This document shows positions 1-64,000 of a DNA stretch of 64,000 nt, in pieces. How positions within the stretch are numbered: the first letter of the stretch is position 1; the number at the start of each line of letters is the position of its first letter. Where the stretch lies: NCBI GenBank assembly GCA_016788425.1, contig JAEURQ010000003.1, forward strand, positions 341,282 through 405,281, in the 5' to 3' direction. The position numbers and the translations under genes are program-made. Origin of the DNA: Chthonomonas sp. (GTDB lineage: Bacteria; Armatimonadota; Fimbriimonadia; Fimbriimonadales; Fimbriimonadaceae). Below the pieces are notes generated by a model. The model ran no database searches. It saw only the letters and a list, made by a program, of their open reading frames with translations, and was not told the origin of the DNA.

Positions 1-680
1 CCGACGGCACGCATCAGGCGGGGCCACGACCGTGGGGGCTGATGCTGACCGGCGCCGGGCTGTTTTTGTTGCTGAGCCTCTGCAACGCCGCGACGATTCC
101 GCTTCTCAACCGCCTCAACGATACGCGCCTGACGCCGGGTCTGACGGAAGGATTGGTCGGCCTTGTGGTGGTGCTGCTTTTTCTCATCGGCATGCGATTG
201 CTGCCGATCGCGGGGACGCATGCCGCCGAGCACATGGTCGTTCATGCGCTCGAACGGCAAGAGCCGCTCACCCTGGAAACCGTGCGCCGCATGCCGCGCG
301 TCCACCCTCGGTGCGGCACCAACTTCGCGTCGGCGGCGATGCTGTTTGGCGCGGTCTACGGCATTCCTTGGGGGCCGCCCGAAGAGGTTCGCTTGACCCT
401 CGGCCTGCTGGTGACTCTGTTCTTTTGGCGCACATTCGGCTCGTTTGTGCAGCTCAATTTCACGACGCGGCCACCGACCGATCGCCAGATTCTGGGCGCG
501 ATTCGCAGCGGCCAGGAACTCGTTCAGGCGCACCTTCGCGATCCGGCATCATTCGTCAGCCCGTGGCGGCGCATTTGGAACAGCGGTCTGCTCCACGTGA
601 TGGCGGGCAGCACTTCGATGCTCGGGGTGGTTTATGGCATCGGGCAGGTCTTTCCCGACGTTCTTATCCTCTTGAGGTAA
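1..680 (+). CDS. DUF1385 (YqhQ-like) membrane protein, 5' end outside window
   Basis: The reading frame is open from the first bases of the window, so the N-terminus is missing. An ATG lies at 42, but in-frame codons before it are also open. Hydrophobic segments occur near the visible start and middle. The stretch with AAEHMVVHALE followed by HPRCGTNF matches the hallmark of the DUF1385/YqhQ family, proposed to be metal-dependent membrane proteins through their conserved His and Cys residues. The biochemical role is unknown. It ends 10 bases before secG, which suggests co-transcription. The family call is recognition by motif; function is not inferred. Confidence 0.85.
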   Translation, partial: DGTHQAGPRPWGLMLTGAGLFLLLSLCNAATIPLLNRLNDTRLTPGLTEGLVGLVVVLLFLIGMRLLPIAGTHAAEHMVVHALERQEPLTLETVRRMPRVHPRCGTNFASAAMLFGAVYGIPWGPPEEVRLTLGLLVTLFFWRTFGSFVQLNFTTRPPTDRQILGAIRSGQELVQAHLRDPASFVSPWRRIWNSGLLHVMAGSTSMLGVVYGIGQVFPDVLILLR

Positions 681-690
681 ACTCGCAGAC

Positions 691-936
691 GTGAATCCCA
701 CCGGACTTTATAACGCGGTTCTCGGCCTTGCGCTTGTGCTCTCGGTCGCGTTCATCGCGCTTATCTATTTCACGGGGAAGGGCGACGCAATGTCGGGTAG
801 CGGTTCCATTCGCACCACCTTCAAAGGCAAGGCGAGTGTCGAAGACCAAATTTCGCGCCTCACCTACATCATGGCTTTCGTGTTTGTCAGCCTGATGGTG
901 GTGCTCGATGTGCTGGCCACGAAGGCTTTTAAGTAA
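691..936 (+). CDS. secG: Preprotein translocase subunit SecG
   Basis: This 81-residue protein has two membrane spans (about residues 5-27 and 58-77) joined by a Gly/Ser-rich loop containing GSGSIRTTFKGKAS, and an RLT motif opens the second span. That is the normal size and layout of SecG, the non-essential partner of SecYE that helps the SecA-driven channel move proteins across the inner membrane. The start is GTG, and the GAGG about 11 bases before it lies over the stop of the preceding gene. Its end overlaps the next reading frame by 29 bases if that gene starts at ATG 908. Confidence 0.93.
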   Translation: MNPTGLYNAVLGLALVLSVAFIALIYFTGKGDAMSGSGSIRTTFKGKASVEDQISRLTYIMAFVFVSLMVVLDVLATKAFK

Positions 937-1666
937 GGCTATCCTGCACTTCCTCCACACCAACGATTTTCACGGCACTCTCAATTCTGAGCGTGCCGCT
1001 TTCATTGATGGGTTGCGCCGACCGGAGACGCTGTACCTCGATTCCGGCGACTGCATTAAGGCGGGCAACCTCGCGATCCCGCTGAAGCCTGAGGCCTGCT
1101 GGCCGCTTCTCGCGGAGGCTGGTTGCGACTTCGGCACCCTGGGAAACCGCGAAACCCATTTACGCGGCGGGCCGATGCACGACAAACTTCTCGGCGTGGA
1201 GCACGAGCTGGTCGTCGCCAACATTCGTCGCCGGGATAACGCGCCGATCGACTTGCCTCTCTCCCCGGGGGTTGCGTTCGAGTTCGAAGGCGTGAACGTC
1301 GGAATCTTTGGCGTGATGGTGCCCATGGTCACCAGCCGCATGGCCGTCGCGCCGCTGAGCGAGTACATCTGGGAGGACCCGATACGGACGGCCCGCGAGA
1401 TGGTCGCCAAATTCCGGTCGCAAGTGGACTTGCTCATCGCGATCACCCACATCGGCATCAGTCAAGATCGCCGTTTGGCCGAGGAATGCCCCGAACTCGA
1501 CGCGATCTTTGGCGGGCATTCGCATACCGTGCTGGAGCAGCCCGAAATGGTGGGCTCGGTCGCGATCATGCAAGGCGGTTCGCATGGCCGGTTTGTTGGC
1601 AGTTACGAGTGGGCTAATGGCACTTGGAGCGGCGGGCTCATTCCGCTTCCCGCGGCTAAAAGGTAG
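908..1666 (+). CDS. Calcineurin-like metallophosphatase, 5'-nucleotidase family (single domain)
   Basis: About 252 residues carry the metal-binding blocks of the UshA/5'-nucleotidase family: HTNDFHG (D20, H22), DSGD (D48), GN (N80), THIG and GGHSH. Members hydrolyse phosphomonoesters such as nucleotides using two metal ions. There is no signal peptide and no C-terminal substrate domain, so this is a minimal, probably cytoplasmic form. The usual GNHE block reads GNRE here, replacing the catalytic histidine with arginine (R81), so activity may be altered. ATG 908 lies inside secG; translation might instead begin at a rarer codon near 941-944, because the family homology starts just after it. 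Confidence 0.82.
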   Translation: MCWPRRLLSKAILHFLHTNDFHGTLNSERAAFIDGLRRPETLYLDSGDCIKAGNLAIPLKPEACWPLLAEAGCDFGTLGNRETHLRGGPMHDKLLGVEHELVVANIRRRDNAPIDLPLSPGVAFEFEGVNVGIFGVMVPMVTSRMAVAPLSEYIWEDPIRTAREMVAKFRSQVDLLIAITHIGISQDRRLAEECPELDAIFGGHSHTVLEQPEMVGSVAIMQGGSHGRFVGSYEWANGTWSGGLIPLPAAKR

Positions 1667-1675
1667 GCTCAAGGC

Positions 1676-2089
1676 ATGACCACACTGACCTGGCGCGGCG
1701 GCCTGCACTTTGAGGCGTTGCCCCCGAGCGGAAGCCCGCTTCACATGGATGCATATCCCGATTCCGGCGGCGAAGGCCACGGCCCGACGCCGCTCGAAGC
1801 GTTCCTCAGCGCGCTCGCCGCGTGCTCGGCGATGGACGTGATCTCGATCATGCAAAAAAAGCAGCAGCGGGTGACGAGCTACCGCGTGGAGATTGATGGC
1901 GTGCGCGGCCCGGAAGGAGTGTTCCCTCGGCCCTACGCCAGCATCACGGTGCGGCACATCGTCAGCGGCGAAAACATTGACATGGCCGCGTTGCAACGTT
2001 CGGTGCAGCTGAGCGAGGAGAAGTATTGCGCCGTGCTCGCGACTTTGCGCGAATCGCCGGCGGTTCACGCCGAGTGCGTGGTCGAGTAA
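1676..2089 (+). CDS. OsmC/Ohr family protein
   Basis: This 137-residue protein has the OsmC fold signature: GPTPLEAFLSALAAC with C50, and SEEKYCAV with C118. These are the two cysteines that reduce organic hydroperoxides in OsmC/Ohr enzymes. It is cytoplasmic, with no signal peptide. It lies 9 bases after the metallophosphatase gene and probably shares its transcript. Many OsmC-like proteins of this short type (YhfA-like) have no proven substrate, so peroxidase activity is a family-level expectation. Confidence 0.92.
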   Translation: MTTLTWRGGLHFEALPPSGSPLHMDAYPDSGGEGHGPTPLEAFLSALAACSAMDVISIMQKKQQRVTSYRVEIDGVRGPEGVFPRPYASITVRHIVSGENIDMAALQRSVQLSEEKYCAVLATLRESPAVHAECVVE

Positions 2090-2102
2090 CGGACTAGGTT
2101 AG

Positions 2103-2120
2103 GTGGGCCTTTGCGCCCAC
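2103..2120 (+). other. Stem-loop between osmC-like and tolC-like genes
   Basis: GTGGGC (2103-2108) pairs perfectly with GCCCAC (2115-2120) around a 6-base loop, and an A-rich tract then leads into the TolC start at 2140. There is no downstream T run, so it does not look like a strong terminator for the plus strand. It could be an mRNA stability or processing element, or one copy of a dispersed repeat. Confidence 0.45.
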
Positions 2121-2139
2121 GGCTAGGAAAAAAGTACGT

Positions 2140-3441
2140 ATGAAGTTTTCGATGCAAAGGTTGTTTGGTCTGGCGGCGTTGGCCGCCGCGTGCTTGGCGG
2201 GAGCGCAAACTCTCACGCTTGAGGAGGCGTTGCAAATGGCGCGCCAACGCAACGGCGATATCCGAGCTGCGGAAGCGCAGGTGCAAGGCGCCGAGGCGCA
2301 GGTGCGGGTCGCGCGGAGCGCGTTCTTGCCGAACCTCAATGCCACCGCTGAGTGGTCCGCGAGCTCCTCGCGCACCTACACCGGGCAGTTCAGCACGGCG
2401 GGTCGCAACAGCAGCACGGGCACGGCGGCCGGACTCGACGCGAGTTTTCGATTGCTGGATAACGGGGCGCGGCGCAACAATCTGCGCGGCGCCGAAGCCG
2501 ACGCTCGCGGCACGGTGGCGAGCACTCGCCAGACGTTGCGGACCACGCTTTTTTCGGTGGTCAACCAATTTTTCGATGCGTTGCGCGCGCAAGAACTGAT
2601 TCGGGTTTACACGCAGCAAGAGGCCCGCGCGAAGCAGCAATACGATTTCACGGTGAAACGCGAGGAGGTCGGCGCGGGCGCCCGCAAAGACATTTTGCAG
2701 GCCGAGGCCGATTATCTCAACGCGCAAACCAACGTGCTGATCGGCACCAATACGCTGACCAACGCGACGGCCAGCCTCGGCGCGACGATAGGTTGGGATC
2801 GCGAGGACGACCTTCCGGCGCTCGACAACAGCGGAAAGCCCGGCCCGGTCCGCGGCGACCTGGACCTGCGCGCCTTGACTGACTACGCGCTCAAGTCGCG
2901 GCCCGACCTGCTGGCGGCTCGCGAACGGGTTCGCAGCGTCGATGCGAACCTGGCCAACGCCAAACTGAACCGAGGCGTGCAGTGGGCAGTGGATGTCCGC
3001 GGCAACCGAAGCTTTGCCCGCGAGGTCAGCGACAGCGCGGCGCTGGTTGTGTCGGCGACGGTGCCGCTGTTCGACGGATTCTCCACCCGGTCGCTCGTCC
3101 AGGTGCAGGAAGCCAATCGCCTCGCCTTGCTGGAGAGCCTTAAGCAGCAAGAGCGATCGGTGCGCGCGGAAGTGGAAGCCGCCGCGAAAGCCCATGCTCA
3201 GAACCGGCTGGTGCTCCGTTCGGCCGAGCTTGCGCTGCGAGCCGCCGAGCAGAACTACGATGTGGCGGTGAAGGCGCAGGCGTTCGGAAAGTTCAACATT
3301 TTGGAGATTCAGAGCGCGCAGGTGAGCCTGGCCACGGCTGAATCGAACTACGTCACGGCCTCGTATGACACGTTGATCAGCGACATTCGCCTTTCGCTTG
3401 TGCTCGGCGAGCCGCTGCCTGGAGAAGCTTCACGCCCATGA
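2140..3441 (+). CDS. TolC-family outer-membrane efflux protein
   Basis: The protein has 433 residues. A signal peptide (about residues 1-22, ending AGAQ) precedes the repeat that starts LTLEEALQMA and continues into long amphipathic helices rich in Ala, Glu, Gln and Arg. A second copy of the pattern begins near LDLRALTDYAL. This two-repeat helical layout is that of TolC/OEP channels, which form trimeric outer-membrane exit ducts for efflux pumps or type I secretion. The stop overlaps the ATG of the ABC ATPase gene by 4 bases, so the two are translationally coupled. No periplasmic adaptor gene is nearby. Confidence 0.92.
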   Translation: MKFSMQRLFGLAALAAACLAGAQTLTLEEALQMARQRNGDIRAAEAQVQGAEAQVRVARSAFLPNLNATAEWSASSSRTYTGQFSTAGRNSSTGTAAGLDASFRLLDNGARRNNLRGAEADARGTVASTRQTLRTTLFSVVNQFFDALRAQELIRVYTQQEARAKQQYDFTVKREEVGAGARKDILQAEADYLNAQTNVLIGTNTLTNATASLGATIGWDREDDLPALDNSGKPGPVRGDLDLRALTDYALKSRPDLLAARERVRSVDANLANAKLNRGVQWAVDVRGNRSFAREVSDSAALVVSATVPLFDGFSTRSLVQVQEANRLALLESLKQQERSVRAEVEAAAKAHAQNRLVLRSAELALRAAEQNYDVAVKAQAFGKFNILEIQSAQVSLATAESNYVTASYDTLISDIRLSLVLGEPLPGEASRP

Positions 3442-4181
3442 ACCCCGTTTGCAGCGTCCGCGGACTCACCAAAACTTACACCATGGGCGACAACGTAATC
3501 CGCGCCCTCCGGGGGGTGGATATTGACCTGTTCCCGGGCGAAATGGTCGCCATTATGGGGCCGAGCGGCAGCGGAAAATCGACCTTCATGAACATGCTCG
3601 GGTGCCTCGACCGGCCGACCGCGGGCGAGTACTTGATTGACGGCCGCAACGTCGCCAACCTCAGCGACAACGAGCTGGCCGAAATCCGCAACAAGTACAT
3701 CGGGTTTGTGTTCCAAAACTTCCAGCTTTTGGCCCGCACCAGCGCGCTGGACAATGTGGCCCTGCCCTTGGTTTATGCCAACAAAAGGAACCGCGCCGAG
3801 CTGGCGACCCGCGCTCTCGAGCGCGTCGGCCTCGGCGGGCGACTCGATCACCAGCCGAACCAGCTTTCCGGCGGTCAGCAGCAGCGTGTGGCGGTGGCTC
3901 GGGCGATCGTGAACGAGCCCTCGATTGTGCTCGGCGACGAGCCTACGGGGAACCTCGACTCGCGGACGAGCGAGGAGATCATGGCGCTGTTTCAGGACCT
4001 CCACAAATCCGGAACGACCGTGATTCTGGTCACCCACGAAGAAGACATCGCCCAGCACTGCAACCGGATTATCCGGTTCCGCGATGGCCTGGTGCAGATT
4101 GATGAACGGGTGGAGAAGCCGATCAACGCGCAGGAAGTGCTGGCGAGCATGCCGGACCCCGACGCGGTCGCCGCGACTTAA
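3438..4181 (+). CDS. ABC transporter ATP-binding protein, MacB/LolD type
   Basis: The protein has 247 residues, with Walker A GPSGSGKST at 41-49, a Q-loop in VFQNFQLLARTSALDNVALPL, signature LSGGQQQRVAVARAI and Walker B VLGDEPTGNLDSRT. The Q-loop and D-loop wording is that of the MacB/LolD/FtsE group, which powers mechanotransmission rather than substrate translocation. It follows the TolC-type gene by an ATGA overlap, so a role in an outer-membrane-linked export machine is likely. No MacB-type permease or MacA-like adaptor lies within the window on either side. The stop shares TTAA (4178-4181) with the converging gene. Confidence 0.95.
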   Translation: MNPVCSVRGLTKTYTMGDNVIRALRGVDIDLFPGEMVAIMGPSGSGKSTFMNMLGCLDRPTAGEYLIDGRNVANLSDNELAEIRNKYIGFVFQNFQLLARTSALDNVALPLVYANKRNRAELATRALERVGLGGRLDHQPNQLSGGQQQRVAVARAIVNEPSIVLGDEPTGNLDSRTSEEIMALFQDLHKSGTTVILVTHEEDIAQHCNRIIRFRDGLVQIDERVEKPINAQEVLASMPDPDAVAAT

Positions 4182-4549
4182 ACGTAGGTGCTCATCCGAA
4201 GGAGGATCTTCGGCGAGATGGGACGCGGGAGACGCGCGAAAAGGAAGTCTGGCCAACCGGCCATAAAGTCCAGGTCGTATCCCGGCGGCTCGGCGATGAG
4301 AATCAGTTTTACATGGCGGGCGACGTCGTGCGCCATTTTGGCGTGGGCGAACGCCTCGTACCCCGCAATCTTGTGCGCGTCTTTTAGGGTGGCCAAGATG
4401 TCCACAAACATCAGGTCAGTGCCCTCGCTGGCGTTGAGGCCCTCTTCCCAATTTTCGAACACTTCGAGTTTGCCAATGCGCTCAAAGGCATCCTGAGCGG
4501 CTTTCACCACCTCGGGATCCTTGCTGATCAGCAGGAAGCGCATCTCCAT
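4178..4549 (-). CDS. Degenerate response-regulator receiver-like protein
   Basis: This 123-residue protein looks like a stand-alone receiver domain. The beginning (MRFLLISKDPEVVKAAQDAF) fits strand 1 and helix 1, and LMFVDIL places an Asp (D50) at the phosphoacceptor position. The last strands are LILIAEPP and LFARLPRPIS. The second acidic residue, the switch Ser/Thr (A86) and the KP motif (here RP) are not preserved, so normal phosphotransfer is doubtful. There is no output domain. It could be a phosphorylation-independent adaptor. The assignment rests on fold pattern only. Confidence 0.55.
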   Translation of the reverse strand: MEMRFLLISKDPEVVKAAQDAFERIGKLEVFENWEEGLNASEGTDLMFVDILATLKDAHKIAGYEAFAHAKMAHDVARHVKLILIAEPPGYDLDFMAGWPDFLFARLPRPISPKILLRMSTYV

Positions 4550-4648
4550 AGTCTACATTCAGGACGTCTGATTCGAACCCGGTGCCGCATGACCTAGTAT
4601 TTTTGCCAGCATAATGATATGAATTTCGTAGAAATATGGGGTTTGCCC

Positions 4649-4676
4649 TTGACAGACTAATATGATCGGATACAAT
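4649..4676 (+). promoter_or_regulatory. Sigma-70-type promoter for the ECF sigma factor gene
   Basis: TTGACA (4649-4654) is followed after 16 bases by TACAAT (4671-4676) in an A+T-rich gap. Initiation is expected near 4683. AGGTGA (4688-4693) is a good ribosome-binding site for the ATG at 4700, giving a very short 5' leader. A perfect -35 with a near-perfect -10 is unusual for this window. Confidence 0.75.
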
Positions 4677-4699
4677 ATATCAGTATCAGGTGATAGAAC

Positions 4700-5257
4700 A
4701 TGTCCACGCTGACTCAGAATTCTCCCCACTTAAGATTCGAAAAGTTTCGCTCGGAGACTTACTCGCGAGCCCTGAACCTCGCGTTTCAGCTGACCGGGAA
4801 TCGGTCGGAGGCGGAGGATTTGGTGCAGGACGCCTACGTCAAGGCGTGGCGCAAGTTCGATAGCTACCAGGATGATCGTCCGTTTCTCAACTGGATTCTG
4901 CGGATTGTGCAACGCCACAACCTGGACCTGCGTCGCCGCGACAATCCGATTCGACGCGCCGATAGCTTGTTGCAGCGCCGATCGCCAGGCGACGAAGAAC
5001 TGGTCGAGATCAGCGTGCCGAATCCCGCCGACAACCCACTTCAAGATGTGATGCGCTCGGAATCTATCGCGGCCGTGCGGGCTGCCCTGGACAAGTTGCC
5101 CGAGCCTTATGGTCAAGCCATTCGGTTGTGCGACATCGAGGGTTTTAGCTACACCGAGATCGCCGAAATGCAAGGCACGACTCTCGGCACGGTGCGCAGC
5201 CGGATTCATCGCGCCCGGCACATGCTGCGCAGCCTGCTCGTGGACACGGTGCATTAA
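4700..5257 (+). CDS. ECF-type RNA polymerase sigma factor (sigma-70 family)
   Basis: The 185 residues hold region 2 (SRALNLAFQLTGNRSEAEDLVQDAYVKAWRKF region, about 22-55) and region 4 (LPEPYGQAIRLCDIEGFSYTEIAEMQGTTLGTVRSRIHRARHML, about 130-178), the standard RpoE-like pair. It redirects RNA polymerase to a specific regulon. The gene has its own housekeeping-like promoter. The next gene encodes a one-span membrane protein; it shows no zinc-binding anti-sigma motif but could still be a partner. Target promoters cannot be deduced from this window. Confidence 0.95.
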   Translation: MSTLTQNSPHLRFEKFRSETYSRALNLAFQLTGNRSEAEDLVQDAYVKAWRKFDSYQDDRPFLNWILRIVQRHNLDLRRRDNPIRRADSLLQRRSPGDEELVEISVPNPADNPLQDVMRSESIAAVRAALDKLPEPYGQAIRLCDIEGFSYTEIAEMQGTTLGTVRSRIHRARHMLRSLLVDTVH

Positions 5258-5280
5258 GTTTCGGTTATCCTTACCCAAGG

Positions 5281-5781
5281 ATGACGAGGCGAAAAAAGGG
5301 TTGGTTGATCACCGCTGGCGTCGCGCTGGCGGTGTTCGGCTATGTGGGGTTCCGCTTTGGGCCCGACGCGTATGTCGCCTATAAAAACGGGCTCTTTGAG
5401 AAGCAGCAGAAGCACAACTACCGCTCGGACGACACCGAAAATCTGAAGGCGATGCTCGCCGCGCTCATGCTGTATCACGAGAGCGAAGGCCAGTTTCCGG
5501 TGGCGAGTGGTTGGATGGACGCGATCGAGAGCCGCATCAAAACCAACGATCTGGCCGACGGTCAGGCGATCAAGAAACTGCAACGCCCGGGTGCCGCCGC
5601 CGGAGAATACGGCTACGCTCTGAACACCGCGTTTGGCGGCAAATACATTGACGACGTGAAGGATCAGACCCAGCCTTTGATCTATGTGAGCAAACAAAAA
5701 TCGCGCAACGCGGCGGGCGATCCCAAGGTTGATCGGAGCGGAATGGGCATCACCGTCAAGGGCGAAATCCAGGGCCAGTAA
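5281..5781 (+). CDS. Membrane-anchored protein with pseudopilin-like segment, function unknown
   Basis: The protein has 166 residues: a positively charged start (MTRRKKGW), one membrane span at about 8-25, then a soluble domain. The stretch DDTENLKAMLAALMLYHESEGQFPV resembles the NLK...L..Y....G.FP element in globular heads of type II secretion/type IV pseudopilins. The conserved prepilin cleavage site (G before F/M-x3-E) is missing, so it is not a typical pilin. It lies 23 bases after the ECF sigma gene and may be its membrane partner or the second gene of its operon. Confidence 0.6.
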   Translation: MTRRKKGWLITAGVALAVFGYVGFRFGPDAYVAYKNGLFEKQQKHNYRSDDTENLKAMLAALMLYHESEGQFPVASGWMDAIESRIKTNDLADGQAIKKLQRPGAAAGEYGYALNTAFGGKYIDDVKDQTQPLIYVSKQKSRNAAGDPKVDRSGMGITVKGEIQGQ

Positions 5782-5863
5782 ATTCGCCAGTCTGGGATTC
5801 CCGGGGGTCAACCTGTCATAATTAGGGTGACTTGCTCAACGACGAGCAGGAGACCCACACACT

Positions 5864-7831
5864 ATGTCCGCCATTTCCGGTCAAGCCTCCACTACCAAAC
5901 TCGATTTTCTTCGCCTGATGATGTTGTCGCGCGAAGGCGACCGCCGCGAAGGCATCCTGTTGCGCCAAAGCAAAGGCTGGTTCCAAGTCAGCGGAATGGG
6001 TCATGAAGCACTGGCCGCGATGCAGTACAACCTGCGACCGGACGACTGGATTTTCCCGTACTACCGCGACCGCGGTTTGATGCTCGCGCGCGGGCTGAGC
6101 AACTACGATCTGGCGCTGGCTTACTTGGCCAAGCGCGAGAGCGGTTCGGGCGGTCGCCAAATGCCCGGCCACTACAGTAGCCGCGCGCACAACGTATTTA
6201 GCGTCTGCACGCCCACCGGCGGCTCGCTGCTGCCGGCATGCGGAACGGCTTGGGCCATGCGCCTGAGCGGCAAGGACGCGGTTTGTGTGGCCAGCGTCGG
6301 CGACGCCGCCAGCCGCCAAGGCGAATACTACGAAGCCATCGCCTTCGCCATCCAAGAAAAGCTTCCCGTGATCTTTGTGATCGAAGACAACAAGTACGGC
6401 ATTTCGACGCCGACCGAGAAGTTCTTCGCCCACGCCATCGGTGGCATCCTCAGCGAGGAGCACGTCGTGAAGGTGGATGGTCGCCGGGTGGACGACGTCC
6501 GCACGGCCAGCGAAGCCGCGATTGCCAAGGCTCGCCGCGGCGACGGCCCCACGATTCTGTGGTGCGACCTCGACCGACTTTCATCGCACACCAGTTCGGA
6601 CGACCACCGCGTGTACCGCGACCTCGACGAGATCGCCGCGATGGCCGATCGCGACCCGATTAAGCTGCTGAAGGACGAGCTGATTGCCGCCGGCGAACTG
6701 ACGGAAGAGAAGTTTGTCGCGATGCAAGAAGAGATCGTCAAGGAAGTGGACGCCGACTATTTGCGCGCCGAACAAGCCGAGGACCCGCTCGCCAGCGAAG
6801 TGATGCTGCACGCGTGGGGCGAAGACGTGTTGCCCGAGCGCCCGCCGATCGAAACCGGTCCGCAAACCATGGTTGACGCGATCAACAAGGTCTTCCACAA
6901 GGCCCTGGAAAGCGACCCGAACGTGATTTTCTTTGGCGAGGACATCGAAGACCCCAAGGGCGGCGTGTTCAAGCTCACCGCGGGTTGTAGTGAGAAGTTC
7001 CCCAAGCAGGTTTTCAACTCGCCGCTCGCCGAGGCCACGATTCTCGGCGTCGCGGTCGGCATGGCCGCCTACGGCATGAAGCCAGTGTTCGAGCTCCAGT
7101 TCGTGGACTTCTTCGAACCGGCCTGGAACCAGATCGTCGGCAACATCAGCACGCTCCGCTGGCGCTCGTTCGGCGAATGGAAGTGCCCGATGCTGGTTTA
7201 CGCCCCGTACGGCGCGTACCTACCGGGCGGTTCGCTGTGGCACTCGCAGTCCAACGAAGCCTACTTTGCCCACACGCCGGGCCTCAAAATCGCGATTCCG
7301 AGCACGCCCGAAGATGCCGCCGCGCTCTTCTGGACGGCGATGAATAGCGACGATCCTTGCTTCATTTTCGTGCCGAAGCACATCTTCCGCAAGCGTGTGG
7401 ACGTGAGCAAGATCGAGCCGCTGGCCTTTGGCGAGGCGCGTGTCGTCCGCGAGGGTAGCGACGTGACGATTGTCACGTGGGGCAACACGCTGGAACTGGC
7501 CGAAGAAGCCGCCACGCAGCTCGCGGGCAGCGTTTCAGTGGAGATTATTGACGCGCGCAGCATCGTGCCGTTTGACTACGACACGGTGACGAAGTCGCTC
7601 GAAAAAACGGGTCGCCTCGTGGTCATTCAAGAGGACACCAAGACCTGCGGCATGGCCGAAAGCATTGTCGCTAACATGGTGAGCGTGCCCGAACGGTTTA
7701 ACCTCTTCCTCGCGCCGCCGATGGTGGTTTCGCGTGGCGGTGTGCATATCGGCTACAACCCGATTTACGAATACGCCGCGCTGCCGGACACCGCGCGCGT
7801 GGTCGAAGCCATCCAAACCACGATGGCTTAA
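5864..7831 (+). CDS. 2-oxoacid dehydrogenase E1, alpha and beta subunits fused
   Basis: The 655 residues combine an alpha-type half (about 1-330) and a beta-type half (about 335-655). The alpha half has the thiamine diphosphate block GDAASRQGEYYEAIAF ... EDNKYGIS (146-180). The beta half has FFGEDIEDPKGGVF, FNSPLAEATILGVAVGMA and the C-terminal DARSIVPFDYDTV. Such E1 enzymes decarboxylate pyruvate or branched-chain 2-oxoacids and pass the acyl group to lipoyl-E2. E2 and E3 genes are not in the window, so the substrate cannot be fixed. The gene starts at ATG 5864 with CAGGAG upstream; ftsY follows after 3 bases. Confidence 0.93.
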   Translation: MSAISGQASTTKLDFLRLMMLSREGDRREGILLRQSKGWFQVSGMGHEALAAMQYNLRPDDWIFPYYRDRGLMLARGLSNYDLALAYLAKRESGSGGRQMPGHYSSRAHNVFSVCTPTGGSLLPACGTAWAMRLSGKDAVCVASVGDAASRQGEYYEAIAFAIQEKLPVIFVIEDNKYGISTPTEKFFAHAIGGILSEEHVVKVDGRRVDDVRTASEAAIAKARRGDGPTILWCDLDRLSSHTSSDDHRVYRDLDEIAAMADRDPIKLLKDELIAAGELTEEKFVAMQEEIVKEVDADYLRAEQAEDPLASEVMLHAWGEDVLPERPPIETGPQTMVDAINKVFHKALESDPNVIFFGEDIEDPKGGVFKLTAGCSEKFPKQVFNSPLAEATILGVAVGMAAYGMKPVFELQFVDFFEPAWNQIVGNISTLRWRSFGEWKCPMLVYAPYGAYLPGGSLWHSQSNEAYFAHTPGLKIAIPSTPEDAAALFWTAMNSDDPCFIFVPKHIFRKRVDVSKIEPLAFGEARVVREGSDVTIVTWGNTLELAEEAATQLAGSVSVEIIDARSIVPFDYDTVTKSLEKTGRLVVIQEDTKTCGMAESIVANMVSVPERFNLFLAPPMVVSRGGVHIGYNPIYEYAALPDTARVVEAIQTTMA

Positions 7832-7834
7832 GGA

Positions 7835-8704
7835 ATGTTCAAGCGCTTTCTTCAGTCCGTTGACCGCCTTCTCGGGCGGGGCGTCATCGATGATGAGCTT
7901 TATGACGAACTGGAGGAAGCGCTACTGACCGCCGACACCAACATCAACATCGCGACGTCGATCCTCGACGAATTGCGGAAGGCCGTTCGCGACGAAAAGA
8001 TCACCGATCCGCTCGCCATGCGCGAGCGCCTCAAGACGGCCATCGCCTCGCGCTTTACGCAGACCGAGGAGGCCCGTTTGGTAGTGGGACCCCGCCCGAC
8101 GGTGTATCTGTTTGTGGGCGTCAACGGCGTCGGCAAGACCACCAGCATCGCCAAGTTGGCGCAACGCCTGACTCGGCAAGGCAAGAAGGTGGTGCTCGCC
8201 GCAGGCGATACGTTCCGGGCGGCGGCGGTGGAGCAACTCAGCATTTGGGCGGAGCGAACCGGCAGCGAGGTGATCAAAGCGCAGCAAGGCGGCGATTCCG
8301 CAGCGGTGATTTTCGACGCGATTCAGGCCGCCAAGGCCCGCGGCGCGGATTACGTTCTCGCCGACACGGCGGGTCGCCAGCACAGCAAAGGCAGCCTCAT
8401 GGAGGAGCTTTCTAAGATCACGCGCGTGCTCGAAAAGGGGTTAGGTCGCCCCGCCGACGAAGTGTTGCTGGTGCTCGATGCGAACACCGGCCAAAACGCG
8501 ATCCGGCAAGCCGAGGAGTTTACAGCGGCAGCGGGCGTCACCGGCTTGGTGCTCACCAAGCTCGACGGCACCGCGCGTGGCGGCGCTCTGCTGGGCATCT
8601 ACGACCAGTTTAAGATTCCGATCAAGCTCATTGGCGTCGGCGAACGCGCCGAGGATCTGCGCGATTTTGTGCCGTCCGAGTTTGCCGCCCAGCTCTTCGA
8701 TTGA
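7835..8704 (+). CDS. ftsY: Signal recognition particle receptor FtsY
   Basis: The 289 residues consist only of the N and G domains. The four-helix N domain occupies about 1-80, and the GTPase has G1 [10 protein letters not shown] (95-104), [16 protein letters not shown] and [10 protein letters not shown]. FtsY docks SRP-ribosome complexes at the membrane for co-translational insertion by SecYEG. The acidic A domain of the E. coli protein is absent, as in many other bacteria. It lies 3 bases downstream of the E1 gene, so it is probably read from the same transcript, an unusual but not impossible partner. Confidence 0.97.
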
Positions 8705-8758
8705 CGCGATCGCCCGAACCCATCTCTCGCGAGAATCGTTCAAACTCGTAGGACATCC

Positions 8759-10366
8759 ATGATTGCGCTCGCCCTCGCTCTGGTTCAAACCCAAGTTTCT
8801 CCGACGCTTGGTCCGCTGCTTCCGGTTGGCTCGCACGCCGAGTTTCAAAGGGCCGCGATTCAGACTCAGCGACAGCTGAGCGCCGGCGATTTTGCCGGGG
8901 CCGCCAAGACGGTCGCGCTGTTGCCGAGCCCGAGCATCACGCTAGCCGTGGACTGGAAGAATCTCCCCGCCGACACCCGGCCCGCCGGGCAAAAGGCGCT
9001 GGCCGACGCGCTGAAGCATTGCGGCGAGCGATTCCCGGAGGTGAAGTTCAGGACCGTCGCGGCCAAGCCGAATATCCTGATCACCTTTTCGACCGATCTT
9101 GGACGCGACCCCGATAGTCGCGAACCCAAAATTGTCGCTCAGCTGTTCGGCATGGACGCGACCCAACCCCGCCTAGAGACGGTGCTGCGCACCACGCGCT
9201 CCGATAAATCGCCCTTGGATGGCATCTCCATCTACAACGAAGTCTTGTTTGCTGTCGGCACCTATCTTGGCGTGGCCGAAGAGAGTCAAGTTCAGGGCGC
9301 GACGTCGCGGGCGAGCGGATTTAACCAGATTCGTCACCAGTTTTTTGGGCCGGGCCGGAGCGTGGCCAACCGCAACCTCGTGGTCGCCAGCCAATTGCGG
9401 GGTTACGTCGCCAAGCGCACGCGCGTGATACCGGCGGTTCCCGAGCTCGCCATCGAGCCCAAAGTCCAGCAGCTCGGCAACACGATTCAGGGCACGATTG
9501 TTCCGGGGTCCATCACCGTGACGAACAACGGGAATGTCGACTTGCAGATCAACATCGTGCCGGATTGCGGCTGTTTTAAGTTCAGCTACAACAACACCAT
9601 AAAGCCGGGGCAAACCGAGATCGCCCGCTTCACCGCCGACTCCACCGCCTTCGCCGGGAAATTTCGCAAGAAGCTCCTGCTGGTGACCAACGACCCCGAG
9701 CGCCCCGCCGTGACGGTGCCCGTCGAAATGGACATCGAGCCGGTGTATCGCTTCCTTCGGCCTAACGGCGCGCCCGTGGAGCTCGTGCCCGACAACGGCT
9801 TGGTGCAAGATGTTTTCCTGGCATTTGGCAAAGGGAGCCAGTTCAAGATCAAGTCCGTTGAGGTCGCGGGGGCGACGGCCCAGGTGAGCGACCAGGAATG
9901 GCGCGGCTCGATGGCCGACCCCGAGATTGGCGAGCCGATTCGCGAGCGCGAAGGCTACCGCCTTACGTTGCTAATTTCGCCGAGCATCCCCACTGGGCGC
10001 GCTCCGCTCTCGCTGATTGTCGAGACCGACCACCCCACGTTCGGCACGCTCACCTACACTTTTCAAGTTCAAAAAGGGATCGTGGCGTTACCGCAAGCCG
10101 TATTTTTTGGCGAAGTGAGTTTGCCGCGCACGATGCCGTTTACCGTTTCGCGACCCGGCAAGCCGTTCCGAATCAAGAGCATTTCGTCGGACAACAAGGC
10201 TGTCACCGTTCCCGCGGCACCGACGAGCGCGGCCACCGAGTTTGCTTTGAGCGCGAAGATTGTTCCGGGCAAGACGCCGGGCACCGTGAACGGCGTGATC
10301 ACGGTCGTGACCGACGACCCGAAGCAGCCCAAGATTCTCGTGCCATACACGGCGTTCGTCCCATGA
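8759..10366 (+). CDS. Secreted protein with DUF1573-like (ASH/Ig-type) domain
   Basis: The protein has 535 residues with a short hydrophobic leader. About residues 240-330 form a DUF1573-like beta domain: VPGSITVTNNGNVDLQINIV, then PDCGCF, then KPGQTEIARFTADS and LLLVTNDPERPAVTVPVEM. A second, less clear repeat lies near the C-terminus (VVTDDPKQPKILVPYTA). These Ig-like domains occur in extracytoplasmic proteins of unclear role. The stop overlaps the start of the cytochrome gene (ATGA, 10363-10366), so the two products are made together and may act in one envelope complex. Confidence 0.78.
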   Translation: MIALALALVQTQVSPTLGPLLPVGSHAEFQRAAIQTQRQLSAGDFAGAAKTVALLPSPSITLAVDWKNLPADTRPAGQKALADALKHCGERFPEVKFRTVAAKPNILITFSTDLGRDPDSREPKIVAQLFGMDATQPRLETVLRTTRSDKSPLDGISIYNEVLFAVGTYLGVAEESQVQGATSRASGFNQIRHQFFGPGRSVANRNLVVASQLRGYVAKRTRVIPAVPELAIEPKVQQLGNTIQGTIVPGSITVTNNGNVDLQINIVPDCGCFKFSYNNTIKPGQTEIARFTADSTAFAGKFRKKLLLVTNDPERPAVTVPVEMDIEPVYRFLRPNGAPVELVPDNGLVQDVFLAFGKGSQFKIKSVEVAGATAQVSDQEWRGSMADPEIGEPIREREGYRLTLLISPSIPTGRAPLSLIVETDHPTFGTLTYTFQVQKGIVALPQAVFFGEVSLPRTMPFTVSRPGKPFRIKSISSDNKAVTVPAAPTSAATEFALSAKIVPGKTPGTVNGVITVVTDDPKQPKILVPYTAFVP

Positions 10367-11559
10367 AGCTCGGCGTCGTAGTGCTGGGGTTGGCCGCGCT
10401 CGCGGCGGCGCTGGGATGGCGTCCGGCGGCACCTGCGGCCACCGTCATTTGGATCGGCGGCAACACCAGCGGCTACCTCGAACCCTGCGGATGCGTCAAG
10501 CCGATGACCGGCGGCATTCGCCGTAAGGCCACCCTTCTGCGTCAACAGCGCGGGGCCGATGATCTCACCGTCGAGCTTGGGCCGTTCATTAAAGACCCTC
10601 TGCGCCAGAGCCAATTGAAACTTGACGCAATGGCGGAGTTTGGCCGCGCCGCTCAGGTGGACGCAATGGGTTTGATGGCCGGGGACATGAAGCTCGACGG
10701 CCCCGTGCTGGCGGCGGCCAACAGCCTGAGCGGAGGCCGGTTCGTTCAATCGCAAAGCACGGCGGTGACGCAGATTCAAGAAGCGAAGGGCTGGACGATC
10801 GGGGCGATCAGTCCCCGTCTCGGCGATCCGGGGACGGCCTGGACTCAGCTGAGCTCCGCCGCGGGCGAGAACCCAATTCTCGTGATGTTTGATGGCGACC
10901 TGGAAGCGGCCAGCGCGTTCGCGGCCAATCGAACCGGACTCAAGGTGGTCTGCTACCCGAGTAGCTCGCCCGAGGCCAAAAATGTCGGCGGCGTGATGGT
11001 GGTCGGAACCGGTGAGCGCGGCAAGTATGTCGGTCGGCTTGACCTGACTGCGAAGCGCTACAAGTCGTTCGCGCTCGGGCCAGAGTTCGCCGACGATTCC
11101 GCGGTCAGCCGAGTGATGGCGCGCTACCTCGCGCGGGTCAAAGGGGAAAATCTCATCGCGCAGGAGCCGCGCTCGCATGCGGCGGCCTTCGCCGGAAGCA
11201 AAGCCTGCGCGCCCTGCCATACCAAGATTGTTGATCAGTGGACAAAAACCGGTCACGGCAAGGCGTTTGTGACGCTGCAAAAGGAGCAGCACGACTTTGA
11301 TCCGGACTGCGTGAAGTGCCATGTGGTGGGTAAGGACAAAACCACCGGTTTCGTGAGCGTGGCGAAAACGCCGCAATTGCAACACGTCGGCTGCGAAAGT
11401 TGCCACGGTCCGGCGCGCGACCACGCCAAAAAGCCGAAGGTCTACAAGCTCGCCAAGGCCGGCCCGCAAAGTTGCCAGACTTGTCATGTGCCCGACCACA
11501 GCCCCGCGTTCAACTTCGACAGTTACTGGCAGAAAATTAAGCACGGACGCCCGAAATAG
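10363..11559 (+). CDS. Secreted tetraheme cytochrome c with metallophosphatase-like N-terminal domain
   Basis: The protein has 398 residues from ATG 10363, which overlaps the preceding stop. A leader (about 1-26) is followed by a domain opening GNTSGYLEPCGCVKP and GGIRRKATLL, the known start of phosphatase-like domains joined to cytochromes. The C-terminal third (about 275-385) has four CXXCH heme sites: CAPCH, CVKCH, CESCH and CQTCH. The spacing, with HGKAF between, resembles cytochrome c554-type proteins. It should sit in the periplasm or at the surface and carry electrons; donor and acceptor are unknown. A longer open frame starting at 9898 overlaps the preceding gene and is not used. Confidence 0.88.
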   Translation: MKLGVVVLGLAALAAALGWRPAAPAATVIWIGGNTSGYLEPCGCVKPMTGGIRRKATLLRQQRGADDLTVELGPFIKDPLRQSQLKLDAMAEFGRAAQVDAMGLMAGDMKLDGPVLAAANSLSGGRFVQSQSTAVTQIQEAKGWTIGAISPRLGDPGTAWTQLSSAAGENPILVMFDGDLEAASAFAANRTGLKVVCYPSSSPEAKNVGGVMVVGTGERGKYVGRLDLTAKRYKSFALGPEFADDSAVSRVMARYLARVKGENLIAQEPRSHAAAFAGSKACAPCHTKIVDQWTKTGHGKAFVTLQKEQHDFDPDCVKCHVVGKDKTTGFVSVAKTPQLQHVGCESCHGPARDHAKKPKVYKLAKAGPQSCQTCHVPDHSPAFNFDSYWQKIKHGRPK

Positions 11560-11572
11560 GTTATAAAACGCT

Positions 11573-12529
11573 ATGCGATTTGCATTGAGTTGTGTTGTTC
11601 TGGCGGCGGCCGTGGTGAGCCAAGCCAGCTTCGAATTAGGGATGGCCCTGCGCGCCACCGAGGTCTATCGGTTCGACGCCGAACGCATGATTCCGCTCGG
11701 TAGCTTCGGCGCCGGCCGACTCATCGGCGCTCGCGCAATGACGACCAACCCGGTTCTGGGCGAAGCCTACGTGTTGCATGGCTCGGGCAAGGGTATCGCG
11801 GTTTTCGATTACAACACGGGCGAGTATAAGCGCGGCATTTCGCTGGGCTCGAGCTCGGGCTATACCCACATTTCCATCGCTGCGAATGGCAACCTTTTGG
11901 TCTCCGGTGCCTACGGATCGACCAGCGAGTTCGCCGAGTATTCGGCCACCGGCGGCGGTCTCCAAACTTTTCGGACCTTGACCACTGGTTACGTCGGGAT
12001 CGACTTTATCAAGATGCCGAACAACTACTTTTATGGTCTGGCTCGACGCCCGGTCTCCACCAGTTGGGAGTACATTCTGCAAACCTATAACGGCACCGCC
12101 TTGACGGCGACAACTGTACTGGGTACGACCTCAAGCACCGATGAATATAAGGGTCTTATCTCATCCGGATCACGATTCAACATCACCCGAAACACCAATG
12201 TGCCATCGGTGTTCTATACGGCGCTTGCGGGTGGGGGATTCTCAACCGGTGTCAACTGGAGCTATGTGTTTAGCACGGGTCCGATTGTGGCTAACGCGTT
12301 TGGGCACGGCGACCTGATCTACTCCATGCGTAATATCTCGTTCTCCACCCCGAATCGGTACGAATTGCAGCCGTGGGACCCCTCGATCATGAGCTTCGTA
12401 CCGGCGACTTACTTGAACGGCATGCCCGAGGATTTTGTGGACTTCGTCACCGTGATCGCGCCGGAACCCAGTTCCATGGTCGCGGTGATGGCGGGCGCAT
12501 TCTTGCTATTGCGACGTCGTCGGAACTAG
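11573..12529 (+). CDS. PEP-CTERM sorting-domain protein
   Basis: The protein has 318 residues: a signal peptide (1-18), a beta-rich body, and the C-terminal tripartite signal APEPSS - hydrophobic span - LLRRRRN. PEP-CTERM tails are cut by exosortase EpsH-type enzymes and mark proteins for the outer surface or exopolysaccharide matrix. The body contains repeated short strands (for example GKGIAVFDYNTGEY) that suggest a beta-propeller, but this is inference. It follows the cytochrome gene by 13 bases. Confidence 0.88.
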   Translation: MRFALSCVVLAAAVVSQASFELGMALRATEVYRFDAERMIPLGSFGAGRLIGARAMTTNPVLGEAYVLHGSGKGIAVFDYNTGEYKRGISLGSSSGYTHISIAANGNLLVSGAYGSTSEFAEYSATGGGLQTFRTLTTGYVGIDFIKMPNNYFYGLARRPVSTSWEYILQTYNGTALTATTVLGTTSSTDEYKGLISSGSRFNITRNTNVPSVFYTALAGGGFSTGVNWSYVFSTGPIVANAFGHGDLIYSMRNISFSTPNRYELQPWDPSIMSFVPATYLNGMPEDFVDFVTVIAPEPSSMVAVMAGAFLLLRRRRN

Positions 12530-12583
12530 GTCGGGCGACCTAGCGGGAACGAAATTCGTAGTGGTGGTGTAGGAAACAACATC

Positions 12584-13723
12584 ATGAAGAATGCTCTTTT
12601 GATTCTCGCGGGAATCGCTGTAATCAGCGGCACGACCATCGGCCTGTACAAGACGCTTGAAGGTCGCAACACCAAGGCGACGGAATGGCGCATGGTGGAG
12701 TCGCAGCCGGCCCGATTGGTGAGCGAAGAGACGCTCGGCGGCACGAGTGGCGCGCCGGATTTTCGTTCCGCGAGTCGCAAGATTTTGCAAAGCGTCGTGA
12801 GCATTGACGCCATGGGCTACGCCGAAACTTGGTTCGGCGACCGCGTTCAGCAAGGCGGCCAAGGCTCGGGTGTGGTGGTCAGCGGCAAGGGCTACATCGT
12901 CACCAACAACCACGTGGTGCGGCCCAACAAGCAAGATGTGGCCAGCGAGATTCAGGTGCACACTCCGGATGGCAAAACCTACCCGGCCAAGGTCATCGGC
13001 ACCGATCCGCGCAGCGATTTGGCGGTGCTGAAGATTGAGGCGCCGAACCTGGTTCCCGCGAGTGTCGGCGATGCCAAAGCCTTAGAAGTTGGGCAATGGG
13101 TCATCGCCGCCGGGAACCCGTTGGGGTTTGAAAACACCATTAGCGTGGGCGTGGTGAGTTCGCTGGGTCGGGCTCTGCCGACCGAAGGCAGCGACCTCGT
13201 CGGCGCGATCCAGACCGATGCCGCGATCAACCCGGGTAACTCGGGCGGCGCGCTCATTGACGCGAACGGCAACCTGATCGGGATCAATACCGCGATCGCC
13301 TCGCCGAGTGGTGGCAGCGTGGGGATTGGGTTCGCGATTCCCGCCGACCGCGTAAAGCGTGTGGTTGACGACATTATTGAGTTTGGTCGCGCGAAGTACG
13401 GTCAGCTCGGTGTAGTCGTGGTCAATCGCCCGGGCTTGCTGGCTCGACCGGGAATCCGCGAGCGCATTCAGCAGATGGTGGGCGCCCAGCCGCCGAGCGA
13501 AGGCATTGTCCTGCAGGATGTTGCGGCCAACAGCCCCGCGGCCAAGGCGGGCATGAAGGACCTGACGATCCTGCTTGAACTCGAAGGCAAAAAGATGGTG
13601 GATCCGATTGACTACAACAAGATCATGGCGGACAAAAAGCCGGGCGACAAGGTGAGCCTGAAGTTTTGGACCGCTGCCGGCACGCAAACCGCGACGGTGA
13701 CGCTGGCCGACCTCGGACGCTAA
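12584..13723 (+). CDS. HtrA/DegP-like serine protease (S1C) with PDZ domain
   Basis: The 379 residues have an N-terminal membrane anchor (about 4-22), a trypsin-like domain with the triad H110 (TNNHVV), D145 (SDLAVLK) and S220 (PGNSGG), and one PDZ domain (about 285-375, with GIVLQDVAANSPAAKAGM). It should act in the periplasm to degrade or refold damaged envelope proteins. AGGAA lies 14 bases before the ATG. The gene ends just before a strong terminator, so it closes the block that starts near 8759. Confidence 0.95.
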   Translation: MKNALLILAGIAVISGTTIGLYKTLEGRNTKATEWRMVESQPARLVSEETLGGTSGAPDFRSASRKILQSVVSIDAMGYAETWFGDRVQQGGQGSGVVVSGKGYIVTNNHVVRPNKQDVASEIQVHTPDGKTYPAKVIGTDPRSDLAVLKIEAPNLVPASVGDAKALEVGQWVIAAGNPLGFENTISVGVVSSLGRALPTEGSDLVGAIQTDAAINPGNSGGALIDANGNLIGINTAIASPSGGSVGIGFAIPADRVKRVVDDIIEFGRAKYGQLGVVVVNRPGLLARPGIRERIQQMVGAQPPSEGIVLQDVAANSPAAKAGMKDLTILLELEGKKMVDPIDYNKIMADKKPGDKVSLKFWTAAGTQTATVTLADLGR

Positions 13724-13738
13724 CACTCGCCCCTCTCG

Positions 13739-13770
13739 CCTGCCGGGTTCGCATGAACCCGGCAGGTTTT
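13739..13770 (+). terminator. Rho-independent terminator after the HtrA-like gene
   Basis: A perfect 12-bp stem (13739-13750 with 13755-13766) around loop GCAT is followed directly by TTTT and a further T-rich stretch. It lies 16 bases after the protease stop. Confidence 0.93.
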
Positions 13771-13818
13771 CTGTTGCCCGATTGTGGGTGGCACGGAAGT
13801 TGCGCAGTAAGGAATCCG

Positions 13819-14439
13819 ATGAAGCGCACTCTCTGCTTGGTCGGCGTAATGGCTACCGCGACGGTTTTTGCTCAGGTGAGCCCAACCGCCCAGGGATTCC
13901 TTATTCGAACGTCGGTGCCTAGCGGCAAGACCTTGCAATATGAGCTGAACGTGGCCGACCAACTGGCCGGGGCTCCGGCATTCCCCACGCGCAGCGTGGT
14001 GCAGGTGCGCGCCAAAACCGCCAGCCAACTTGAGGTTGCGTTAGGCTTGCAAAAGCCCCGCTTGGTGGCTGCTTCGTCAACCCAAATCTTGCCGTGGGTC
14101 AATGGCACCATTCCGTTCGGCGCGATCCAATTTTCGCCCAAAGCCGTGCGAAGCGGAGGCACGTGGACTCACGCGGCGACTTACCCGGGCTTGTCATCGG
14201 GCGCAAAACTCACGTGGACCCTCGTCCGAGTGGCGAGCGGCTCCGCCGAGCTCCGCTGCGAGCTGATGGGCGAGGGAACACGCGCTTCGGTGGTGGGTCG
14301 CGGGACGCTGGTTCTGGATTCCGCCAACGGACTGATGCGCAGTTGGAAATGGGATGAGCAACTGACGACCTACGCCTCGACCAACACCTACAACGGCGTG
14401 ATCAATCGGCGGCGGGTTTCGCTGGTTCGCAAGAGCTAA
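13819..14439 (+). CDS. Small secreted protein of unknown function
   Basis: The 206 residues begin with a clear signal peptide (MKRTLCLVGVMATATVFAQ). The ATG at 13819 has GGAA just upstream; an in-frame upstream extension runs through the terminator and is not real. The body looks all-beta, with WTHAATYPGLSSGAKLTWTLVRV and GTLVLDSANGLMRSWKWDEQLT. It resembles in layout the three secreted paralogues at 41.1-43.2 kb (a beta protein with a short 'marker' strand near the end), but I see no convincing identity. The stop shares CTAA with the converging gene. Confidence 0.72.
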   Translation: MKRTLCLVGVMATATVFAQVSPTAQGFLIRTSVPSGKTLQYELNVADQLAGAPAFPTRSVVQVRAKTASQLEVALGLQKPRLVAASSTQILPWVNGTIPFGAIQFSPKAVRSGGTWTHAATYPGLSSGAKLTWTLVRVASGSAELRCELMGEGTRASVVGRGTLVLDSANGLMRSWKWDEQLTTYASTNTYNGVINRRRVSLVRKS

Positions 14440-15185
14440 CGCGGACGTTCGACGAGGGCAACGCCATCGGCCAGGGCTCCGAGTTCTTGCACGATTCCGT
14501 TGATCGCCGCATCCAAAAGGATCCTGCCTTTGTCGGCGGTGGCGAGGGTCGCGTAACCCAACGACCCGCCTTCGGTCTGCTGGTCGAACATCCAGATCAT
14601 GCCTCGCACCGGCGGATCGCAATAGAAACCATCATCCACCAAGTTTTCCGTGCGCACGAGTTCGGGATGGATGTGCATCATCATGCTGGTCTCGGCCTCG
14701 CAGGCGTGCTTGATCTCCTTTAGCGGTCCTGAAAGCGTTTGCGCAACTGCGTCGGCGGCAAACGCGAAGTAGCCGCTGTGGCCCACTTGCAGGTCGGGAT
14801 TGGCTTCCTTGAGTCCTCTTAGCGCAAGTCCGTTCAGTTCGGTGTTGCCGCCGTGTCCGTTGAGCACATAGAACTTGTAAAACCCGTGTTGCGTAAGCGC
14901 TTGCACAAGGCTGGCGATGTGGTCCATGTAGGCGTGCGGCGTGGCCGAGAGGCTGCCCGCGAACGCCAGGTGGTGGCCGCTCGCGCCAAGCCAAAGAGTG
15001 GGCGTGATGAGGAGTTTTTCGGGAAGTTTGGCTTCCACCGCGCGGGCGACGTGTGTGACCAAGAGCGAGTCGGTGAAGAGCGGCAAGTGCGGCCCATGCT
15101 GCTCCAGCGAGCCGGTGGGAATGACGACCACCAAGTTGCGGTCGAGCGCGGCGACCTCGCCGCTGGTCATCGTTTCCAGGATCAT
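14436..15185 (-). CDS. Creatininase family amidohydrolase
   Basis: The 249 residues match the creatininase/MftE fold: the block GSLEQHGPHLPLFTDSLL gives metal ligands E28, H30 and D39, followed by NGHGGN (H111) and an E in CEAETSMMMHIHPEL. Members open cyclic or peptide-like amides with two divalent metals (creatininase, FAPy-deformylase, the mycofactocin peptidase MftE). No mycofactocin genes are visible here, so the substrate is open. It is the last gene of the minus-strand run from 19.7 kb only if transcription passes the M48 gene. Confidence 0.9.
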   Translation of the reverse strand: MILETMTSGEVAALDRNLVVVIPTGSLEQHGPHLPLFTDSLLVTHVARAVEAKLPEKLLITPTLWLGASGHHLAFAGSLSATPHAYMDHIASLVQALTQHGFYKFYVLNGHGGNTELNGLALRGLKEANPDLQVGHSGYFAFAADAVAQTLSGPLKEIKHACEAETSMMMHIHPELVRTENLVDDGFYCDPPVRGMIWMFDQQTEGGSLGYATLATADKGRILLDAAINGIVQELGALADGVALVERPR

Positions 15186-15201
15186 GCCCTGATTATGACG
15201 C

Positions 15202-16422
15202 TCAGTTGGCGTCCCAAACGCGGTAATTCAATTCGAAGACCGCGCGCTTCATGCCATCCATGATCTGCGTGGTCGCGTCCTCCACGTTTTTCCCGACGAT
15301 TTTGGCGTCGGCTTCGGTCAGGCTAAAGAGCCGTTGGCCGCGGCCCAGCAATTGGCCCCGGTCGAGTCTGAGATCGAAGAGTCGCGGCACGGTATCCATG
15401 AACGTATTCACTCGGCGGCGAATGCCTTCGATGCGCGCGGGGTCGTTAGCGAGCTTCCCGATGACCACTTGAGCGAATTTCAGGCTTACAGTGCCGTCAT
15501 CATTTGGATAACTTTCCAGACTTAGGGTTGTACTTACCTGGCTTCGGCTCATCGCGATACCGGCTTCTTCCAGGTCTGCGACAAGATCGTTGGCTCGTTC
15601 GCGTGAGGGCGGGTGAGTGCGGTAAATGCCCCAGTCCATGCGACTGCTTTTTCGCTCGCGGAAGGCCAGCCGCTCCATAAACGTGAGAATGCCCAGCGGT
15701 TTGTAGGGGCTGCGCAGCATGTATTGAAGGCCGCCGAAATCAGCTGACTTTTCGGCTTGGACGCTCCAGCCGCTGCCCATAGCCTGGTTATAAAGTTGAC
15801 CCGCCGCCACGCCGCTGGTGCCGCTTTCGCCGCCCAACAGCAGGCTCAAAAGAATCAGCGGAAAGGTGATCGCGCCGAGCTTCTCTTGCTCGCGCTGCAA
15901 CGTCGCGATATGCCGAAACGAAGCGTGAGCGATTTCGTGGGCGATGACGCCCGCGAGTTCATCGTCTGATTCGGCGAAATCAATCAGCCCTTCAAAAACG
16001 AAAATGTGCCCGCCGGGAAGGCTGAAGGCGTTGACCTCTTTGCCCTCGACCACATAGAAGTGGTACTGAAATGGGTTCAGGCGCTTGTCGCCCCAGGTGA
16101 CCTGGACCGCCTCGGCGTTTGCGATTTCCGCGAGGCGGTTGCCGATTCGCTGGACGCGCTCGAGCAGCCCGGCTCGCTTGGTGGGCTTCAGCTCCTTGAG
16201 CGCTTCGGCGGCGTACTTCGCGCCAAGTTCGGCGTCCTTTTTCAGGTCGTTCCGGTGACGCTCGGCATCCTTATCGGCCTTGGTCGGTTGGACCTTGTCG
16301 TCGGTGAGGAACGCCGGAATACCGGTCACAAACTCGGGAAGTTGGCCACAAGCGCACGCGCTCGCCGATGCCGTCAAGGAAACTTGAGCGGCCACCAGGG
16401 CGAGGAGGGCGATTTTGCGCAT
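15202..16422 (-). CDS. M48 family metalloprotease, secreted
   Basis: The 406 residues from ATG 16422 start with a signal peptide (MRKIALLALVAAQVSLTASASA) that has a Cys-rich end. HEXXH is HEIAH (H162, E163, H166), with the third ligand likely the Glu in QAEKSAD. This places it with BepA/LoiP-type periplasmic M48 proteases that process or degrade outer-membrane proteins. The open frame extends upstream to 16755, but that part overlaps the cupin gene and has no protease sequence. No strong Shine-Dalgarno site precedes the start. Confidence 0.9.
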   Translation of the reverse strand: MRKIALLALVAAQVSLTASASACACGQLPEFVTGIPAFLTDDKVQPTKADKDAERHRNDLKKDAELGAKYAAEALKELKPTKRAGLLERVQRIGNRLAEIANAEAVQVTWGDKRLNPFQYHFYVVEGKEVNAFSLPGGHIFVFEGLIDFAESDDELAGVIAHEIAHASFRHIATLQREQEKLGAITFPLILLSLLLGGESGTSGVAAGQLYNQAMGSGWSVQAEKSADFGGLQYMLRSPYKPLGILTFMERLAFRERKSSRMDWGIYRTHPPSRERANDLVADLEEAGIAMSRSQVSTTLSLESYPNDDGTVSLKFAQVVIGKLANDPARIEGIRRRVNTFMDTVPRLFDLRLDRGQLLGRGQRLFSLTEADAKIVGKNVEDATTQIMDGMKRAVFELNYRVWDAN

Positions 16423-16430
16423 GTCGGAGG

Positions 16431-16826
16431 TTAAGACGTTCGGTCGTTCGGATCGTTCCCTAGCAACTCGGGACGGTCCCGATGGCGGTCGACGATGCAG
16501 AGAATGCCGAGGGCGTGCTCGCCCGCCCGAAACTGGTGCGGTTGGCCCGGCATGACATGAATTACGTCCCGCGGGCCGATTTGGTGCCAGGTATTGTCGA
16601 GACGGACCTCGCCCGCGCCGTCCAGAACCACCACGCAATGCTCGTGCTGGTGCCGTTCGAAGCTGGAATAACCGCCCGCGTCGAGCCGAAAGTAGCGCGT
16701 CTCGAATCCCGATTCTGGGGAATTGAACAGCACCTCGCGGGTGACATTCATCCACGTGCCGGGCTCGTTTTTGTACTCGTCGGTCGGCACTCCCTCCCAG
16801 CCGCGTTCTTCGGCTCGCTTGATCAC
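16431..16826 (-). CDS. Cupin-domain protein
   Basis: The 131 residues include the cupin metal motifs: SSFERHQHEHCVVVLDGAGEV (first histidines) and DVIHVMPGQPHQFRA (last histidine). Cupins range from dioxygenases and isomerases to sugar-binding regulators, so activity is not assigned. It overlaps the dehydrogenase gene upstream by 4 bases (start at 16826 in the other's stop), so the two likely act on one substrate. Confidence 0.88.
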   Translation of the reverse strand: MIKRAEERGWEGVPTDEYKNEPGTWMNVTREVLFNSPESGFETRYFRLDAGGYSSFERHQHEHCVVVLDGAGEVRLDNTWHQIGPRDVIHVMPGQPHQFRAGEHALGILCIVDRHRDRPELLGNDPNDRTS

Positions 16827-17788
16827 GTGAACATCACCATCGGCTTCACAATCTCACCTTGCTTCATCTTGTCATACGCCGCGGGAAGCTCGTCCAGTCG
16901 GATGAAGTCGCTGACGACCTGCTCGGCGCGGATCAGGCCGGGCCGAAGTAAGGTATCTAGGGCCTCGGTGGTGTCGTTCGGGCCGCAACTGTAGCTGGTG
17001 ATGAGTTCCAGGTCGGAAAAGTAGAGGCTGTCAAGAGAGAAGTTGTCGTTATCTCCCAGTCCCAAGGGGCTAAACATCACGATTCTCGCCCCGGGATTTG
17101 CATGCTCTACGGCGGTTTGGAGCGCGGCAACAGTGCCGGGGCAAACGAAGATCACATCAAACTTGCCGCTCACCTCAGTCGGAATTCCTTGGCGAGTCGC
17201 CCACTCTCGGCGGGCCGGACTGAGGTCGGTTCCGACCGCTCCGGGGCAAGCACGGCAATGCAAAAGGCCCATCACGCCGAGCCCGATGACGAGCGTCGGA
17301 TCTGCGGTTGACCACCGCGCGCGGCGACGCGATTTCATGACGCACGCGAGCGGCTCCACCAGCGCGGCGTCCTGCGCCGCGAGGTCATCCACGCGGTGGC
17401 AATCCGCGAGCAAACGCGCTTCGACGGCCACAAATTCGGCCATGCCGCCGGGGTTGAGTTTGGTGGCCCTCCACGTGGGACAATGCACAAACTGCCCGGC
17501 CCGGCACATGTCGCATGCCAGGCAAGGCGCGTGGTGGTGCGGGGCTACGCGGCTGCCGACAGGAAACTCTGCCGCGTCGGATTCGATGACGATGCCCGCG
17601 AGTTCGTGGCCCAAAACATGGGGGATCTTGCGGTCCATGTACCAGGCCATCAGCTCGCCGGAGCACAAACCCGAAGCCTCGGTTCGCAGCAAAAGGCCGC
17701 CCGGCGGACACTCCGGAACCCCGGCGGTCTCGATGGCAATTTGCCCGCCACCTAGGTAGCGGGCAAGTCGTTGAGTGGTCGGTTTCAC
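16823..17788 (-). CDS. Zinc-dependent medium-chain dehydrogenase
   Basis: The 321 residues show the MDR alcohol dehydrogenase plan. The catalytic zinc block is C42 in GLCSGE, with GHE at 60-62. The structural zinc lobe has four cysteines at 89, 92, 95 and 103 (C-x2-C-x2-C-x7-C). The Rossmann motif is GLGVMG. It likely oxidises a sugar alcohol or alcohol with NAD(P). It couples to the cupin gene and lies next to the aldolase gene, which hints at sugar metabolism. The exact substrate is unknown. Confidence 0.88.
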   Translation of the reverse strand: MKPTTQRLARYLGGGQIAIETAGVPECPPGGLLLRTEASGLCSGELMAWYMDRKIPHVLGHELAGIVIESDAAEFPVGSRVAPHHHAPCLACDMCRAGQFVHCPTWRATKLNPGGMAEFVAVEARLLADCHRVDDLAAQDAALVEPLACVMKSRRRARWSTADPTLVIGLGVMGLLHCRACPGAVGTDLSPARREWATRQGIPTEVSGKFDVIFVCPGTVAALQTAVEHANPGARIVMFSPLGLGDNDNFSLDSLYFSDLELITSYSCGPNDTTEALDTLLRPGLIRAEQVVSDFIRLDELPAAYDKMKQGEIVKPMVMFT

Positions 17789-17791
17789 GCC

Positions 17792-18859
17792 TTAGGCGAT
17801 CGTGACTTCATCGCAAAGGTAAACGTCCTGAATCGAATTCAGAATCTTGACGCCTTCTTCGAAGGGGCGCTGGAACGCCTTTCGACCCGAGATGAGGCCC
17901 ATGCCGCCGGCTCGCTTGTTGATGACGGCGGTCATCGCGGCCTCGGCAAAGTCGTTGGCGCCGCTGGCGCCGCCCGAATTGATCAGCCCGGCGCGACCCA
18001 TGTAGCAGTTCAGCACTTGGTAGCGCGTGAGATCAATCGGGTGATCCGTGGTCAGTTCGCTGTAGATGCGCTCATCGAGCTTGCCGTAGCTCGATCCGCC
18101 CGAGTTCAGAGCCTTGTAACCGCCGTTGTTTTCGGGCAGTTTTTGCTTGATAATGTCGGCCTCAATCGTCACGCCAAGGTGGTTCGCTTGGCCGCTGAGG
18201 TCGGCGGAAAGGTGGTAATCCTTGTCCTTTTTGAACTCGTCGTTGCGCAGGTAGCACCAAAGAATCGTGGCCATGCCGAGCTCATGCGCGCGGTGGAATG
18301 CCTCGCTGACCTCGATGATTTGGCGGCCGCTGTTATCGCTGCCAAAGTAGATGGTCGCGCCGATGGCGACGGCACCCATTTCCCAGGCCTGCTCCACTTG
18401 AGCAAACATGATTTGGTCGGCCTTGTTCGGGTAGGTGAGCAGCTCGTTGTGGTTAACCTTCACCACGAACGGAATCTTGTGCGCGTATTTGCGGCTGACC
18501 GATCCGAGAACGCCCAGCGTGGAGGCGACGGCGTTGCAACCGGCCTCGTGAGCAAGCTTGACAATGTTTTCCGGGTCAAAGTAAATCGGATTTTTGGCGA
18601 AGCTGGCGCCGCCCGAGTGCTCGATGCCTTGGTCCACCGGGAAGATGCTCAGGTAGCCCGTGTTTGCGAGGCGACCGGTGCCGAAGAGCTGCTGCATCGC
18701 GCCCATCACGCGCGGCGAACGGTCGGTCGGACAGAAAATGCGGTCCACGAAATCCGGGCCAGGAAGGTGCAAGGTGTCCTTGGGAACCTTGGCCTTATGG
18801 TTCAAAAGGTGATCGGCCTGATCCCCGAGCTGCGAAACAATGCCATCGATGAGCGCCAT
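17792..18859 (-). CDS. fbaB: Fructose-bisphosphate aldolase class I, archaeal/FbaB type
   Basis: The 355 residues match E. coli FbaB along the length: [83 protein letters not shown] and [11 protein letters not shown]. The enzyme cleaves fructose-1,6-bisphosphate through a Schiff-base lysine without metal, and in this group often serves gluconeogenesis. The ATG at 18859 agrees with the known N-terminus; upstream open frame is not homologous. Confidence 0.97.
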
Positions 18860-18881
18860 AGGCGTTAGGGTACCCGGCGGC

Positions 18882-19751
18882 CTAGGCCAGATTCGCGTGC
18901 GCTTCTTCGGCGTTTCGCACAATATCGCCCCAGGCCGACTGCAGATCGCCGAGCAGCGGACTGCGACTGCGCGCCACGCGGAGTCGTTCGAGGTCGATTT
19001 CGGCGACCGCAAGATGTTCATCTTGCAGGGGTGAACTGACCAGCACCTGCCCGTCCGGGTCGCAGATGAGGCTGCCGCCTGGGAATCCTTTGCCGCCTTC
19101 GAACCCGCACAGCGCGGCGTTAGCGGTAAACACATTGTGCTCGGCGCTGATCGCGCTGAGGAGTTGCTCGTACTTGAGCACGTTGCCGGGCTTTTCTCCG
19201 GCGAACCCGCGCGCCGGTGAGGCCGACGGCACCAGGATGACCTGCGCGCCTTTGATCGCGCAGATGGTGCTGCTGATGCTGTGCCACACGTCTTCGCAGA
19301 TCAACAGGCTCATCGGGCCAAAGCGAGTTTCGAAGACCGAAAGTTCGGAGCCGCGCGCGACAAATCGCTCTTCGTCGAACACACCGTACGTGGGCAAGAA
19401 GAACTTGCGATAGCAGTGAACGAGCACTAGTCCGGCGCTCGACCAGTTGAAGTAGGCGGCAGAATTGTATAAGTTGCCAGACTCAATCTCATAGAATCCT
19501 ACGGCAAAGTCAATCTCCCGGGCCAATTTTCCCAGGCGAGCGTGAAGTTCTTGCGTAAGGGCCTCGGTGGTGAGCGCGCATTCCAGAACGCCGCCTTCGA
19601 GGAAGTAGCCGGTCACGGCGGACTCGGGGAAAAGCACCACATCAATGCTCTCGCCGGCGGCTTGCTCCAAAAATCCCGCGATTCGGTCGAGATTCGCGGC
19701 GACATTTTTCTTAAACGGCGAAAACTGCGCAGTCGCGAGCTGAAACTTCAC
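18882..19751 (-). CDS. Carbon-nitrogen hydrolase (nitrilase superfamily)
   Basis: The 289 residues hold the Glu-Lys-Cys triad: E43 in FPESAV, K116 in YRKFFLP and C152 in LLICEDVWH. The CEDVWH wording is close to glutamine-amidase domains of NAD synthetases and related stand-alone amidases. The protein is cytoplasmic and hydrolyses an amide or nitrile. It sits 22 bases upstream of fbaB on the same strand. No NAD synthetase gene is adjacent. Confidence 0.92.
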
Positions 19752-19776
19752 GAGTTCAGTGTACCGGTTGAACGAG

Positions 19777-21963
19777 TTAGCCGAGACGCAGCGGAGATTC
19801 GCGAATGACCAGCCCGGCGGGGATGACCTCGTGCGCGGTGAGTTCGCGAATGAGCGAGACCGGCGAGCCGGTTTGATTGTCCAAGTCCGTGGTGCCGATG
19901 TTGATGATCAGGCCGCGCTTGGCGCGAGTGAACGCGACGTAGTGCGTGCGCGAGTTCTCGGCGATTTCCTCGCGAGCTTTGAGGAATTGCAGGAACGAGC
20001 TCGGCCAACTTTTGGGGAACTGCGGCGCGATGCAAGCCAGGCTCGACGGGCGGTGAACTACTAAGCCGCGGTTGCGGTGCGGCGGGCCCTTTTCGCTCGC
20101 CAGAATCGTAACCGGAAACTCAAGACCCTTCGCCCCGTGCACGGTCATCACTTTCACGACGGGGTCCTGCAGGCTCACGGTTTGGGCTTGGCCTTCGCGG
20201 TCGTCGTCCCACTGTGCGTGGCGGATGAACTCGGCGAAATCGGTCGGACGCAGGTGCGCGTACTGAGCCGCTCGCTCCAACAGCTTGCGCAGGTTGGCCA
20301 TGTTTTGGAACCTATTCGTCATCCGTGCAACCGCTTGCATAAGTTGCGACCGTTCCATAACACTGCTCAACGCTTCCCATGCGGAGAGCCGGTCACCGTT
20401 GGTGCTGAGGTCCTCGAACCAACCCAAAAAGTGGGCGATCATCGCCTGCTCTTCGGGCGGCAGATCGGCGGGCGGTTCGTGCAAGGCGTTCCAAAGATCG
20501 CCGGTCGCTTGCAGCAGCAACACCGCGTCGAGCGAGAGCCCGACGATCGGCGATCGCAGGACGGCAAACAGGCGGAACTCGTGGCGCGGATTGCCGATGA
20601 GTTCAAGCAAGTTCGCCGCGTCGCGAATCAGGGGCACGCTATGGAACTTGCGCCCGCCGATCACCCCGGCGGGAATGCCGAGCGCCTGCAATGCGTCGGC
20701 GATCGGCTTGGAATCCGAGTGCTGCCAAACCAAAATCGCGACGTCGCCGGGCGGAACATTCTTTTCCAGCAAGTACGTTTCGACGAACGCGGCCAAGCGC
20801 TTGGGTTCTTTGGCCGGATTGCCCGCCGCCCAAAGCTCCACACCCGAGTAGTTGGTCACCTCGTCTAAGTCAAATCCGACCATTGATTCGTCGGGGAGCG
20901 CTTGGCCGAGGTTGTCGCGGACGAACTGGAGGATTCCTGGCTCGCTGGTGCGATGATTCTTGTGGAGCTGCAGCACGGGCAAGCTCGCGAGCCGGTCGCT
21001 AAAGAGGCGCGGGGCCGCTCCGCGGAACCCATAAATGCTCTGCTTGATGTCGCCGACGAGCATTTCTTGTGGAATCTGCAGGGCGTTAATCAGCTCATAT
21101 TGGTAGTCGTTGAGGTCTTGCGCTTCGTCCACGAGCATCGCCGCAAACTGCTTGCGCAAACGGTTGCGCGCGTCTTCGTTTTCTTGCACCAGGTTGACCG
21201 CCAGGCGAGCGATCTCGAGAAAGTCAAACTCTTGCCGGCGCATCATCTCTTCTTGGCAAATGGCGATCGCTTCTTGAGCCATGGTTTCAAGCTGACATTG
21301 CATGGCGAGGGTTTCGTCGCCGGGCGCGCCACCCTTAGGAATCCACCCCCGGGTTTTGCCCTCCATCAGCATCGGCAACATGGCCGGATCTTCGGTCTCA
21401 ATCAGCTGGTAGTACTGTTGCGCAAGCCCTTGCGCAGTCAGTTCTCGGATCGGCAGCGGACGTTCGCGTCGAAACTGGATCAGCCTCAGCAAGTCGGATT
21501 GCAAGTAGTCGGGTTGATCGAGATAAAGCTCTTGCAGCTTTTGCCCAAGTTGATCCTCAGCCAACGCCGAATCCAGTACCCGTTGAGCGGCATCGCGAAA
21601 CACGCTGTGGTTGCCGGGCAGGAGCGAAATGCCGATATCCACGCCGGCGTCGAGCGCGTTGGTTTGCAGAATCTGGCGGCAAAAGCTGTCCAGAGTCTGG
21701 ATCGGCCCAACTTCGGCAGCCTGAGCATCGGCGATACGCCCCAGATCGCGCAGGCGGCTGGTGATCCGGGCCTTCATTTCCGCGGCGGACTCGATCGTAA
21801 ACGAGATGGTCAGAATCTGGTGCGGGCTCAGCCCCTGATCCACCACGTGGCGGATGTAGCGCTCGGTGAGCACCCGCGTTTTGCCGGATCCGGCTGAGGC
21901 CGCGATGGTGAACCGCGGCTCGGTGCACTCGACGGCGAGCTGCTGTTCTTCAGTCAGTTTCAT
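19777..21963 (-). CDS. UvrD/AddA-like superfamily I DNA helicase
   Basis: The 728 residues begin KLTEEQQLAVE and Walker A AASAGSGKTR (21-30). Further helicase motifs are TISFTIESAAEMKAR, MLVDEAQDLNDYQ, GDIKQSIYGFRGA and, late, VMTVHGAKGLEFPV and YVAFTRAKRGL. This is the ATPase motor of an AddAB/RecBCD-like end-processing complex. It ends right after motif VI, so the AddA C-terminal nuclease domain is missing. The start is chosen at ATG 21963 because CCTCC on the plus strand (21970-21974) gives a GGAGG six bases away. It overlaps the AddB-like gene by 14 bases. Confidence 0.88.
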   Translation of the reverse strand: MKLTEEQQLAVECTEPRFTIAASAGSGKTRVLTERYIRHVVDQGLSPHQILTISFTIESAAEMKARITSRLRDLGRIADAQAAEVGPIQTLDSFCRQILQTNALDAGVDIGISLLPGNHSVFRDAAQRVLDSALAEDQLGQKLQELYLDQPDYLQSDLLRLIQFRRERPLPIRELTAQGLAQQYYQLIETEDPAMLPMLMEGKTRGWIPKGGAPGDETLAMQCQLETMAQEAIAICQEEMMRRQEFDFLEIARLAVNLVQENEDARNRLRKQFAAMLVDEAQDLNDYQYELINALQIPQEMLVGDIKQSIYGFRGAAPRLFSDRLASLPVLQLHKNHRTSEPGILQFVRDNLGQALPDESMVGFDLDEVTNYSGVELWAAGNPAKEPKRLAAFVETYLLEKNVPPGDVAILVWQHSDSKPIADALQALGIPAGVIGGRKFHSVPLIRDAANLLELIGNPRHEFRLFAVLRSPIVGLSLDAVLLLQATGDLWNALHEPPADLPPEEQAMIAHFLGWFEDLSTNGDRLSAWEALSSVMERSQLMQAVARMTNRFQNMANLRKLLERAAQYAHLRPTDFAEFIRHAQWDDDREGQAQTVSLQDPVVKVMTVHGAKGLEFPVTILASEKGPPHRNRGLVVHRPSSLACIAPQFPKSWPSSFLQFLKAREEIAENSRTHYVAFTRAKRGLIINIGTTDLDNQTGSPVSLIRELTAHEVIPAGLVIRESPLRLG

Positions 21964-24694
21964 CGGCGTCCTCCGAGTCGGTGAGGTCATTCACGCGGCA
22001 AAGATCGGCGAAGTGGCACTGGCGGCAGTAGGTTCCGGGCTGCACTTGCATGCGGTTTTGGGCGAGCTTTTCCATGCTTTCGCGCAGGGCGCTGGCAAAC
22101 CATTCGGGGTCGTCTTCGGCGGCGGGCCCGAACAGCCGCTCAACTTCCTTGCCGGGGAAGTTGCGCCGAAGTTTGGGTTCCAAACCGACCTTGATGAGTT
22201 CGAGTCCGTTCGAGCGGGTCGGCACAAACACGAGGCCCCGCTTTTTTTGCAGCCCGGCCAGGGCGAAGGCCGCGGCGATGGCGAGCTCCGGCTCCTCGGG
22301 TTTGAGTTGGTAGATGCCGGTGCCGACCAGGAACACCGTCGGAATCTGGTTTTCAACTCCGTCGGCGATGCGGCCGTAGCCTTCTATGCGCAGGTACACC
22401 GGGAAACGCTGTCCGCCGGCCGGGACGCGAACGGTCACGATTTTGCTGATCGGGTCCATGGACATGGTTTCGTCGGGCACGAAATCGAGCTTGTCCAAGG
22501 CGAAACCCAGCTTTTGCGTGAGGCTGCTGGCGCGGGTTTCGATGGTGTTTTCCACCATTTGGATAGTCCACGGCTCCATGTCCCAGCTCAGCTTGGTGAG
22601 TTCTTGTTGAAGGTTCTGCGCGAAATGGTTTGCGAGATCGGCGGTCTCGATTCCCACGTAACTGAAGGAGTCGGGCGCGTATCTTAACCGAACGGTTGGC
22701 GACGTTTCGCGCGGGGTTTTCACCTCCAGCAAGTCGCGGATGGTTGCGTGAAAGGCGCACTGCTGCACCGTGTGGAGCGCGCGCAGGGGAATGGGTTTTT
22801 CGAGGCGCGGGCGGATGGCGAGGAGGTTGCGGAGTTCCCGAACTTCGCTGGGCACTGTGGCGGTGGGTTCCTCCGCAAGAAGGTCCGCGAGCTGCGCATC
22901 CATTTGCGAGAGGCATTCGTCGCGTGGGGGCGTGTATTCGGTAACCCCGACCCGCCGCGTCGGCCAAGTCGCCCCCGTGACCCGCTCGATTTCGGCCAGG
23001 AAGAACGATCGTACTTGGCGCGAGGAGCCTATGGTTTCGGGCCAAATGAAGCAGATGGACTTGCGGGCCGCCGCGCAAAGCAAGCGAAACTTCTGCCGTT
23101 CGGCCAGCACCCGGTCCTCCATTTGCGGCAGCCGCGGCCGGTCGGGATAGGTCTCGGCGAGCCACGCCCGATCTTCGTCCAGCAGAATCGGATCCTCCGA
23201 AACCGGCCGCGGGATGCTGCGCTCTCGCGCGCCCAGAATCAGGACATGCGAATAACTCACCATTTGGTCAACATTGGTGATGACGGGAACGCCGCCGGGC
23301 GTCCGGCCCGGCAGCACGACGTCACCGCCTTCCCAAAGTTTGCCGGCGAGGGCCACAAAATCGCGGAAGGTCAGCAGCTGCGTTCCTTCGCGGTCGCGCA
23401 CCGAGGCGGAATCCACGATCGTGCGATGCAAAGCCTGGCGCGTGCGAAGGTCGCGCTCGTTGGTGGGACAATCTGTCTCGGCGACGGCGGCGATAAAGCG
23501 CTCGTTTTTGAGGAGTTCGTCAAGGTGGCGCGACCACGCGCGCACCGTGCGCGACTCGCGCAGGGCCTCAGTCCGCCAATCGCGGAGCATTGTGAACCAA
23601 ATGGTGAGATCGTCATCGGGTGGCACCGCGATTTGATCCATGGACGTGTGGCCCTGCTGCAGTTCACCGCGCACCCAAGCGGCGATGATGTCGCGTTGCT
23701 CCATGCTGAAGCCCCAATACGACCAATTTGCCAGGCGAATGAGCCCGCGGAGGCTGCGCCGGGCAAGGACATCGAGCATTTCGAGCACAAACTGCGCGAA
23801 GGGGATGGTCGAGAGTTGCGCGCGCGGCCCCCAGGAAATCGGGACGCCGTGCGAGTTGGCAGCGTGCTGCAATAGCGCGCCCTGCTCGTTGGGTTGCGGC
23901 AAGTAGATCGCAACGTCGTGCGGCATCACCCCCTCGGCCAGGTGACGATTGACCTCGCGGATGCACCACTCGGCCTCGGCAAACGAATCCGCGACGCGGA
24001 TCTCGCTGAACTCCACTGAGGCGGGCGCATGATTGGTCGAAAAGAGGTTCCCGACCCAATGATCGCCGGCCGCCATGTCCGACCGCAACACCCGAATGGG
24101 AGTGCCGCCCTTGGTGAGCCATTCGAAAAAGAGCTCGGCGCGCGGGCTTTCGTCGAGCCCCGGCAGCACGACGATGTCGCCGAGGTGGCCGATGCACATG
24201 GGCTCAAGGTCCAGAACATATTCCAGCCGATCGGCCAAAAACTCCTGCTTGCCTTCGTAAATGATCTGCTGCGCGCGCGCCCACACCCGCGCCACGCGTT
24301 GCATCCTCGCCGAGGCCCCCTCATGTTGGAAGTCATCCACTCGCAGCAGGTGGCTGTGGCACTCTTCGATCATTTGGCGGATCGCACCATGGATTCCGCC
24401 GAGCCTTGCCCAGCAGATGCTCGGGTCTTCGTCGGCGAGTTCGTGCGCGGCGAGTTCGAGCGCCGCCTCCACCTCGCCCGGCCGCGCCACACGGGGCGAG
24501 ACGATGAGCGACATGCTGAGCGCAATATCCACCAACTGGGTCCACACGCCGAATTCGAACTCGCCGGTCAGCACATCGCGAAACGCCTTCAGTCGCATGG
24601 GGCTGAGCGCGGTGAGGAACGCCGGCTGGGCCACCTGCGAGTTGATGTACTCGCAGACGGCGTCGCCGGTCGGTGGAAGTCGAATCTCGTTCAA
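21950..24694 (-). CDS. AddB-like protein with C-terminal iron-sulfur nuclease-type domain
   Basis: The 914-residue protein is translated just before the AddA-like helicase. Its C-terminal part (about 660-905) has the Cas4/AddB layout: a first Cys in VQQCAF and the trio TYCRQCHFADLC near residue 890, the four iron-sulfur ligands. Between them, where a PD-(D/E)XK site should read D-x-K, it reads VFLVGTGIYQLKP, and the preceding RID element is GRIADGV. The catalytic Asp/Lys thus appear lost. A likely role is a DNA-end-binding partner of the helicase with dead or altered nuclease. No complete Walker A is seen in its N-terminal half. Confidence 0.75.
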   Translation of the reverse strand: MNEIRLPPTGDAVCEYINSQVAQPAFLTALSPMRLKAFRDVLTGEFEFGVWTQLVDIALSMSLIVSPRVARPGEVEAALELAAHELADEDPSICWARLGGIHGAIRQMIEECHSHLLRVDDFQHEGASARMQRVARVWARAQQIIYEGKQEFLADRLEYVLDLEPMCIGHLGDIVVLPGLDESPRAELFFEWLTKGGTPIRVLRSDMAAGDHWVGNLFSTNHAPASVEFSEIRVADSFAEAEWCIREVNRHLAEGVMPHDVAIYLPQPNEQGALLQHAANSHGVPISWGPRAQLSTIPFAQFVLEMLDVLARRSLRGLIRLANWSYWGFSMEQRDIIAAWVRGELQQGHTSMDQIAVPPDDDLTIWFTMLRDWRTEALRESRTVRAWSRHLDELLKNERFIAAVAETDCPTNERDLRTRQALHRTIVDSASVRDREGTQLLTFRDFVALAGKLWEGGDVVLPGRTPGGVPVITNVDQMVSYSHVLILGARERSIPRPVSEDPILLDEDRAWLAETYPDRPRLPQMEDRVLAERQKFRLLCAAARKSICFIWPETIGSSRQVRSFFLAEIERVTGATWPTRRVGVTEYTPPRDECLSQMDAQLADLLAEEPTATVPSEVRELRNLLAIRPRLEKPIPLRALHTVQQCAFHATIRDLLEVKTPRETSPTVRLRYAPDSFSYVGIETADLANHFAQNLQQELTKLSWDMEPWTIQMVENTIETRASSLTQKLGFALDKLDFVPDETMSMDPISKIVTVRVPAGGQRFPVYLRIEGYGRIADGVENQIPTVFLVGTGIYQLKPEEPELAIAAAFALAGLQKKRGLVFVPTRSNGLELIKVGLEPKLRRNFPGKEVERLFGPAAEDDPEWFASALRESMEKLAQNRMQVQPGTYCRQCHFADLCRVNDLTDSEDADETD

Positions 24695-24712
24695 GCGATG
24701 TAGAATTGGCGC

Positions 24713-25345
24713 ATGGATCGGTCGCCCCGCGTGTGGACTGGCTGGACAAAGTTCCTGGGGAACGCTGTCCCCGGCCTGTTCTGCTTACCTCTCCTCGTTG
24801 CGGGCATCCTTCACTTTAACCCGCAAAAGCCATTTTCGGGCTGGCCCATTTACATGATACTGTTTGTCATCGTGGGTTGGTTCGCGGTGAGCCTGTTTGG
24901 GTTCTGGAACAACGACGGCTTGCGACAAGGGGTCGCTCGACAAGTGGACCGCCGTTATCCACCAAATGGTGAAAAACCAGTCGATCGCCATTTTGTCGGC
25001 GTGGCGAGGCCTAGCTACCGCAATATTCTCGACCCCCACGAGGATGTTGGATTCTTGTTGATGCACGATGACCGACTGCAGTTTGTCGGCGATCAGCTCG
25101 ATTTGGAGTTTCCTTGGACCACATTTTCCAGCGTGCGCGGTCGGGCGAACACGCACACGTGGCTGGGGTTGGGGCGCTGGATTTCGTTAGAGGGCACCGG
25201 CCCCGACGACCTGCCGATTCGCCTGATGATTGAGCCGCGCGAGCGCAATTTTATCCCAGCAAACTGGTCTGTCAACCGCAAGTTGCGGGCAGAGATCGCC
25301 TCGCGATTGGACGCTCAAAAGAAGGTAGATTCAAGCGGTGCTTAG
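24713..25345 (+). CDS. Two-span membrane protein of unknown function
   Basis: The 210 residues have two membrane spans (about 15-33 and 46-64) and a soluble C-terminal domain with several Trp and His residues (for example WTTFSSVRGRANTHTWLGLGRW). I do not recognise a family. It is divergent from the AddB-like gene (18-base gap) and its end overlaps the epimerase gene by 8 bases, so it may belong to the same transcript as the next two genes. Confidence 0.7.
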   Translation: MDRSPRVWTGWTKFLGNAVPGLFCLPLLVAGILHFNPQKPFSGWPIYMILFVIVGWFAVSLFGFWNNDGLRQGVARQVDRRYPPNGEKPVDRHFVGVARPSYRNILDPHEDVGFLLMHDDRLQFVGDQLDLEFPWTTFSSVRGRANTHTWLGLGRWISLEGTGPDDLPIRLMIEPRERNFIPANWSVNRKLRAEIASRLDAQKKVDSSGA

Positions 25346-26378
25346 CTTCCGATTTCAGACCGTTCGCCTAGAAAAGCGCTATCCGCTCGTTATTAGCCGG
25401 GGCATCAGCACGGGCTCCAACAACCTGTTCGTCTTTGCCGCGGCCGACGGCCATGAGGGTGTGGGTGAGTGCGCGCCCGGCACGGGTTTTGACGACACGC
25501 TGGCCCCGATCGCGCAGACTCAGCTTCAGGCGCTCGTGGATTCGGACATCAGCGATCTGAGCATCACGGAGATTTACGCGCGCGCCACCGAGCGCGAGAT
25601 CGATGCGTCAGCGTTGGCCGCGTTAGACGTGGCTCTTTGGGACTTGCTCGCCAAGCGCGCCGGGATGCCGCTGTTTCAACTTCTTGGCCTCAGTCGCCGG
25701 TCGGTCGCGACATCGGTGACCATCGGCATTAACCCGGTTGACGTGATCCGAGAGCGGGTGCCTGAGATTTTGGCCCGCACCGGAGGGAAGTTCCTCAAGA
25801 TCAAGCTGGGTTCGCCGGACGGCATCGAGCGCGACCAGGAAAACTATCTGGCCGCTCAGGAATCTTCGGCAAGTTTCGGCGTTGGCTTGCGGGTGGACGC
25901 CAACGGCGGGTGGGATGTGGCGACGGCCCAGGCGATGATTCCGTGGCTCGCGGAGCGCGGCTGCGATTACGTTGAGCAACCGCTTGCACGCGGCAACGAG
26001 GACGGGTTGCCGCATCTCTTTGCGGGTCGCAAGCTGCCGATATTCTGCGATGAATCGATACGGGTGGCGAGCGACGTCGTGAAGTTACGCGACTGCGTGG
26101 ACGGAGTGAACTTGAAACTGATGAAGACGGGCGGTATTACCGAAGCCCTGCGACTGGTTTCGACCGCGCGGGCTTGCGGGTTACAGACCATGATCGGTTG
26201 CATGGGCGAGTCGAGCGTGGCCATTAGCGCCGGGGCCGCCTTAGGCGCGCTCTTCGATCACATCGATTTGGATAGCCAGTTGAACCTGAATCCTGACCCC
26301 GCAACGGGGGCCGAAATGATCAATGGCGTGGTGACTCCGCCGCTGACGCCAGGCCATGGAGGCGCGCTCCGTGATTAA
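25338..26378 (+). CDS. dgcA: Enolase-superfamily racemase/epimerase (DgcA-like)
   Basis: The 346 residues follow the muconate-lactonizing/Ala-Glu epimerase plan: the KIKLG block carries the KxK base, DANGGW supplies the first metal Asp, EQPLARG the Glu, CDESIR the last Asp, and NLKLMKTGGI the opposite base. Family members epimerise dipeptides or racemise N-acyl amino acids. Since the next gene is a DUF1611 protein, the pair matches the DgcA/DgcN route in which DgcN N-acetylates D-glutamate and DgcA racemises it. The start is GTG at 25338, overlapping the preceding stop. Dipeptide epimerase remains an alternative. Confidence 0.85.
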   Translation: MLSFRFQTVRLEKRYPLVISRGISTGSNNLFVFAAADGHEGVGECAPGTGFDDTLAPIAQTQLQALVDSDISDLSITEIYARATEREIDASALAALDVALWDLLAKRAGMPLFQLLGLSRRSVATSVTIGINPVDVIRERVPEILARTGGKFLKIKLGSPDGIERDQENYLAAQESSASFGVGLRVDANGGWDVATAQAMIPWLAERGCDYVEQPLARGNEDGLPHLFAGRKLPIFCDESIRVASDVVKLRDCVDGVNLKLMKTGGITEALRLVSTARACGLQTMIGCMGESSVAISAGAALGALFDHIDLDSQLNLNPDPATGAEMINGVVTPPLTPGHGGALRD

Positions 26379-27399
26379 GCCGCACGACCGTTTGGCGATT
26401 TACATGGAGGGGGCGGTTGGCGATCCCTCGGGCAAGATGGGTTATGGAGTCTTGCGGTATTCGCGCAATGAAATCGCTTGCGTGATTGATTCTCACACCG
26501 CCGGCGGGACGTTGCCGACGCACCTCTCGCCCTCTGGCGATGTGCCGATTGTCTCCAGCGTGAGCAAAGCCAAGGCCCTCGGGGCGACTGTCTTTGTTCT
26601 CGGTCTCGCGGTGAGCGGCGGGGCAATCCCCGACGAGTGGTATGGCCCGATCGGCGAGGCCGTCGCGGGTGGAATGTCCATCGTTAACGGCCTGCACGAT
26701 AAGCTCGGGCCGCGCTACCCGGGATTGCCAGACGGCCAATGGATTTGGGATATTCGCCAGGAACCTGCCGGCTTGCCGGTGGCCTCGGCGGCCGCTGGCA
26801 AGTTGGCTAACCGGCGCTTGCTTTTGATCGGCACCGACATGGCGGTGGGCAAGATGACGGCGGGGCTGGAAATCTATGCGCAAGCGGTTGCGCAAGGGGT
26901 GTCCACAGGATTTGTGGCGACGGGCCAGATCGGTATGACGATCACCGGGGCGGGAGTGCCGCTTGACGCGATCCGCGTGGATTTCGCCGGGGGAAGTATT
27001 GAGCGCGAAGTACTTTCGCACGCCGATAAGCAGCTGGTGATCATCGAAGGGCAGGGTTCGTTGCTGCATCCGGGTAGCACGGCCAACCTGCCGTTGCTTC
27101 GCGGGTCGATGCCGACGCACCTTGTGTTGTGTTGCGTCGCGGGGCAGGAAACTCTGTATCGAGCGCCCGAGATTCGCATTCCAAGCCTGGACAAGTTGGT
27201 TCGCTTGAACGAGGATTTGGCCGAGGCCTGCGGAGTATATGGACGGCCCAAGTGCGTGGCGATTGCCGTGAACGGTTCGCACGTGTCGTCGGCGGAAGCG
27301 GCCGAATACAAGCGCCGGGTGAGCGGAGAAACCGGCCTGCCGGCTTTTGACCCGATCGCGGATGGCGCGGCCGGATTACTGGCCGCGGTGATGGCTTAG
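26356..27399 (+). CDS. dgcN: DUF1611 protein, DgcN-like N-acyltransferase candidate
   Basis: The 347 residues contain the DUF1611 P-loop GTDMAVGKMTAGLEIY (about 157-172) and motifs FVATGQIGMTI, IIEGQGSLLHPG and LVLCCVAGQET. DgcN members acetylate D-glutamate before DgcA racemises it. It overlaps the epimerase gene by 23 bases and shares a long 24-base convergent overlap with the tRNA nucleotidyltransferase gene. Assignment as DgcN follows the gene order; biochemical proof exists only for other bacteria. Confidence 0.82.
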   Translation: MEARSVIKPHDRLAIYMEGAVGDPSGKMGYGVLRYSRNEIACVIDSHTAGGTLPTHLSPSGDVPIVSSVSKAKALGATVFVLGLAVSGGAIPDEWYGPIGEAVAGGMSIVNGLHDKLGPRYPGLPDGQWIWDIRQEPAGLPVASAAAGKLANRRLLLIGTDMAVGKMTAGLEIYAQAVAQGVSTGFVATGQIGMTITGAGVPLDAIRVDFAGGSIEREVLSHADKQLVIIEGQGSLLHPGSTANLPLLRGSMPTHLVLCCVAGQETLYRAPEIRIPSLDKLVRLNEDLAEACGVYGRPKCVAIAVNGSHVSSAEAAEYKRRVSGETGLPAFDPIADGAAGLLAAVMA

Positions 27400-28761
27400 C
27401 CAGCGGCGCGTCAATTCTTCCGCGGCGGCGCGGTCCTCGGGCAGCAGTCGGCCCTTGAGAACTTCTTCCAGCAGGAACGCCTTGATCTGGCCGATCACTT
27501 TGCCAGGCAGGCTTGGGTCAATTGCGAGAATCTCGTGGCCATCGAGCGGCGACTGTAGGCTCTCCGCCGGAGTCGCGGCTTGAACCTCCCGAATTTTGGC
27601 GCGGATCGCGGGCACGTCGAGGTGGGGCGCGTCGGGGTGGTGAGAGTTGGCGTCGGCCTGACAAAGGATGAGCAGGTCCTCCATGTGCGGGCCGAGTGCC
27701 CGCAGCGCGCGGCGAGCTGCGGTAGCCGATATCGTGTTGTGGCCGAACCTCATGTGTTGCCGTACGAGTAACTCGACGTACGCGATTTCGTCGTTGCTGA
27801 ACTTCATCCGCCCGAGAATCTGGCGGACCATGTCCGCCCCGACTACCTCGTGGGTGAAGAAGCGCGTCCGCCCGTCGTTGTCGACAAATCGAGTCTGCGG
27901 CTTTCCGATGTCGTGCAGCAATCCGGCGAGTCGTAAATATATGTTTTCGGACGCAATGTTATCCAAAACTAACAGCGAATGCCCCCAAACGTCGAGGTGG
28001 TGGTATGGCCCTTGCTCGACAAAGCGGCACGATTCGAGCTCAGGCAGGAACTGGCGGAGTAGGCCAAGCCGGCTCAGAGCTTCGATGGACTCCGACGGCG
28101 AGGGCGTGGCGAGCATCTTGAGAAGCTCTTCACGAATCCGCTCCTGGCTAATCACCTTCAAGCGATCGGCGACGGCGAGGATCGCGGGCTCGATATCGGG
28201 CGCGAACTCGAAACCGAGTTGCGCTCGGAATCGCACCGCCCGCAACATGCGCAGCGGGTCCTCGCTAAAGGTGCGCCGCGGCTCAAGGGGAGTGCGCAGG
28301 ATTCTCGCCGAAAGGTCCGCGAGACCGCGATCGGTGGGGTCGAGGATTGCGCCCGAGTGGAGCGAGACAAACAGCGCGTTGATCGTGAAGTCGCGTCGCA
28401 TCGCGTCCTCTTCGAGCGTGCCGAATTCGACAATCGGCTTGCGGCTATGCGGCTCATACTGTTCCCGCCTGGTGCAAACCAACTCCACGGGCTCGTCTGC
28501 GACAATCACTTGGGCGGTGCCGAACCGCTCGAAGATAACGGGGTAGATGGACGACGCGCCCCGTTCGAAAAGGAGTTGCGCAAGCGCTTGCGCATCGCCT
28601 TCGACGGCTAGGTCAAGGTCCTTGCCTCCAGGACGTCCGAGCAATGCATCGCGCACCGCCCCTCCCACTAGCCACACCCGGCCCTCAAATTGAGTGCCGA
28701 GCGTGGCCTCACGGATCGCGATCAGCGCCGGGCGGTCAAGGAAGTTTTCCGGTAACTGCAA
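27376..28761 (-). CDS. CCA tRNA nucleotidyltransferase / poly(A) polymerase family with HD domain
   Basis: About 461 residues from the probable TTG start at 28761. The polymerase-beta head has LVGGAVRDALLGRPGGKDLDLAV with the DxD pair, and RRDFTINAL. After the helical neck comes an HD domain with LLHDIGKP. The protein adds or repairs the tRNA 3'-CCA. An ATG at 28833 is in frame, but it would overlap the upstream gene by 98 bases and adds no conserved sequence, so TTG is preferred. Whether it adds CC, A, or all three cannot be told. Confidence 0.9.
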   Translation of the reverse strand: MQLPENFLDRPALIAIREATLGTQFEGRVWLVGGAVRDALLGRPGGKDLDLAVEGDAQALAQLLFERGASSIYPVIFERFGTAQVIVADEPVELVCTRREQYEPHSRKPIVEFGTLEEDAMRRDFTINALFVSLHSGAILDPTDRGLADLSARILRTPLEPRRTFSEDPLRMLRAVRFRAQLGFEFAPDIEPAILAVADRLKVISQERIREELLKMLATPSPSESIEALSRLGLLRQFLPELESCRFVEQGPYHHLDVWGHSLLVLDNIASENIYLRLAGLLHDIGKPQTRFVDNDGRTRFFTHEVVGADMVRQILGRMKFSNDEIAYVELLVRQHMRFGHNTISATAARRALRALGPHMEDLLILCQADANSHHPDAPHLDVPAIRAKIREVQAATPAESLQSPLDGHEILAIDPSLPGKVIGQIKAFLLEEVLKGRLLPEDRAAAEELTRRWLSHHRGQ

Positions 28762-30295
28762 TACGGTTTTCGGGGGCGAGCTTCCATGCGGGTTGGGTCC
28801 GCAGATAGTCCATGAGGGCCTCGACATCCACATAACCAGTGTCGATTCGGGTGCCCTTGGCCGCCTTCAAGGCGTCGGCGCCATCGCCGCCGCCCGCCAA
28901 AAAGCTGTTGGTCACGATGCGAATATTGCCGATGCGCACGTTCGGCGGAATCGGCCACAGAGTGGAGCCGTTTAAGCGGATGCTGGTCACTCGATCGCCT
29001 TCCGGTCGGCTGAGATCGTAGCCCACCTGGAAGCCTTTACTGACCTGCAGGAAGTACGCGCGCGGATTCTCGAGTGTCGCCTTGAGCTCGCCGAGATTCA
29101 GGTCGAGCACCACCAAAGTGTTGCCGAAGGGTTGCACGTTGAGGCAGGTTTCCACGGAGATGACGCCCGGCTCGATGTCGGCGCGCAATCCGCCGGGGTT
29201 CATCAGTGCGACCATCGCGCCCTGCGGAGCAGTTTTGGCGAGCATCGCGTCGGCGACGAGGTTGCCCAGGAGGCTCTCGCCGGTGCGAGACTCAACTCGG
29301 GTAAATGGACCAGCCGCCTCCGTGACCTTCGTCTTGCGGAGAACCTGAATCGGCATCAGCAGGGCGTCAACCGTCGCCTTGAACACGGGATCCTCGGGAA
29401 TGGTTTCGTCTACCACGATCGGGGTGGCGCTGGGCACCGCCTTGATGAGGCCATTGTCGTCGAAGGTCACTTGAATTCGGCCGAACACCTTGCCCCACTC
29501 CCAGGCCTGTACCACCATCGCGGGCTCGCCGCTGGCGCTCTTGAGCTTCGTCGGATATTCGCCGCGTGAGGCGAGATCGCCCGGCAACTTCACCTCGCCG
29601 AGCGGCGTGTGGCTGTGCCCGCCGACAACGAGGTCGGCGCCGCGGAGCTTTTTGGCCATCTCCTGATCCATCTCGTAGCCGCAGTGGCTGAGCACGAGAA
29701 CCTTGTTAACCTTTTGGTTAGTTAGCTCATCAATCGCCGATTGCACGCTGGGGATTAGTTCTTTCAACGCGATGTTGGGCAATGCCGAAACCAGCGTCGT
29801 CAGGTCGGGAGTCATGGCACCGACAACGCCGATGGACTCGCCGTTGATTTTGACAATCGCCCACGGTTTGACCTTCTTGGCGAGCGAGGGTTCATCGCTA
29901 AAGTCCATGTTGGCCGATACCGTCGGGAAGGTCGTGCGCTCCAGGAACCGCGCCAGCACATTGGGGCCCTTGTCGAACTCGTGGTTGCCCAGCGTGAAGG
30001 CGTCATACCGCGCCGCATTCATGTAGATCAGGTCGGCCAGCCCCTCGTATTGCGTAAAAAAGAGCGTGCCCTGAAACACGTCGCCCGCGTTGACCAGCAT
30101 CACATTGGGGTCTTGCTTGCGAAACTTTTCGATGAGCGTGAGGTGGCGCGCGTAGCCGCCAAATGGCTTGCCGCGAATCACCGTCGGCTCGACGTGGCCG
30201 TGCAGGTCGTTGGTGTGCAGCACGGTGAGCGTAAAGTCCTTGGCCGCGGCCAGGGCACCGGCGGCAACAAGCAAAAGGCACGCGAGTTTTCGCAT
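28736..30295 (-). CDS. Secreted 5'-nucleotidase/UshA-like phosphoesterase
   Basis: The 519 residues start with a signal peptide (MRKLACLLLVAAGALAAA). The catalytic domain has LHTNDLHGH, NAGDVFQGT, GNHEFDKG, VLSHCGYEMD and GGHSHTPL, all intact, including the catalytic His of GNHE. A C-terminal substrate domain (GGLRADIEPG, NSFLAGGGDG) is present. It hydrolyses extracellular nucleotides or related phosphates in the periplasm. It is the full-length counterpart of the smaller protein at 908-1666. Confidence 0.94.
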   Translation of the reverse strand: MRKLACLLLVAAGALAAAKDFTLTVLHTNDLHGHVEPTVIRGKPFGGYARHLTLIEKFRKQDPNVMLVNAGDVFQGTLFFTQYEGLADLIYMNAARYDAFTLGNHEFDKGPNVLARFLERTTFPTVSANMDFSDEPSLAKKVKPWAIVKINGESIGVVGAMTPDLTTLVSALPNIALKELIPSVQSAIDELTNQKVNKVLVLSHCGYEMDQEMAKKLRGADLVVGGHSHTPLGEVKLPGDLASRGEYPTKLKSASGEPAMVVQAWEWGKVFGRIQVTFDDNGLIKAVPSATPIVVDETIPEDPVFKATVDALLMPIQVLRKTKVTEAAGPFTRVESRTGESLLGNLVADAMLAKTAPQGAMVALMNPGGLRADIEPGVISVETCLNVQPFGNTLVVLDLNLGELKATLENPRAYFLQVSKGFQVGYDLSRPEGDRVTSIRLNGSTLWPIPPNVRIGNIRIVTNSFLAGGGDGADALKAAKGTRIDTGYVDVEALMDYLRTQPAWKLAPENRIAVTGKLP

Positions 30296-30318
30296 GCCTC
30301 ATTGTATCCGGGTTGGGG

Positions 30319-32052
30319 TTAAGCGACGCGCAACAGCGTGCCGGCTTGCATGCCGACTGTGTCGAAGTAGATGGTGGACATGGCTTCGCTCAAACTAACC
30401 TCATGGTTAAGAACGCGATTGAGCACGTCGTATTGCATCGGCTTGAACCCGATTTGGTGGGCGGCAGTACGGAGATCGCGGGCCGAAACGTTGTCGGCGA
30501 TCATGTCGCGAAGGTGGTCGGTCACGGGGAGAATCTCGTGGATGCCGGTGCGTCCCCGCACGCCAGCGCTGAAGCATTCACCGCAACCGCGGCCCTCGGC
30601 AATTTGCGCTCCGTGCGGCAAGTGACCGTGGTACGCCTCGATGATCATGCGCTCTTGGTCATTCGGCTCACGGGTTTCCAGGCAGTGCGGACACACCTTG
30701 CGAATGAGGCGCTGGGACATGACGCCAATCAGGCTGCTCGCCACGATGAAAGGCTCGACGCCCATATCCATCAGTCGCGGAAGCGCGCTGACGGCGTCGT
30801 TGGTGTGCAGCGTGCTGAAGACCAAGTGGCCGGTCATCGCCGCACGGACGGTCGTAATCGCGGTTTCTTCGTCGCGGATTTCGCCGACAAGAATGATGTC
30901 GGGGTCTTGCCGCAGAATCGCTTTCAGTTGTGCGTTGTAGGTCAGGCCGACGCGCTCGTTGACTTGGGATTGGTTGAGGCCCGGCACGTTATATTCGATC
31001 GGGTCCTCGCAAGTCATGATGTTGTTGCGGACCGATTTGATCTCGTTGAGCGCGGCGTAAAGCGAGGTGGTCTTGCCGGAACCGGTCGGGCCGGTGACCA
31101 AGAAAATGCCATAGGGCTTGTTGGCGAGTTCGCGATACAGCCCGAGGTTTTCGCCGCTGAATCCAAGATTCTCCAACGACACCAAACTCTTGGTTTTGTC
31201 GAGAACCCGGAGCACGACGCGCTCGCCAAACAGGTTCGGCAGAGTGGAAAGTCGGATGTCTACAGTGCGGCCATCAATGCGCGCGGAAAGGCGACCGTTC
31301 TGCGGCACGCGGGTCTCGACAATGTCGAGTTCCGCCATGATTTTCAGGCGGGTCACGAGCATCTTTTGCAGCGTGATGGGAATGTCGCGCAGTTTGCTGA
31401 GTTCGCCATCGATGCGGCAACGAAGTTCCACCGCGAACTCGCGCGGCTCCAAGTGGATGTCGCTCGCGCCCATGCGGATCGCGTCGGAAAGAAGTTGGTT
31501 GACGAGGGCAACAACGGGTCGCTCGTCGGCATCGGCGAGTTCCACCGTGGTGTTTTTCACCACTTGGTCACTTACGAGTTGCAGCGCTTCTTCGACCTTG
31601 TTGCCGATAACCGAGCCTTCGACGCCCTCGGTTTCGAGTTGGGTGAGAATCACCGAGAGTCGCTGCTCGTCCACGAGAACCGTTTCAATGCGATAGCCGG
31701 AGGTGGTGCGCGCGGCCTCGACCGCCTCTAAATCTTGCGGGTCCTTGAACCCCACCACCAGCAGGTCGCCGCGCAGTTGCAGCGGAATCATGAAGTGCTG
31801 AAGGCAGGTCTTGACAGGAATGAGCTTGAGCGCCTCGATGTCGGGTGGCTGCTGGTCGAGGAACCAGCCGGTGACGCCCATTTGTGCGGCGAGCACCTTG
31901 AGCAGCAGGTCTTCGGTGATGAAGCCCATCGAAACGAGGGTCGCCCCCAAGGGCAACTTCGTCATGCGCTGATGTTCGAGCGCCTCACTCAGCTGTTGCT
32001 GCGTGATGATACGGTTCGATATCAGGAGTTCCCCAAGCTTGAAGCGGTGCAT
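30319..32052 (-). CDS. GspE/PilB-family secretion or pilus ATPase
   Basis: The 577 residues have an N-terminal MshEN domain (KLGELLISNRIITQQQLSEAL ... LGATLVSMGFITEDLLLKVL) and a secretion ATPase core with Walker A GPTGSGKTTSLY, an Asp box and GEIRDEETA, plus CPHC and CGEC, the tetra-Cys zinc site. It powers type IV pilus or type II secretion assembly at the inner membrane. The ATG at 32052 begins the MshEN domain; upstream open frame overlaps a terminator. Pilin, platform or secretin genes are not adjacent. Confidence 0.95.
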   Translation of the reverse strand: MHRFKLGELLISNRIITQQQLSEALEHQRMTKLPLGATLVSMGFITEDLLLKVLAAQMGVTGWFLDQQPPDIEALKLIPVKTCLQHFMIPLQLRGDLLVVGFKDPQDLEAVEAARTTSGYRIETVLVDEQRLSVILTQLETEGVEGSVIGNKVEEALQLVSDQVVKNTTVELADADERPVVALVNQLLSDAIRMGASDIHLEPREFAVELRCRIDGELSKLRDIPITLQKMLVTRLKIMAELDIVETRVPQNGRLSARIDGRTVDIRLSTLPNLFGERVVLRVLDKTKSLVSLENLGFSGENLGLYRELANKPYGIFLVTGPTGSGKTTSLYAALNEIKSVRNNIMTCEDPIEYNVPGLNQSQVNERVGLTYNAQLKAILRQDPDIILVGEIRDEETAITTVRAAMTGHLVFSTLHTNDAVSALPRLMDMGVEPFIVASSLIGVMSQRLIRKVCPHCLETREPNDQERMIIEAYHGHLPHGAQIAEGRGCGECFSAGVRGRTGIHEILPVTDHLRDMIADNVSARDLRTAAHQIGFKPMQYDVLNRVLNHEVSLSEAMSTIYFDTVGMQAGTLLRVA

Positions 32053-32092
32053 GCGCTCTGTTCCAAAGAAAGATTGTCGGCATGGGGGCGGC

Positions 32093-32129
32093 AAAACAAC
32101 AGACCCCTTCTCGAATGAGAAGAGGTCTG
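32093..32129 (-). terminator. Rho-independent terminator after PEP-CTERM gene (minus strand)
   Basis: A 13-pair stem with one mismatch (32100-32112 with 32117-32129), loop ATTC on the minus strand, is followed by TTGTTTT. A second short hairpin (CAACTCG/CGAGTTG) precedes it. It separates the PEP-CTERM gene from the GspE gene downstream. Confidence 0.85.
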
Positions 32130-32154
32130 GAGAGAGCAACTCGTAGCGAGTTGT

Positions 32155-32925
32155 TTAGCGAGCGCGTCGTCGGAGAACGAGGAGAGCGCCACCAACGGCC
32201 AGGACGGCAGCCGAAACGGGTTCGGGCACGACTTGGGTGGTGATGTTCGAACCGTCCAACCAACCTTCGCAGGCCGAGCTGAAGTTGGTCAGCTTGCCTT
32301 GGCTGTTGTAGGCTGCGGTTGTACCGGCTCGCGGGTGGAACCAGATACCGAACTTGTTGGCGAATTGGGCGCCTTCCCACTCGGCGGGGTTGCCGAAAGC
32401 CGGAACGTGAGCGTTGATGCCGTTGACATCGAGCTTGAAGCCCATGACTCGGTCGCCGCCTTCGTTGCGGATGAAGATGTCCTTGATGAAGGAGCTGTCC
32501 ACGAGCGAGGAAGCAACCAGGTCGCCGCCGTCGTTCACGCCATCGCCGTTACCATCGCGGTAGCTGCTGGCCGAGTTTTGGCCGTTGTAGGCGTAAACCG
32601 TGAGCTTCGGAGCGTTGAGGTTCGTACCGTCGAAGTAGAACAAGGCCAGTTCGTCCGGGGTGCCCTTCGGGTTCGGACCCTTCGAAATGGCAAGGGTGAA
32701 CGCGTCCGACTTTTGGCTGGTGCCAGGAACGTTGCCGAGCTTGGTTTCGAAGTAGAGGACCTTGCCGACCGACGCGTACTGCGTGAGGACCGACTTGATT
32801 TCGCCGCCACCATTGCTGATGCCGTAGGAGCCGCCGGTGTAACCCGGGTACTTCGCTTCATAAACGCTGGCGTTAGCGGCTACTGCGGCTACCGTCGCGA
32901 TGAACAGAACAGATTGAAAACGCAT
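32155..32925 (-). CDS. PEP-CTERM protein, paralogue A
   Basis: The 256 residues have a signal peptide (about 1-19) and the tail VVPEPVSAAVLAVGGALLVLRRRAR. The body includes DELALFYFDGTN, TVYAYNGQN and KFGIWFHPRAG, each matched in the next gene (NELAIFYYDVSG, TAYNYNGQN, KMGIWMHPVSG). The two are therefore duplicates about 250 residues long. They should be exosortase substrates displayed outside the cell. GAGGAGA just upstream of the ATG is the strongest ribosome-binding site in the region. It has its own terminator. Confidence 0.9.
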   Translation of the reverse strand: MRFQSVLFIATVAAVAANASVYEAKYPGYTGGSYGISNGGGEIKSVLTQYASVGKVLYFETKLGNVPGTSQKSDAFTLAISKGPNPKGTPDELALFYFDGTNLNAPKLTVYAYNGQNSASSYRDGNGDGVNDGGDLVASSLVDSSFIKDIFIRNEGGDRVMGFKLDVNGINAHVPAFGNPAEWEGAQFANKFGIWFHPRAGTTAAYNSQGKLTNFSSACEGWLDGSNITTQVVPEPVSAAVLAVGGALLVLRRRAR

Positions 32926-32942
32926 GATATTCTCTCCTCTTC

Positions 32943-32962
32943 GTGAGACATAAAAATCTCAC
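32943..32962 (-). promoter_or_regulatory. Small hairpin upstream of PEP-CTERM paralogue A ribosome-binding site
   Basis: GTGAGA and TCTCAC (32943-32948 and 32957-32962) enclose an 8-base A/T-rich loop just upstream of the GAGGAGA site at 32934-32940. It may tune mRNA stability or initiation. The position before a strong Shine-Dalgarno site is the reason for listing it. Confidence 0.3.
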
Positions 32963-33061
32963 CGTCATAGTTTAGCCGACCGGCATTCGCAGACCTTCAA
33001 AAATCTGAGGAAAACCGCATTAATACTTGGGGATTCCTAGCAAATTTTGTGATCAGTTAAC

Positions 33062-33089
33062 AAAAAGAGAGAGCCTTGCGGCTCTCTCT
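33062..33089 (-). terminator. Rho-independent terminator after PEP-CTERM paralogue B (minus strand)
   Basis: A perfect 10-bp stem (33066-33075 with 33080-33089), capped on the minus strand by a GCAA tetraloop, is followed by a T run. It lies 21 bases after the gene's stop, so the two paralogues are separate transcription units. Confidence 0.92.
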
Positions 33090-33110
33090 GGGTTGTTGAG
33101 TTGCGGGTGC

Positions 33111-33851
33111 TTACTTGCGCTTGCGGAAGGCAAGGAACGCGCCGCCCACGGCGAGGATCGCGGCCGAGGCCGGTTCCGGCACCACTTGCGTCTTCAGGTT
33201 TTCGCCATCGAACCAACCTGCCTTGCAGAAGTTGAACGACTTGAGGAAGCCATCCTTGTTGTAGCTGGTGCTGAGGCCCGAGACCGGGTGCATCCAGATG
33301 CCCATCTTCGAACCAAACTTGGCGCCCGTCCACTGACCTTGCACGCCGCTCGCCGGTCGGTGAGCGTTAATCGCGGTGGCGTTGATGTCAAAGCCAAGGA
33401 CCTTGTCTTGACCTTCGGTGCGGTTGGTCAGCGAGAAGATGCTCGAAGCGTTGTTCTTCGACGAGAGCAGCTTCGTGCCGGTTTGGTACGACGTGTAGCC
33501 ATTTTGACCGTTGTAGTTGTACGCGGTGAGGACCGGGTTGGAGCCGCTCACATCGTAGTAGAAAATCGCGAGTTCGTTAGCGTGACCCTTAGGGTTAGCA
33601 CCCGGGCTGACAACGAGCCAGAAGCCGTTGGCCTTGAGGCCGGCGCTCGACTTGCCGAGGGTGACTTCGTACTTCAGGCGGTTGGTGCCCGAGTCGAACA
33701 CGGTGGACATCTTCTTGATCTTGCCGGCGTCGTGGTTGATGCCGAGGTTGGGAAGATTTTGGCCATTCCACGACATTTCGTAGACCGAAGCTTGGGCTGC
33801 GGTTCCAAACGAAATTGCGCTAAGAATAAAGATTGCAGTTGCTTTGTTCAT
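33111..33851 (-). CDS. PEP-CTERM protein, paralogue B
   Basis: The 246 residues share body and tail with the neighbour at 32155-32925: signal peptide to about residue 21, body with NELAIFYYDVSG and KMGIWMHPVSG, tail VVPEPASAAILAVGGAFLAFRKRK. Tail logic and probable surface location are as for paralogue A. The ATG lies at the 3' arm of a 7-bp hairpin that holds the CAGG part of the Shine-Dalgarno region in its loop (33852-33872). The gene ends with its own terminator. Confidence 0.9.
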   Translation of the reverse strand: MNKATAIFILSAISFGTAAQASVYEMSWNGQNLPNLGINHDAGKIKKMSTVFDSGTNRLKYEVTLGKSSAGLKANGFWLVVSPGANPKGHANELAIFYYDVSGSNPVLTAYNYNGQNGYTSYQTGTKLLSSKNNASSIFSLTNRTEGQDKVLGFDINATAINAHRPASGVQGQWTGAKFGSKMGIWMHPVSGLSTSYNKDGFLKSFNFCKAGWFDGENLKTQVVPEPASAAILAVGGAFLAFRKRK

Positions 33852-33872
33852 GGTTGTTACCTGAGAACAACC
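33852..33872 (-). promoter_or_regulatory. Hairpin abutting the start of PEP-CTERM paralogue B
   Basis: GGTTGTT (33852-33858) and AACAACC (33866-33872) form a perfect 7-bp inverted repeat around a 7-base loop. On the minus strand the loop contains CAGGT, the likely ribosome-binding element, and the stem ends at the ATG. Pairing could hide or present the start site. GTTGCAAC, itself palindromic, follows directly (33873-33880), so a protein operator is an alternative. Confidence 0.5.
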
Positions 33873-33899
33873 GTTGCAACTATCGTGCCAAAGCCGCGG

Positions 33900-35219
33900 T
33901 TACGCGGCCAGAGATACGCGATTTCTTCCGGACGCCTTGCTTTCGTAAAGCGCCTCGTCTACCCGGTGGACAAGACTTACGGCGGTTTCATCGTTGCGCC
34001 AGTAGGTCAGGCCAATGCTAGCCGTGACCTTGCCGGCACTTGTGGTCATTGCCTCGATCGCGCGGCGCGTGCGTTCGGCGATGATCTGCGCCTCGGGGAC
34101 CGAGGTCTCGGGGAGCAAAACAATGAACTCCTCGCCGCCGATTCGGGCAACATGATCGGTTTCTCTGTAGAGCCCGGCCAACGCTTGACCAGTTGCGACG
34201 AGCACTTCATCGCCCACGCCGTGACCAAACGTGTCGTTGATCTTTTTGAAATGGTCGAGGTCGAGGCTGAGAATGCTGAGGTTGCGCTGGTAGCGGCGTG
34301 CGACCTGAATGCACTGCGCAATGGCGGTATCAAACGCGCGGCGGTTGGCCAGGCCGGTGAGTGGATCGGTCAAGGTCAGTTCTTCCAGGCGCATGTTGGC
34401 TTGCTCCAGTTCGCCTTTGGCTGCCTCGAGCGCTCGATTTTGCTCGGCCGCCTGCAGCATGTACTCGGAAACCTGGGCTTCAAATTCTTTTTGCGAGCTA
34501 ATGTCCTCCAGCGAGATCAGGAGTTTGGTCGGCTTGTGGTTGGCGACTTCGTAAACCTCACCGGTGCAGGAATACCAGCGCAGATTGCCGTTGTCATCTT
34601 GGGAGGTGAACTCGGTCACAAATCGCTCGCCAAACTGAAACTCGGCGACATCTTCGTAGCGCGGACGGAACGGAACCGGGTCGCACGTGACCATTTCCCA
34701 AATGTGGGAGCCCATCGCCTTGATCTCGGGCACCGTGATGCCGAAGGCGGCGACCGTGTTTTCGCTGACCCATGACATACCAAAGCTCGGTAGATCGACC
34801 AAGAGGTGTACCGCCGGATTGAGAGCGATGATTTTCTCTAGGAATTCGCGGTTTGCGGTGAGTTGCTCCTCTTGCCAGCGGTAGCCAGAAATGTTGGTGG
34901 CGGTGACGACAAACTCGCCGCTCGGCGTTTGGCTGAATTGACACTCAAACGGAGTGCCGCCGAACTCGGGTTTGGTCACCAGCAGAATCGCGCCGGACTC
35001 GGCGGTGGATTCGCGCAGAAGTTGTTTGGCGGCCTCGCTGGACGCGCTGTCGAGCAGACCAAGCCATCGGTAGCCGGCCACGGATTGGGCGCTGGCCATC
35101 AGCACGAACAGGCCAGTGGCGTTTACCGATTGGACCGCGCCGGAACGATTAGTCACCACAGTTGGGATGGGCAGCAGCTCGGCTAGCCCCCTTAAATCAA
35201 CTTCACTCACTCTTAACAT
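33900..35219 (-). CDS. PAS-containing diguanylate cyclase (GGEEF)
   Basis: The 439 residues include one or two PAS-like sensor domains (about 10-235, for example LPIPTVVTNRSGAVQSVN and RWYSCTGEVYEV), a helical linker with AAEQNRALEAAKGEL, and a GGDEF domain with LTDPLTGLANRR and active site GGEEF (about 361-365). RETD seven residues before it keeps the product-inhibition site. It makes cyclic di-GMP in response to an unidentified signal. Cyclic di-GMP commonly controls exopolysaccharide and surface proteins, and the adjacent PEP-CTERM genes are possible targets. GGGGAAGAG precedes the ATG. Confidence 0.93.
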   Translation of the reverse strand: MLRVSEVDLRGLAELLPIPTVVTNRSGAVQSVNATGLFVLMASAQSVAGYRWLGLLDSASSEAAKQLLRESTAESGAILLVTKPEFGGTPFECQFSQTPSGEFVVTATNISGYRWQEEQLTANREFLEKIIALNPAVHLLVDLPSFGMSWVSENTVAAFGITVPEIKAMGSHIWEMVTCDPVPFRPRYEDVAEFQFGERFVTEFTSQDDNGNLRWYSCTGEVYEVANHKPTKLLISLEDISSQKEFEAQVSEYMLQAAEQNRALEAAKGELEQANMRLEELTLTDPLTGLANRRAFDTAIAQCIQVARRYQRNLSILSLDLDHFKKINDTFGHGVGDEVLVATGQALAGLYRETDHVARIGGEEFIVLLPETSVPEAQIIAERTRRAIEAMTTSAGKVTASIGLTYWRNDETAVSLVHRVDEALYESKASGRNRVSLAA

Positions 35220-35283
35220 TTCTCTTCCCCAGGGAGTGTATTGGCGAAATCGGGGTGGTTCTTAAGATGGAAAATGGGAGTCC

Positions 35284-36042
35284 ATGCAACTGAATCAGCA
35301 CAAAATGGTGTATTCATTGATGATGCGCAACAAAGTTTTGTTTATGGTTGTCGCGAGTGTGTTGACCAGTCTCTCCCTCACCGGTTGTAAAGCCGTAAAG
35401 GACCAGCTTTCCAAGGACATGGATCGCCCGACGCAGCCCACGACCGAGGCGGTCGCGGCGGACGTGTATCTCGACCTGAGCGGCTCGACGAATTCGTTGC
35501 GAGCGCCAATTGCGACGCTGATTAAGGACGTGCTCGACACGCACCCGAAAACCATGCGGGTGAACTACTCAACGTTCAACAAGGACGTTCGCGAACTCGG
35601 CAACACGCTGAACGCGGGGACCTATCTGGACGAGATGGGCGCACAGTGGGAGGCTCTGCCCAAGGCCGAACCGCGCGGTACCCTGCTCGGCGGCGTGTTT
35701 GAGCACGCGGCCAAGGTCGCGCGCCGCGATACGAGCATCAAGCGCATCGTGGTCATCGGTACCGACGGCGGGTTTGAAGACAACATGCAGCAAGTGTTCA
35801 ACGGGCTGGAAAGCCTGGTGCAAGCCGGCAACCTGCAGATGATCGTGTTTGTCGGTGTTCAGCCGGGCAACTCGGCCAAGCTCAACAAGCTTAGCGAGAT
35901 TGCCGACTACGCGAAGAACCTGCGCACGGAGTTTCCCGTCCAGGTTGTCAACGTGCTCCTTTCGCAAAACTCGGTCGCGATTGCCGATGCGCAGCGCGGG
36001 ATTAAGGAGCTAATGGAGCCAGCAGCCAATGGCAGTAAGTGA
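35284..36042 (+). CDS. VWA-like lipoprotein, first gene of a four-gene operon
   Basis: The 252 residues have a leader ending in the lipobox LTGC (C35), so the protein is a membrane-anchored lipoprotein. The rest is VWA-like: VYLDLSGST gives metal-site residues D64, S66 and S68, RGTLLGG gives T133, and VIGTDGG gives D161. Such domains bind a metal ion and partner proteins. The family is not one I recognise beyond the fold. It overlaps the next gene by 14 bases. An internal ATG near 35308-35323 is a possible alternative start, because GGGAG lies only 3 bases before ATG 35284. Confidence 0.75.
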   Translation: MQLNQHKMVYSLMMRNKVLFMVVASVLTSLSLTGCKAVKDQLSKDMDRPTQPTTEAVAADVYLDLSGSTNSLRAPIATLIKDVLDTHPKTMRVNYSTFNKDVRELGNTLNAGTYLDEMGAQWEALPKAEPRGTLLGGVFEHAAKVARRDTSIKRIVVIGTDGGFEDNMQQVFNGLESLVQAGNLQMIVFVGVQPGNSAKLNKLSEIADYAKNLRTEFPVQVVNVLLSQNSVAIADAQRGIKELMEPAANGSK

Positions 36043-37153
36043 TTTTCGAAACAGTCTAGGGGCGTCGCGCGCGATCAGTGCGCCCGATCCCGCGCAGCAG
36101 GGTGCCTTTGAGCAGCCGACGATCGTCTCGTCGGAGCAGGAAGAACACCTTGCTCAAGAACTCGCGACGGAACTCGGCGAGAAGGGTTTTAACACCCGGC
36201 AAGCCGCCGAGGCGGTCGGCTACTGGCGAGCCTACGCCGACCAAACTCGCGCCTGGAGCAGCTCCGTGGCCGCGCTCCGCGCGGCGGAGGAAGTTGGTGA
36301 CGGGTTCCGCGCCCGGGCAACGGCGTTCATGGCCGCTTGTCGACGACAAAACGTGCGGTTCCGCACGCCGCGCGTGCTCAACGATCGCGCGATTGAAGAC
36401 GTGCTGCTGCGCGCGACCAAGAAGCACGACAAAACCACGATGAAGGTGGCGGGCGGTATGTTTGGCCTCGTCGTGGCGATTATGCTGAAGGCATACCTCC
36501 TGCTTCCGGTCGCGAACACGTTTTTGGGCAAGCTGCTCGGGCCGGGAAACACAATCACCAAAGGCACGTTTAGCTTCGCGCTGGCTTGTGTGATCGCTTA
36601 TTCGATTACCTACGCAATGCGCTTCCTCATGCAGTTGGTCGTGCACATGAACGCGGGTGACGCGATTAAGCCGACCCGAAACCTCGGAGAGTTGCTGACG
36701 ACTCGCGCCAACAAGGCGATTGTGTTCGCTGTTGGCTTCATGTTCATCATGGTCATCTACAGTTTTCTGCGTTACGACGTGGGGACGGCGGAGGCGGATG
36801 GTGGCGCGTTCTCGGCGTTTGGCCTGAACTTCCTCTTCCTCATCATCGTGATCGTGTACGAACTCGCGGTGGCTTATCGAACGGCGTACTTCCAGATTAA
36901 TGGTAAGCCCGAAATTGCGGACGACCTGATCGAAAAGTTCAACGTCGCCATGGAGCGCTGGCACGACGAGGAAGACCTCGGCAAGCTGCGCACGCTCGTG
37001 TTGCTCAACCAGCAACGCTGGGCAGACTTTATGCGGCAACTCGACGCCGGCATGTTCGAAGGCAAGAAGTCGGTTGAGAACCGCGCGAACGCGCTCAACC
37101 GTATGCGTGGCACCAAGACCAACGTTGTCTCCGTATTCGGGCCGAAGAAATGA
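36029..37153 (+). CDS. Four-span membrane protein, second gene of the operon
   Basis: The 374 residues begin with a soluble, charged N-terminal part (1-135), then membrane spans at about 139-160, 180-205, 229-247 and 261-283, then a charged soluble C-terminus (DEEDLGKLRTLVLLNQQRWADFM). No known motif was found. It overlaps both neighbours (14 bases upstream, ATGA 4 bases downstream), so co-translation and complex formation with the two VWA-like proteins are likely. Its function is unknown. Confidence 0.72.
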   Translation: MAVSDFRNSLGASRAISAPDPAQQGAFEQPTIVSSEQEEHLAQELATELGEKGFNTRQAAEAVGYWRAYADQTRAWSSSVAALRAAEEVGDGFRARATAFMAACRRQNVRFRTPRVLNDRAIEDVLLRATKKHDKTTMKVAGGMFGLVVAIMLKAYLLLPVANTFLGKLLGPGNTITKGTFSFALACVIAYSITYAMRFLMQLVVHMNAGDAIKPTRNLGELLTTRANKAIVFAVGFMFIMVIYSFLRYDVGTAEADGGAFSAFGLNFLFLIIVIVYELAVAYRTAYFQINGKPEIADDLIEKFNVAMERWHDEEDLGKLRTLVLLNQQRWADFMRQLDAGMFEGKKSVENRANALNRMRGTKTNVVSVFGPKK

Positions 37154-38256
37154 GCCGCTGGCTGACCATCCTCGCGATAGTGCTTTCGTCGGCGTTGCTC
37201 GTCGGCGCGACGCTCAGCCTCACCGGGCCTACCGTTTTGGCGCAGGAAAGCCGTGAAGGCGTGCTGCTCCCGCGGGTCGAAGCGCCCAAGGTTGAGCGGG
37301 TGACCGAGGATGAACAGCCCGTGGAACAGGTGAAGCGCGAGACGTTCCGGCGGGAAGAGGAATTCAACATTCGCGTGCCGTACGCGTTGGAGCCTGATTC
37401 GTTTATTGCGGTCACGCCCGGCTTGGTCATCGAACGACAGCAGTTGGAGCCGATTTATCTGGAGCGTTCCGACGAGGTGCGGCCGATTTCCATGGCGCTG
37501 ATTCTTGACAACTCGTGGAGCATGATCCGCGTGAATCCGCGCAACGGCGAGCCGCCGCAAGACCCCAAATATATGCGTTTGGACGCGGCCCGCAACCTCA
37601 TGGGCAAGCTCCGCGAAAAGGACCAAGTCACCTTGGGCGTGTTCCCGCCGCGACGCAGTGTCGTGCCCGTGGATTACCCGCCGGTTGATCCGCCGCTGGA
37701 GCAAGTTGCGTATCGCTCGAAACCGTCGGAAGTCAGCAAGGCCCTTGAGCTGTTGCGCGGCGAAGAGAACGGCACGACGCCGCTGTACCGCGGCATTCAG
37801 CGCGGGATTGAGGTCGCCAACGGCGTCGCGGGAAATCGCCCGATCGTGGTTGCGCTCACCGATGGCAAGGACACCGAGGAGATTCCTGGGACGTTCTCGT
37901 CAGTGATCGAAACCATCAAGGCTCACCCCGAAACGAAGCTCTACATCATCGCGCTGGGCGAAGGCGCGGACGTGCCGCTTCTGCAGCAACTCACCAAGAA
38001 CATCATCAAGGTGGACGACTCGGCGAACCTGCGGCTGGCCTTCGACCAGATTCAACGCGACTTGAGTAAGGACCTGATCGGCACGCACGTGCGGCTTCGA
38101 TTCCGCCGCGTGGACAAGGATTTCGCCGATGGCGAATCGCTCCGTGTGCGCTACAAAGTCGGGGCGAAGGTCAAGGATTATGACGTCGTGCTCGGCACGC
38201 CGGTCACTCCGCTGACCGGTGGGACCAAACCTGAGATGCCGAAGGTGGCCAAGTGA
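37150..38256 (+). CDS. VWA-domain protein, third gene of the operon
   Basis: The 368 residues have a membrane anchor or signal segment (about 4-31) followed by a VWA domain. ALILDNSWSM carries D120, S122 and S124, NGTTPLYRGI has T210, and VALTDGKD has D238, so the metal site is complete. After the domain, the C-terminus has KVGAKVKDYDVV and a Pro/Lys-rich end. It likely faces the periplasm. Start ATG overlaps the preceding stop by 4 bases, and the next gene begins at GTG over this stop (GTGA). Confidence 0.85.
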   Translation: MSRWLTILAIVLSSALLVGATLSLTGPTVLAQESREGVLLPRVEAPKVERVTEDEQPVEQVKRETFRREEEFNIRVPYALEPDSFIAVTPGLVIERQQLEPIYLERSDEVRPISMALILDNSWSMIRVNPRNGEPPQDPKYMRLDAARNLMGKLREKDQVTLGVFPPRRSVVPVDYPPVDPPLEQVAYRSKPSEVSKALELLRGEENGTTPLYRGIQRGIEVANGVAGNRPIVVALTDGKDTEEIPGTFSSVIETIKAHPETKLYIIALGEGADVPLLQQLTKNIIKVDDSANLRLAFDQIQRDLSKDLIGTHVRLRFRRVDKDFADGESLRVRYKVGAKVKDYDVVLGTPVTPLTGGTKPEMPKVAK

Positions 38257-38759
38257 TTTACGCCAAGCACGTGGTGTATCTGGGCCTGGTGCTCGCGATT
38301 GCGCCCTGGCTCGGACGGGCGTTGGTCAACCTCTATTTGGAACGTTTTCGCCTGAGTCCGGTGCCCGCGACGTGGGTGTTGCTGGTGGGCTCCATCACCG
38401 TTGGGTTCGGGTTGCCGCTGCTGGGTCAAGGCGTTTTTGACCTACTTTCCACCCAGACCACGCTGCAAAGCCTGGTCGCAAGAATGATTGCGCTGGGCGT
38501 GGTGGGCCTGCTGTTTGGCGTGCTCATCGGGCTACAACCCTACATGCACTTTTGGCGGGCGATGCTTCTCGGCGTGATTGCCGGAGTTGGGTGCGCCTGG
38601 CTGTATAGCGTGTTGCCCGCAGAATGGTGGAGCCTGGTGATCTACGCGACCGTGCTTGCCGGGTTACCTCTCTTGAGTTTTGAGGCACCCAACAAGTCGG
38701 GGCAAATTCGGGTTCGGGCGAGTCGGCGGAATTCGCCGATGCGCGGCCTTTGGCACTAG
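38253..38759 (+). CDS. Multi-span membrane protein, fourth gene of the operon
   Basis: The 168 residues have about four membrane spans: LGLVLAIAPWLGRALVNLYL, then VPATWVLLVGSITVGFGLPLL, then MIALGVVGLLFGVLIGL, then the segment from MLLGVIAGVGCAWLY onward. The short basic tail is RVRASRRNS. Start is GTG within the preceding stop. I do not recognise it; it is the last gene of the overlapping set beginning at 35284. Its stop shares CTAG with the converging HTH gene. Confidence 0.68.
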   Translation: MIYAKHVVYLGLVLAIAPWLGRALVNLYLERFRLSPVPATWVLLVGSITVGFGLPLLGQGVFDLLSTQTTLQSLVARMIALGVVGLLFGVLIGLQPYMHFWRAMLLGVIAGVGCAWLYSVLPAEWWSLVIYATVLAGLPLLSFEAPNKSGQIRVRASRRNSPMRGLWH

Positions 38760-39334
38760 TCGCGGATATCGCGACCGTGCTCTTCGACAAACTTTGCGAC
38801 GCCGCTGAGGCGGAATCGGCGTTGACCACCCTTGGTGCGGTGGTGTCCTAGCCAACCGCGATTGGTGTAGCGGCGCACCGTGGCCGGGCAGACGCCCAGA
38901 ATGCGGCTCACTTCTTCGAGTGTGAGTTCAGGGTCAAGCAGGCGCTCAATGAGTTCGGCTCGGGTTTCCTTGAACTCGCCACGATAGTAGTTGGCGGTGA
39001 CCGAGTCGTTGAAATTCGACTGCAGGAAGTTGATGATCTTCGGCAAGTGCGACCAAAGGCGTTGCGTTTCGGTGTTCAGGCTTTCGCTGGCGGCATCCTT
39101 GGCCTTGACGCGGCGGGGACGCGGCGCGCTGAGGGCTCGCTTGCTTTCAGTCGTTGCTCGTGGAGCGTGCCCATTTCTCGAGGCCGCATCCTTTTCCATC
39201 ACGGCCGTGCGCGACGGCGTGGGCTTGGTATCGGAAAATGCGTTCTCGATATAGGCGACCGGATCAAAATCTCCGGCGGCTCCCCCCTTATCGGTCGTTT
39301 GACTCACGACATTTATTGTACTTAACCGAGGCAC
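38756..39334 (-). CDS. MerR/excisionase-type helix-turn-helix DNA-binding protein
   Basis: The 192 residues have a long low-complexity N-terminal part (about 1-125, Ala/Lys/Arg-rich) and a C-terminal winged helix-turn-helix: LTLEEVSRILGVCPATVRRYTNRGWL and GGQRRFRLSGVAKFVEE. The pattern matches the DNA-binding half of MerR/helix-turn-helix type 17 domains, without a ligand-binding dimer part. It faces the VWA operon tail-to-tail and so is not clearly its regulator. It may regulate queA downstream or act elsewhere. Confidence 0.82.
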   Translation of the reverse strand: MPRLSTINVVSQTTDKGGAAGDFDPVAYIENAFSDTKPTPSRTAVMEKDAASRNGHAPRATTESKRALSAPRPRRVKAKDAASESLNTETQRLWSHLPKIINFLQSNFNDSVTANYYRGEFKETRAELIERLLDPELTLEEVSRILGVCPATVRRYTNRGWLGHHRTKGGQRRFRLSGVAKFVEEHGRDIRD

Positions 39335-39362
39335 CTCCCTGTCGGCACCTCAGGCCGAAAAG

Positions 39363-40379
39363 TCACGAATTTGCGATAAACATGCAATCTCCGAAGCTAA
39401 GAAAACGGTAGCGTTCGGCGATCGCGTGGCGGTACGCGGCCATCAGCGGATCGCGGCCGGTCATCGCGGCGAGCATCAGCAGCATGGTGGTGCGCGGCAT
39501 GTGGAAGTTGGTCAGCATCCCTTGCACGACTCGCCATTCGTAGCCGGGAGCGATGCAAATGCGGGTGAGTTGCTCGCCGGATTGAACCTGCCCATTGGCG
39601 TCGGCGAAGGACTCCAACGTGCGCACGGAAGTGGTGCCGACGGCGATGCAACGCCCGGTGCGTTGGTTGATGAGTTGGGCTGCTTCGTCGGAGATCGTGC
39701 AGACCTCGCCGTGCATTTCGTGGTCGCGGATGTCGTCCACCATCACGGGGCGAAAAGTGTCCACGCCAACCTCAAGGTTGACTTCCACTCGCTGGATGCC
39801 TTTGCGCTGGATCTCGGCGAGAATCTCGGGCGTAAAGTGGAGCCCGGCGGTGGGCGCGGCGCTGCTTTCGCCGTGCGAGTTGAACACGGTTTGGTATCGC
39901 TCGCGCTCCGTTAGTTTTTGGGTGATATAGGGCGGTAACGGCACGACCCCGGTTTGCAGAGCGGCGGCCACCGACTCGTCATCGGGGAATTCGAGCACGC
40001 GAAACGAGGTGCCTTCTTCGGCCACCACGGTTGCCTGGAAGCCGCCGTCAAAGTGGACCGTCGTGCCCACAGTCAAGCGCTTGGCGGGCTTCACCATCGC
40101 GCGGTATTGGCGCGATGTTAACCGTTTGGTGAGTAATACTTCACAAGCCCCGCCCGTGGCTCGTCGCCCGAAAAGCCGCACCGCCGAGACGCGTGTGTTG
40201 TTGACCACGAGCACGTCGCCGGGATGCAACAGATTTACCAAGTCGCGAAAGTGTCGGTCGGCTAGTTCACCGGTGGCGCGGTCGAGACATAGCATGCGCG
40301 AGGCGGCGCGGTCCGCGAGCGGCTCCTGCGCGATCAACTCCTCGGGAAGCTCGAAATCGTAGTCGGCGAGCCTGGTCAG
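39363..40379 (-). CDS. queA: S-adenosylmethionine:tRNA ribosyltransferase-isomerase QueA
   Basis: The protein is QueA, which adds the cyclopentene-diol moiety to preQ1 in tRNA during queuosine synthesis. It shows DVLVVNNTRVSAVRLFGRR, SSAAPTAGLHFTPEIL, VEVNLEVGVDTFRPV and FHMPRTTMLLML. The family N-terminus (DYDFELPEELIAQEPL) extends upstream of the TTG at 40337. The only suitable codon is a CTG at 40379, which overlaps the HAD gene stop as CTGA and has GGGAG (40387-40391) seven bases before it. I therefore place the start there, giving about 338 residues. Starts other than CTG/TTG are not available. Confidence 0.93.
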   Translation of the reverse strand: MTRLADYDFELPEELIAQEPLADRAASRMLCLDRATGELADRHFRDLVNLLHPGDVLVVNNTRVSAVRLFGRRATGGACEVLLTKRLTSRQYRAMVKPAKRLTVGTTVHFDGGFQATVVAEEGTSFRVLEFPDDESVAAALQTGVVPLPPYITQKLTERERYQTVFNSHGESSAAPTAGLHFTPEILAEIQRKGIQRVEVNLEVGVDTFRPVMVDDIRDHEMHGEVCTISDEAAQLINQRTGRCIAVGTTSVRTLESFADANGQVQSGEQLTRICIAPGYEWRVVQGMLTNFHMPRTTMLLMLAAMTGRDPLMAAYRHAIAERYRFLSFGDCMFIANS

Positions 40380-41068
40380 AGGAGCGCTCCCAGCCGGTGG
40401 ATGTACGCGCCCTCGCTTTCGGTGAGGCTGTGATCGAGAATCCGCGCCTCCATCCCCGCCGACTTCGCCCCGTGGTAGTCGTCCAGCGGGTTGTCGCCCA
40501 CGTGCAGAACGTCGGCGGCGGGCACGCCCAGCTTGTCCAGCAGAATCTCAAAGATCAGGGGTTCGGGCTTTTCGACGCCTTCTTCCAGGCTCGCGATCAC
40601 GACGTCAAAGTACTGCGTGAGGTCTTGGGCGGCAAGCACGCGGTGCAGCGATTGGTCCCAGTTGCTGAGCACGGCGAGTTTGTAGCCGCGCTTTTTGAGC
40701 TCGATCAGCGTGGATTCGGTGTCCGGATACTTGCGGAACACGTCGCCTCCCGCCGAAAAGAGTCGCTGGCGCGCATGCGCCATGATCGGCGCGACGTCGG
40801 CGGTGATGCCGAGTTCGCTGAGCCAACGCCGGGTGAGGTCGTTCCAGAATCGGTCGCAAGTCGCTGCGTCGCGGGTGAGATTGAGCTCGCGAAACTCGGG
40901 CCATGCGCGGCGGACCATTGAGGTGTAAAGGTCAATCCCCCGCTCGCGATCGAACTCAACGCCGCATTGCTCGGCGCATTCGGCGGCGAACCGGCTGGAG
41001 TCCCAATTGTCCTCCAACAGCGTCATGCTGCAGTCAAACGAAATTGCTTGGATATTTTCGGGGATCAT
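40376..41068 (-). CDS. HAD-family hydrolase
   Basis: The 230 residues have motif I FDCSMTLLE (nucleophile D12, but Ser instead of the second Asp), motif II LAVLSNWD, motif III KPEPLIF and motif IV HVGDNPLDDYHGAK. A helical cap separates motifs I and II. It probably hydrolyses a small phosphate ester, or acts as a phosphonatase-like enzyme, since some HAD branches replace the second Asp. The substrate is unknown. It is coupled to queA downstream by a CTGA overlap. Confidence 0.9.
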   Translation of the reverse strand: MIPENIQAISFDCSMTLLEDNWDSSRFAAECAEQCGVEFDRERGIDLYTSMVRRAWPEFRELNLTRDAATCDRFWNDLTRRWLSELGITADVAPIMAHARQRLFSAGGDVFRKYPDTESTLIELKKRGYKLAVLSNWDQSLHRVLAAQDLTQYFDVVIASLEEGVEKPEPLIFEILLDKLGVPAADVLHVGDNPLDDYHGAKSAGMEARILDHSLTESEGAYIHRLGALL

Positions 41069-41118
41069 TGATCGTTTAATAGTGTGACATCCGGACTTGC
41101 GCCAGATGGGAGATTGCT

Positions 41119-41841
41119 TTGACCAGAACCAGTAGCCGAATTTTTGCCACGTTGGCCCTTGCCAGCCTCACCGCCGCCAGCATGGCGCAAGCCGAACCGC
41201 TCAGCTTTAAGCGCACGGTGACCGAAGGCGCGACGACCAAATACAAACTTCAGGTCGCGCTCGAAATCCAAGGCAACGCGATTGAGATCACGGCGAACAT
41301 CACCGAGAAGATCGTGAAGGTCGAAAAGGACGGCTCGTACTCGGTGGAGAGCCTGGAATCCGACATGGAACTCAAGATGGGCGGGCAATCGTTCCCGACC
41401 GACGAAGGCGATTCCAAGCCGCGAACCACGAAATATTCCGCCGCTGGTGTGCCCTTAGAAATGCTGGGCTCGGATGACGACACCACGCCAGAGTCGGCTC
41501 GCCTTGAGTTTCTGAACATCATTGACCTGCCCGCCGAGGCCAAGAAACTGGGCGATAAGTGGTCGAGCCTCATCAAGCCGGCCGACAAGTTCAAGGCCGA
41601 AACCGTGAAGTCCGACTACGAGTTTGTGCGCACCGAAAAGGTGGGCGCATGGGATACCGCAGTCGTCGTCGCGACCACGAAGGAGCAGGCCGGCGACAAG
41701 CCTGCCGAATCCAAAAAGACGATGTGGCTCGACACCAAGGACTTTTCGCTCGTGAAGATTGAGGCCAAACTCACCAACGCACCGCTACCGGGAATGCCCG
41801 ACCCGGTGGACATGACCATCTCCATCACGCGTCAACCGTAA
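41119..41841 (+). CDS. Secreted protein, first of three tandem paralogues
   Basis: The 240 residues start at TTG 41119 with GGGAG about 7 bases upstream, and have a signal peptide (about 1-26). The body begins with the shared pattern KRTVTEGATTKYKLQ and continues EITANITEKIVKVEKDGSYSVE and later LGDKWSSLI and VGAWDTAVVVATTKE. The same layout is repeated in the next two genes, suggesting local duplication. It is a beta-rich envelope protein. Possible membership in a DUF6263-like family cannot be confirmed here. Confidence 0.78.
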   Translation: MTRTSSRIFATLALASLTAASMAQAEPLSFKRTVTEGATTKYKLQVALEIQGNAIEITANITEKIVKVEKDGSYSVESLESDMELKMGGQSFPTDEGDSKPRTTKYSAAGVPLEMLGSDDDTTPESARLEFLNIIDLPAEAKKLGDKWSSLIKPADKFKAETVKSDYEFVRTEKVGAWDTAVVVATTKEQAGDKPAESKKTMWLDTKDFSLVKIEAKLTNAPLPGMPDPVDMTISITRQP

Positions 41842-42518
41842 TGCTCGCCGCCGCCGTTCTCGTTGTTAGCCTGCTGAACCCCGCTCAAGAGGTTCAGCTT
41901 CATCGCCGCGCCAAAATTGGTGACAAGGCGACCTACGCGCTGACGATGTCATTCAAGTCGAATGGCAGCGACGTCAAGCTGACGGGGACGGCGCGCGAGG
42001 AAGTCACTCGCGTCGAAGATCGCACCATCGTGACGACCCGCAACTTGGGCGACATGGTCATCGAGATCGGCGGCCGTCCGCAAAAGATCGAGGACACGTC
42101 GCAGGTGCGAATTGTCCAGCTTGATAACGGCCAGATCGTCGATCTGATTCGCGACAAGCGCAAGAGCGAGGACTTCCGCATGGCGAATCTCTCGCAGATC
42201 GTCGTGCCGTACTCGGGCCTTGCCAAAGGCAGCAAGTGGAAGGTTGACCTGAACGCCAACGCGGGCACCGGGCTGCGAACGTCCATTTTGCGGTTTGAGG
42301 TGCTCGAACTGGAGACCGTGCTCGGCCAGTCCTGTGCGCAGGTGTTCCTCACCGGCGAAGAACTTGAGGGCAAGAACCCGATCAAGTCGCGCGGCTCGGT
42401 GTGGATTTCGACCAAAGACGGTCGCCTTGTCAAAAGCTCGCTGACCATTGATAACGCAGCCCTCGGTGACGGGCAAGCCGGAGTCACCGTAAAATCCGAA
42501 CAGGAATTGAAACCATGA
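41841..42518 (+). CDS. Secreted protein, second of three tandem paralogues
   Basis: The 225 residues have a short leader (about 1-18, LAAAVLVVSLLN). The body begins RRAKIGDKATYALTM and later shows LAKGSKWKVDL and a WISTKDGRLVKSSL strand, the same signature parts as its neighbours. Start ATG overlaps the preceding TAA by one base. Function is unknown; a tandem triplication is the most useful clue. Confidence 0.76.
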   Translation: MLAAAVLVVSLLNPAQEVQLHRRAKIGDKATYALTMSFKSNGSDVKLTGTAREEVTRVEDRTIVTTRNLGDMVIEIGGRPQKIEDTSQVRIVQLDNGQIVDLIRDKRKSEDFRMANLSQIVVPYSGLAKGSKWKVDLNANAGTGLRTSILRFEVLELETVLGQSCAQVFLTGEELEGKNPIKSRGSVWISTKDGRLVKSSLTIDNAALGDGQAGVTVKSEQELKP

Positions 42519-43216
42519 AAACCCGATTGATGTTGCCGCTTCTGCTGGTTTTGGTCGCGCCGCTGGCGATGGCCGACCAAAAGTACGATCTCGCCCGCAA
42601 GGCCAAGGTCGGCGATACGTCGAAGCAGAAAATCGTGATGAAGATGCCGTTCGAGGGCGAGTCGTTTGAGTACACGATGCACGAAACGGCGAAGGTCGTG
42701 AAGGTCGAAGAGGACGGCACGGTCGAGCTGGAGCAGGTCACCGAATACGTGAAGCTGATTACCGGCGGTGAGACGATTGACCTGACTACCGAAGAACTTG
42801 AGCCGGAAAAGGCGACCGAAAAGTACGCGAAGAATGGCAAGTTCCTCAGCGCCGAAGACATGGACGGCGACGATACGATTTTCCGAATTCACCATTTGGT
42901 TGACTTCATCCGCCCTGATAAGGTCGTGGGCAAAGGCGACGAGTGGACGTTCGAGTTCGACACCAAGGATCGCAGCGGCGCGAAGTCGGGCGCGGCCAAG
43001 TTTAAGTTCGCAGAGGTCGAAAAGGTGGGCTCGTTCGAGTGCGCCAAGGTCACGTTTAGTGCCGAGGAAAAGGAAGGCGACAAACCCGCGACCAGCGAGG
43101 GCACCTATTGGATTCGTTTGAGCGATGGCGCGATGATCAAGGGCGAAGTGAAGTGCAAAAACTTTCCCGACGAGGAGCCAACCGACGCTGAACTCACGTT
43201 CGAGCTTATGCCCTAA
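42515..43216 (+). CDS. Secreted protein, third of three tandem paralogues
   Basis: The 233 residues have a signal peptide (MKTRLMLPLLLVLVAPLAMA). Their body, LARKAKVGDTSKQKIVM ... FEYTMHETAKVVKVEEDGTVELEQV ... VVGKGDEWTFEF ... GSFECAKVTFSAEE ... YWIRLSDGAMIKGEV, aligns part by part with the two genes before it. Acidic residues are abundant. The start overlaps the second gene's stop (ATGA), so all three are translated in series. The stop shares CTAA with tdk. Confidence 0.78.
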   Translation: MKTRLMLPLLLVLVAPLAMADQKYDLARKAKVGDTSKQKIVMKMPFEGESFEYTMHETAKVVKVEEDGTVELEQVTEYVKLITGGETIDLTTEELEPEKATEKYAKNGKFLSAEDMDGDDTIFRIHHLVDFIRPDKVVGKGDEWTFEFDTKDRSGAKSGAAKFKFAEVEKVGSFECAKVTFSAEEKEGDKPATSEGTYWIRLSDGAMIKGEVKCKNFPDEEPTDAELTFELMP

Positions 43217-43815
43217 CGGCGCTTGCTAATCTTAAACTTACTCTTGGGCGCGCCGCGGATTTCGAAGCAGTTGCGGCAGCGCGCCTCGTAGGCTTCGGTC
43301 GCCCCAATGAGCACCACCGGGTCGTTCCACTGGGCCGGTTTGCCCTCGATCATGCGGTAGGTGTGGCTGGCGGGCGCGCCGCAGCTCAGGCAGATGGCGC
43401 GCAGCTTCACGACCTCGTCGGCCACCGCCATAAGGTGCCCCATCGGTCCAAACGGCTGACGCCGAAAATCTTGATCCAGACCGCCGACGATGACCTGCCG
43501 CCCGCGATCGGCGAGCTCGACGCACAGGTCAATCACGGTGTTATCGAAGAACTGCACTTCTTCGATGATCACGATCTCGGTTTCGGGGCGGATGCGGCTG
43601 GCCAAGTCGGCCACGCTAGAGACTGCCTCGGCCTCGTGACGCACGTTCATGTGCGTGACCACCATGCTCTCGTCGTAGCGATTATCGAGGCTGGGCTTAA
43701 ACACCTGAACGGCCTTTTTGCCATAGAGCGCGCGGCGGGCGCGGCGGATGAGCTCTTCCGATTTTCCAGCGTACATGCTTCCGCAAATGACGGTAAGCGA
43801 GCCCGAAGCCTTCAA
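43213..43815 (-). CDS. tdk: Thymidine kinase
   Basis: The 200 residues have the P-loop GSMYAGKSEE (12-21), the lasso-adjacent EEVQFFD and GGLDQDFRRQPFG, and two zinc pairs (CLSC and CRNC). This is the type II thymidine kinase that phosphorylates thymidine for salvage. It overlaps the FmdB-type gene upstream by 4 bases on the same strand. Confidence 0.97.
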   Translation of the reverse strand: MKASGSLTVICGSMYAGKSEELIRRARRALYGKKAVQVFKPSLDNRYDESMVVTHMNVRHEAEAVSSVADLASRIRPETEIVIIEEVQFFDNTVIDLCVELADRGRQVIVGGLDQDFRRQPFGPMGHLMAVADEVVKLRAICLSCGAPASHTYRMIEGKPAQWNDPVVLIGATEAYEARCRNCFEIRGAPKSKFKISKRR

Positions 43816-44141
43816 TCTCCACCCCCAAAATCCCCGCCGGAAAAATCTGCGTCCATCATCGCCGATAAGTCGCCGCTGAGGTCGTCGTCCAGGGCGCGAC
43901 CCGCCTCCTGCACGTGGTGCATCACCGCGCCGTAGTTGTTGTCGTCCACCCCCGCCATGCTGTCCACCGCGTGAGTAAGACGCTCATCTTCCGAGCGGAG
44001 CCGCATGAACTTGCTGGGCAACTTGTGGATATCTTGGGAGCCGCAGTTCGGGCACGGAGTCGCCAGCGTGCCATCTTGTTCGCGGACAAGGTCGCTGAAC
44101 GTTCGCCCGCAGGCCGCGCACTGAAACTCGAAAACGGGCAT
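43812..44141 (-). CDS. FmdB-type zinc ribbon protein
   Basis: The 109 residues begin MPVFEFQCAACGRTFSDLV and continue TPCPNCGSQDIHKLPSKF, the two Cys pairs of the FmdB/CxxC_CxxC_SSSS family, small proteins often annotated as regulators. The acidic tail ends in Gly/Asp repeats (DADFSGGDFGGGD). The gene lies upstream of tdk. Function is unknown despite the named family. Confidence 0.9.
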   Translation of the reverse strand: MPVFEFQCAACGRTFSDLVREQDGTLATPCPNCGSQDIHKLPSKFMRLRSEDERLTHAVDSMAGVDDNNYGAVMHHVQEAGRALDDDLSGDLSAMMDADFSGGDFGGGD

Positions 44142-44269
44142 CGCTTTCTTTATAACACGCGAGAAATGTTGCCTGCCACGTCACGAACCAGGTAACATAG
44201 AGACCTTGTCGGAAATGAATTGCCAGAGGTGATTCTAGCGCGCCGACAACCTTCCTTCCGCGAGGCGCA

Positions 44270-46075
44270 ATGGCACGAAAAACGAATTCACGAAACCCCC
44301 GAACACCGGCTTTAAAATCGACAACCAGACAACCGAAACAGAAATCACAACGACGTCCCGGCGCAGTTGAGATTATCGTCAACTCCTCGCTCCGCGAAAC
44401 GCGGATTGCGTTTTTGGAAGATGGCGATCTGATGGAATACCGCGTTGAGCGAGAAGAGCGGGTCGTTGGCAGCATCTTCAAAGGCATCGTTCAAAACGTT
44501 CTGCCGGGCATGGACGCCGCTTTTGTCGACATCGGCCTGGAGCGCAATGCGTTCCTCTACGTTGCAGACATTTTGCCCGACGAGAGCAAGCACGACAACT
44601 CGCCGGCCAGCATCAAGCGCAGCGAACTGCGTCACCGCAAGATTAAGGACCTGCTGAAGCCGGGTCAGGAGATCATGGTGCAGGTGACCAAGGGTCAGCG
44701 CGGCAACAAGGGTGCCCGTGTTACCACGCGCGTGGCCCTGCCGGGTCGCTACGTCGTTCTGATGCCGGAAGGCAATCACGTGGGCGTGAGCCGCAAGATT
44801 GAGGATCGCCGCGAACGCGACCGCCTCAAGAAAATCGGCGACGCCATTATCCCGGAAGGCTTCGGTCTGGTTCTGCGCACCGAGTGCGAGGGTCGCACGC
44901 CGCAGGAACTGCAAGCCGACGTCGCGTTTTTGCAACAGCTGTGGGCGCAGGTGAAAGACCAGGCTCGCCGCCAGCGCGCTCCGGCCTGCGTACACCGCGA
45001 CCAAACGCTGCTCTACCGCACGATTCGCGACATTTTTGGCGACGAGATTGACCGCCTGATCATTGACGATCCGGAAGAGTACGAAAAGATTCACGTCGTC
45101 GCGAAGGCGGTGGCCCCGGCTCTGCGCGACAAGATCATCTTGTACGATCAAGAGCAGCCGATCTACGACTTTTACAACATCGAGCAGGATATCGAGCGTC
45201 TGCTGCAGCACAAGGTTTGGCTGAAGTCGGGCGCGTATCTTGTCATTGACGAGATGGAAGCGCTCACCGCGGTGGACGTCAACACCGGCAAACTCGTCGG
45301 CAACTCCTCGCTAACGGAAACCATTCTCAAGGCGAACATGGAGGCCGCCACCGAGGTCTGCCGCCAGCTGCGTCTGCGCGACATGGGCGGCATTATCGTC
45401 ATTGACTTTATCGACATGGAATCGGCCGACCACCGCAAAAAGGTGTTCGACCACTTCTCGGCGATGCTGGAGAAGGATCGGGCGCGCACTCGCGTCGGAA
45501 AAATCAGCTCGCTTGGTTTGCTGGAAATTACGCGCAAGCGCACCAGCGAATCGGTGACCGAAGCCCTCACCGAGGTCTGCCCGACCTGTCTGGGACGCGG
45601 CCGCATTCCGAGCGCCAACACGATTTCGCTCAACATTGAGCGCGACATGCACCGCATGCTCGATCGTCCGGGCAACGCGTTTTTGGTGGAGTGCCATCCG
45701 GCGATGGTGGAATCGCTCATCGGTCCCGATGGCGAGAACATCGAGGAACTGGAACACGAATTGCACCGTGGCGTTTATCTGCGGGCGCGCTTCGACTATC
45801 CGTACGAGGACTACACGATTACGGCGGGCAAGTTGGAAGAATTCGACGCGCACCACATGGGCGTTCGCCGCGCGCAAGTGCTCGAGGTGAACATCCGTTC
45901 CGCGGGCGAAGACAGCAGCCGCAAGGTGACGGCGTGGACCGATTCGGGCTACTTTGTCGAATTGCTCGAGAGCGATGTCGAGCCTGGTCAGCGTGTTAAG
46001 GTTTGCTTGCAGGATATTCGGCGCAGTTATGCGGTCGGCGATGTGATTATCAGCGGCGCGGTTGCGCGGCGCTGA
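44270..46075 (+). CDS. rng: Ribonuclease E/G
   Basis: The 601 residues have a basic start, an S1 domain (about 65-155: GSIFKGIVQNVLPGMDAAFVDIG), the RNase H-like/5'-sensor core, catalytic Asp residues in DEMEALTAVDVNTGK and IIVIDFIDM, and the zinc link CPTCLGRGRI. It cuts mRNA and rRNA precursors. It has the RNase G-type length, without the long scaffold tail of RNase E. A weak TTGCCT-N18-TAACAT promoter-like pair lies upstream, near 44169. Confidence 0.94.
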   Translation: MARKTNSRNPRTPALKSTTRQPKQKSQRRPGAVEIIVNSSLRETRIAFLEDGDLMEYRVEREERVVGSIFKGIVQNVLPGMDAAFVDIGLERNAFLYVADILPDESKHDNSPASIKRSELRHRKIKDLLKPGQEIMVQVTKGQRGNKGARVTTRVALPGRYVVLMPEGNHVGVSRKIEDRRERDRLKKIGDAIIPEGFGLVLRTECEGRTPQELQADVAFLQQLWAQVKDQARRQRAPACVHRDQTLLYRTIRDIFGDEIDRLIIDDPEEYEKIHVVAKAVAPALRDKIILYDQEQPIYDFYNIEQDIERLLQHKVWLKSGAYLVIDEMEALTAVDVNTGKLVGNSSLTETILKANMEAATEVCRQLRLRDMGGIIVIDFIDMESADHRKKVFDHFSAMLEKDRARTRVGKISSLGLLEITRKRTSESVTEALTEVCPTCLGRGRIPSANTISLNIERDMHRMLDRPGNAFLVECHPAMVESLIGPDGENIEELEHELHRGVYLRARFDYPYEDYTITAGKLEEFDAHHMGVRRAQVLEVNIRSAGEDSSRKVTAWTDSGYFVELLESDVEPGQRVKVCLQDIRRSYAVGDVIISGAVARR

Positions 46076-46175
46076 TCCAAACATCCCCTTGCCGAGGGCA
46101 ACGTGCGGAACGCTGCCCGTAAGGTCACCATCTCCGCGTTCGCGAGACTAGTGCCTCGGTATTCGGGTTGGACAG

Positions 46176-46994
46176 TTAGCCCGATTTCTTAAACGGTTTC
46201 GGGATGAAGACGTTGTGCTTGGTAAGGATCGCCAAATACTTGTCGAGCATGACCTTTGTGCGTTCAACTTCGGCGGGGCTGTCGGTTTTCAGCATCTGCC
46301 AGTTAAGCAGGTTGCCGTAGAGGTATTTCGCCCAAAGCGGCGGCACGCCAAGCTTGTAAGCATTCTCCATGTGGGTAAGCAGTTCGCTGCGGTTTTGGCG
46401 GCGCGGCCCGAGAAAGGCGTTGGCCAACCAACTCTTGCCACAATGCTTGGACAACAATGCGTCAAGTTCTGAGCGTCGCTTCTTGTACCCAGTGTCAATC
46501 CGTCGCACTAGCGTTGTTGGGCCGCGACCATTCTTTGCCGGTTCGATAATTTTCGGCTCAGTGTAGCGAACAAGGTACTTTCCATCTTCGATAAAGCAGT
46601 TCTCAAGGAACGCTATATAGCAAACAATATCGAGGGCGGTGGCGTCAGCTCGCTCTGCCATACGCCGATACCCTGCCCCATTCTTTTCGAAGTTTAGGTC
46701 TCGATGATGGGTGGGAAACATAATCTCTGCTGACCTTCCTAGAATGCTTAAATCCCCCATTTTTATCGCCTGAAAGGCTACGAAGTGATACATATCTTGC
46801 TTAGGTCGCTTCACTAAATCTATCTGGCCAAACAAGGAAATCTTAGATGTTGGAACTTGATGCTTCGGACCTGAAACCCGATCGGCGGCGAGCAGTTGTG
46901 CATCAATCTCGCGCATAAACGCATCGCTCTGCGCCAACGCAACTTGCCACGTCGCGACCAGCCCTGCGAGACAGAAAGCGCGCAACGCGATCAC
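46176..46994 (-). CDS. Secreted protein of unknown function, A+T-richer than neighbours
   Basis: The 272 residues have a signal peptide (about 1-22, cut after ALAQ) and a helical, Lys/Arg-rich body with several aromatic patches (YHFVAFQAI, YKLGVPPLWAKYLYGNLLNW). I see no known domain. Codon use, by eye, is visibly more A+T-rich than der or rng on either side, which may mean later acquisition or weak selection. It lies 5 bases downstream of der on the same strand. Confidence 0.65.
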   Translation of the reverse strand: MIALRAFCLAGLVATWQVALAQSDAFMREIDAQLLAADRVSGPKHQVPTSKISLFGQIDLVKRPKQDMYHFVAFQAIKMGDLSILGRSAEIMFPTHHRDLNFEKNGAGYRRMAERADATALDIVCYIAFLENCFIEDGKYLVRYTEPKIIEPAKNGRGPTTLVRRIDTGYKKRRSELDALLSKHCGKSWLANAFLGPRRQNRSELLTHMENAYKLGVPPLWAKYLYGNLLNWQMLKTDSPAEVERTKVMLDKYLAILTKHNVFIPKPFKKSG

Positions 46995-46999
46995 GGACT

Positions 47000-48346
47000 T
47001 TACTCCTCGTCGCGGCGACGAGCGCGCGCGATCATGCGGATCGGCGTGCCCGGCAGCGGGTAGACCTTGCGGAGGCAGTTTTCGAGGTACCGCAAGTACG
47101 AGAAGTGCGCCAGCTCGTCGTCGTTCACAAACAAAATGAACGTCGGCGGCCGCGCCGAAACCTGCGTTACGTAGTAAATCTTCAGCTGCTTGCCCTTGGT
47201 GGTGTACGGGCGGGCGAAGGCCGCGTCCTGAATCAGCTTGTTAAGCTGGCCGGTGCCGAGACGGAAATTCCACGATTCCACCGCGACCAACACCTCGTCG
47301 AGTAGCTTTTCGAGACCCTTTTCCTCCTTGGCGCTTGTAAACCGCGCGTGGGCGTACCGCGTTTCCGGCATTTCGTTGACCATGTTGCGCAGGAACTCCT
47401 TCTTGGCCGGAGTCATTTGGGTGATCGCGCCATCCGGCGGCTCCACCATGTCCCACTTGTTCACGGCGACCACGAGCGCGCGGCCCTCATCGTGAGCCAA
47501 CTTCATGGTGCGCTTGTCGCCGTCGGTCAAACCCTCTTCGCCGTCGCACACCACGAGCGCGCATTGCGATCGCTCGACGGCTTGCCGCGAACGGTGCGCC
47601 ATATAGTATTCGACCGTCCCCTGAATCTTGCCGCGTCGGCGCAAACCGGCGGTGTCAATCAGGCGGAATCGCTCGCCGCGATATTCCACGACGGTGTCAA
47701 TGGCGTCGCGAGTGGTGCCCGGAATGTTGGAGACAATCGCCCGGCGCTCGCCGGTAAAGGCGTTGAGCATGCTCGACTTGCCCACGTTCGGGCGGCCGAC
47801 GATGGCGAGGCTGATCTCCTCGGTTTCTTCTTCCTTCGGCAGGCGAGAAAAGCCTTCCGTAATCTCGTCCATGACGTCGCTTACGCCACGTCCGTGGAGT
47901 CCGCTGACGGGCACAACCTCGCCCAGGCCGAGCTCATAAAACTCGGTCGCCATGTCGGCCCGCTTGGGGTTGTCGGCCTTGTTGGCGAGCACGTAAACCG
48001 GCTTTTCGATGCTGCGCAGGCGGTTGGCCAACGCCCAGTCGGCGGGGGTTACGCCGTCAATCACGTCCACCAAAAACAGCACGGCATCGGCTTCGGTAAG
48101 GGCAACTTCGGCCTGCACGCGAATCTGGTCCACAAGCGGATCTTCGTCGCCAAAGAGAATCCCGCCGGTATCCACCAGCTGAAACTGCTTGCCGTCCCAA
48201 TCCACATCGGCGTAAAGACGGTCGCGGGTGATGCCCGGCTCGTCTTCCACCACCGCCACGCGGCGGCCGAGGATGCGGTTAAACAAGGTGCTTTTGCCGA
48301 CGTTCGGACGCCCAACAATCACCACACGCGGGCGTCGTTCTGCCAT
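47000..48346 (-). CDS. der: Ribosome biogenesis GTPase Der (EngA)
   Basis: The 448 residues show two tandem GTPase domains, GRPNVGKSTLFNRI (about 9-22) and GRPNVGKSSMLNAF (about 183-196), with matching DEPGITRDR, NKAD, PGTTRDAID and NKWD, then a KH-like C-terminus (YYVTQVSARPPTFILFVND). Der is needed for 50S ribosome assembly. It starts 4 bases after the gcvPA stop. Confidence 0.97.
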   Translation of the reverse strand: MAERRPRVVIVGRPNVGKSTLFNRILGRRVAVVEDEPGITRDRLYADVDWDGKQFQLVDTGGILFGDEDPLVDQIRVQAEVALTEADAVLFLVDVIDGVTPADWALANRLRSIEKPVYVLANKADNPKRADMATEFYELGLGEVVPVSGLHGRGVSDVMDEITEGFSRLPKEEETEEISLAIVGRPNVGKSSMLNAFTGERRAIVSNIPGTTRDAIDTVVEYRGERFRLIDTAGLRRRGKIQGTVEYYMAHRSRQAVERSQCALVVCDGEEGLTDGDKRTMKLAHDEGRALVVAVNKWDMVEPPDGAITQMTPAKKEFLRNMVNEMPETRYAHARFTSAKEEKGLEKLLDEVLVAVESWNFRLGTGQLNKLIQDAAFARPYTTKGKQLKIYYVTQVSARPPTFILFVNDDELAHFSYLRYLENCLRKVYPLPGTPIRMIARARRRDEE

Positions 48347-48350
48347 GGCG

Positions 48351-49685
48351 TTAGCTCAGGACCTTCTTCAGCTCTGCGGCGAACCGATCGATTTGGGCCT
48401 TCGTGCGAACCTCGGTGAGAGCAACCAGCATGCAGTTGTCCATTCCCGAGTAGTAGGGTCCCAAGGGCAGGCCGGGCATGATCCCGGCATCAATAAGCTT
48501 GCTTTGCACCGCGGTGGCGTCGCGTCCGAGATCGAGCACGAACTCGCCGAACACGCGGCCCGAGAATTTGAGCTTCGCGCCGGCGGCGGTTAGGACTTGC
48601 ATCGCGTATTGCGTGTTGTTGACGGTGCTTGTGGCTACGGATTTGAGGCCGTTCTTGCCGAGCGCGCTCAGATAAATCGTATTCGCGAGCGCCATCAGCG
48701 CCTCGTTGGTGCAGATGTTGGAGGTCGCTTTTTCGCGGCGGATGTCTTGCTCGCGGGTTCGCAGAGTCATGGTGAATGCGCTCCGACCCGAGTGGTCGTG
48801 TGTGCGGCCCACGATGCGGCCAGGAAGGCGGCGCATGTAGTCGGATTTGCAGGCATAAAGGCCGACCAGCGGTCCGCCAAAGCCCATGGCCACGCCGAGC
48901 GGCTGGCCTTCGCCCACCACCACGTCGGCGCCAAATTGGCCTGGCGGCGGGAGCAGCGCCATGGCGACGGGATCGGCGACCACCACCAGCAGCGCGCCGT
49001 TGGCGGTGGCCACGCGGCGAGCCTCGGCGAGGTCTTCAATCGCGCCAAAGAAGTTGGGATATTGCACGACTACGCATCCGGCGTCGTCGGCCACGGCGGC
49101 GTAGCCAGTGGTCACCCCGTCGGTGGTGTCAATGGTGGCGACTTCATCTTCGGTCGCCCAAAGGTAGGTCTCCACGACCTGGCGATAGCTGGGGTGAACC
49201 GCCTCGCTGACATACACCTTTTTGCGGCCGGTGTGCGCGCAGGCCATCAGGCAGGCTTCGGCCAGGGAAGTCGCGCCGTCGTACATGCTCGCGTTGGCGG
49301 CGTCCATGTCGTACACCTCGGCGATCATGCTCTGAAATTCGTAAATGGCTTGCAGGTAGCCCTGCGACATTTCCGGTTGGTAAGGCGTGTACGAGGTCAG
49401 ATACTCACCGCGCGAGATGAGCGGAGCGATGACCGCCGGAATGTGGCGATCGTACAGGCCAGCCCCGAGATACCACTCAAGCTTGGTGGCGTCGAGGTTT
49501 TGGCGAGCCAGGCCCACCATCTTTTGGTACAGCTGGTCTTCGCTCAGCGAATTCGGAATGTCCAGCGAACCGGGCTTGACGCGCAACTCGGCAGGAATTT
49601 CGCGGAAGAGATCTTCGATGCTGTCCACGCCAATGGTGGCGAGCATCTCCTTTTCGTCTTCGGGCGTGTGCGGGATATAGGGCAC
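48351..49685 (-). CDS. gcvPA: Glycine dehydrogenase (decarboxylating) subunit 1, GcvPA
   Basis: The 444 residues match the N-terminal half of the two-subunit P protein: MPYIPHTPEDEKEMLATIGV, YTPYQPEMSQGYLQAIYEFQSMIAEVYDMDAANASMYDGATSLAEA, and the ending with GPYYSGMDNCMLVALTEVRTKAQID. With GcvPB it binds pyridoxal phosphate and decarboxylates glycine, passing aminomethyl to the lipoyl arm of GcvH. GcvPB, carrying the lysine, and gcvT are not in this window. The stop of gcvH is adjacent. Confidence 0.96.
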   Translation of the reverse strand: MPYIPHTPEDEKEMLATIGVDSIEDLFREIPAELRVKPGSLDIPNSLSEDQLYQKMVGLARQNLDATKLEWYLGAGLYDRHIPAVIAPLISRGEYLTSYTPYQPEMSQGYLQAIYEFQSMIAEVYDMDAANASMYDGATSLAEACLMACAHTGRKKVYVSEAVHPSYRQVVETYLWATEDEVATIDTTDGVTTGYAAVADDAGCVVVQYPNFFGAIEDLAEARRVATANGALLVVVADPVAMALLPPPGQFGADVVVGEGQPLGVAMGFGGPLVGLYACKSDYMRRLPGRIVGRTHDHSGRSAFTMTLRTREQDIRREKATSNICTNEALMALANTIYLSALGKNGLKSVATSTVNNTQYAMQVLTAAGAKLKFSGRVFGEFVLDLGRDATAVQSKLIDAGIMPGLPLGPYYSGMDNCMLVALTEVRTKAQIDRFAAELKKVLS

Positions 49686-50066
49686 TTAGGCGATGACTCC
49701 GCCGTATGCTGCGGCATCCATCAAGGCGTCGAGCTGGCTGGCGTCGCTCACCTTGACTTTAATCAACCATCCTTGGCCGTAGGGGTCGGTGTTGACGAGT
49801 TCGCTTTGCGCGCCGAGGGTTTCGTTCGCTTCGGTGACTTCGCCACCGATGGGGGCGTACACGTCGCTGACCGTCTTGACGCTTTCAACCGAGCCAAACG
49901 TGTCGCCCGCGCTGAGCGAGCGTCCGGCGCTCGGCAGCTCGACAAACACGACGTCGCCCAGTTCGCTTTGGGCATGATCGGTGATGCCGATGGTGGCCAC
50001 ATCGCCTTCGACGCGGACCCACTCGTGGGACTTCGTGTACTTCAAATCGGCGGGAACGGAACTCAT
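49686..50066 (-). CDS. gcvH: Glycine cleavage system H protein
   Basis: The 126 residues have the lipoyl-carrier fold, with the lipoylated lysine K64 in [14 protein letters not shown]. GcvH shuttles aminomethyl groups between P, T and L proteins. It directly precedes gcvPA on the same transcript and is divergent from trmD across a 43-base gap. Confidence 0.97.
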
Positions 50067-50109
50067 AACTCCTCTATTATGACTGAGGCGGCCCGCTCAG
50101 ATTCATAAT

Positions 50110-50829
50110 GTGTCTATGTTGCGCTTCGACTTCGTGTCTCTTTTCCCGGAGATGATTCGCGGCGTGATGGGCGAAAGCATGGCGGCGCGCGCCCAAGCCA
50201 ACGGCCTGATTGAGGTTCACACGAGCAATCCGCGCGACTTCGCCACCGACAAGCATCGCACGGTGGACGACCGCCCGTTCGGCGGGAGCCCCGGAATGCT
50301 GTTGCTCGCGCCGATCATGGAGGCTTGTCTCGCTTCGTTGTCGTTGCGGGAGGGGGACCGGGTGGTGTTCCCCGATCCGCGCGGGCGGCTATTCAGCGAA
50401 GCGAGCGCGCGAAGTTTGGCCGAGGCGCCGCGCGTGGTGTTTGTCTGCGGGCACTACGAGGGCATTGACGAGCGGATTGTCGAGAAGTACGCGACCGACT
50501 TGTTGTCGCTTGGTGACTTCGTGCTCACCGGCGGCGAGCTGCCGAGTTTGGTGATAGCCGACGCGATTATGCGCAAGGTGCCGGGCGTGCTCGGCGACTC
50601 GGCGAGTTTGGACGCCGACTCGCATGCGAGCGGTTTGCTGAGTTCGCCGCAGTTCGCCAAGCCCCGCGAGCACGACGGCGTGGCCGTGCCGGAGGAACTG
50701 CATCAGGGCAATCACGGAGAAATTGAGCGGTGGCATCGCCGTCAGGCGCTCCGATTGACCCGCGCCAACCGTCCTGATCTTTTCTGCCAGGCCCCACTTG
50801 GCGCGGATGATCTGAATCTGCTAGAATAG
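50110..50829 (+). CDS. trmD: tRNA (guanine37-N1)-methyltransferase
   Basis: The 239 residues contain the TrmD trefoil-knot motifs: FDFVSLFPEMI, RTVDDRPFGGSPGMLL, FVCGHYEGIDERI, GDFVLTGGELP and the C-terminal GNHGEIERWHRRQALRLT. It methylates G37 next to the anticodon and prevents frameshifting. Start GTG 50110 or ATG 50116; the following gene is rplS, the common order. Confidence 0.97.
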   Translation: MSMLRFDFVSLFPEMIRGVMGESMAARAQANGLIEVHTSNPRDFATDKHRTVDDRPFGGSPGMLLLAPIMEACLASLSLREGDRVVFPDPRGRLFSEASARSLAEAPRVVFVCGHYEGIDERIVEKYATDLLSLGDFVLTGGELPSLVIADAIMRKVPGVLGDSASLDADSHASGLLSSPQFAKPREHDGVAVPEELHQGNHGEIERWHRRQALRLTRANRPDLFCQAPLGADDLNLLE

Positions 50830-50893
50830 TGGAATTCGTGTCAAGCGGAAAATCCATTTCCTCCGCCTCTGACCAGCAAACAGAGAAAGCGTT

Positions 50894-51250
50894 ATGTCGA
50901 AACAGCAAATTTTAATGAGTGTTGCCGAAGAGCACATCAAGAATGATCTGCCGAAGATCAACCCCGGCGACACGGTTCGCGTGCACTGTAAGGTGCGCGA
51001 AGCGGGCAAGGAGCGGATCCAGATTTTTGAAGGCACCGTGATTGCGTGCAAGAACGGTGGCATCGCCGAGAACATTACGGTCCGCAAGATCAGCAACTCG
51101 ATCGGCGTGGAGCGAACGTTCCCGATCCACTCGCCGCTCGTGGCCAAGATTGAGGTCATGCGCCGCGGTAAGGTGCGACGCGCCAAGCTCTACTACCTCC
51201 GCGACAAGGTGGGTAAGGCCGCTCGCATTAAGGAAAAGCGAACCTTCTAA
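50894..51250 (+). CDS. rplS: 50S ribosomal protein L19
   Basis: The 118 residues match L19: [46 protein letters not shown] and KLYYLRDK. L19 sits at the 30S-50S bridge. It follows trmD, as in many bacteria. Confidence 0.98.
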
Positions 51251-51255
51251 TCAGC

Positions 51256-52185
51256 GTGGAGTTTCTCGCTCCCTTTCTCGCGCAATCGCAGACGAGCCCT
51301 ACGGTCAATTTTATTGACTCGATCGCTCGGACGAAAATTAGCGTTATCGTCATCGTGTGCCTCGTGGCCACGATTCTGCGCCTGGCCATCAACCCGGTTC
51401 TGCACCGCGCTCCGGCGCACCTGCGGCAATCGGGCAACCTGCGGGCCTTGCGCTTCGCCACGGAACTGCTCGATGCCATTGTGTACGCGGGCATTTTCGT
51501 GTTCATGGTCATTCGGCCGTTTATCCTGCAGACCTTCGTGATCCCTTCGGGCTCGATGGTGCCGACTTTGATGGTCAGCGACATGATCATTGCCAACAAG
51601 TGGGTCTATCGGTTTAACGAGCCGGAGCGCGGCGACATCGTCATTTTCCGTCCGCCGGCTCTTGCCATTGAGCAAGGCCCTCCCGGTACCGCCCCCGACA
51701 CGAGCTACATCAAGCGTCTGCTTGGCGTGCCGGGCGACGTGGTTGAGATGGACGACAACCGCCTGAAGCTCAACGGCAAGTTCGTTGAGGACAAGGCCAT
51801 GCACTTTAGCCTCGCCCTGAACGAGCGCACGTTCAATCCGATCGAACCGACCGATGTCAGCGCCAACGCGGTGATGGACTTTAAGATGGTCGAGCAAGGC
51901 GGCAAACTGCTGGCCGTGCAGCGCTATAACTCCCAAGGGCCGACCTACCTGCTCGTGATGGGCAAGATGGTGACCGACCCCGTGGAGGTAGACGAGATTT
52001 GGAAGAAGCCGGCGGCGAAGATTCCCGATGGCAAGTTCCTGATGGTTGGCGACAACCGCAACAACTCCGGCGACGGTCGGTTTTGGGGACTCGTTGATCG
52101 CGACGACATCATCGGGCGGAGCGAAGTGATCTTCTTCCCGGTTGGTCGCATGAGCCGAACAAAGTCAGTTACCTTAGGAAAGTGA
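51256..52185 (+). CDS. lepB: Signal peptidase I
   Basis: The 309 residues have two N-terminal membrane spans (about 28-45 and 72-91), then catalytic IPSGSM (S100) and YIKRLLGVPGD (K153), and the conserved GDNRNNSGDGR. It removes signal peptides from exported proteins. Start GTG 51256 lies 5 bases after rplS, so rplS-lepB is one operon. The insertion between domains is slightly larger than in E. coli. Confidence 0.96.
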   Translation: MEFLAPFLAQSQTSPTVNFIDSIARTKISVIVIVCLVATILRLAINPVLHRAPAHLRQSGNLRALRFATELLDAIVYAGIFVFMVIRPFILQTFVIPSGSMVPTLMVSDMIIANKWVYRFNEPERGDIVIFRPPALAIEQGPPGTAPDTSYIKRLLGVPGDVVEMDDNRLKLNGKFVEDKAMHFSLALNERTFNPIEPTDVSANAVMDFKMVEQGGKLLAVQRYNSQGPTYLLVMGKMVTDPVEVDEIWKKPAAKIPDGKFLMVGDNRNNSGDGRFWGLVDRDDIIGRSEVIFFPVGRMSRTKSVTLGK

Positions 52186-52847
52186 CGCAGACTTCGGAGC
52201 GTGAGGAACACCACATTGCCACGCTTCGCCACCTGTATCCGAACATAAAGTCGGAGGCAAGTTTGCTTCTCTGTGACATCCTTCACGGAGAGGATGAGGA
52301 TCTTCAGAGATCCTCTTGTGTGTACTATCAGGTGCGGCGATACCGTATCGGTCACCGGCAGCTGATCAAAAAGGTGGAGCGGCTTCTCGCTGAGCCTTTT
52401 GAGCAGAATTTCTTCGATCTTCACCCGCTCGTCTCACTCTTACTGGAGGCCATCGGAGCGGCTGACACGGAAGCCTCCCATGACTGCTTAGTTCGTTTGC
52501 TCGCCGCCTCAAAAAATCCTTGGCTGACCGCGTTTGTGATCGATGGCATTTGTTGGGAGCGTAACCACTACGATCATGAGTTGGTCAGTAGTCATTTGTT
52601 CGAGGGTCAGTACGAATGCATCATTCGGAGTTGCATCTACGCGTTCATGTGGCATTCGCCCCCGGCGACACGTGAGCAGGTCAGGCCCTTTCGAGCGCAT
52701 CCCGATCGCATGGTGCGTTACTACGTGCTGAACTATCTTGAACACGGCTGCGCGTCGCGAGACGACTTCGAGTATTTTCTTGCGGACGCAGACGAGGAGC
52801 TGCGTGAATACGCAGCCTCCATTCTCCGCAATTTGGACCGAGACTAA
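52182..52847 (+). CDS. HEAT-like helical protein of unknown function
   Basis: The 221 residues look all-helical with repeated hydrophobic heptads, like short HEAT or alpha-solenoid repeats (RHLYPNIKSEASLLLCDIL, LHPLVSLLLEAIGAADTEASHDCLVRLLAASK, VRYYVLNYLEHG). Start GTG overlaps the lepB stop (GTGA). The A+T-rich wobble differs from lepB. No family could be named. It might be an accessory of the secretion or ribosome operon. Confidence 0.65.
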   Translation: MTQTSEREEHHIATLRHLYPNIKSEASLLLCDILHGEDEDLQRSSCVYYQVRRYRIGHRQLIKKVERLLAEPFEQNFFDLHPLVSLLLEAIGAADTEASHDCLVRLLAASKNPWLTAFVIDGICWERNHYDHELVSSHLFEGQYECIIRSCIYAFMWHSPPATREQVRPFRAHPDRMVRYYVLNYLEHGCASRDDFEYFLADADEELREYAASILRNLDRD

Positions 52848-54118
52848 AGCTCAGGAATGTGCGCCGCCCCAACATAAGGTTGGAGCGCCGCCGGCACATC
52901 CATGCCGTAACCCGGTTTATACAGCGACTCCAGCAACACGATGAACAGCCGCGGGCAGGCGACGCCGCTTCCGTTGAGCGTGTGCACGAACTCGGGCTTA
53001 GCACCCGCTTCGCGTCGGAACCGGATGTTGGCGCGCCGCGCCTGGAAGTCTTCGAAGTTGGAGCAGCTGGAGACCTCAAGGTACTTCTCCATGCCCGGCG
53101 ACCAGATTTCCAGGTCGTAGCACTTGGTGTTGTTGGCGCTGAGCTCGCCGGAGCATAGCATCGCGACGCGGTAGTGCAGGCCCAGGGCCTCCAGAATGCT
53201 GGCCGCGTCCTGGGTGAGCTGCTCGAGGTCGTCGTAGCTGTTTTCGGGCAATGCGTAGCGCACAAGCTCGACCTTATCGAACTGGTGGACGCGCTGGATT
53301 CCGCGGGTATCTTTGCCCGCCGAACCCGCCTCGCGGCGGAAACAGCCGGACATCGCAGCCATCTTCATCGGCACCATGCCGGGCTCGAGAATCTCGTCGG
53401 CGTACAGGTTGGTAACCGGCACTTCGGCGGTCGGAATCAGATACTTGTTGTCGTCGATCTTAAAGAGGTCTTCCTCGAACTTTGGCAACTGGGCCGTGCC
53501 AAACAGCGACTTGGAGTTCACGATGACCGGCGGATAGATTTCTCGGTAGCCGTTGGTCATGGTTTGGTGGTCGATCATGAAGTTGAACAACGCGCGTTGC
53601 AGGCGGGCGCCCCAACCGGTGTAGACCGCGAAGCCGCTGCCGCTGATTTTTGCGGCGCGCTCCAGGTCGAGCATGCCCATTTTCGCGGCGGATTCCCAGT
53701 GCGGAATCGGCGCGACGTTGGTCGGACGCTCGCCCCACTCGCGGACGATAAGGTTGTCCGCTTCGCTAAACGCCACCGGCACGTCGGCGTGCGGCGGGTT
53801 CGGCATGCGTTGCTCCATCGTCACCATCTCGGCTTCGATCTCGGCGAGCTTAGGCTCGTTGGTGCCGATGATCGTCTTGAATCCGGCCACCGCGCTCTTG
53901 GCGGCTTCGGCCTCGTCGCGCTTGCCCTGGGCCATGAGCGCTCCAATTTCCTTGCTCGCCTTGTTTTGCTCGGCGCGCGCGCTCTCGACTTCCTGCAGAA
54001 GCGAGCGATGCTGCTGGTCGAGCGCATTCCAAGCCGAGAGATCGACCTGAATGTTCTTGGCGGCGAAGCCCTGTTGCAGAGCTTCTTGTTGTGTCCGAAG
54101 GCGATTGCGATCAATCAT
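52844..54118 (-). CDS. serS: Seryl-tRNA synthetase
   Basis: The 424 residues start with MIDRNRLRTQQEALQQGF, followed by the N-terminal coiled coil that holds tRNA-Ser (about 25-105). The class II core has motif 2 (FRREAGSAGKDTRGIQRVHQF), CYDLEIWSPGMEKYLEVSSCSNFEDFQARR and motif 3 NGSGVACPRLF. It joins serine to tRNA-Ser. Extra in-frame sequence up to 54220 lies inside the next gene and is not homologous, so the ATG at 54118 is used. Confidence 0.97.
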   Translation of the reverse strand: MIDRNRLRTQQEALQQGFAAKNIQVDLSAWNALDQQHRSLLQEVESARAEQNKASKEIGALMAQGKRDEAEAAKSAVAGFKTIIGTNEPKLAEIEAEMVTMEQRMPNPPHADVPVAFSEADNLIVREWGERPTNVAPIPHWESAAKMGMLDLERAAKISGSGFAVYTGWGARLQRALFNFMIDHQTMTNGYREIYPPVIVNSKSLFGTAQLPKFEEDLFKIDDNKYLIPTAEVPVTNLYADEILEPGMVPMKMAAMSGCFRREAGSAGKDTRGIQRVHQFDKVELVRYALPENSYDDLEQLTQDAASILEALGLHYRVAMLCSGELSANNTKCYDLEIWSPGMEKYLEVSSCSNFEDFQARRANIRFRREAGAKPEFVHTLNGSGVACPRLFIVLLESLYKPGYGMDVPAALQPYVGAAHIPEL

Positions 54119-54122
54119 AAAT

Positions 54123-55502
54123 TTAGCGTCCGAGGGAGCGGATAATGAGCAGGCCGGAGAGGGCGGTGCTGACGTCGGTGAGGCGAATGCCCTTGGGCGT
54201 GCCGAAGTAGACGACATCATCGGGTTGGAGCACCGGGTTGTCGTCGAGTTTGCCGTCTTTGATAAAGCGGTCGAGGTTGTAGGTCGTCACGACGTACTTG
54301 CCGTTCTTGTCGGGTCGAGCAACCGCGACTCGCAGAAGCGAGCCGGTTGGTCGGAGGCCATTGGCGCGGGCCAGAGCGTCGGCTAGCCGCACCTCGACGC
54401 CATCCTTCATGAGGAATTCGCCGGCGGTGGTGACCTCACCCACGACAAAGAATCGGCGCTCGTTCGGCCGGACGTAGATGTAATCGCCCGAACGGATTTG
54501 GAAGTCGAGGGGGCGACCCTCGCGCAGGAGTTGGTTCAGGTCAATGCGGAACGTTTCGCCTTGGCGAGCGATGAGCACGTTGGAGAGCGTGGCCGTGGGC
54601 AACGCGCCCCCGGCTTGGGCAATGAGCTTTTCCAGACTCAGATCGCTGCGCTTGGCGGAGACTTCCTTCGGCTCTTTCACCTCGCCGTCCACAACTACCG
54701 TCACTCGCTCCGGGGTTTCGATGCTCAGGGTGTCGCCATCTTGCAGCGCAAACGGCGCCGCGTTGGGGCCGCGGTTCAGGCTCACGGGAATGCTTTCGGG
54801 GCCGCGACGCACGAAGAGCTCAAAGTCGTTCGCGTCGCCATTGATCCCGCCCGCGGCGGCCACAGCTTGCTGCACGTTTGCGCCTTGCGGCACGAGGATG
54901 GAGCCAGGTCGGGCGACGTTGCCGGTCACCCAAACGCGCGATTGGGGCGCGGGTTCGACAATGACCACATCCTCGGATTGAAGCTTGGTCGCGCCGGCGG
55001 GTCCACGGAGAACCTCGGCGAGCGTGGCGGTAGCGAGTGTCTGCGCGCCGCGCATGACGCGAACACGAATGCGGTCGGGCTCAGTGGCCTCGCCGGTGCC
55101 GCCGAGCACTTGGCGCACGGTCGTTCCCGGTTGAATCTCGGTGGCGCCGCTCGCCGATTGCGGGAGCCGGATGCTCGACGCGAGGTTGACGATGTAGACC
55201 ACGTCGCGGCGTTGCTCGAGCAGGCTCACCGTGACGTGCGGATCCTTGAGCCGCTTTGCGAGCGCGGCGCGGATCGCCTCGTTGGCTTGGGACAAGGTTT
55301 TGCCGGCCAGGACGACGCGGCCGAAGCCGTCCCCCGAGACGCTGCCATCGTTCATGATGCGGAACTCGCCCGAGAAGGGGAGGTGCTCCAGCACGGTGAT
55401 CCGCAAGCGGTCGCCGGAGCGAAGTTTGGCGGCGGTCTGCGCCACGAGCCCGGCGGGGATCGCGATAAGCAGCAGGATGGGAAGGAGCGCACGGCGCAGC
55501 AT
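54123..55502 (-). CDS. Polysaccharide export protein, Wza/SLBB type
   Basis: The 459 residues have a signal peptide (about 1-22) and a Wza-like N-terminal sugar-export domain (LRSGDRLRITVLEHLPFSGEFRIMNDGSVSGDGFGRVVLAG), followed by several SLBB domains (for example VWVTGNVARPGSILVPQGANVQQAVAAAGG and FVVGEVTTAGEFLMKDGVEVRLADALARANG). It should sit at the outer membrane and export exopolysaccharide, which PEP-CTERM proteins could decorate. The leader does not show a clear lipobox. The ATG at 55502 sits beside the signal sequence. Confidence 0.9.
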   Translation of the reverse strand: MLRRALLPILLLIAIPAGLVAQTAAKLRSGDRLRITVLEHLPFSGEFRIMNDGSVSGDGFGRVVLAGKTLSQANEAIRAALAKRLKDPHVTVSLLEQRRDVVYIVNLASSIRLPQSASGATEIQPGTTVRQVLGGTGEATEPDRIRVRVMRGAQTLATATLAEVLRGPAGATKLQSEDVVIVEPAPQSRVWVTGNVARPGSILVPQGANVQQAVAAAGGINGDANDFELFVRRGPESIPVSLNRGPNAAPFALQDGDTLSIETPERVTVVVDGEVKEPKEVSAKRSDLSLEKLIAQAGGALPTATLSNVLIARQGETFRIDLNQLLREGRPLDFQIRSGDYIYVRPNERRFFVVGEVTTAGEFLMKDGVEVRLADALARANGLRPTGSLLRVAVARPDKNGKYVVTTYNLDRFIKDGKLDDNPVLQPDDVVYFGTPKGIRLTDVSTALSGLLIIRSLGR

Positions 55503-55540
55503 CGCCCTTATTATGAAGCCTTGGGTAAACTCGCGGTTCT

Positions 55541-55614
<74 letters not shown>

Positions 55615-55641
55615 AGCTTCTGGTATCGTCTAGGTTGGAGT

Positions 55642-55716
55642 GCGGGCGTAGCTCAGGGGTAGAGCATCTGCTTCCCAAGCAGAGGGTCGCGCGTTCGAAT
55701 CGCGTCGCCCGCTCCA
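55642..55716 (+). tRNA. tRNA-Gly (anticodon CCC)
   Basis: Acceptor GCGGGCG (55642-55648) pairs with CGCCCGC (55706-55712), with CCA encoded at 55714-55716. The anticodon loop is TTCCCAA between TCTGC and GCAGA, so the anticodon is CCC, for GGG codons. It is 27 bases after the first tRNA-Gly, so a shared transcript is likely. Confidence 0.97.
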
Positions 55717-55724
55717 GAATTTTC

Positions 55725-56669
55725 TTACGGATCGAAGCGCGGGCGGAAGGCCGGCGGCTCGTTAATCGTAATCGGCGGCGGAGTTTGGGATTCGCGTTCG
55801 CGTTCGCCGCTCACCACTTCCAACCGGTTTTCGTCCTTCGCCAGCGGCTTGCGGGCGAGGGCGTCGCGGCTGGCGTTGTTGATAATTTCGTCGAGCATCG
55901 AGGGAATGTGGGCGTCCTCGCGCAACTTGGTGCGGCGGCCGCCGCCGATGCCAATGCTATAGGTAATCGGTTGGCCCTCCTCGGTCGCGGTCATGCTTTC
56001 GGCGGCGCTCATCAGCCGCTCACGCAGGGCCTCAGCTTCGTCGGCCAGCCGCGGTGTGCCGATCGCGAATTCGTCGCCACCGTAGCGCACGACCACATCA
56101 CGCGTGGGATCAATCTCCCGCTTGAGCAGCTGCGCGACGCGTTGCAACACGCGGTCGCCGACGATGTGGCCAAACCGCTTATTGAACTCGCCAAACCGAT
56201 TGATGTCAATGAAAATGATGCTGATTTCGCGGCCGCTTGTGAGCATTTCGCTGCCCCACTCGCGCAGGCGATCGCTCCAACCGAGCCCGGTTAGCGGGTC
56301 CCACGTGCGCCGCAACTCGCGCAGCAAGGCGTGGACGGTCACCATGCCCTGAAGCTGGCCGCGATCCACCACGGCGGCGGTTTCAATTTGGCGATCCACG
56401 AACAGCTGAGCGGCCTTCACGAGCGTCGTTGAGCCATCCATCACGGTCACCTCGGGAAGCATAATCTGCCGCACTTCGACCTCGTCCGCCGCGCCGACGG
56501 CGCGTTCGAGCGTGATGAGCCCGACGATGTCGCCGCCCTCCAAAACGGGCAGCGCTTTGAGCAAGTGACCCTGCATGAGAACCCGCGCCGAAAGCGCGCG
56601 ATGGCTCGGCGTCACCCACACGGGCATCAGGTTCAAATCGGAGAGTTGCTGCATTGGCGAGAACGTCAC
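55725..56669 (-). CDS. CBS-pair diguanylate cyclase (GGDEF)
   Basis: The 314 residues join two CBS domains (about 10-120, e.g. LLKALPVLEGGDIVGLITL, IETAAVVDRGQLQGMVTV) to a GGDEF domain (from WDPLTGLGW; active site YGGDEF 196-201). CBS pairs usually bind adenosine nucleotides or S-adenosylmethionine, so cyclic di-GMP synthesis may follow energy state. The product-inhibition motif is not intact (PTRD instead of RxxD). Pro-rich tail (TPPPITINEPPAFRPRFDP). It lies 67 bases downstream of the DnaA-like gene on the same strand. Confidence 0.92.
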   Translation of the reverse strand: MTFSPMQQLSDLNLMPVWVTPSHRALSARVLMQGHLLKALPVLEGGDIVGLITLERAVGAADEVEVRQIMLPEVTVMDGSTTLVKAAQLFVDRQIETAAVVDRGQLQGMVTVHALLRELRRTWDPLTGLGWSDRLREWGSEMLTSGREISIIFIDINRFGEFNKRFGHIVGDRVLQRVAQLLKREIDPTRDVVVRYGGDEFAIGTPRLADEAEALRERLMSAAESMTATEEGQPITYSIGIGGGRRTKLREDAHIPSMLDEIINNASRDALARKPLAKDENRLEVVSGERERESQTPPPITINEPPAFRPRFDP

Positions 56670-56736
56670 AATACTAACCTAAATAGACGCGAAAGGGCGA
56701 CAGTATTTGCCGGGGTTCGACCAATAGCTAGCACTT

Positions 56737-57735
56737 TTACGATGCAAAAAAGCTATCCAACAATCGGTCGGAACACTCGCGTTGCAGCGGCGCATATTCT
56801 CCGCTGGCAACCTTGCCCGCGACCTTTTTGGCGATGCGATACACCTGCCCGCTGGTGCGCCCAAAGTAGCAGGCGACCTGATCCTCGCTGAGGGCGTGAA
56901 CCTCCAGCATCATGTAAATCGCAAACTCCTCTCGGGCGGTGGTGGCGAGCGCGGAGAGCGGCGGCTGCAGCGATTCGAAGATGTGGTCGCGTACATCCCA
57001 GCCGCCTTCTTCGCCAAGAATCGGGCCGAGGATCCCCGCCGCGCGCAAGGCCATGTGCGGCTCATGCCAATCGGGCGAGACTAGTTGCAGGCGTTGCAGC
57101 GCGCTCGAGATGGAAGTGCCGGTGCGGCCGGCGCGACGGGCGACAAAGCTGACGAGGTGCGGCGGAAGGCGCAAGTCGCTGTTCAGGGACATCTGGTGCA
57201 CCATCACCACGCGCTCAGCCAGCGTAGGCGTCTTGAGCGTGGCCTGTCGCCAATGGGATCCGCCCGGCAACAACAGTGGCAAAAATCGGCCGCCGCGCTC
57301 CTGCGTGTGGGTGAGCACCGTCGGTTTGCCGCCGCGAATCCGGCGTTCCAAGATCAGGCGAAGGCGTTGCCTAACGCGGGGGCTCGCGCCGATGATCTGC
57401 ACGTGCTCCAGTAGAAGGGGCGCGGGCGAATCGGCCCGCTCGGGCTTGAGGATCCAGCTCTCGCCGCGGTGAATGGGAACCGTCTCGCCGAGACGCTCGG
57501 AGAGCACCTGCGCCAGGTTCCGTAGCAGGTGACTTTTCCCCCAACCGCTCGGGCCGGAGAACAGTACGAAGCGGCTCATGCCTTGCAGCAAGGAGATCGC
57601 CGATTCGCAAGCGTAAGCGTTGCTGGGAATGCGCACAAATCGGTCGAAAAGGTGCCGTTGATCCACCTTCGAGGAATTGGATTCGTGGGCAAATTCTGAC
57701 ATGGATTCGTATTCTCGGCGCACCTCTGGACCCAT
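56737..57735 (-). CDS. DnaA/Hda-like ATPase with degenerate Walker B
   Basis: The 332 residues resemble a DnaA AAA+ core: HLFDRFVRIPSNAYACESAISL, Walker A GPSGWGKSHLL (61-71) and sensor-I-like TVLTHTQ. The normal Walker B LLIDDIQ is LLLEHVQII here (about 107-115), so the acidic pair is Glu/His. The C-terminal third ends in a helix-turn-helix-like stretch (LSEDQVACYFGRTSGQVYRIAKKVAGKV), loosely like DnaA domain IV. It may regulate DnaA or act as a DNA-binding factor instead of the initiator. ATG 57702 is an alternative start to 57735. Confidence 0.65.
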   Translation of the reverse strand: MGPEVRREYESMSEFAHESNSSKVDQRHLFDRFVRIPSNAYACESAISLLQGMSRFVLFSGPSGWGKSHLLRNLAQVLSERLGETVPIHRGESWILKPERADSPAPLLLEHVQIIGASPRVRQRLRLILERRIRGGKPTVLTHTQERGGRFLPLLLPGGSHWRQATLKTPTLAERVVMVHQMSLNSDLRLPPHLVSFVARRAGRTGTSISSALQRLQLVSPDWHEPHMALRAAGILGPILGEEGGWDVRDHIFESLQPPLSALATTAREEFAIYMMLEVHALSEDQVACYFGRTSGQVYRIAKKVAGKVASGEYAPLQRECSDRLLDSFFAS

Positions 57736-57757
57736 CCCCTAACGGGCCGAGAAGTCA

Positions 57758-57813
57758 CGTTATTGTTACCGATGCTGGACCGCGAAACATAGGGGTTTCT
57801 GACCGCAATAACG
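57758..57813. repeat. Inverted repeat in the DnaA-like/rtcB intergenic gap
   Basis: CGTTATTG (57758-57765) and CAATAACG (57806-57813) are perfect 8-base inverted copies 40 bases apart. This 367-base gap also holds a promoter, a mini-ORF and a terminator (next entries). The pair could be an operator for the divergent DnaA-like gene. No further gene is seen in the gap. Confidence 0.4.
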
Positions 57814-57893
57814 ATATTTTCCCCTGAGTTTTCCACCGCAGCATGTGCCCCGGGATAATTGCCTAGAAAGGTCTCTACTAATCCTCGCAAGGG

Positions 57894-57923
57894 TTGACAC
57901 GGGTCAAGTCTTGCGGGCATAAT
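57894..57923 (+). promoter_or_regulatory. Sigma-70-type promoter upstream of the rtcB leader
   Basis: TTGACA (57894-57899) and CATAAT (57918-57923) are separated by 18 bases. Initiation is expected at about 57930, directly at the ATG of the 23-codon ORF starting at 57931, which would make that mRNA leaderless. Confidence 0.7.
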
Positions 57924-57930
57924 TCTGTCC

Positions 57931-58002
57931 ATGCGAGGACTTTTCGTAAATCCAAATTTCTATGGCGGCACTACCATGCCGACCATCTGGACGCGCGTCT
58001 AG
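57931..58002 (+). CDS. Possible 23-residue leader peptide upstream of rtcB
   Basis: An ATG at 57931 opens 23 codons ending in TAG, with a peptide rich in Phe, Asn, Thr and one Trp, and start MRGLFVNPNF. No ribosome-binding site precedes it, because the predicted transcript starts at or one base before the ATG. A strong terminator follows 24 bases later. It might be a leader peptide, or only a chance frame in a small RNA. There is no homologue that I recognise. Confidence 0.3.
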   Translation: MRGLFVNPNFYGGTTMPTIWTRV

Positions 58003-58026
58003 CACCTCGATAAATCTAGCAAATTC

Positions 58027-58067
58027 GAGATTGGGCTCGCGCCGCAAAGCGAGCCCAATCTCTTTTT
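58027..58067 (+). terminator. Strong terminator/attenuator between promoter and rtcB
   Basis: A perfect 14-bp stem (58027-58040 with 58049-58062), 8-base loop and TTTTT (58063-58067). It lies upstream of rtcB and downstream of the promoter at 57894, so it must be read through for rtcB to be expressed from that promoter. The 5' base CTCGA (58009-58013) could pair with TCGAG (58025-58029), a weak alternative fold. Confidence 0.9.
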
Positions 58068-58102
58068 GCGTGCGCCTTCCCATCTCCTCAACAGGAAAAC
58101 CA

Positions 58103-59269
58103 ATGCACAACTATGATGGAATACCCGTTTGGGGAGAGCCAGTCCAAGAAGGAGCTCTCACCCAGATCAGAACAATTGCTCAAGAGGCCGACCGAGTCGC
58201 CCTCATGGCGGACCACCACGTCGGCTATTCGATGCCGATCGGTGGGGTCGCCGCGTACAAGAACCACATCTCGCCCAGTGGCGTGGGTTACGACATTGCC
58301 TGCGGCAATAAAGCTGTACTGACCGACATGACCGGCGTCGAACTTCGCCGCCGGTTGACCAAGTTCATGGACGAGATCGAGGCGAAAATCAGCTTCGGGA
58401 TCGGTCGCGCCAACCAGGAGGTGGTGGACCATGAACTGTTCGACGACCCGCTTTGGTCAAGCGAGGTTCTCGCCGGCCACAAGGCGAAAGCCCAGGCGCA
58501 ACTCGGCACCGTGGGAAGCGGAAACCGTTACGTGGACCTCTTCACTGACGAGGCCGATCGCGTGTGGGTCGGCGTGCACTTCGGTTCGCGCGGACTTGGC
58601 CACCACATTGCCACTTGGCACCTGAAGGCGGCGGGGGCGCGCACCGGAATGCACGACCCCGCTTGCTTGCTGGAAGTCGGCTCCGAACTGGGCGACAGCT
58701 ACTTGGCGCACATGCGTCTGGGTGGGGAATATGCCTATGCCGGGCGTGACTGGGTGTGCGGCAAGGTGGCCCGCATCTTGGGTGCGCACATTCTGGAGGA
58801 GGTTCATAACCACCACAACTTCGCGTGGCGAGAAACCCACGACGGCGAGGACTTTTGGGTCATCCGCAAGGGGGCAACGCCCGCCTTTCCGGGCCAAAAG
58901 GGCTTTGTCGGCGGATCCATGGGCGACATCTCCGTGATTCTGGAGGGGGTTGAGCACGAGTATTCGTCGCTGGCCATGTACTCGACCGTCCACGGAGCCG
59001 GTCGCGTGATGTCGCGCACGGAAGCCGCGGGCAAAAAGAAGGGAATGAAGCGCATGGGAGGCGCGGTGACCGTGCGAATGATGGAAGCCTGGCTCGCCGA
59101 ACAGAAAGTGATGCTTCGCGGCGGCGGGACGGACGAATCGCCGCACTGCTACAAGCGACTGCCCGAGGTGCTCAAGCTGCACAGTAAGACCGTGCGGATT
59201 CTGCACACTCTCACTCCGGTGGGCGTGCTGATGGCGCCCGCCAAGACCTATGACCCCTATAAGGATTAA
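58103..59269 (+). CDS. rtcB: RNA-splicing ligase RtcB
   Basis: The 388 residues contain the RtcB landmarks: DIACGN (the metal-binding Cys), VGSGNRY, HFGSRGLGH, HHNFAWRE, and HGAGR (GMP-accepting His). RtcB joins 2',3'-cyclic phosphate RNA ends to 5'-OH ends, for tRNA repair or stress. ATG 58103 is preceded by AGGA; a longer in-frame start at 57962 overlaps the terminator and is rejected. Archease is not adjacent. The stop shares TTAA with nfo. Confidence 0.95.
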   Translation: MHNYDGIPVWGEPVQEGALTQIRTIAQEADRVALMADHHVGYSMPIGGVAAYKNHISPSGVGYDIACGNKAVLTDMTGVELRRRLTKFMDEIEAKISFGIGRANQEVVDHELFDDPLWSSEVLAGHKAKAQAQLGTVGSGNRYVDLFTDEADRVWVGVHFGSRGLGHHIATWHLKAAGARTGMHDPACLLEVGSELGDSYLAHMRLGGEYAYAGRDWVCGKVARILGAHILEEVHNHHNFAWRETHDGEDFWVIRKGATPAFPGQKGFVGGSMGDISVILEGVEHEYSSLAMYSTVHGAGRVMSRTEAAGKKKGMKRMGGAVTVRMMEAWLAEQKVMLRGGGTDESPHCYKRLPEVLKLHSKTVRILHTLTPVGVLMAPAKTYDPYKD

Positions 59270-60105
59270 GCTCGAAGGTCTCTTAGTCGTTGTAAATTGA
59301 CGCCGTGCATGGTCTCGGCGTCAGGGGTTTCGAGAACGATCATCGTCTGCTCGAGCCGCGGATCGTTGACGAGGCAGCGGAACGCTTCGGGCCCAATCTC
59401 GCCGTCGCCGATGGCTTCGTGCCGGTCCACGCGGCTGCCGTATTTCTTTTTGGAATCGTTGCAGTGGACGCATTTGAGCTTGTCGAAGCCAAGCAGACGC
59501 TCGAATTCGGCCATGGATGCCTCGTAGGTTTCTGGCGTACGGATGTCGTACCCGGCGGCGAAGATGTGGCAGGTATCTAGGCAAATGCCCAGGCGCGCCG
59601 GGTTGCCGAGTAGCTCCATCACCAGCGCCCAATGCTCAAAACGGTAGCCCAAGTCGCGGCCCTGGCCGGCGGTCGTCTCCATCAGCAGCATCACGCTGTC
59701 GGGGGTTTCGCCGAGCACGCGCCGGGTGTTTTCGGCGATGGTCGCCAGGGCGGGCGCGGCGTCGCGACCGGACCCCATGTGGCTGACGCAATAGGGAATC
59801 TCGAGCAAGGCACAACGGGTGAGCTCGCCGACCAGAAAGTTGATGGACTTCTCCTGGTTTTCCGGAATCTCGGAGCTGAGGTCCACCAGGTAACTATCGT
59901 GCGACACGTACGCCTGAATCGGGCTGACGGCCTTGCGCGCATGCCACTTTTGCAGCACCTCGTCGGTCAGCGGACGGGCAGCCCACTGCCTCGGGCTGGT
60001 CGTGAACACTTGTACAGCGGTGCAGCCGATGGCTTCGGCGCGGTCGAAGGCGGTGACCAAGCCTCCGGCGGTCGGGACGTGCGCGCCGAGCAGTTGCGCG
60101 CTCAT
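59266..60105 (-). CDS. nfo: Endonuclease IV (AP endonuclease)
   Basis: The 279 residues have LLGAHVPTAGGLVTAFDRAEAIGCTAVQVFTTSPRQW, GICLDTCHIFAAGYDI, KCVHCNDSKKKYGSRVDRHEAIGDG and other three-zinc ligands. The enzyme cleaves abasic sites in base-excision repair. ATG 60105 is coupled to the oxidoreductase stop (overlap 60102-60105). In-frame sequence up to 60216 lies in that gene and is not used. Confidence 0.96.
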   Translation of the reverse strand: MSAQLLGAHVPTAGGLVTAFDRAEAIGCTAVQVFTTSPRQWAARPLTDEVLQKWHARKAVSPIQAYVSHDSYLVDLSSEIPENQEKSINFLVGELTRCALLEIPYCVSHMGSGRDAAPALATIAENTRRVLGETPDSVMLLMETTAGQGRDLGYRFEHWALVMELLGNPARLGICLDTCHIFAAGYDIRTPETYEASMAEFERLLGFDKLKCVHCNDSKKKYGSRVDRHEAIGDGEIGPEAFRCLVNDPRLEQTMIVLETPDAETMHGVNLQRLRDLRA

Positions 60106-61052
60106 CGGGCAGTCGCCATGGCCGAAGTCAGGTTGGCGTAGGCCATCTCCGCGACGCGGGTGGCGGCCAGACCATCCTCGCCGGTGCACCGCGGCGCGCC
60201 GCCCTCGGCGATGCATCGCAAGAAGTCTTTCACCATAAGGTCATCTAAGTTGGCGCCGTAACTATCCATTCGGTGGGATGGCTTGGTGTCGGAGTAAACG
60301 TCGATGCCCGGGCCGAACAAATCCACTTCAATCACCCCCTCGGTGCCGACGATGTTGAGCGTGACATCGCCCCACGTGCGGTAGCTGCTGGTGCGCGACC
60401 ACGACGCATCGAGCGTGGCGAAGACCCCGCTTGGGTAGTTCATCGTGATCATGGCGGTGTCCTCCACCGCGCCTTGCCGAAGGTTGTTGCCGACCGTGGC
60501 GGCCACGCTGGTCGGCTCTTCGCCGAGCAAGCGCCGAAGCAAATCGGCGACGTGAACCGAATGGTCAAGTAACGCGCCGCCGCCACTTTGGGCGGGGTCC
60601 ATAAACCAGCCGCCGGGGCAGGTGCCGCGATTGGTCGCGCAGACGGCTTTGAGCGTCCCGATTTCGCCGCGCTGAACCCGCGCCAACGCGCGCTCAAACG
60701 CCGGAGAATAAGGGCAGGGGAACGCCGTCATCAGCACGCGATCCGCCTGCTTGGCGGCGGCGATCATCGCCTCCGCGTCGGCTATGGTGGGCGCCAGCGG
60801 CTTCTCGCAGAGCACGTGCTTGCCCTGCGCAAACGCGGCCAAAGCGATCGCGCGGTGCGAGACGTTGTTGCCGGCAATGACAACCGCGTCGCACGCATCC
60901 AAAAGTGCGTCGAGGCTCGCGAACACGGTTTCGCCGCGACCGAAATCTCCGCCGTCTTCGTCCCAAAACCCGATGTACGCGTCACCCAGGCAAGCGCGGT
61001 AACTGCCCGCATGGACGTGGCTCACTCCGGCCAAACCAACTCGAACTGACAT
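60102..61052 (-). CDS. Gfo/Idh/MocA family oxidoreductase
   Basis: The 316 residues start with a Rossmann half (VGLAGVSHVHAGSYRACL; LCEKPLAPTIADAEAMI, the conserved EKP) and end with the alpha/beta substrate domain (GGGALLDHSVHVADLLRRLLG). It likely oxidises a sugar or cyclitol with NAD(P). The first Gly motif (GLAGVSHVHAG) has the looser form seen in this family. It overlaps nfo by 4 bases. Confidence 0.93.
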   Translation of the reverse strand: MSVRVGLAGVSHVHAGSYRACLGDAYIGFWDEDGGDFGRGETVFASLDALLDACDAVVIAGNNVSHRAIALAAFAQGKHVLCEKPLAPTIADAEAMIAAAKQADRVLMTAFPCPYSPAFERALARVQRGEIGTLKAVCATNRGTCPGGWFMDPAQSGGGALLDHSVHVADLLRRLLGEEPTSVAATVGNNLRQGAVEDTAMITMNYPSGVFATLDASWSRTSSYRTWGDVTLNIVGTEGVIEVDLFGPGIDVYSDTKPSHRMDSYGANLDDLMVKDFLRCIAEGGAPRCTGEDGLAATRVAEMAYANLTSAMATAR

Positions 61053-61079
61053 GCCGCCAGTCTACTCACTCATCCGGGG

Positions 61080-61096
61080 TTTTCCACTTTTCCACA
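61080..61096 (+). promoter_or_regulatory. Two overlapping DnaA-box-like sites upstream of ftsZ
   Basis: TTTTCCACTTTTCCACA contains two 9-base matches to TTATCCACA with one and two mismatches (61088-61096 and 61080-61088). The arrangement is tandem and head-to-tail, in the 132-base gap upstream of ftsZ. A link between replication and division control is possible, but DnaA binding is not shown. Confidence 0.3.
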
Positions 61097-61184
61097 GGTT
61101 TTCTCCATATGGTTAAGAAATGGCAGCGCCAAACAAACCACGCTCGGCGTCCAGACATTTACACCAATTCTACGGAAGGTGTGC

Positions 61185-62336
61185 ATGGATCAAGGAGTGA
61201 ACGTGAAACCAGAAAGTCTTTTCGACAATCAGGCCAATATCAAGGTCATCGGCGTGGGTGGCGCTGGTGGCAACGCTGTTAACCGAATGGTGGAAGTCGG
61301 CGTGGCCGGCGTCACGTTCGTTTCGCTCAACACCGACGAGCAAGCCCTCGAGGCGAGTCGGGCCAACATCCGCATGCAACTGGGCACGGGCGTGACCCGC
61401 GGCTTGGGTGCAGGCGGCGACCCCGAAATCGGGCAGCGCGCGGCCAAGGAAAGCGAAAAGGAAATCGCCGAGCTGCTCGCCGGCACCGACATGGTGTTTA
61501 TCACCGCCGGCATGGGCGGCGGCACGGGCACGGGTGGCGCCCCGGTTGTCGCGCAAATCGCGCGCAGCCTCGACATTCTCACCGTCGGGGTGGTGACCAA
61601 ACCATTTTTGTTTGAAGGTCCGCGCCGCAAGCGCCAAGCCGAAGAAGGTGCCGCGCGACTCCGCGAGCACGTGGACACGCTCATCACGGTGCCCAACGAC
61701 AAGCTTGTTCAGTTTGTCGAAAAGAAGACCACGATGCAGGCCGCGTTTAAGGCCGCCGACGATGTGCTGCGGCAAGGCGTCCAGGGCATCAGCGACATCA
61801 TTTATCTGCCGGGCCTCATCAACGTGGACTTTGCCGACGTGCGCAGCGTGCTCAAGGAAGCCGGCGTGGCGCTCATGGGGATGGGTCGCGGCATCGGCGA
61901 GCAACGCGCTCGATTGGCGGCTCAAGCGGCGGTCAGCAGCCCGCTCATCGAAACCAATGTCGAGGGCGCGACCAAGCTGCTGGTGAACATCACCGCCGGA
62001 CGCGACTTTACGATCGGCGAGGCTCACGACGCGATGGAATACATCATGCAGTTTGCCGACCCCGAGGAAGCCGAGGTTTACATGGGTCAGGTCACCCGCG
62101 ACGGGCAGGAAGGCGAGGTTTACATCACGCTGCTGGCCGCGGGCATGCCGGAAAACGCGCGCGCCGCCGCGCGACCGAACGCCGTCTTTACGAACACGGT
62201 GCCGACGGATCGCCCGGGCGTGGTTGCCCCGCAACCGTCGACCCCGCAACCGACCATGCCGCAGGACATTGCGCTGGACGAAGTAGACGTTGACATTCCC
62301 GCCTTCCTTCGCCGCCAAAAGTTCGGCATGAACTAA
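61185..62336 (+). CDS. ftsZ: Cell division protein FtsZ
   Basis: The 383 residues have the tubulin-like GTPase elements: VGGAGGNAVNRM, AGMGGGTGTGGAP, and LINVDFADVRSVL, with the C-terminal conserved peptide DIPAFLRRQK that binds FtsA/ZipA-type partners. It forms the division ring. ATG 61185 is chosen with GGAAGG upstream; GTG 61179 and GTG 61203 are alternatives. No ftsA, ftsQ or mur genes lie nearby. Confidence 0.97.
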   Translation: MDQGVNVKPESLFDNQANIKVIGVGGAGGNAVNRMVEVGVAGVTFVSLNTDEQALEASRANIRMQLGTGVTRGLGAGGDPEIGQRAAKESEKEIAELLAGTDMVFITAGMGGGTGTGGAPVVAQIARSLDILTVGVVTKPFLFEGPRRKRQAEEGAARLREHVDTLITVPNDKLVQFVEKKTTMQAAFKAADDVLRQGVQGISDIIYLPGLINVDFADVRSVLKEAGVALMGMGRGIGEQRARLAAQAAVSSPLIETNVEGATKLLVNITAGRDFTIGEAHDAMEYIMQFADPEEAEVYMGQVTRDGQEGEVYITLLAAGMPENARAAARPNAVFTNTVPTDRPGVVAPQPSTPQPTMPQDIALDEVDVDIPAFLRRQKFGMN

Positions 62337-62381
62337 AGAGAACGACTTAGAAGCATAACGCTACGTACTGGTCCAACACTC

Positions 62382-62408
62382 GCCCCGGCCACCCCGGGGC
62401 ATTTTTTT
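62382..62408 (+). terminator. Rho-independent terminator after ftsZ
   Basis: GCCCCGG (62382-62388) pairs with CCGGGGC (62394-62400) around a 5-base loop, followed by a T run (62402-62408). It lies 46 bases after the ftsZ stop. Confidence 0.92.
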
Positions 62409-62411
62409 GCC

Positions 62412-63554
62412 TCAGAAAAAGTCAGGACACAGCGTCGGCGTCGGAGAAAGCAACCGCTCGGCTTCCGCGATCCGCTCCGGTCGATGAACCTGGATAAGCC
62501 CCAACTCGGCGAATTCGCGTAGGCTCGGCTGACCGAGAAAGGCGGGCGAAAGCTGGCGGATGTCGAGCGAGAAATCGGGATCGCTTCCCGGCTCAATCGT
62601 CACGCCCGCGGGCGAGAAGTTGACTCGCCATGTGCCCGCGTTGTCAGGCAGGAGATCGTCGGTGAGAGCAAAGCAGAAACTGCCAGACTCGTTCGTTTGC
62701 AGCCGACCAAAGGTGCGAGGCACGTCCAAAACTCGCCACATGGTTAAACGGTCGTACGAGACTTTGACGTTACTATCCAAATGGTGAATAACGAACGGAC
62801 TCAGGCTGGATTCGCGCCAGGATATCGCCCCGCGATTGATGCCGAGCGTGCGCAGAAAGCCGAGCGCCGACTCGTAGCCTTCACGCGTGGCGTAGATGAG
62901 TTCGCCGACCGTGAGGTCGTCCCAAAACATTCCTTCCAGGCTCGTCCAAAGATAGGCTTGCGCGGGTTCGCCAAAGGCATAAATCATCGGCGGAGTTTCG
63001 CCGAGGCGGCGCTGCCAGTTGTCAGCGGAGCGAAGGTTCACCCCGCTGTGCCGACGCGCGTAGGGAACCAGCGCGGAATCCAAGTCGGCCACATTCTCGG
63101 GCGCAATGCGTCGCACAGGCAACGTCATGGGCAAGTCGGGCATGCGGTCGCGCGGACATTCGATCATCACGCGCACGCCGGCGGTCGCGTAGCCAAATTT
63201 GCCGTAGTAGGTCTCGCGGAACGGATAAAGGCACGCGAGGTCGTAGCCGCGATCGCGCATGGCGGCCAGCGACCAGCGCATCATGGCCGAGCCGAGCCCG
63301 CCATGCCGCGCCTCGGGCAACACGCCCACCGCGGCCACGCCCGCGCAAGGCAAGGTCGCGGCGCGCCGCGAAACCTGCATGTCCATCACCAAAAATCCCG
63401 CGCCAACCCGGCCATCCACCAGGCCGATCGCGCCGATTTCGTCCGGCTTGAGCTGCGGCGGATCGACGGGTTTGCCGCGGCGATACACGTCGGCCAGCAC
63501 CAACAATAGCGCATCCAAATCGGCTTGCGATTCTTGCCAACGAAATTCGACCAT
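62412..63554 (-). CDS. Eis-like GNAT acetyltransferase with SCP2-type domain
   Basis: The 380 residues begin with a GNAT fold (PCAGVAAVGVLPEARHGGLGSAMMRWSLAAMRDRGYDLACLYPFRETYYGKFGYA), then a second helical GNAT-like part, and a C-terminal SCP2-like beta domain (TWRVNFSPAGVTIEPGSDPDFSLDI). This is the Eis layout, known to acetylate aminoglycosides or other amines. Resistance activity is not implied by fold alone. Confidence 0.9.
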   Translation of the reverse strand: MVEFRWQESQADLDALLLVLADVYRRGKPVDPPQLKPDEIGAIGLVDGRVGAGFLVMDMQVSRRAATLPCAGVAAVGVLPEARHGGLGSAMMRWSLAAMRDRGYDLACLYPFRETYYGKFGYATAGVRVMIECPRDRMPDLPMTLPVRRIAPENVADLDSALVPYARRHSGVNLRSADNWQRRLGETPPMIYAFGEPAQAYLWTSLEGMFWDDLTVGELIYATREGYESALGFLRTLGINRGAISWRESSLSPFVIHHLDSNVKVSYDRLTMWRVLDVPRTFGRLQTNESGSFCFALTDDLLPDNAGTWRVNFSPAGVTIEPGSDPDFSLDIRQLSPAFLGQPSLREFAELGLIQVHRPERIAEAERLLSPTPTLCPDFF

Positions 63555-63570
63555 GGGCAGAATCTACCCG

Positions 63571-64000
63571 CTAGCCAAGTCCGAGCTTTTCCCAGATCGA
63601 ATCAATTCGCGAAACCACGTCCGGCGACATCTTGATGAGCTTGGGAAAGTCGCGGTTAAAGCCGTTTTCGCCGGGCCATTTGTGAGTGCAATCGAACCCG
63701 ATTTTGCCGCCGAACCCCTCAATCTGCGCCGCGTGATCGAGCTGATCAATCGGTCCGCGCGAGTGCAGCACGTCGCGGCCCGGGTCGCAGTTCGCTCCTA
63801 AGCGAAAGAGCACTTCGCCGATATCTTGCACGTTGCAATCCTCGTCGAAAATGAACACCATTTTGGTAAAGCTAAGCTGCCCCAGCCCCCAAATCGCGTT
63901 CATCACCTTGTATGCGTGGCCGGCGTACTTTTTCTTTATCGAGACAAACGCGACGTTGTGGAAGCAGGCGTCCACGGGCAGGTTCATGTCCACAATTTCG
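63571..64000 (-). CDS. UbiD-family decarboxylase, C-terminal part (5' end outside window)
   Basis: The visible 143 or so residues show the UbiD end: FVSIKKKYAGHAYKVMNAIWG, MVFIFDEDCNVQD and GKIGFDCTHKWPGENG. The frame is open to the window edge, so the gene continues beyond 64000. UbiD enzymes use prenylated FMN to decarboxylate aromatic acids in ubiquinone or menaquinone synthesis. Whether it is the menaquinone enzyme or a wider-substrate UbiD cannot be decided from this part. Confidence 0.9.
   Translation of the reverse strand, partial: EIVDMNLPVDACFHNVAFVSIKKKYAGHAYKVMNAIWGLGQLSFTKMVFIFDEDCNVQDIGEVLFRLGANCDPGRDVLHSRGPIDQLDHAAQIEGFGGKIGFDCTHKWPGENGFNRDFPKLIKMSPDVVSRIDSIWEKLGLG

Follow-up and report, generated by a model that had tools for sequence, protein, structure and literature searches.

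Most of what is understood about MIDAS/VWA systems in bacteria concerns their partnership with MoxR ATPases. The window analyzed here, a stretch of DNA of 64,000 nucleotides, contains four tightly coupled genes (A-D) for two VWA proteins and two membrane proteins, with no MoxR ATPase beside them. Two different outward-facing MIDAS modules in a conserved, selected set without a local ATPase would show another bacterial use of integrin-like metal docking, and two unannotated membrane families would gain a testable partner context.

Operon Structure and Neighboring Genes

All four genes lie on the + strand. Gene A (35284..36042) encodes a 252 aa lipoprotein with a VWA domain, gene B (36029..37153) a four-span membrane protein of 374 aa, gene C (37150..38256) a 368 aa VWA protein with predicted export, and gene D (38253..38759, GTG start) a small membrane protein of 168 aa. 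An earlier description made from the letters only (the sequence-only reading) had claimed a four-gene unit with overlaps of 14, 4, and 4 bases at A-B, B-C, and C-D, and this was borne out by the ORF coordinates. The operon is bounded by a divergent - strand gene for a PAS-GGDEF diguanylate cyclase (33900..35219) and is followed by a convergent - strand gene for an HTH_17 helix-turn-helix protein (38756..39334), which has 4 bases in common with the end of D; both were assigned by Pfam, and neither had a match in the operon flanks of seven relatives. Operon GC was ordinary for the region, and a consensus scan, uninformative in this setting, gave no sigma-70-like promoter at the operon. That no MoxR ATPase lies within or next to the unit, another point of the sequence-only reading, was confirmed by Pfam searches of the operon and its flanks. 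The window genome has two MoxR genes, located on contigs C2 and C4; the operon is on C3. The coupling of the genes suggests that the A-B-C-D products may form a membrane complex, as had been proposed.

VWA Proteins A and C

The MIDAS is complete both in A (D64/S66/S68, T133, and D161) and in C (D120/S122/S124, T210, and D238). The residues were exactly at the positions noted earlier, and alignment showed each to be invariant in 8/8 orthologs. A carries the lipobox LTGC (L[VTA]GC in the orthologs) and, by hydropathy, a single N-terminal hydrophobic segment, with a weak second peak inside the VWA fold. The Pfam VWA score of A was 23.0 bits, just under the cut-off of 23.8. Despite this score, the predicted structure of A is clearly a VWA fold. 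The AlphaFold model had a pLDDT of 73 overall and near 90 across most of the domain, Foldseek matched it to 221 PDB chains at E<=0.001, and VIA-align against many VWA domains gave Z values of 15-17. Among the matches were CMG2 (TM 0.74 on the target), BatB (TM 0.60; structures 3ibs and 4jdu, the latter a Bacteroides fragilis protein), and alpha2delta VWA domains.

The sequence-only reading depended on both VWA folds withstanding profile or structure comparison; A did so through its model and C through its Pfam profile (PF00092, 27.7 bits, E=3.8e-6, above the cut-off). PDB searches by sequence returned no match for A alone or for C alone, and the profile of C gave only weak integrin-like and thread-matrix VWA matches in the PDB. 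The N-terminus of C is a hydrophobic signal segment, the sole such segment by hydropathy, and beta-rich flanks surround the VWA domain. These sequence data support a real VWA domain with a complete metal site in C. Other VWA matches of the C profile were mostly long proteins sharing 50-100 columns and were set aside as generic VWA.

Membrane Proteins B and D

Simple hydropathy scans gave four hydrophobic spans for B and about five, rich in glycine, for D. B also has charged, soluble helical ends of ~140 residues (N-terminal) and ~90 residues (C-terminal). The sequence-only reading had placed neither protein in a known family, and no family scored above cut-off for either in Pfam, NCBIfam, PADLOC, or PHROGs. 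The predicted model of B was of low confidence (pLDDT 60), and a fold search with this poor model returned nothing at E<=0.001; the topology of B, therefore, rests on hydropathy and charge.

Distribution and Conservation

Profiles of A, B, and D matched an identical set of 8 genomes among 113 of the order, and full-length C was present in those 8; gene calls in relatives were mechanical. Across the phylum, B was found in the same 8 of 291 genomes and was absent from the other 283. Besides the window genome, the carriers are seven genomes that belong to a single other genus of Fimbriimonadaceae (g30). Separation of the four genes in relatives, which the sequence-only reading had named as the observation that would count against it, was looked for in the 113 order genomes, and A-B-C-D were together in 8/8 carriers. 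In these, the start of B was never more than 14 bases from where A ends, and C and D had a 4-base overlap. The window proteins were only 25-36% identical to their orthologs compared to 72-74% for rpoB, indicating that the operon proteins are fast-evolving. Despite this rapid evolution, all ten MIDAS residues of A and C were invariant in the 8 copies. Within genus g30, dN/dS was 0.02-0.10, and the operon is under purifying selection. Taken together, the conserved gene order and these dN/dS values indicate that the four-gene arrangement is not due to chance.

All 7 copies in genus g30 had the same upstream neighbor, a TrmH-like methyltransferase identified by eye. The operon was missing at the corresponding place in G107, a 99% complete genome of that genus, and was absent from G001, a genome of the same genus as the window genome. 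These absences are more in keeping with an accessory function than with a core one. Because the window genome was not sister to genus g30 in an rpoB tree, the distribution of the operon is patchy, which may reflect loss or an old transfer.

Beyond the phylum, we searched plasmid, phage, and viral-contig collections and ran pattern-seeded scans of ~85,000 species genomes with B as the query. The collections contained no relatives of the operon proteins. A single-protein scan of genome contigs gave no match, and a two-row alignment scan gave five loci only, all in genus g30. A match of B at G000:C4:569148 was rejected as chance, since the frame there contains two stops and runs across a PilT-like gene.

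Distant VWA/Four-Span Sets in Armatimonadota

Weak matches of C in a sister family (f2) led to two loci, L057 and L058, in which a single-span VWA gene (A'), a 520-residue four-span gene (B'), and a gene for a DUF2135 protein with a membrane bundle (D') lie within 11 bases of each other. On that strand, a VWA lipoprotein gene (C') follows after a few more kilobases. In the five f2 genomes with C' and B' on one contig, the two were ~1.9-3.7 kb apart on one strand. B' was present in 31/291 phylum genomes. Of the 23 informative loci, which are not an independent sample, 22 had a VWA-type gene directly upstream of B', and only L108 did not. Three loci were left out as uninformative: L158 is cut by the contig end, the frame of B' in L159 was unresolved, and L111 is a second copy in G160. 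D' followed B' in 13 loci. The A' MIDAS positions D60, S64, T131, and D159 were invariant in 19 A' sequences. Two reading frames considered as C-like (L107:1789-2781 and L110:2606-3529) were ruled out by alignment.

The sets at L057, L058, L092-L099, L107, and L109 share with the window operon the order of VWA, four-span, and membrane-bundle genes, and those of f2 also have the VWA lipoprotein homologous to C nearby. They differ in the longer B' (~500 aa), in the extra DUF2135 domain on D', in the location of C' outside the compact operon, and in the weak sequence match of B to B'. Profile comparisons were made between the two groups. A and A' matched at 98.1% (hhalign, E 1e-13), and C and C' at 98.2% over 241 columns that included the non-VWA flanks, arguing strongly for homology of A and C to A' and C'. 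D matched the membrane part of D' at 82% (E 1e-5), and the two are probably homologous. B and B' reached 55%, locally. Mismatched controls gave 0.3% for B-D', 0.4% for D-B', 1.8% for C-A, and 66.7% for C-A'. When 52 membrane proteins of the same loci were ranked, the top nine for B were all B' and the top nine for D were all D'; the chance of such rankings was 8e-5 (B) and 2e-7 (D) if the targets were independent, values that are too low because the targets are interrelated. B matched the subset of B' from mobile elements and family f35 at 5% only, and a B' profile search of the window genome (G000) did not retrieve B. B and B', then, have position and topology in common, with homology at most weakly indicated.

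Searches of the open-access literature found no description of the window operon or the distant sets, and no report of a system of this kind that connects VWA proteins with DUF2135 in Armatimonadota. The sequence-only reading had called the locus an undescribed system. That part was supported, but the locus is not isolated: elsewhere in Armatimonadota there is a distant set with four such components, and VWA/four-span pairs are numerous, some of them on mobile elements.

Genomic Contexts of the Pair

In three genomes of the window's own family (G017, G066, and G095), A'/B' pairs occurred with Replic_Relax, a TrwB/TraG-like coupling ATPase, a zinc-ribbon membrane protein, and a recombinase; these mobile contexts were called by Pfam for G066 and by resemblance for G017 and G095. 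G067 had one pair with a similar ATPase, a zinc-ribbon protein, and an integrase (L106); its second copy of the pair (L161) also lies close to an integrase. In G120, a pair of a VWA lipoprotein and a 988-residue B' followed a Lamassu LmuB-like SMC protein. The remaining distant sets were among chromosomal genes. An anti-phage defense system was also considered for the window operon and rejected, as PADLOC gave no convincing family match for its proteins (best E 0.018, for C); the tested A', B', and D' proteins were likewise without a convincing PADLOC match.

Proposed Function and Alternatives

We tentatively favor, with somewhat less than even confidence, the reading that A-B-C-D is kept as an operon encoding an envelope complex that lacks an ATPase and works by metal-dependent docking through two periplasmic MIDAS modules. 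The fixed gene order, the shared inheritance, the invariant MIDAS residues, the VWA fold of A, the low dN/dS, and the similar make-up of the distant f2 sets speak for it. With A lipid-anchored and C exported, both VWA domains would lie outside the inner membrane. Each could hold a divalent metal whose free coordination site is filled by an acidic side chain from a partner, as VWA MIDAS metals are completed in this way (PMC9976466). The membrane part would consist of B, with four spans, soluble helical ends, and both termini inside, and of D, a glycine-rich bundle. The VWA modules could dock on loops of B and D, on an envelope client, or on both, and the cytoplasmic helices of B may relay or anchor the docked state. 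Because the operon has no ATPase, a metal-dependent docking or scaffold complex is the most economical model.

Alternatively, B (with D) could be a channel, transporter, or signaling protein whose assembly or gating is aided by A and C. VWA subunits of the alpha2delta type promote assembly or gating of calcium channels. The likeness, a functional analogy only, is that of a membrane-anchored extracellular VWA serving a multi-span partner; alpha2delta is eukaryotic, has other domains, and has no sequence relation to the window proteins. The position of a membrane-anchored VWA gene beside a polytopic partner gene in nearly all informative loci would suit this arrangement, as would the alpha2delta domains among the structural matches of A. 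However, VWA structural matches are generic, and B resembled no transporter or channel family or fold, although its model was poor. We consider this alternative unlikely.

The pairs on integrative elements could also act in transfer or exclusion, with the chromosomal operon as a domesticated copy. In G017, G066, and G095, the same-family pairs lie between the Replic_Relax/coupling-ATPase block and recombinases, and the best single-sequence match of A was a mobile copy in L102. In contrast, the operon has no mobility gene, its GC is that of the region, its flanks are conserved within genus g30, plasmids, phages, and viral contigs gave no match, and the B profile barely matched the subset that holds the mobile copies. 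Such a descent appears improbable.

A similarly low probability is given to the possibility that the four genes are co-transcribed for convenience, A/B and C/D having separate jobs. Across the phylum, A'/B' pairs are often without a C-type VWA gene nearby, as would be expected from this. However, all four genes were co-inherited in every carrier genome, and C' was <4 kb from B' on the same strand in f2 genomes with both on one contig.

Known systems of MIDAS VWA proteins offered a further comparison. Bat/aerotolerance operons (MoxR, DUF58, BatA, BatB, BatD, and BatE) likewise have two periplasm-facing MIDAS VWA proteins in one envelope operon, and the fold of A matches BatB and the B. fragilis protein 4jdu. 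In contrast to Bat operons, the window operon and its immediate flanks have no MoxR ATPase, DUF58, BatD, or TPR gene by Pfam; its VWA proteins are lipid-anchored or exported, whereas a Bat VWA domain lies between the protein's own membrane spans; and Pfam shows no relation of B or D to Bat proteins. The MoxR/VWA pairs NorQ/NorD, CbbQ/CbbO, and RavA/ViaA are alike in having a MIDAS VWA that likely binds an acidic patch of a client (PMC9976466). NorD MIDAS mutants abolish client maturation, which supports client binding by the VWA MIDAS (PMC9976466). However, NorD most likely resides in the cytosol and has its ATPase partner adjacent to it (PMC9976466); the lipobox of A and the signal segment of C are export signals, unlike cytosolic NorD, and no ATPase adjoins the window operon. 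The window operon is neither a Bat operon nor a MoxR/VWA pair, and it may still work like one via a distant MoxR. A disguised MoxR-type chaperone, in which BatA/BatB- or NorD-like VWA proteins and an unlinked MoxR mature an envelope protein, is the least probable of the alternatives, for although the fold of A is close to BatB, VWA proteins are often paired with MoxR (PMC9976466, PMC5700661), and the genome has two MoxR genes, neither MoxR nor any adjoining gene common to relatives accompanies the operon, both VWA domains are predicted to be on the outer side of the inner membrane, apart from a cytoplasmic ATPase, and by Pfam neither B nor D is like a Bat partner.

In a broader proposal, the window operon might be the compact form of undescribed, phylum-wide envelope machines that lack an ATPase and consist of an outward VWA protein and a four-span protein with cytoplasmic helical arms. 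Such a class would have been recruited in two ways, as stable operons of the chromosome that include a second VWA protein and as a module that integrative elements use at the surface; we regard this proposal as possible but doubtful. Because the VWA/four-span pair recurs across Armatimonadota, mobile elements included, it merits consideration for annotation as a system.

VWA/four-span pairs in mobile and possible defence loci

Fimbriimonadaceae genomes contain integrative elements of one family that share a conserved gene block, at loci L160:3191-9515, L102:4861-11377, L103:5083-11622 and L106:5138-11669. All 4 blocks carry a coupling ATPase (TrwB/TraG-like), a zinc-ribbon membrane protein, a VWA protein, either as a lipoprotein or in an anchored form, a four-span protein and a recombinase; a Replic_Relax protein is present in L160, L102 and L103, and was not called in L106. 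Proline replaces the final residue of DxSxS, part of the MIDAS metal site, in the VWA proteins of the L160 and L102 elements. At the integrase end of the L160 element are two 128-base direct repeats (L160:2900-3163), 99% identical and starting 136 bases apart, a possible attachment-site duplication.

Genome G120 has a VWA lipoprotein and a four-span B' of 988 residues directly after a metallophosphoesterase and an SMC-like protein that matches Lamassu LmuB (L101:185-8252); SIR2-like and PD-(D/E)XK genes are close by. This region could be a defence cassette carrying a VWA membrane pair.

Individual operon genes and their possible counterparts

G107, which lacks the operon, encodes a short B'-like four-span protein of 368 residues (L158:5627-6733) that lies at the edge of its contig, where the upstream partner is cut off; this protein may bridge B and B'. 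The DUF2135 part of D' at L058:4677-5807 matched phrog_1735 (E 5e-26), a phage family of unknown function. In Armatimonadetes bacterium Uphvl-Ar1, gene C (L021:10462-11648) reads as a pair of ORFs, 10462-10731 and 10728-11648, with a 4-base overlap. This is either a frameshift error or a genuine split between the signal segment and the VWA part.

Other exported proteins in the window

Two exported proteins of like sequence lie in tandem on the minus strand (32155-32925 and 33111-33851), each with a PEP-CTERM-like C-terminal sorting signal (VVPEP..A). On the plus strand, a tandem of 3 exported proteins lies at 41119-43216; they are 225-240 residues long, resemble one another and look like duplicates.
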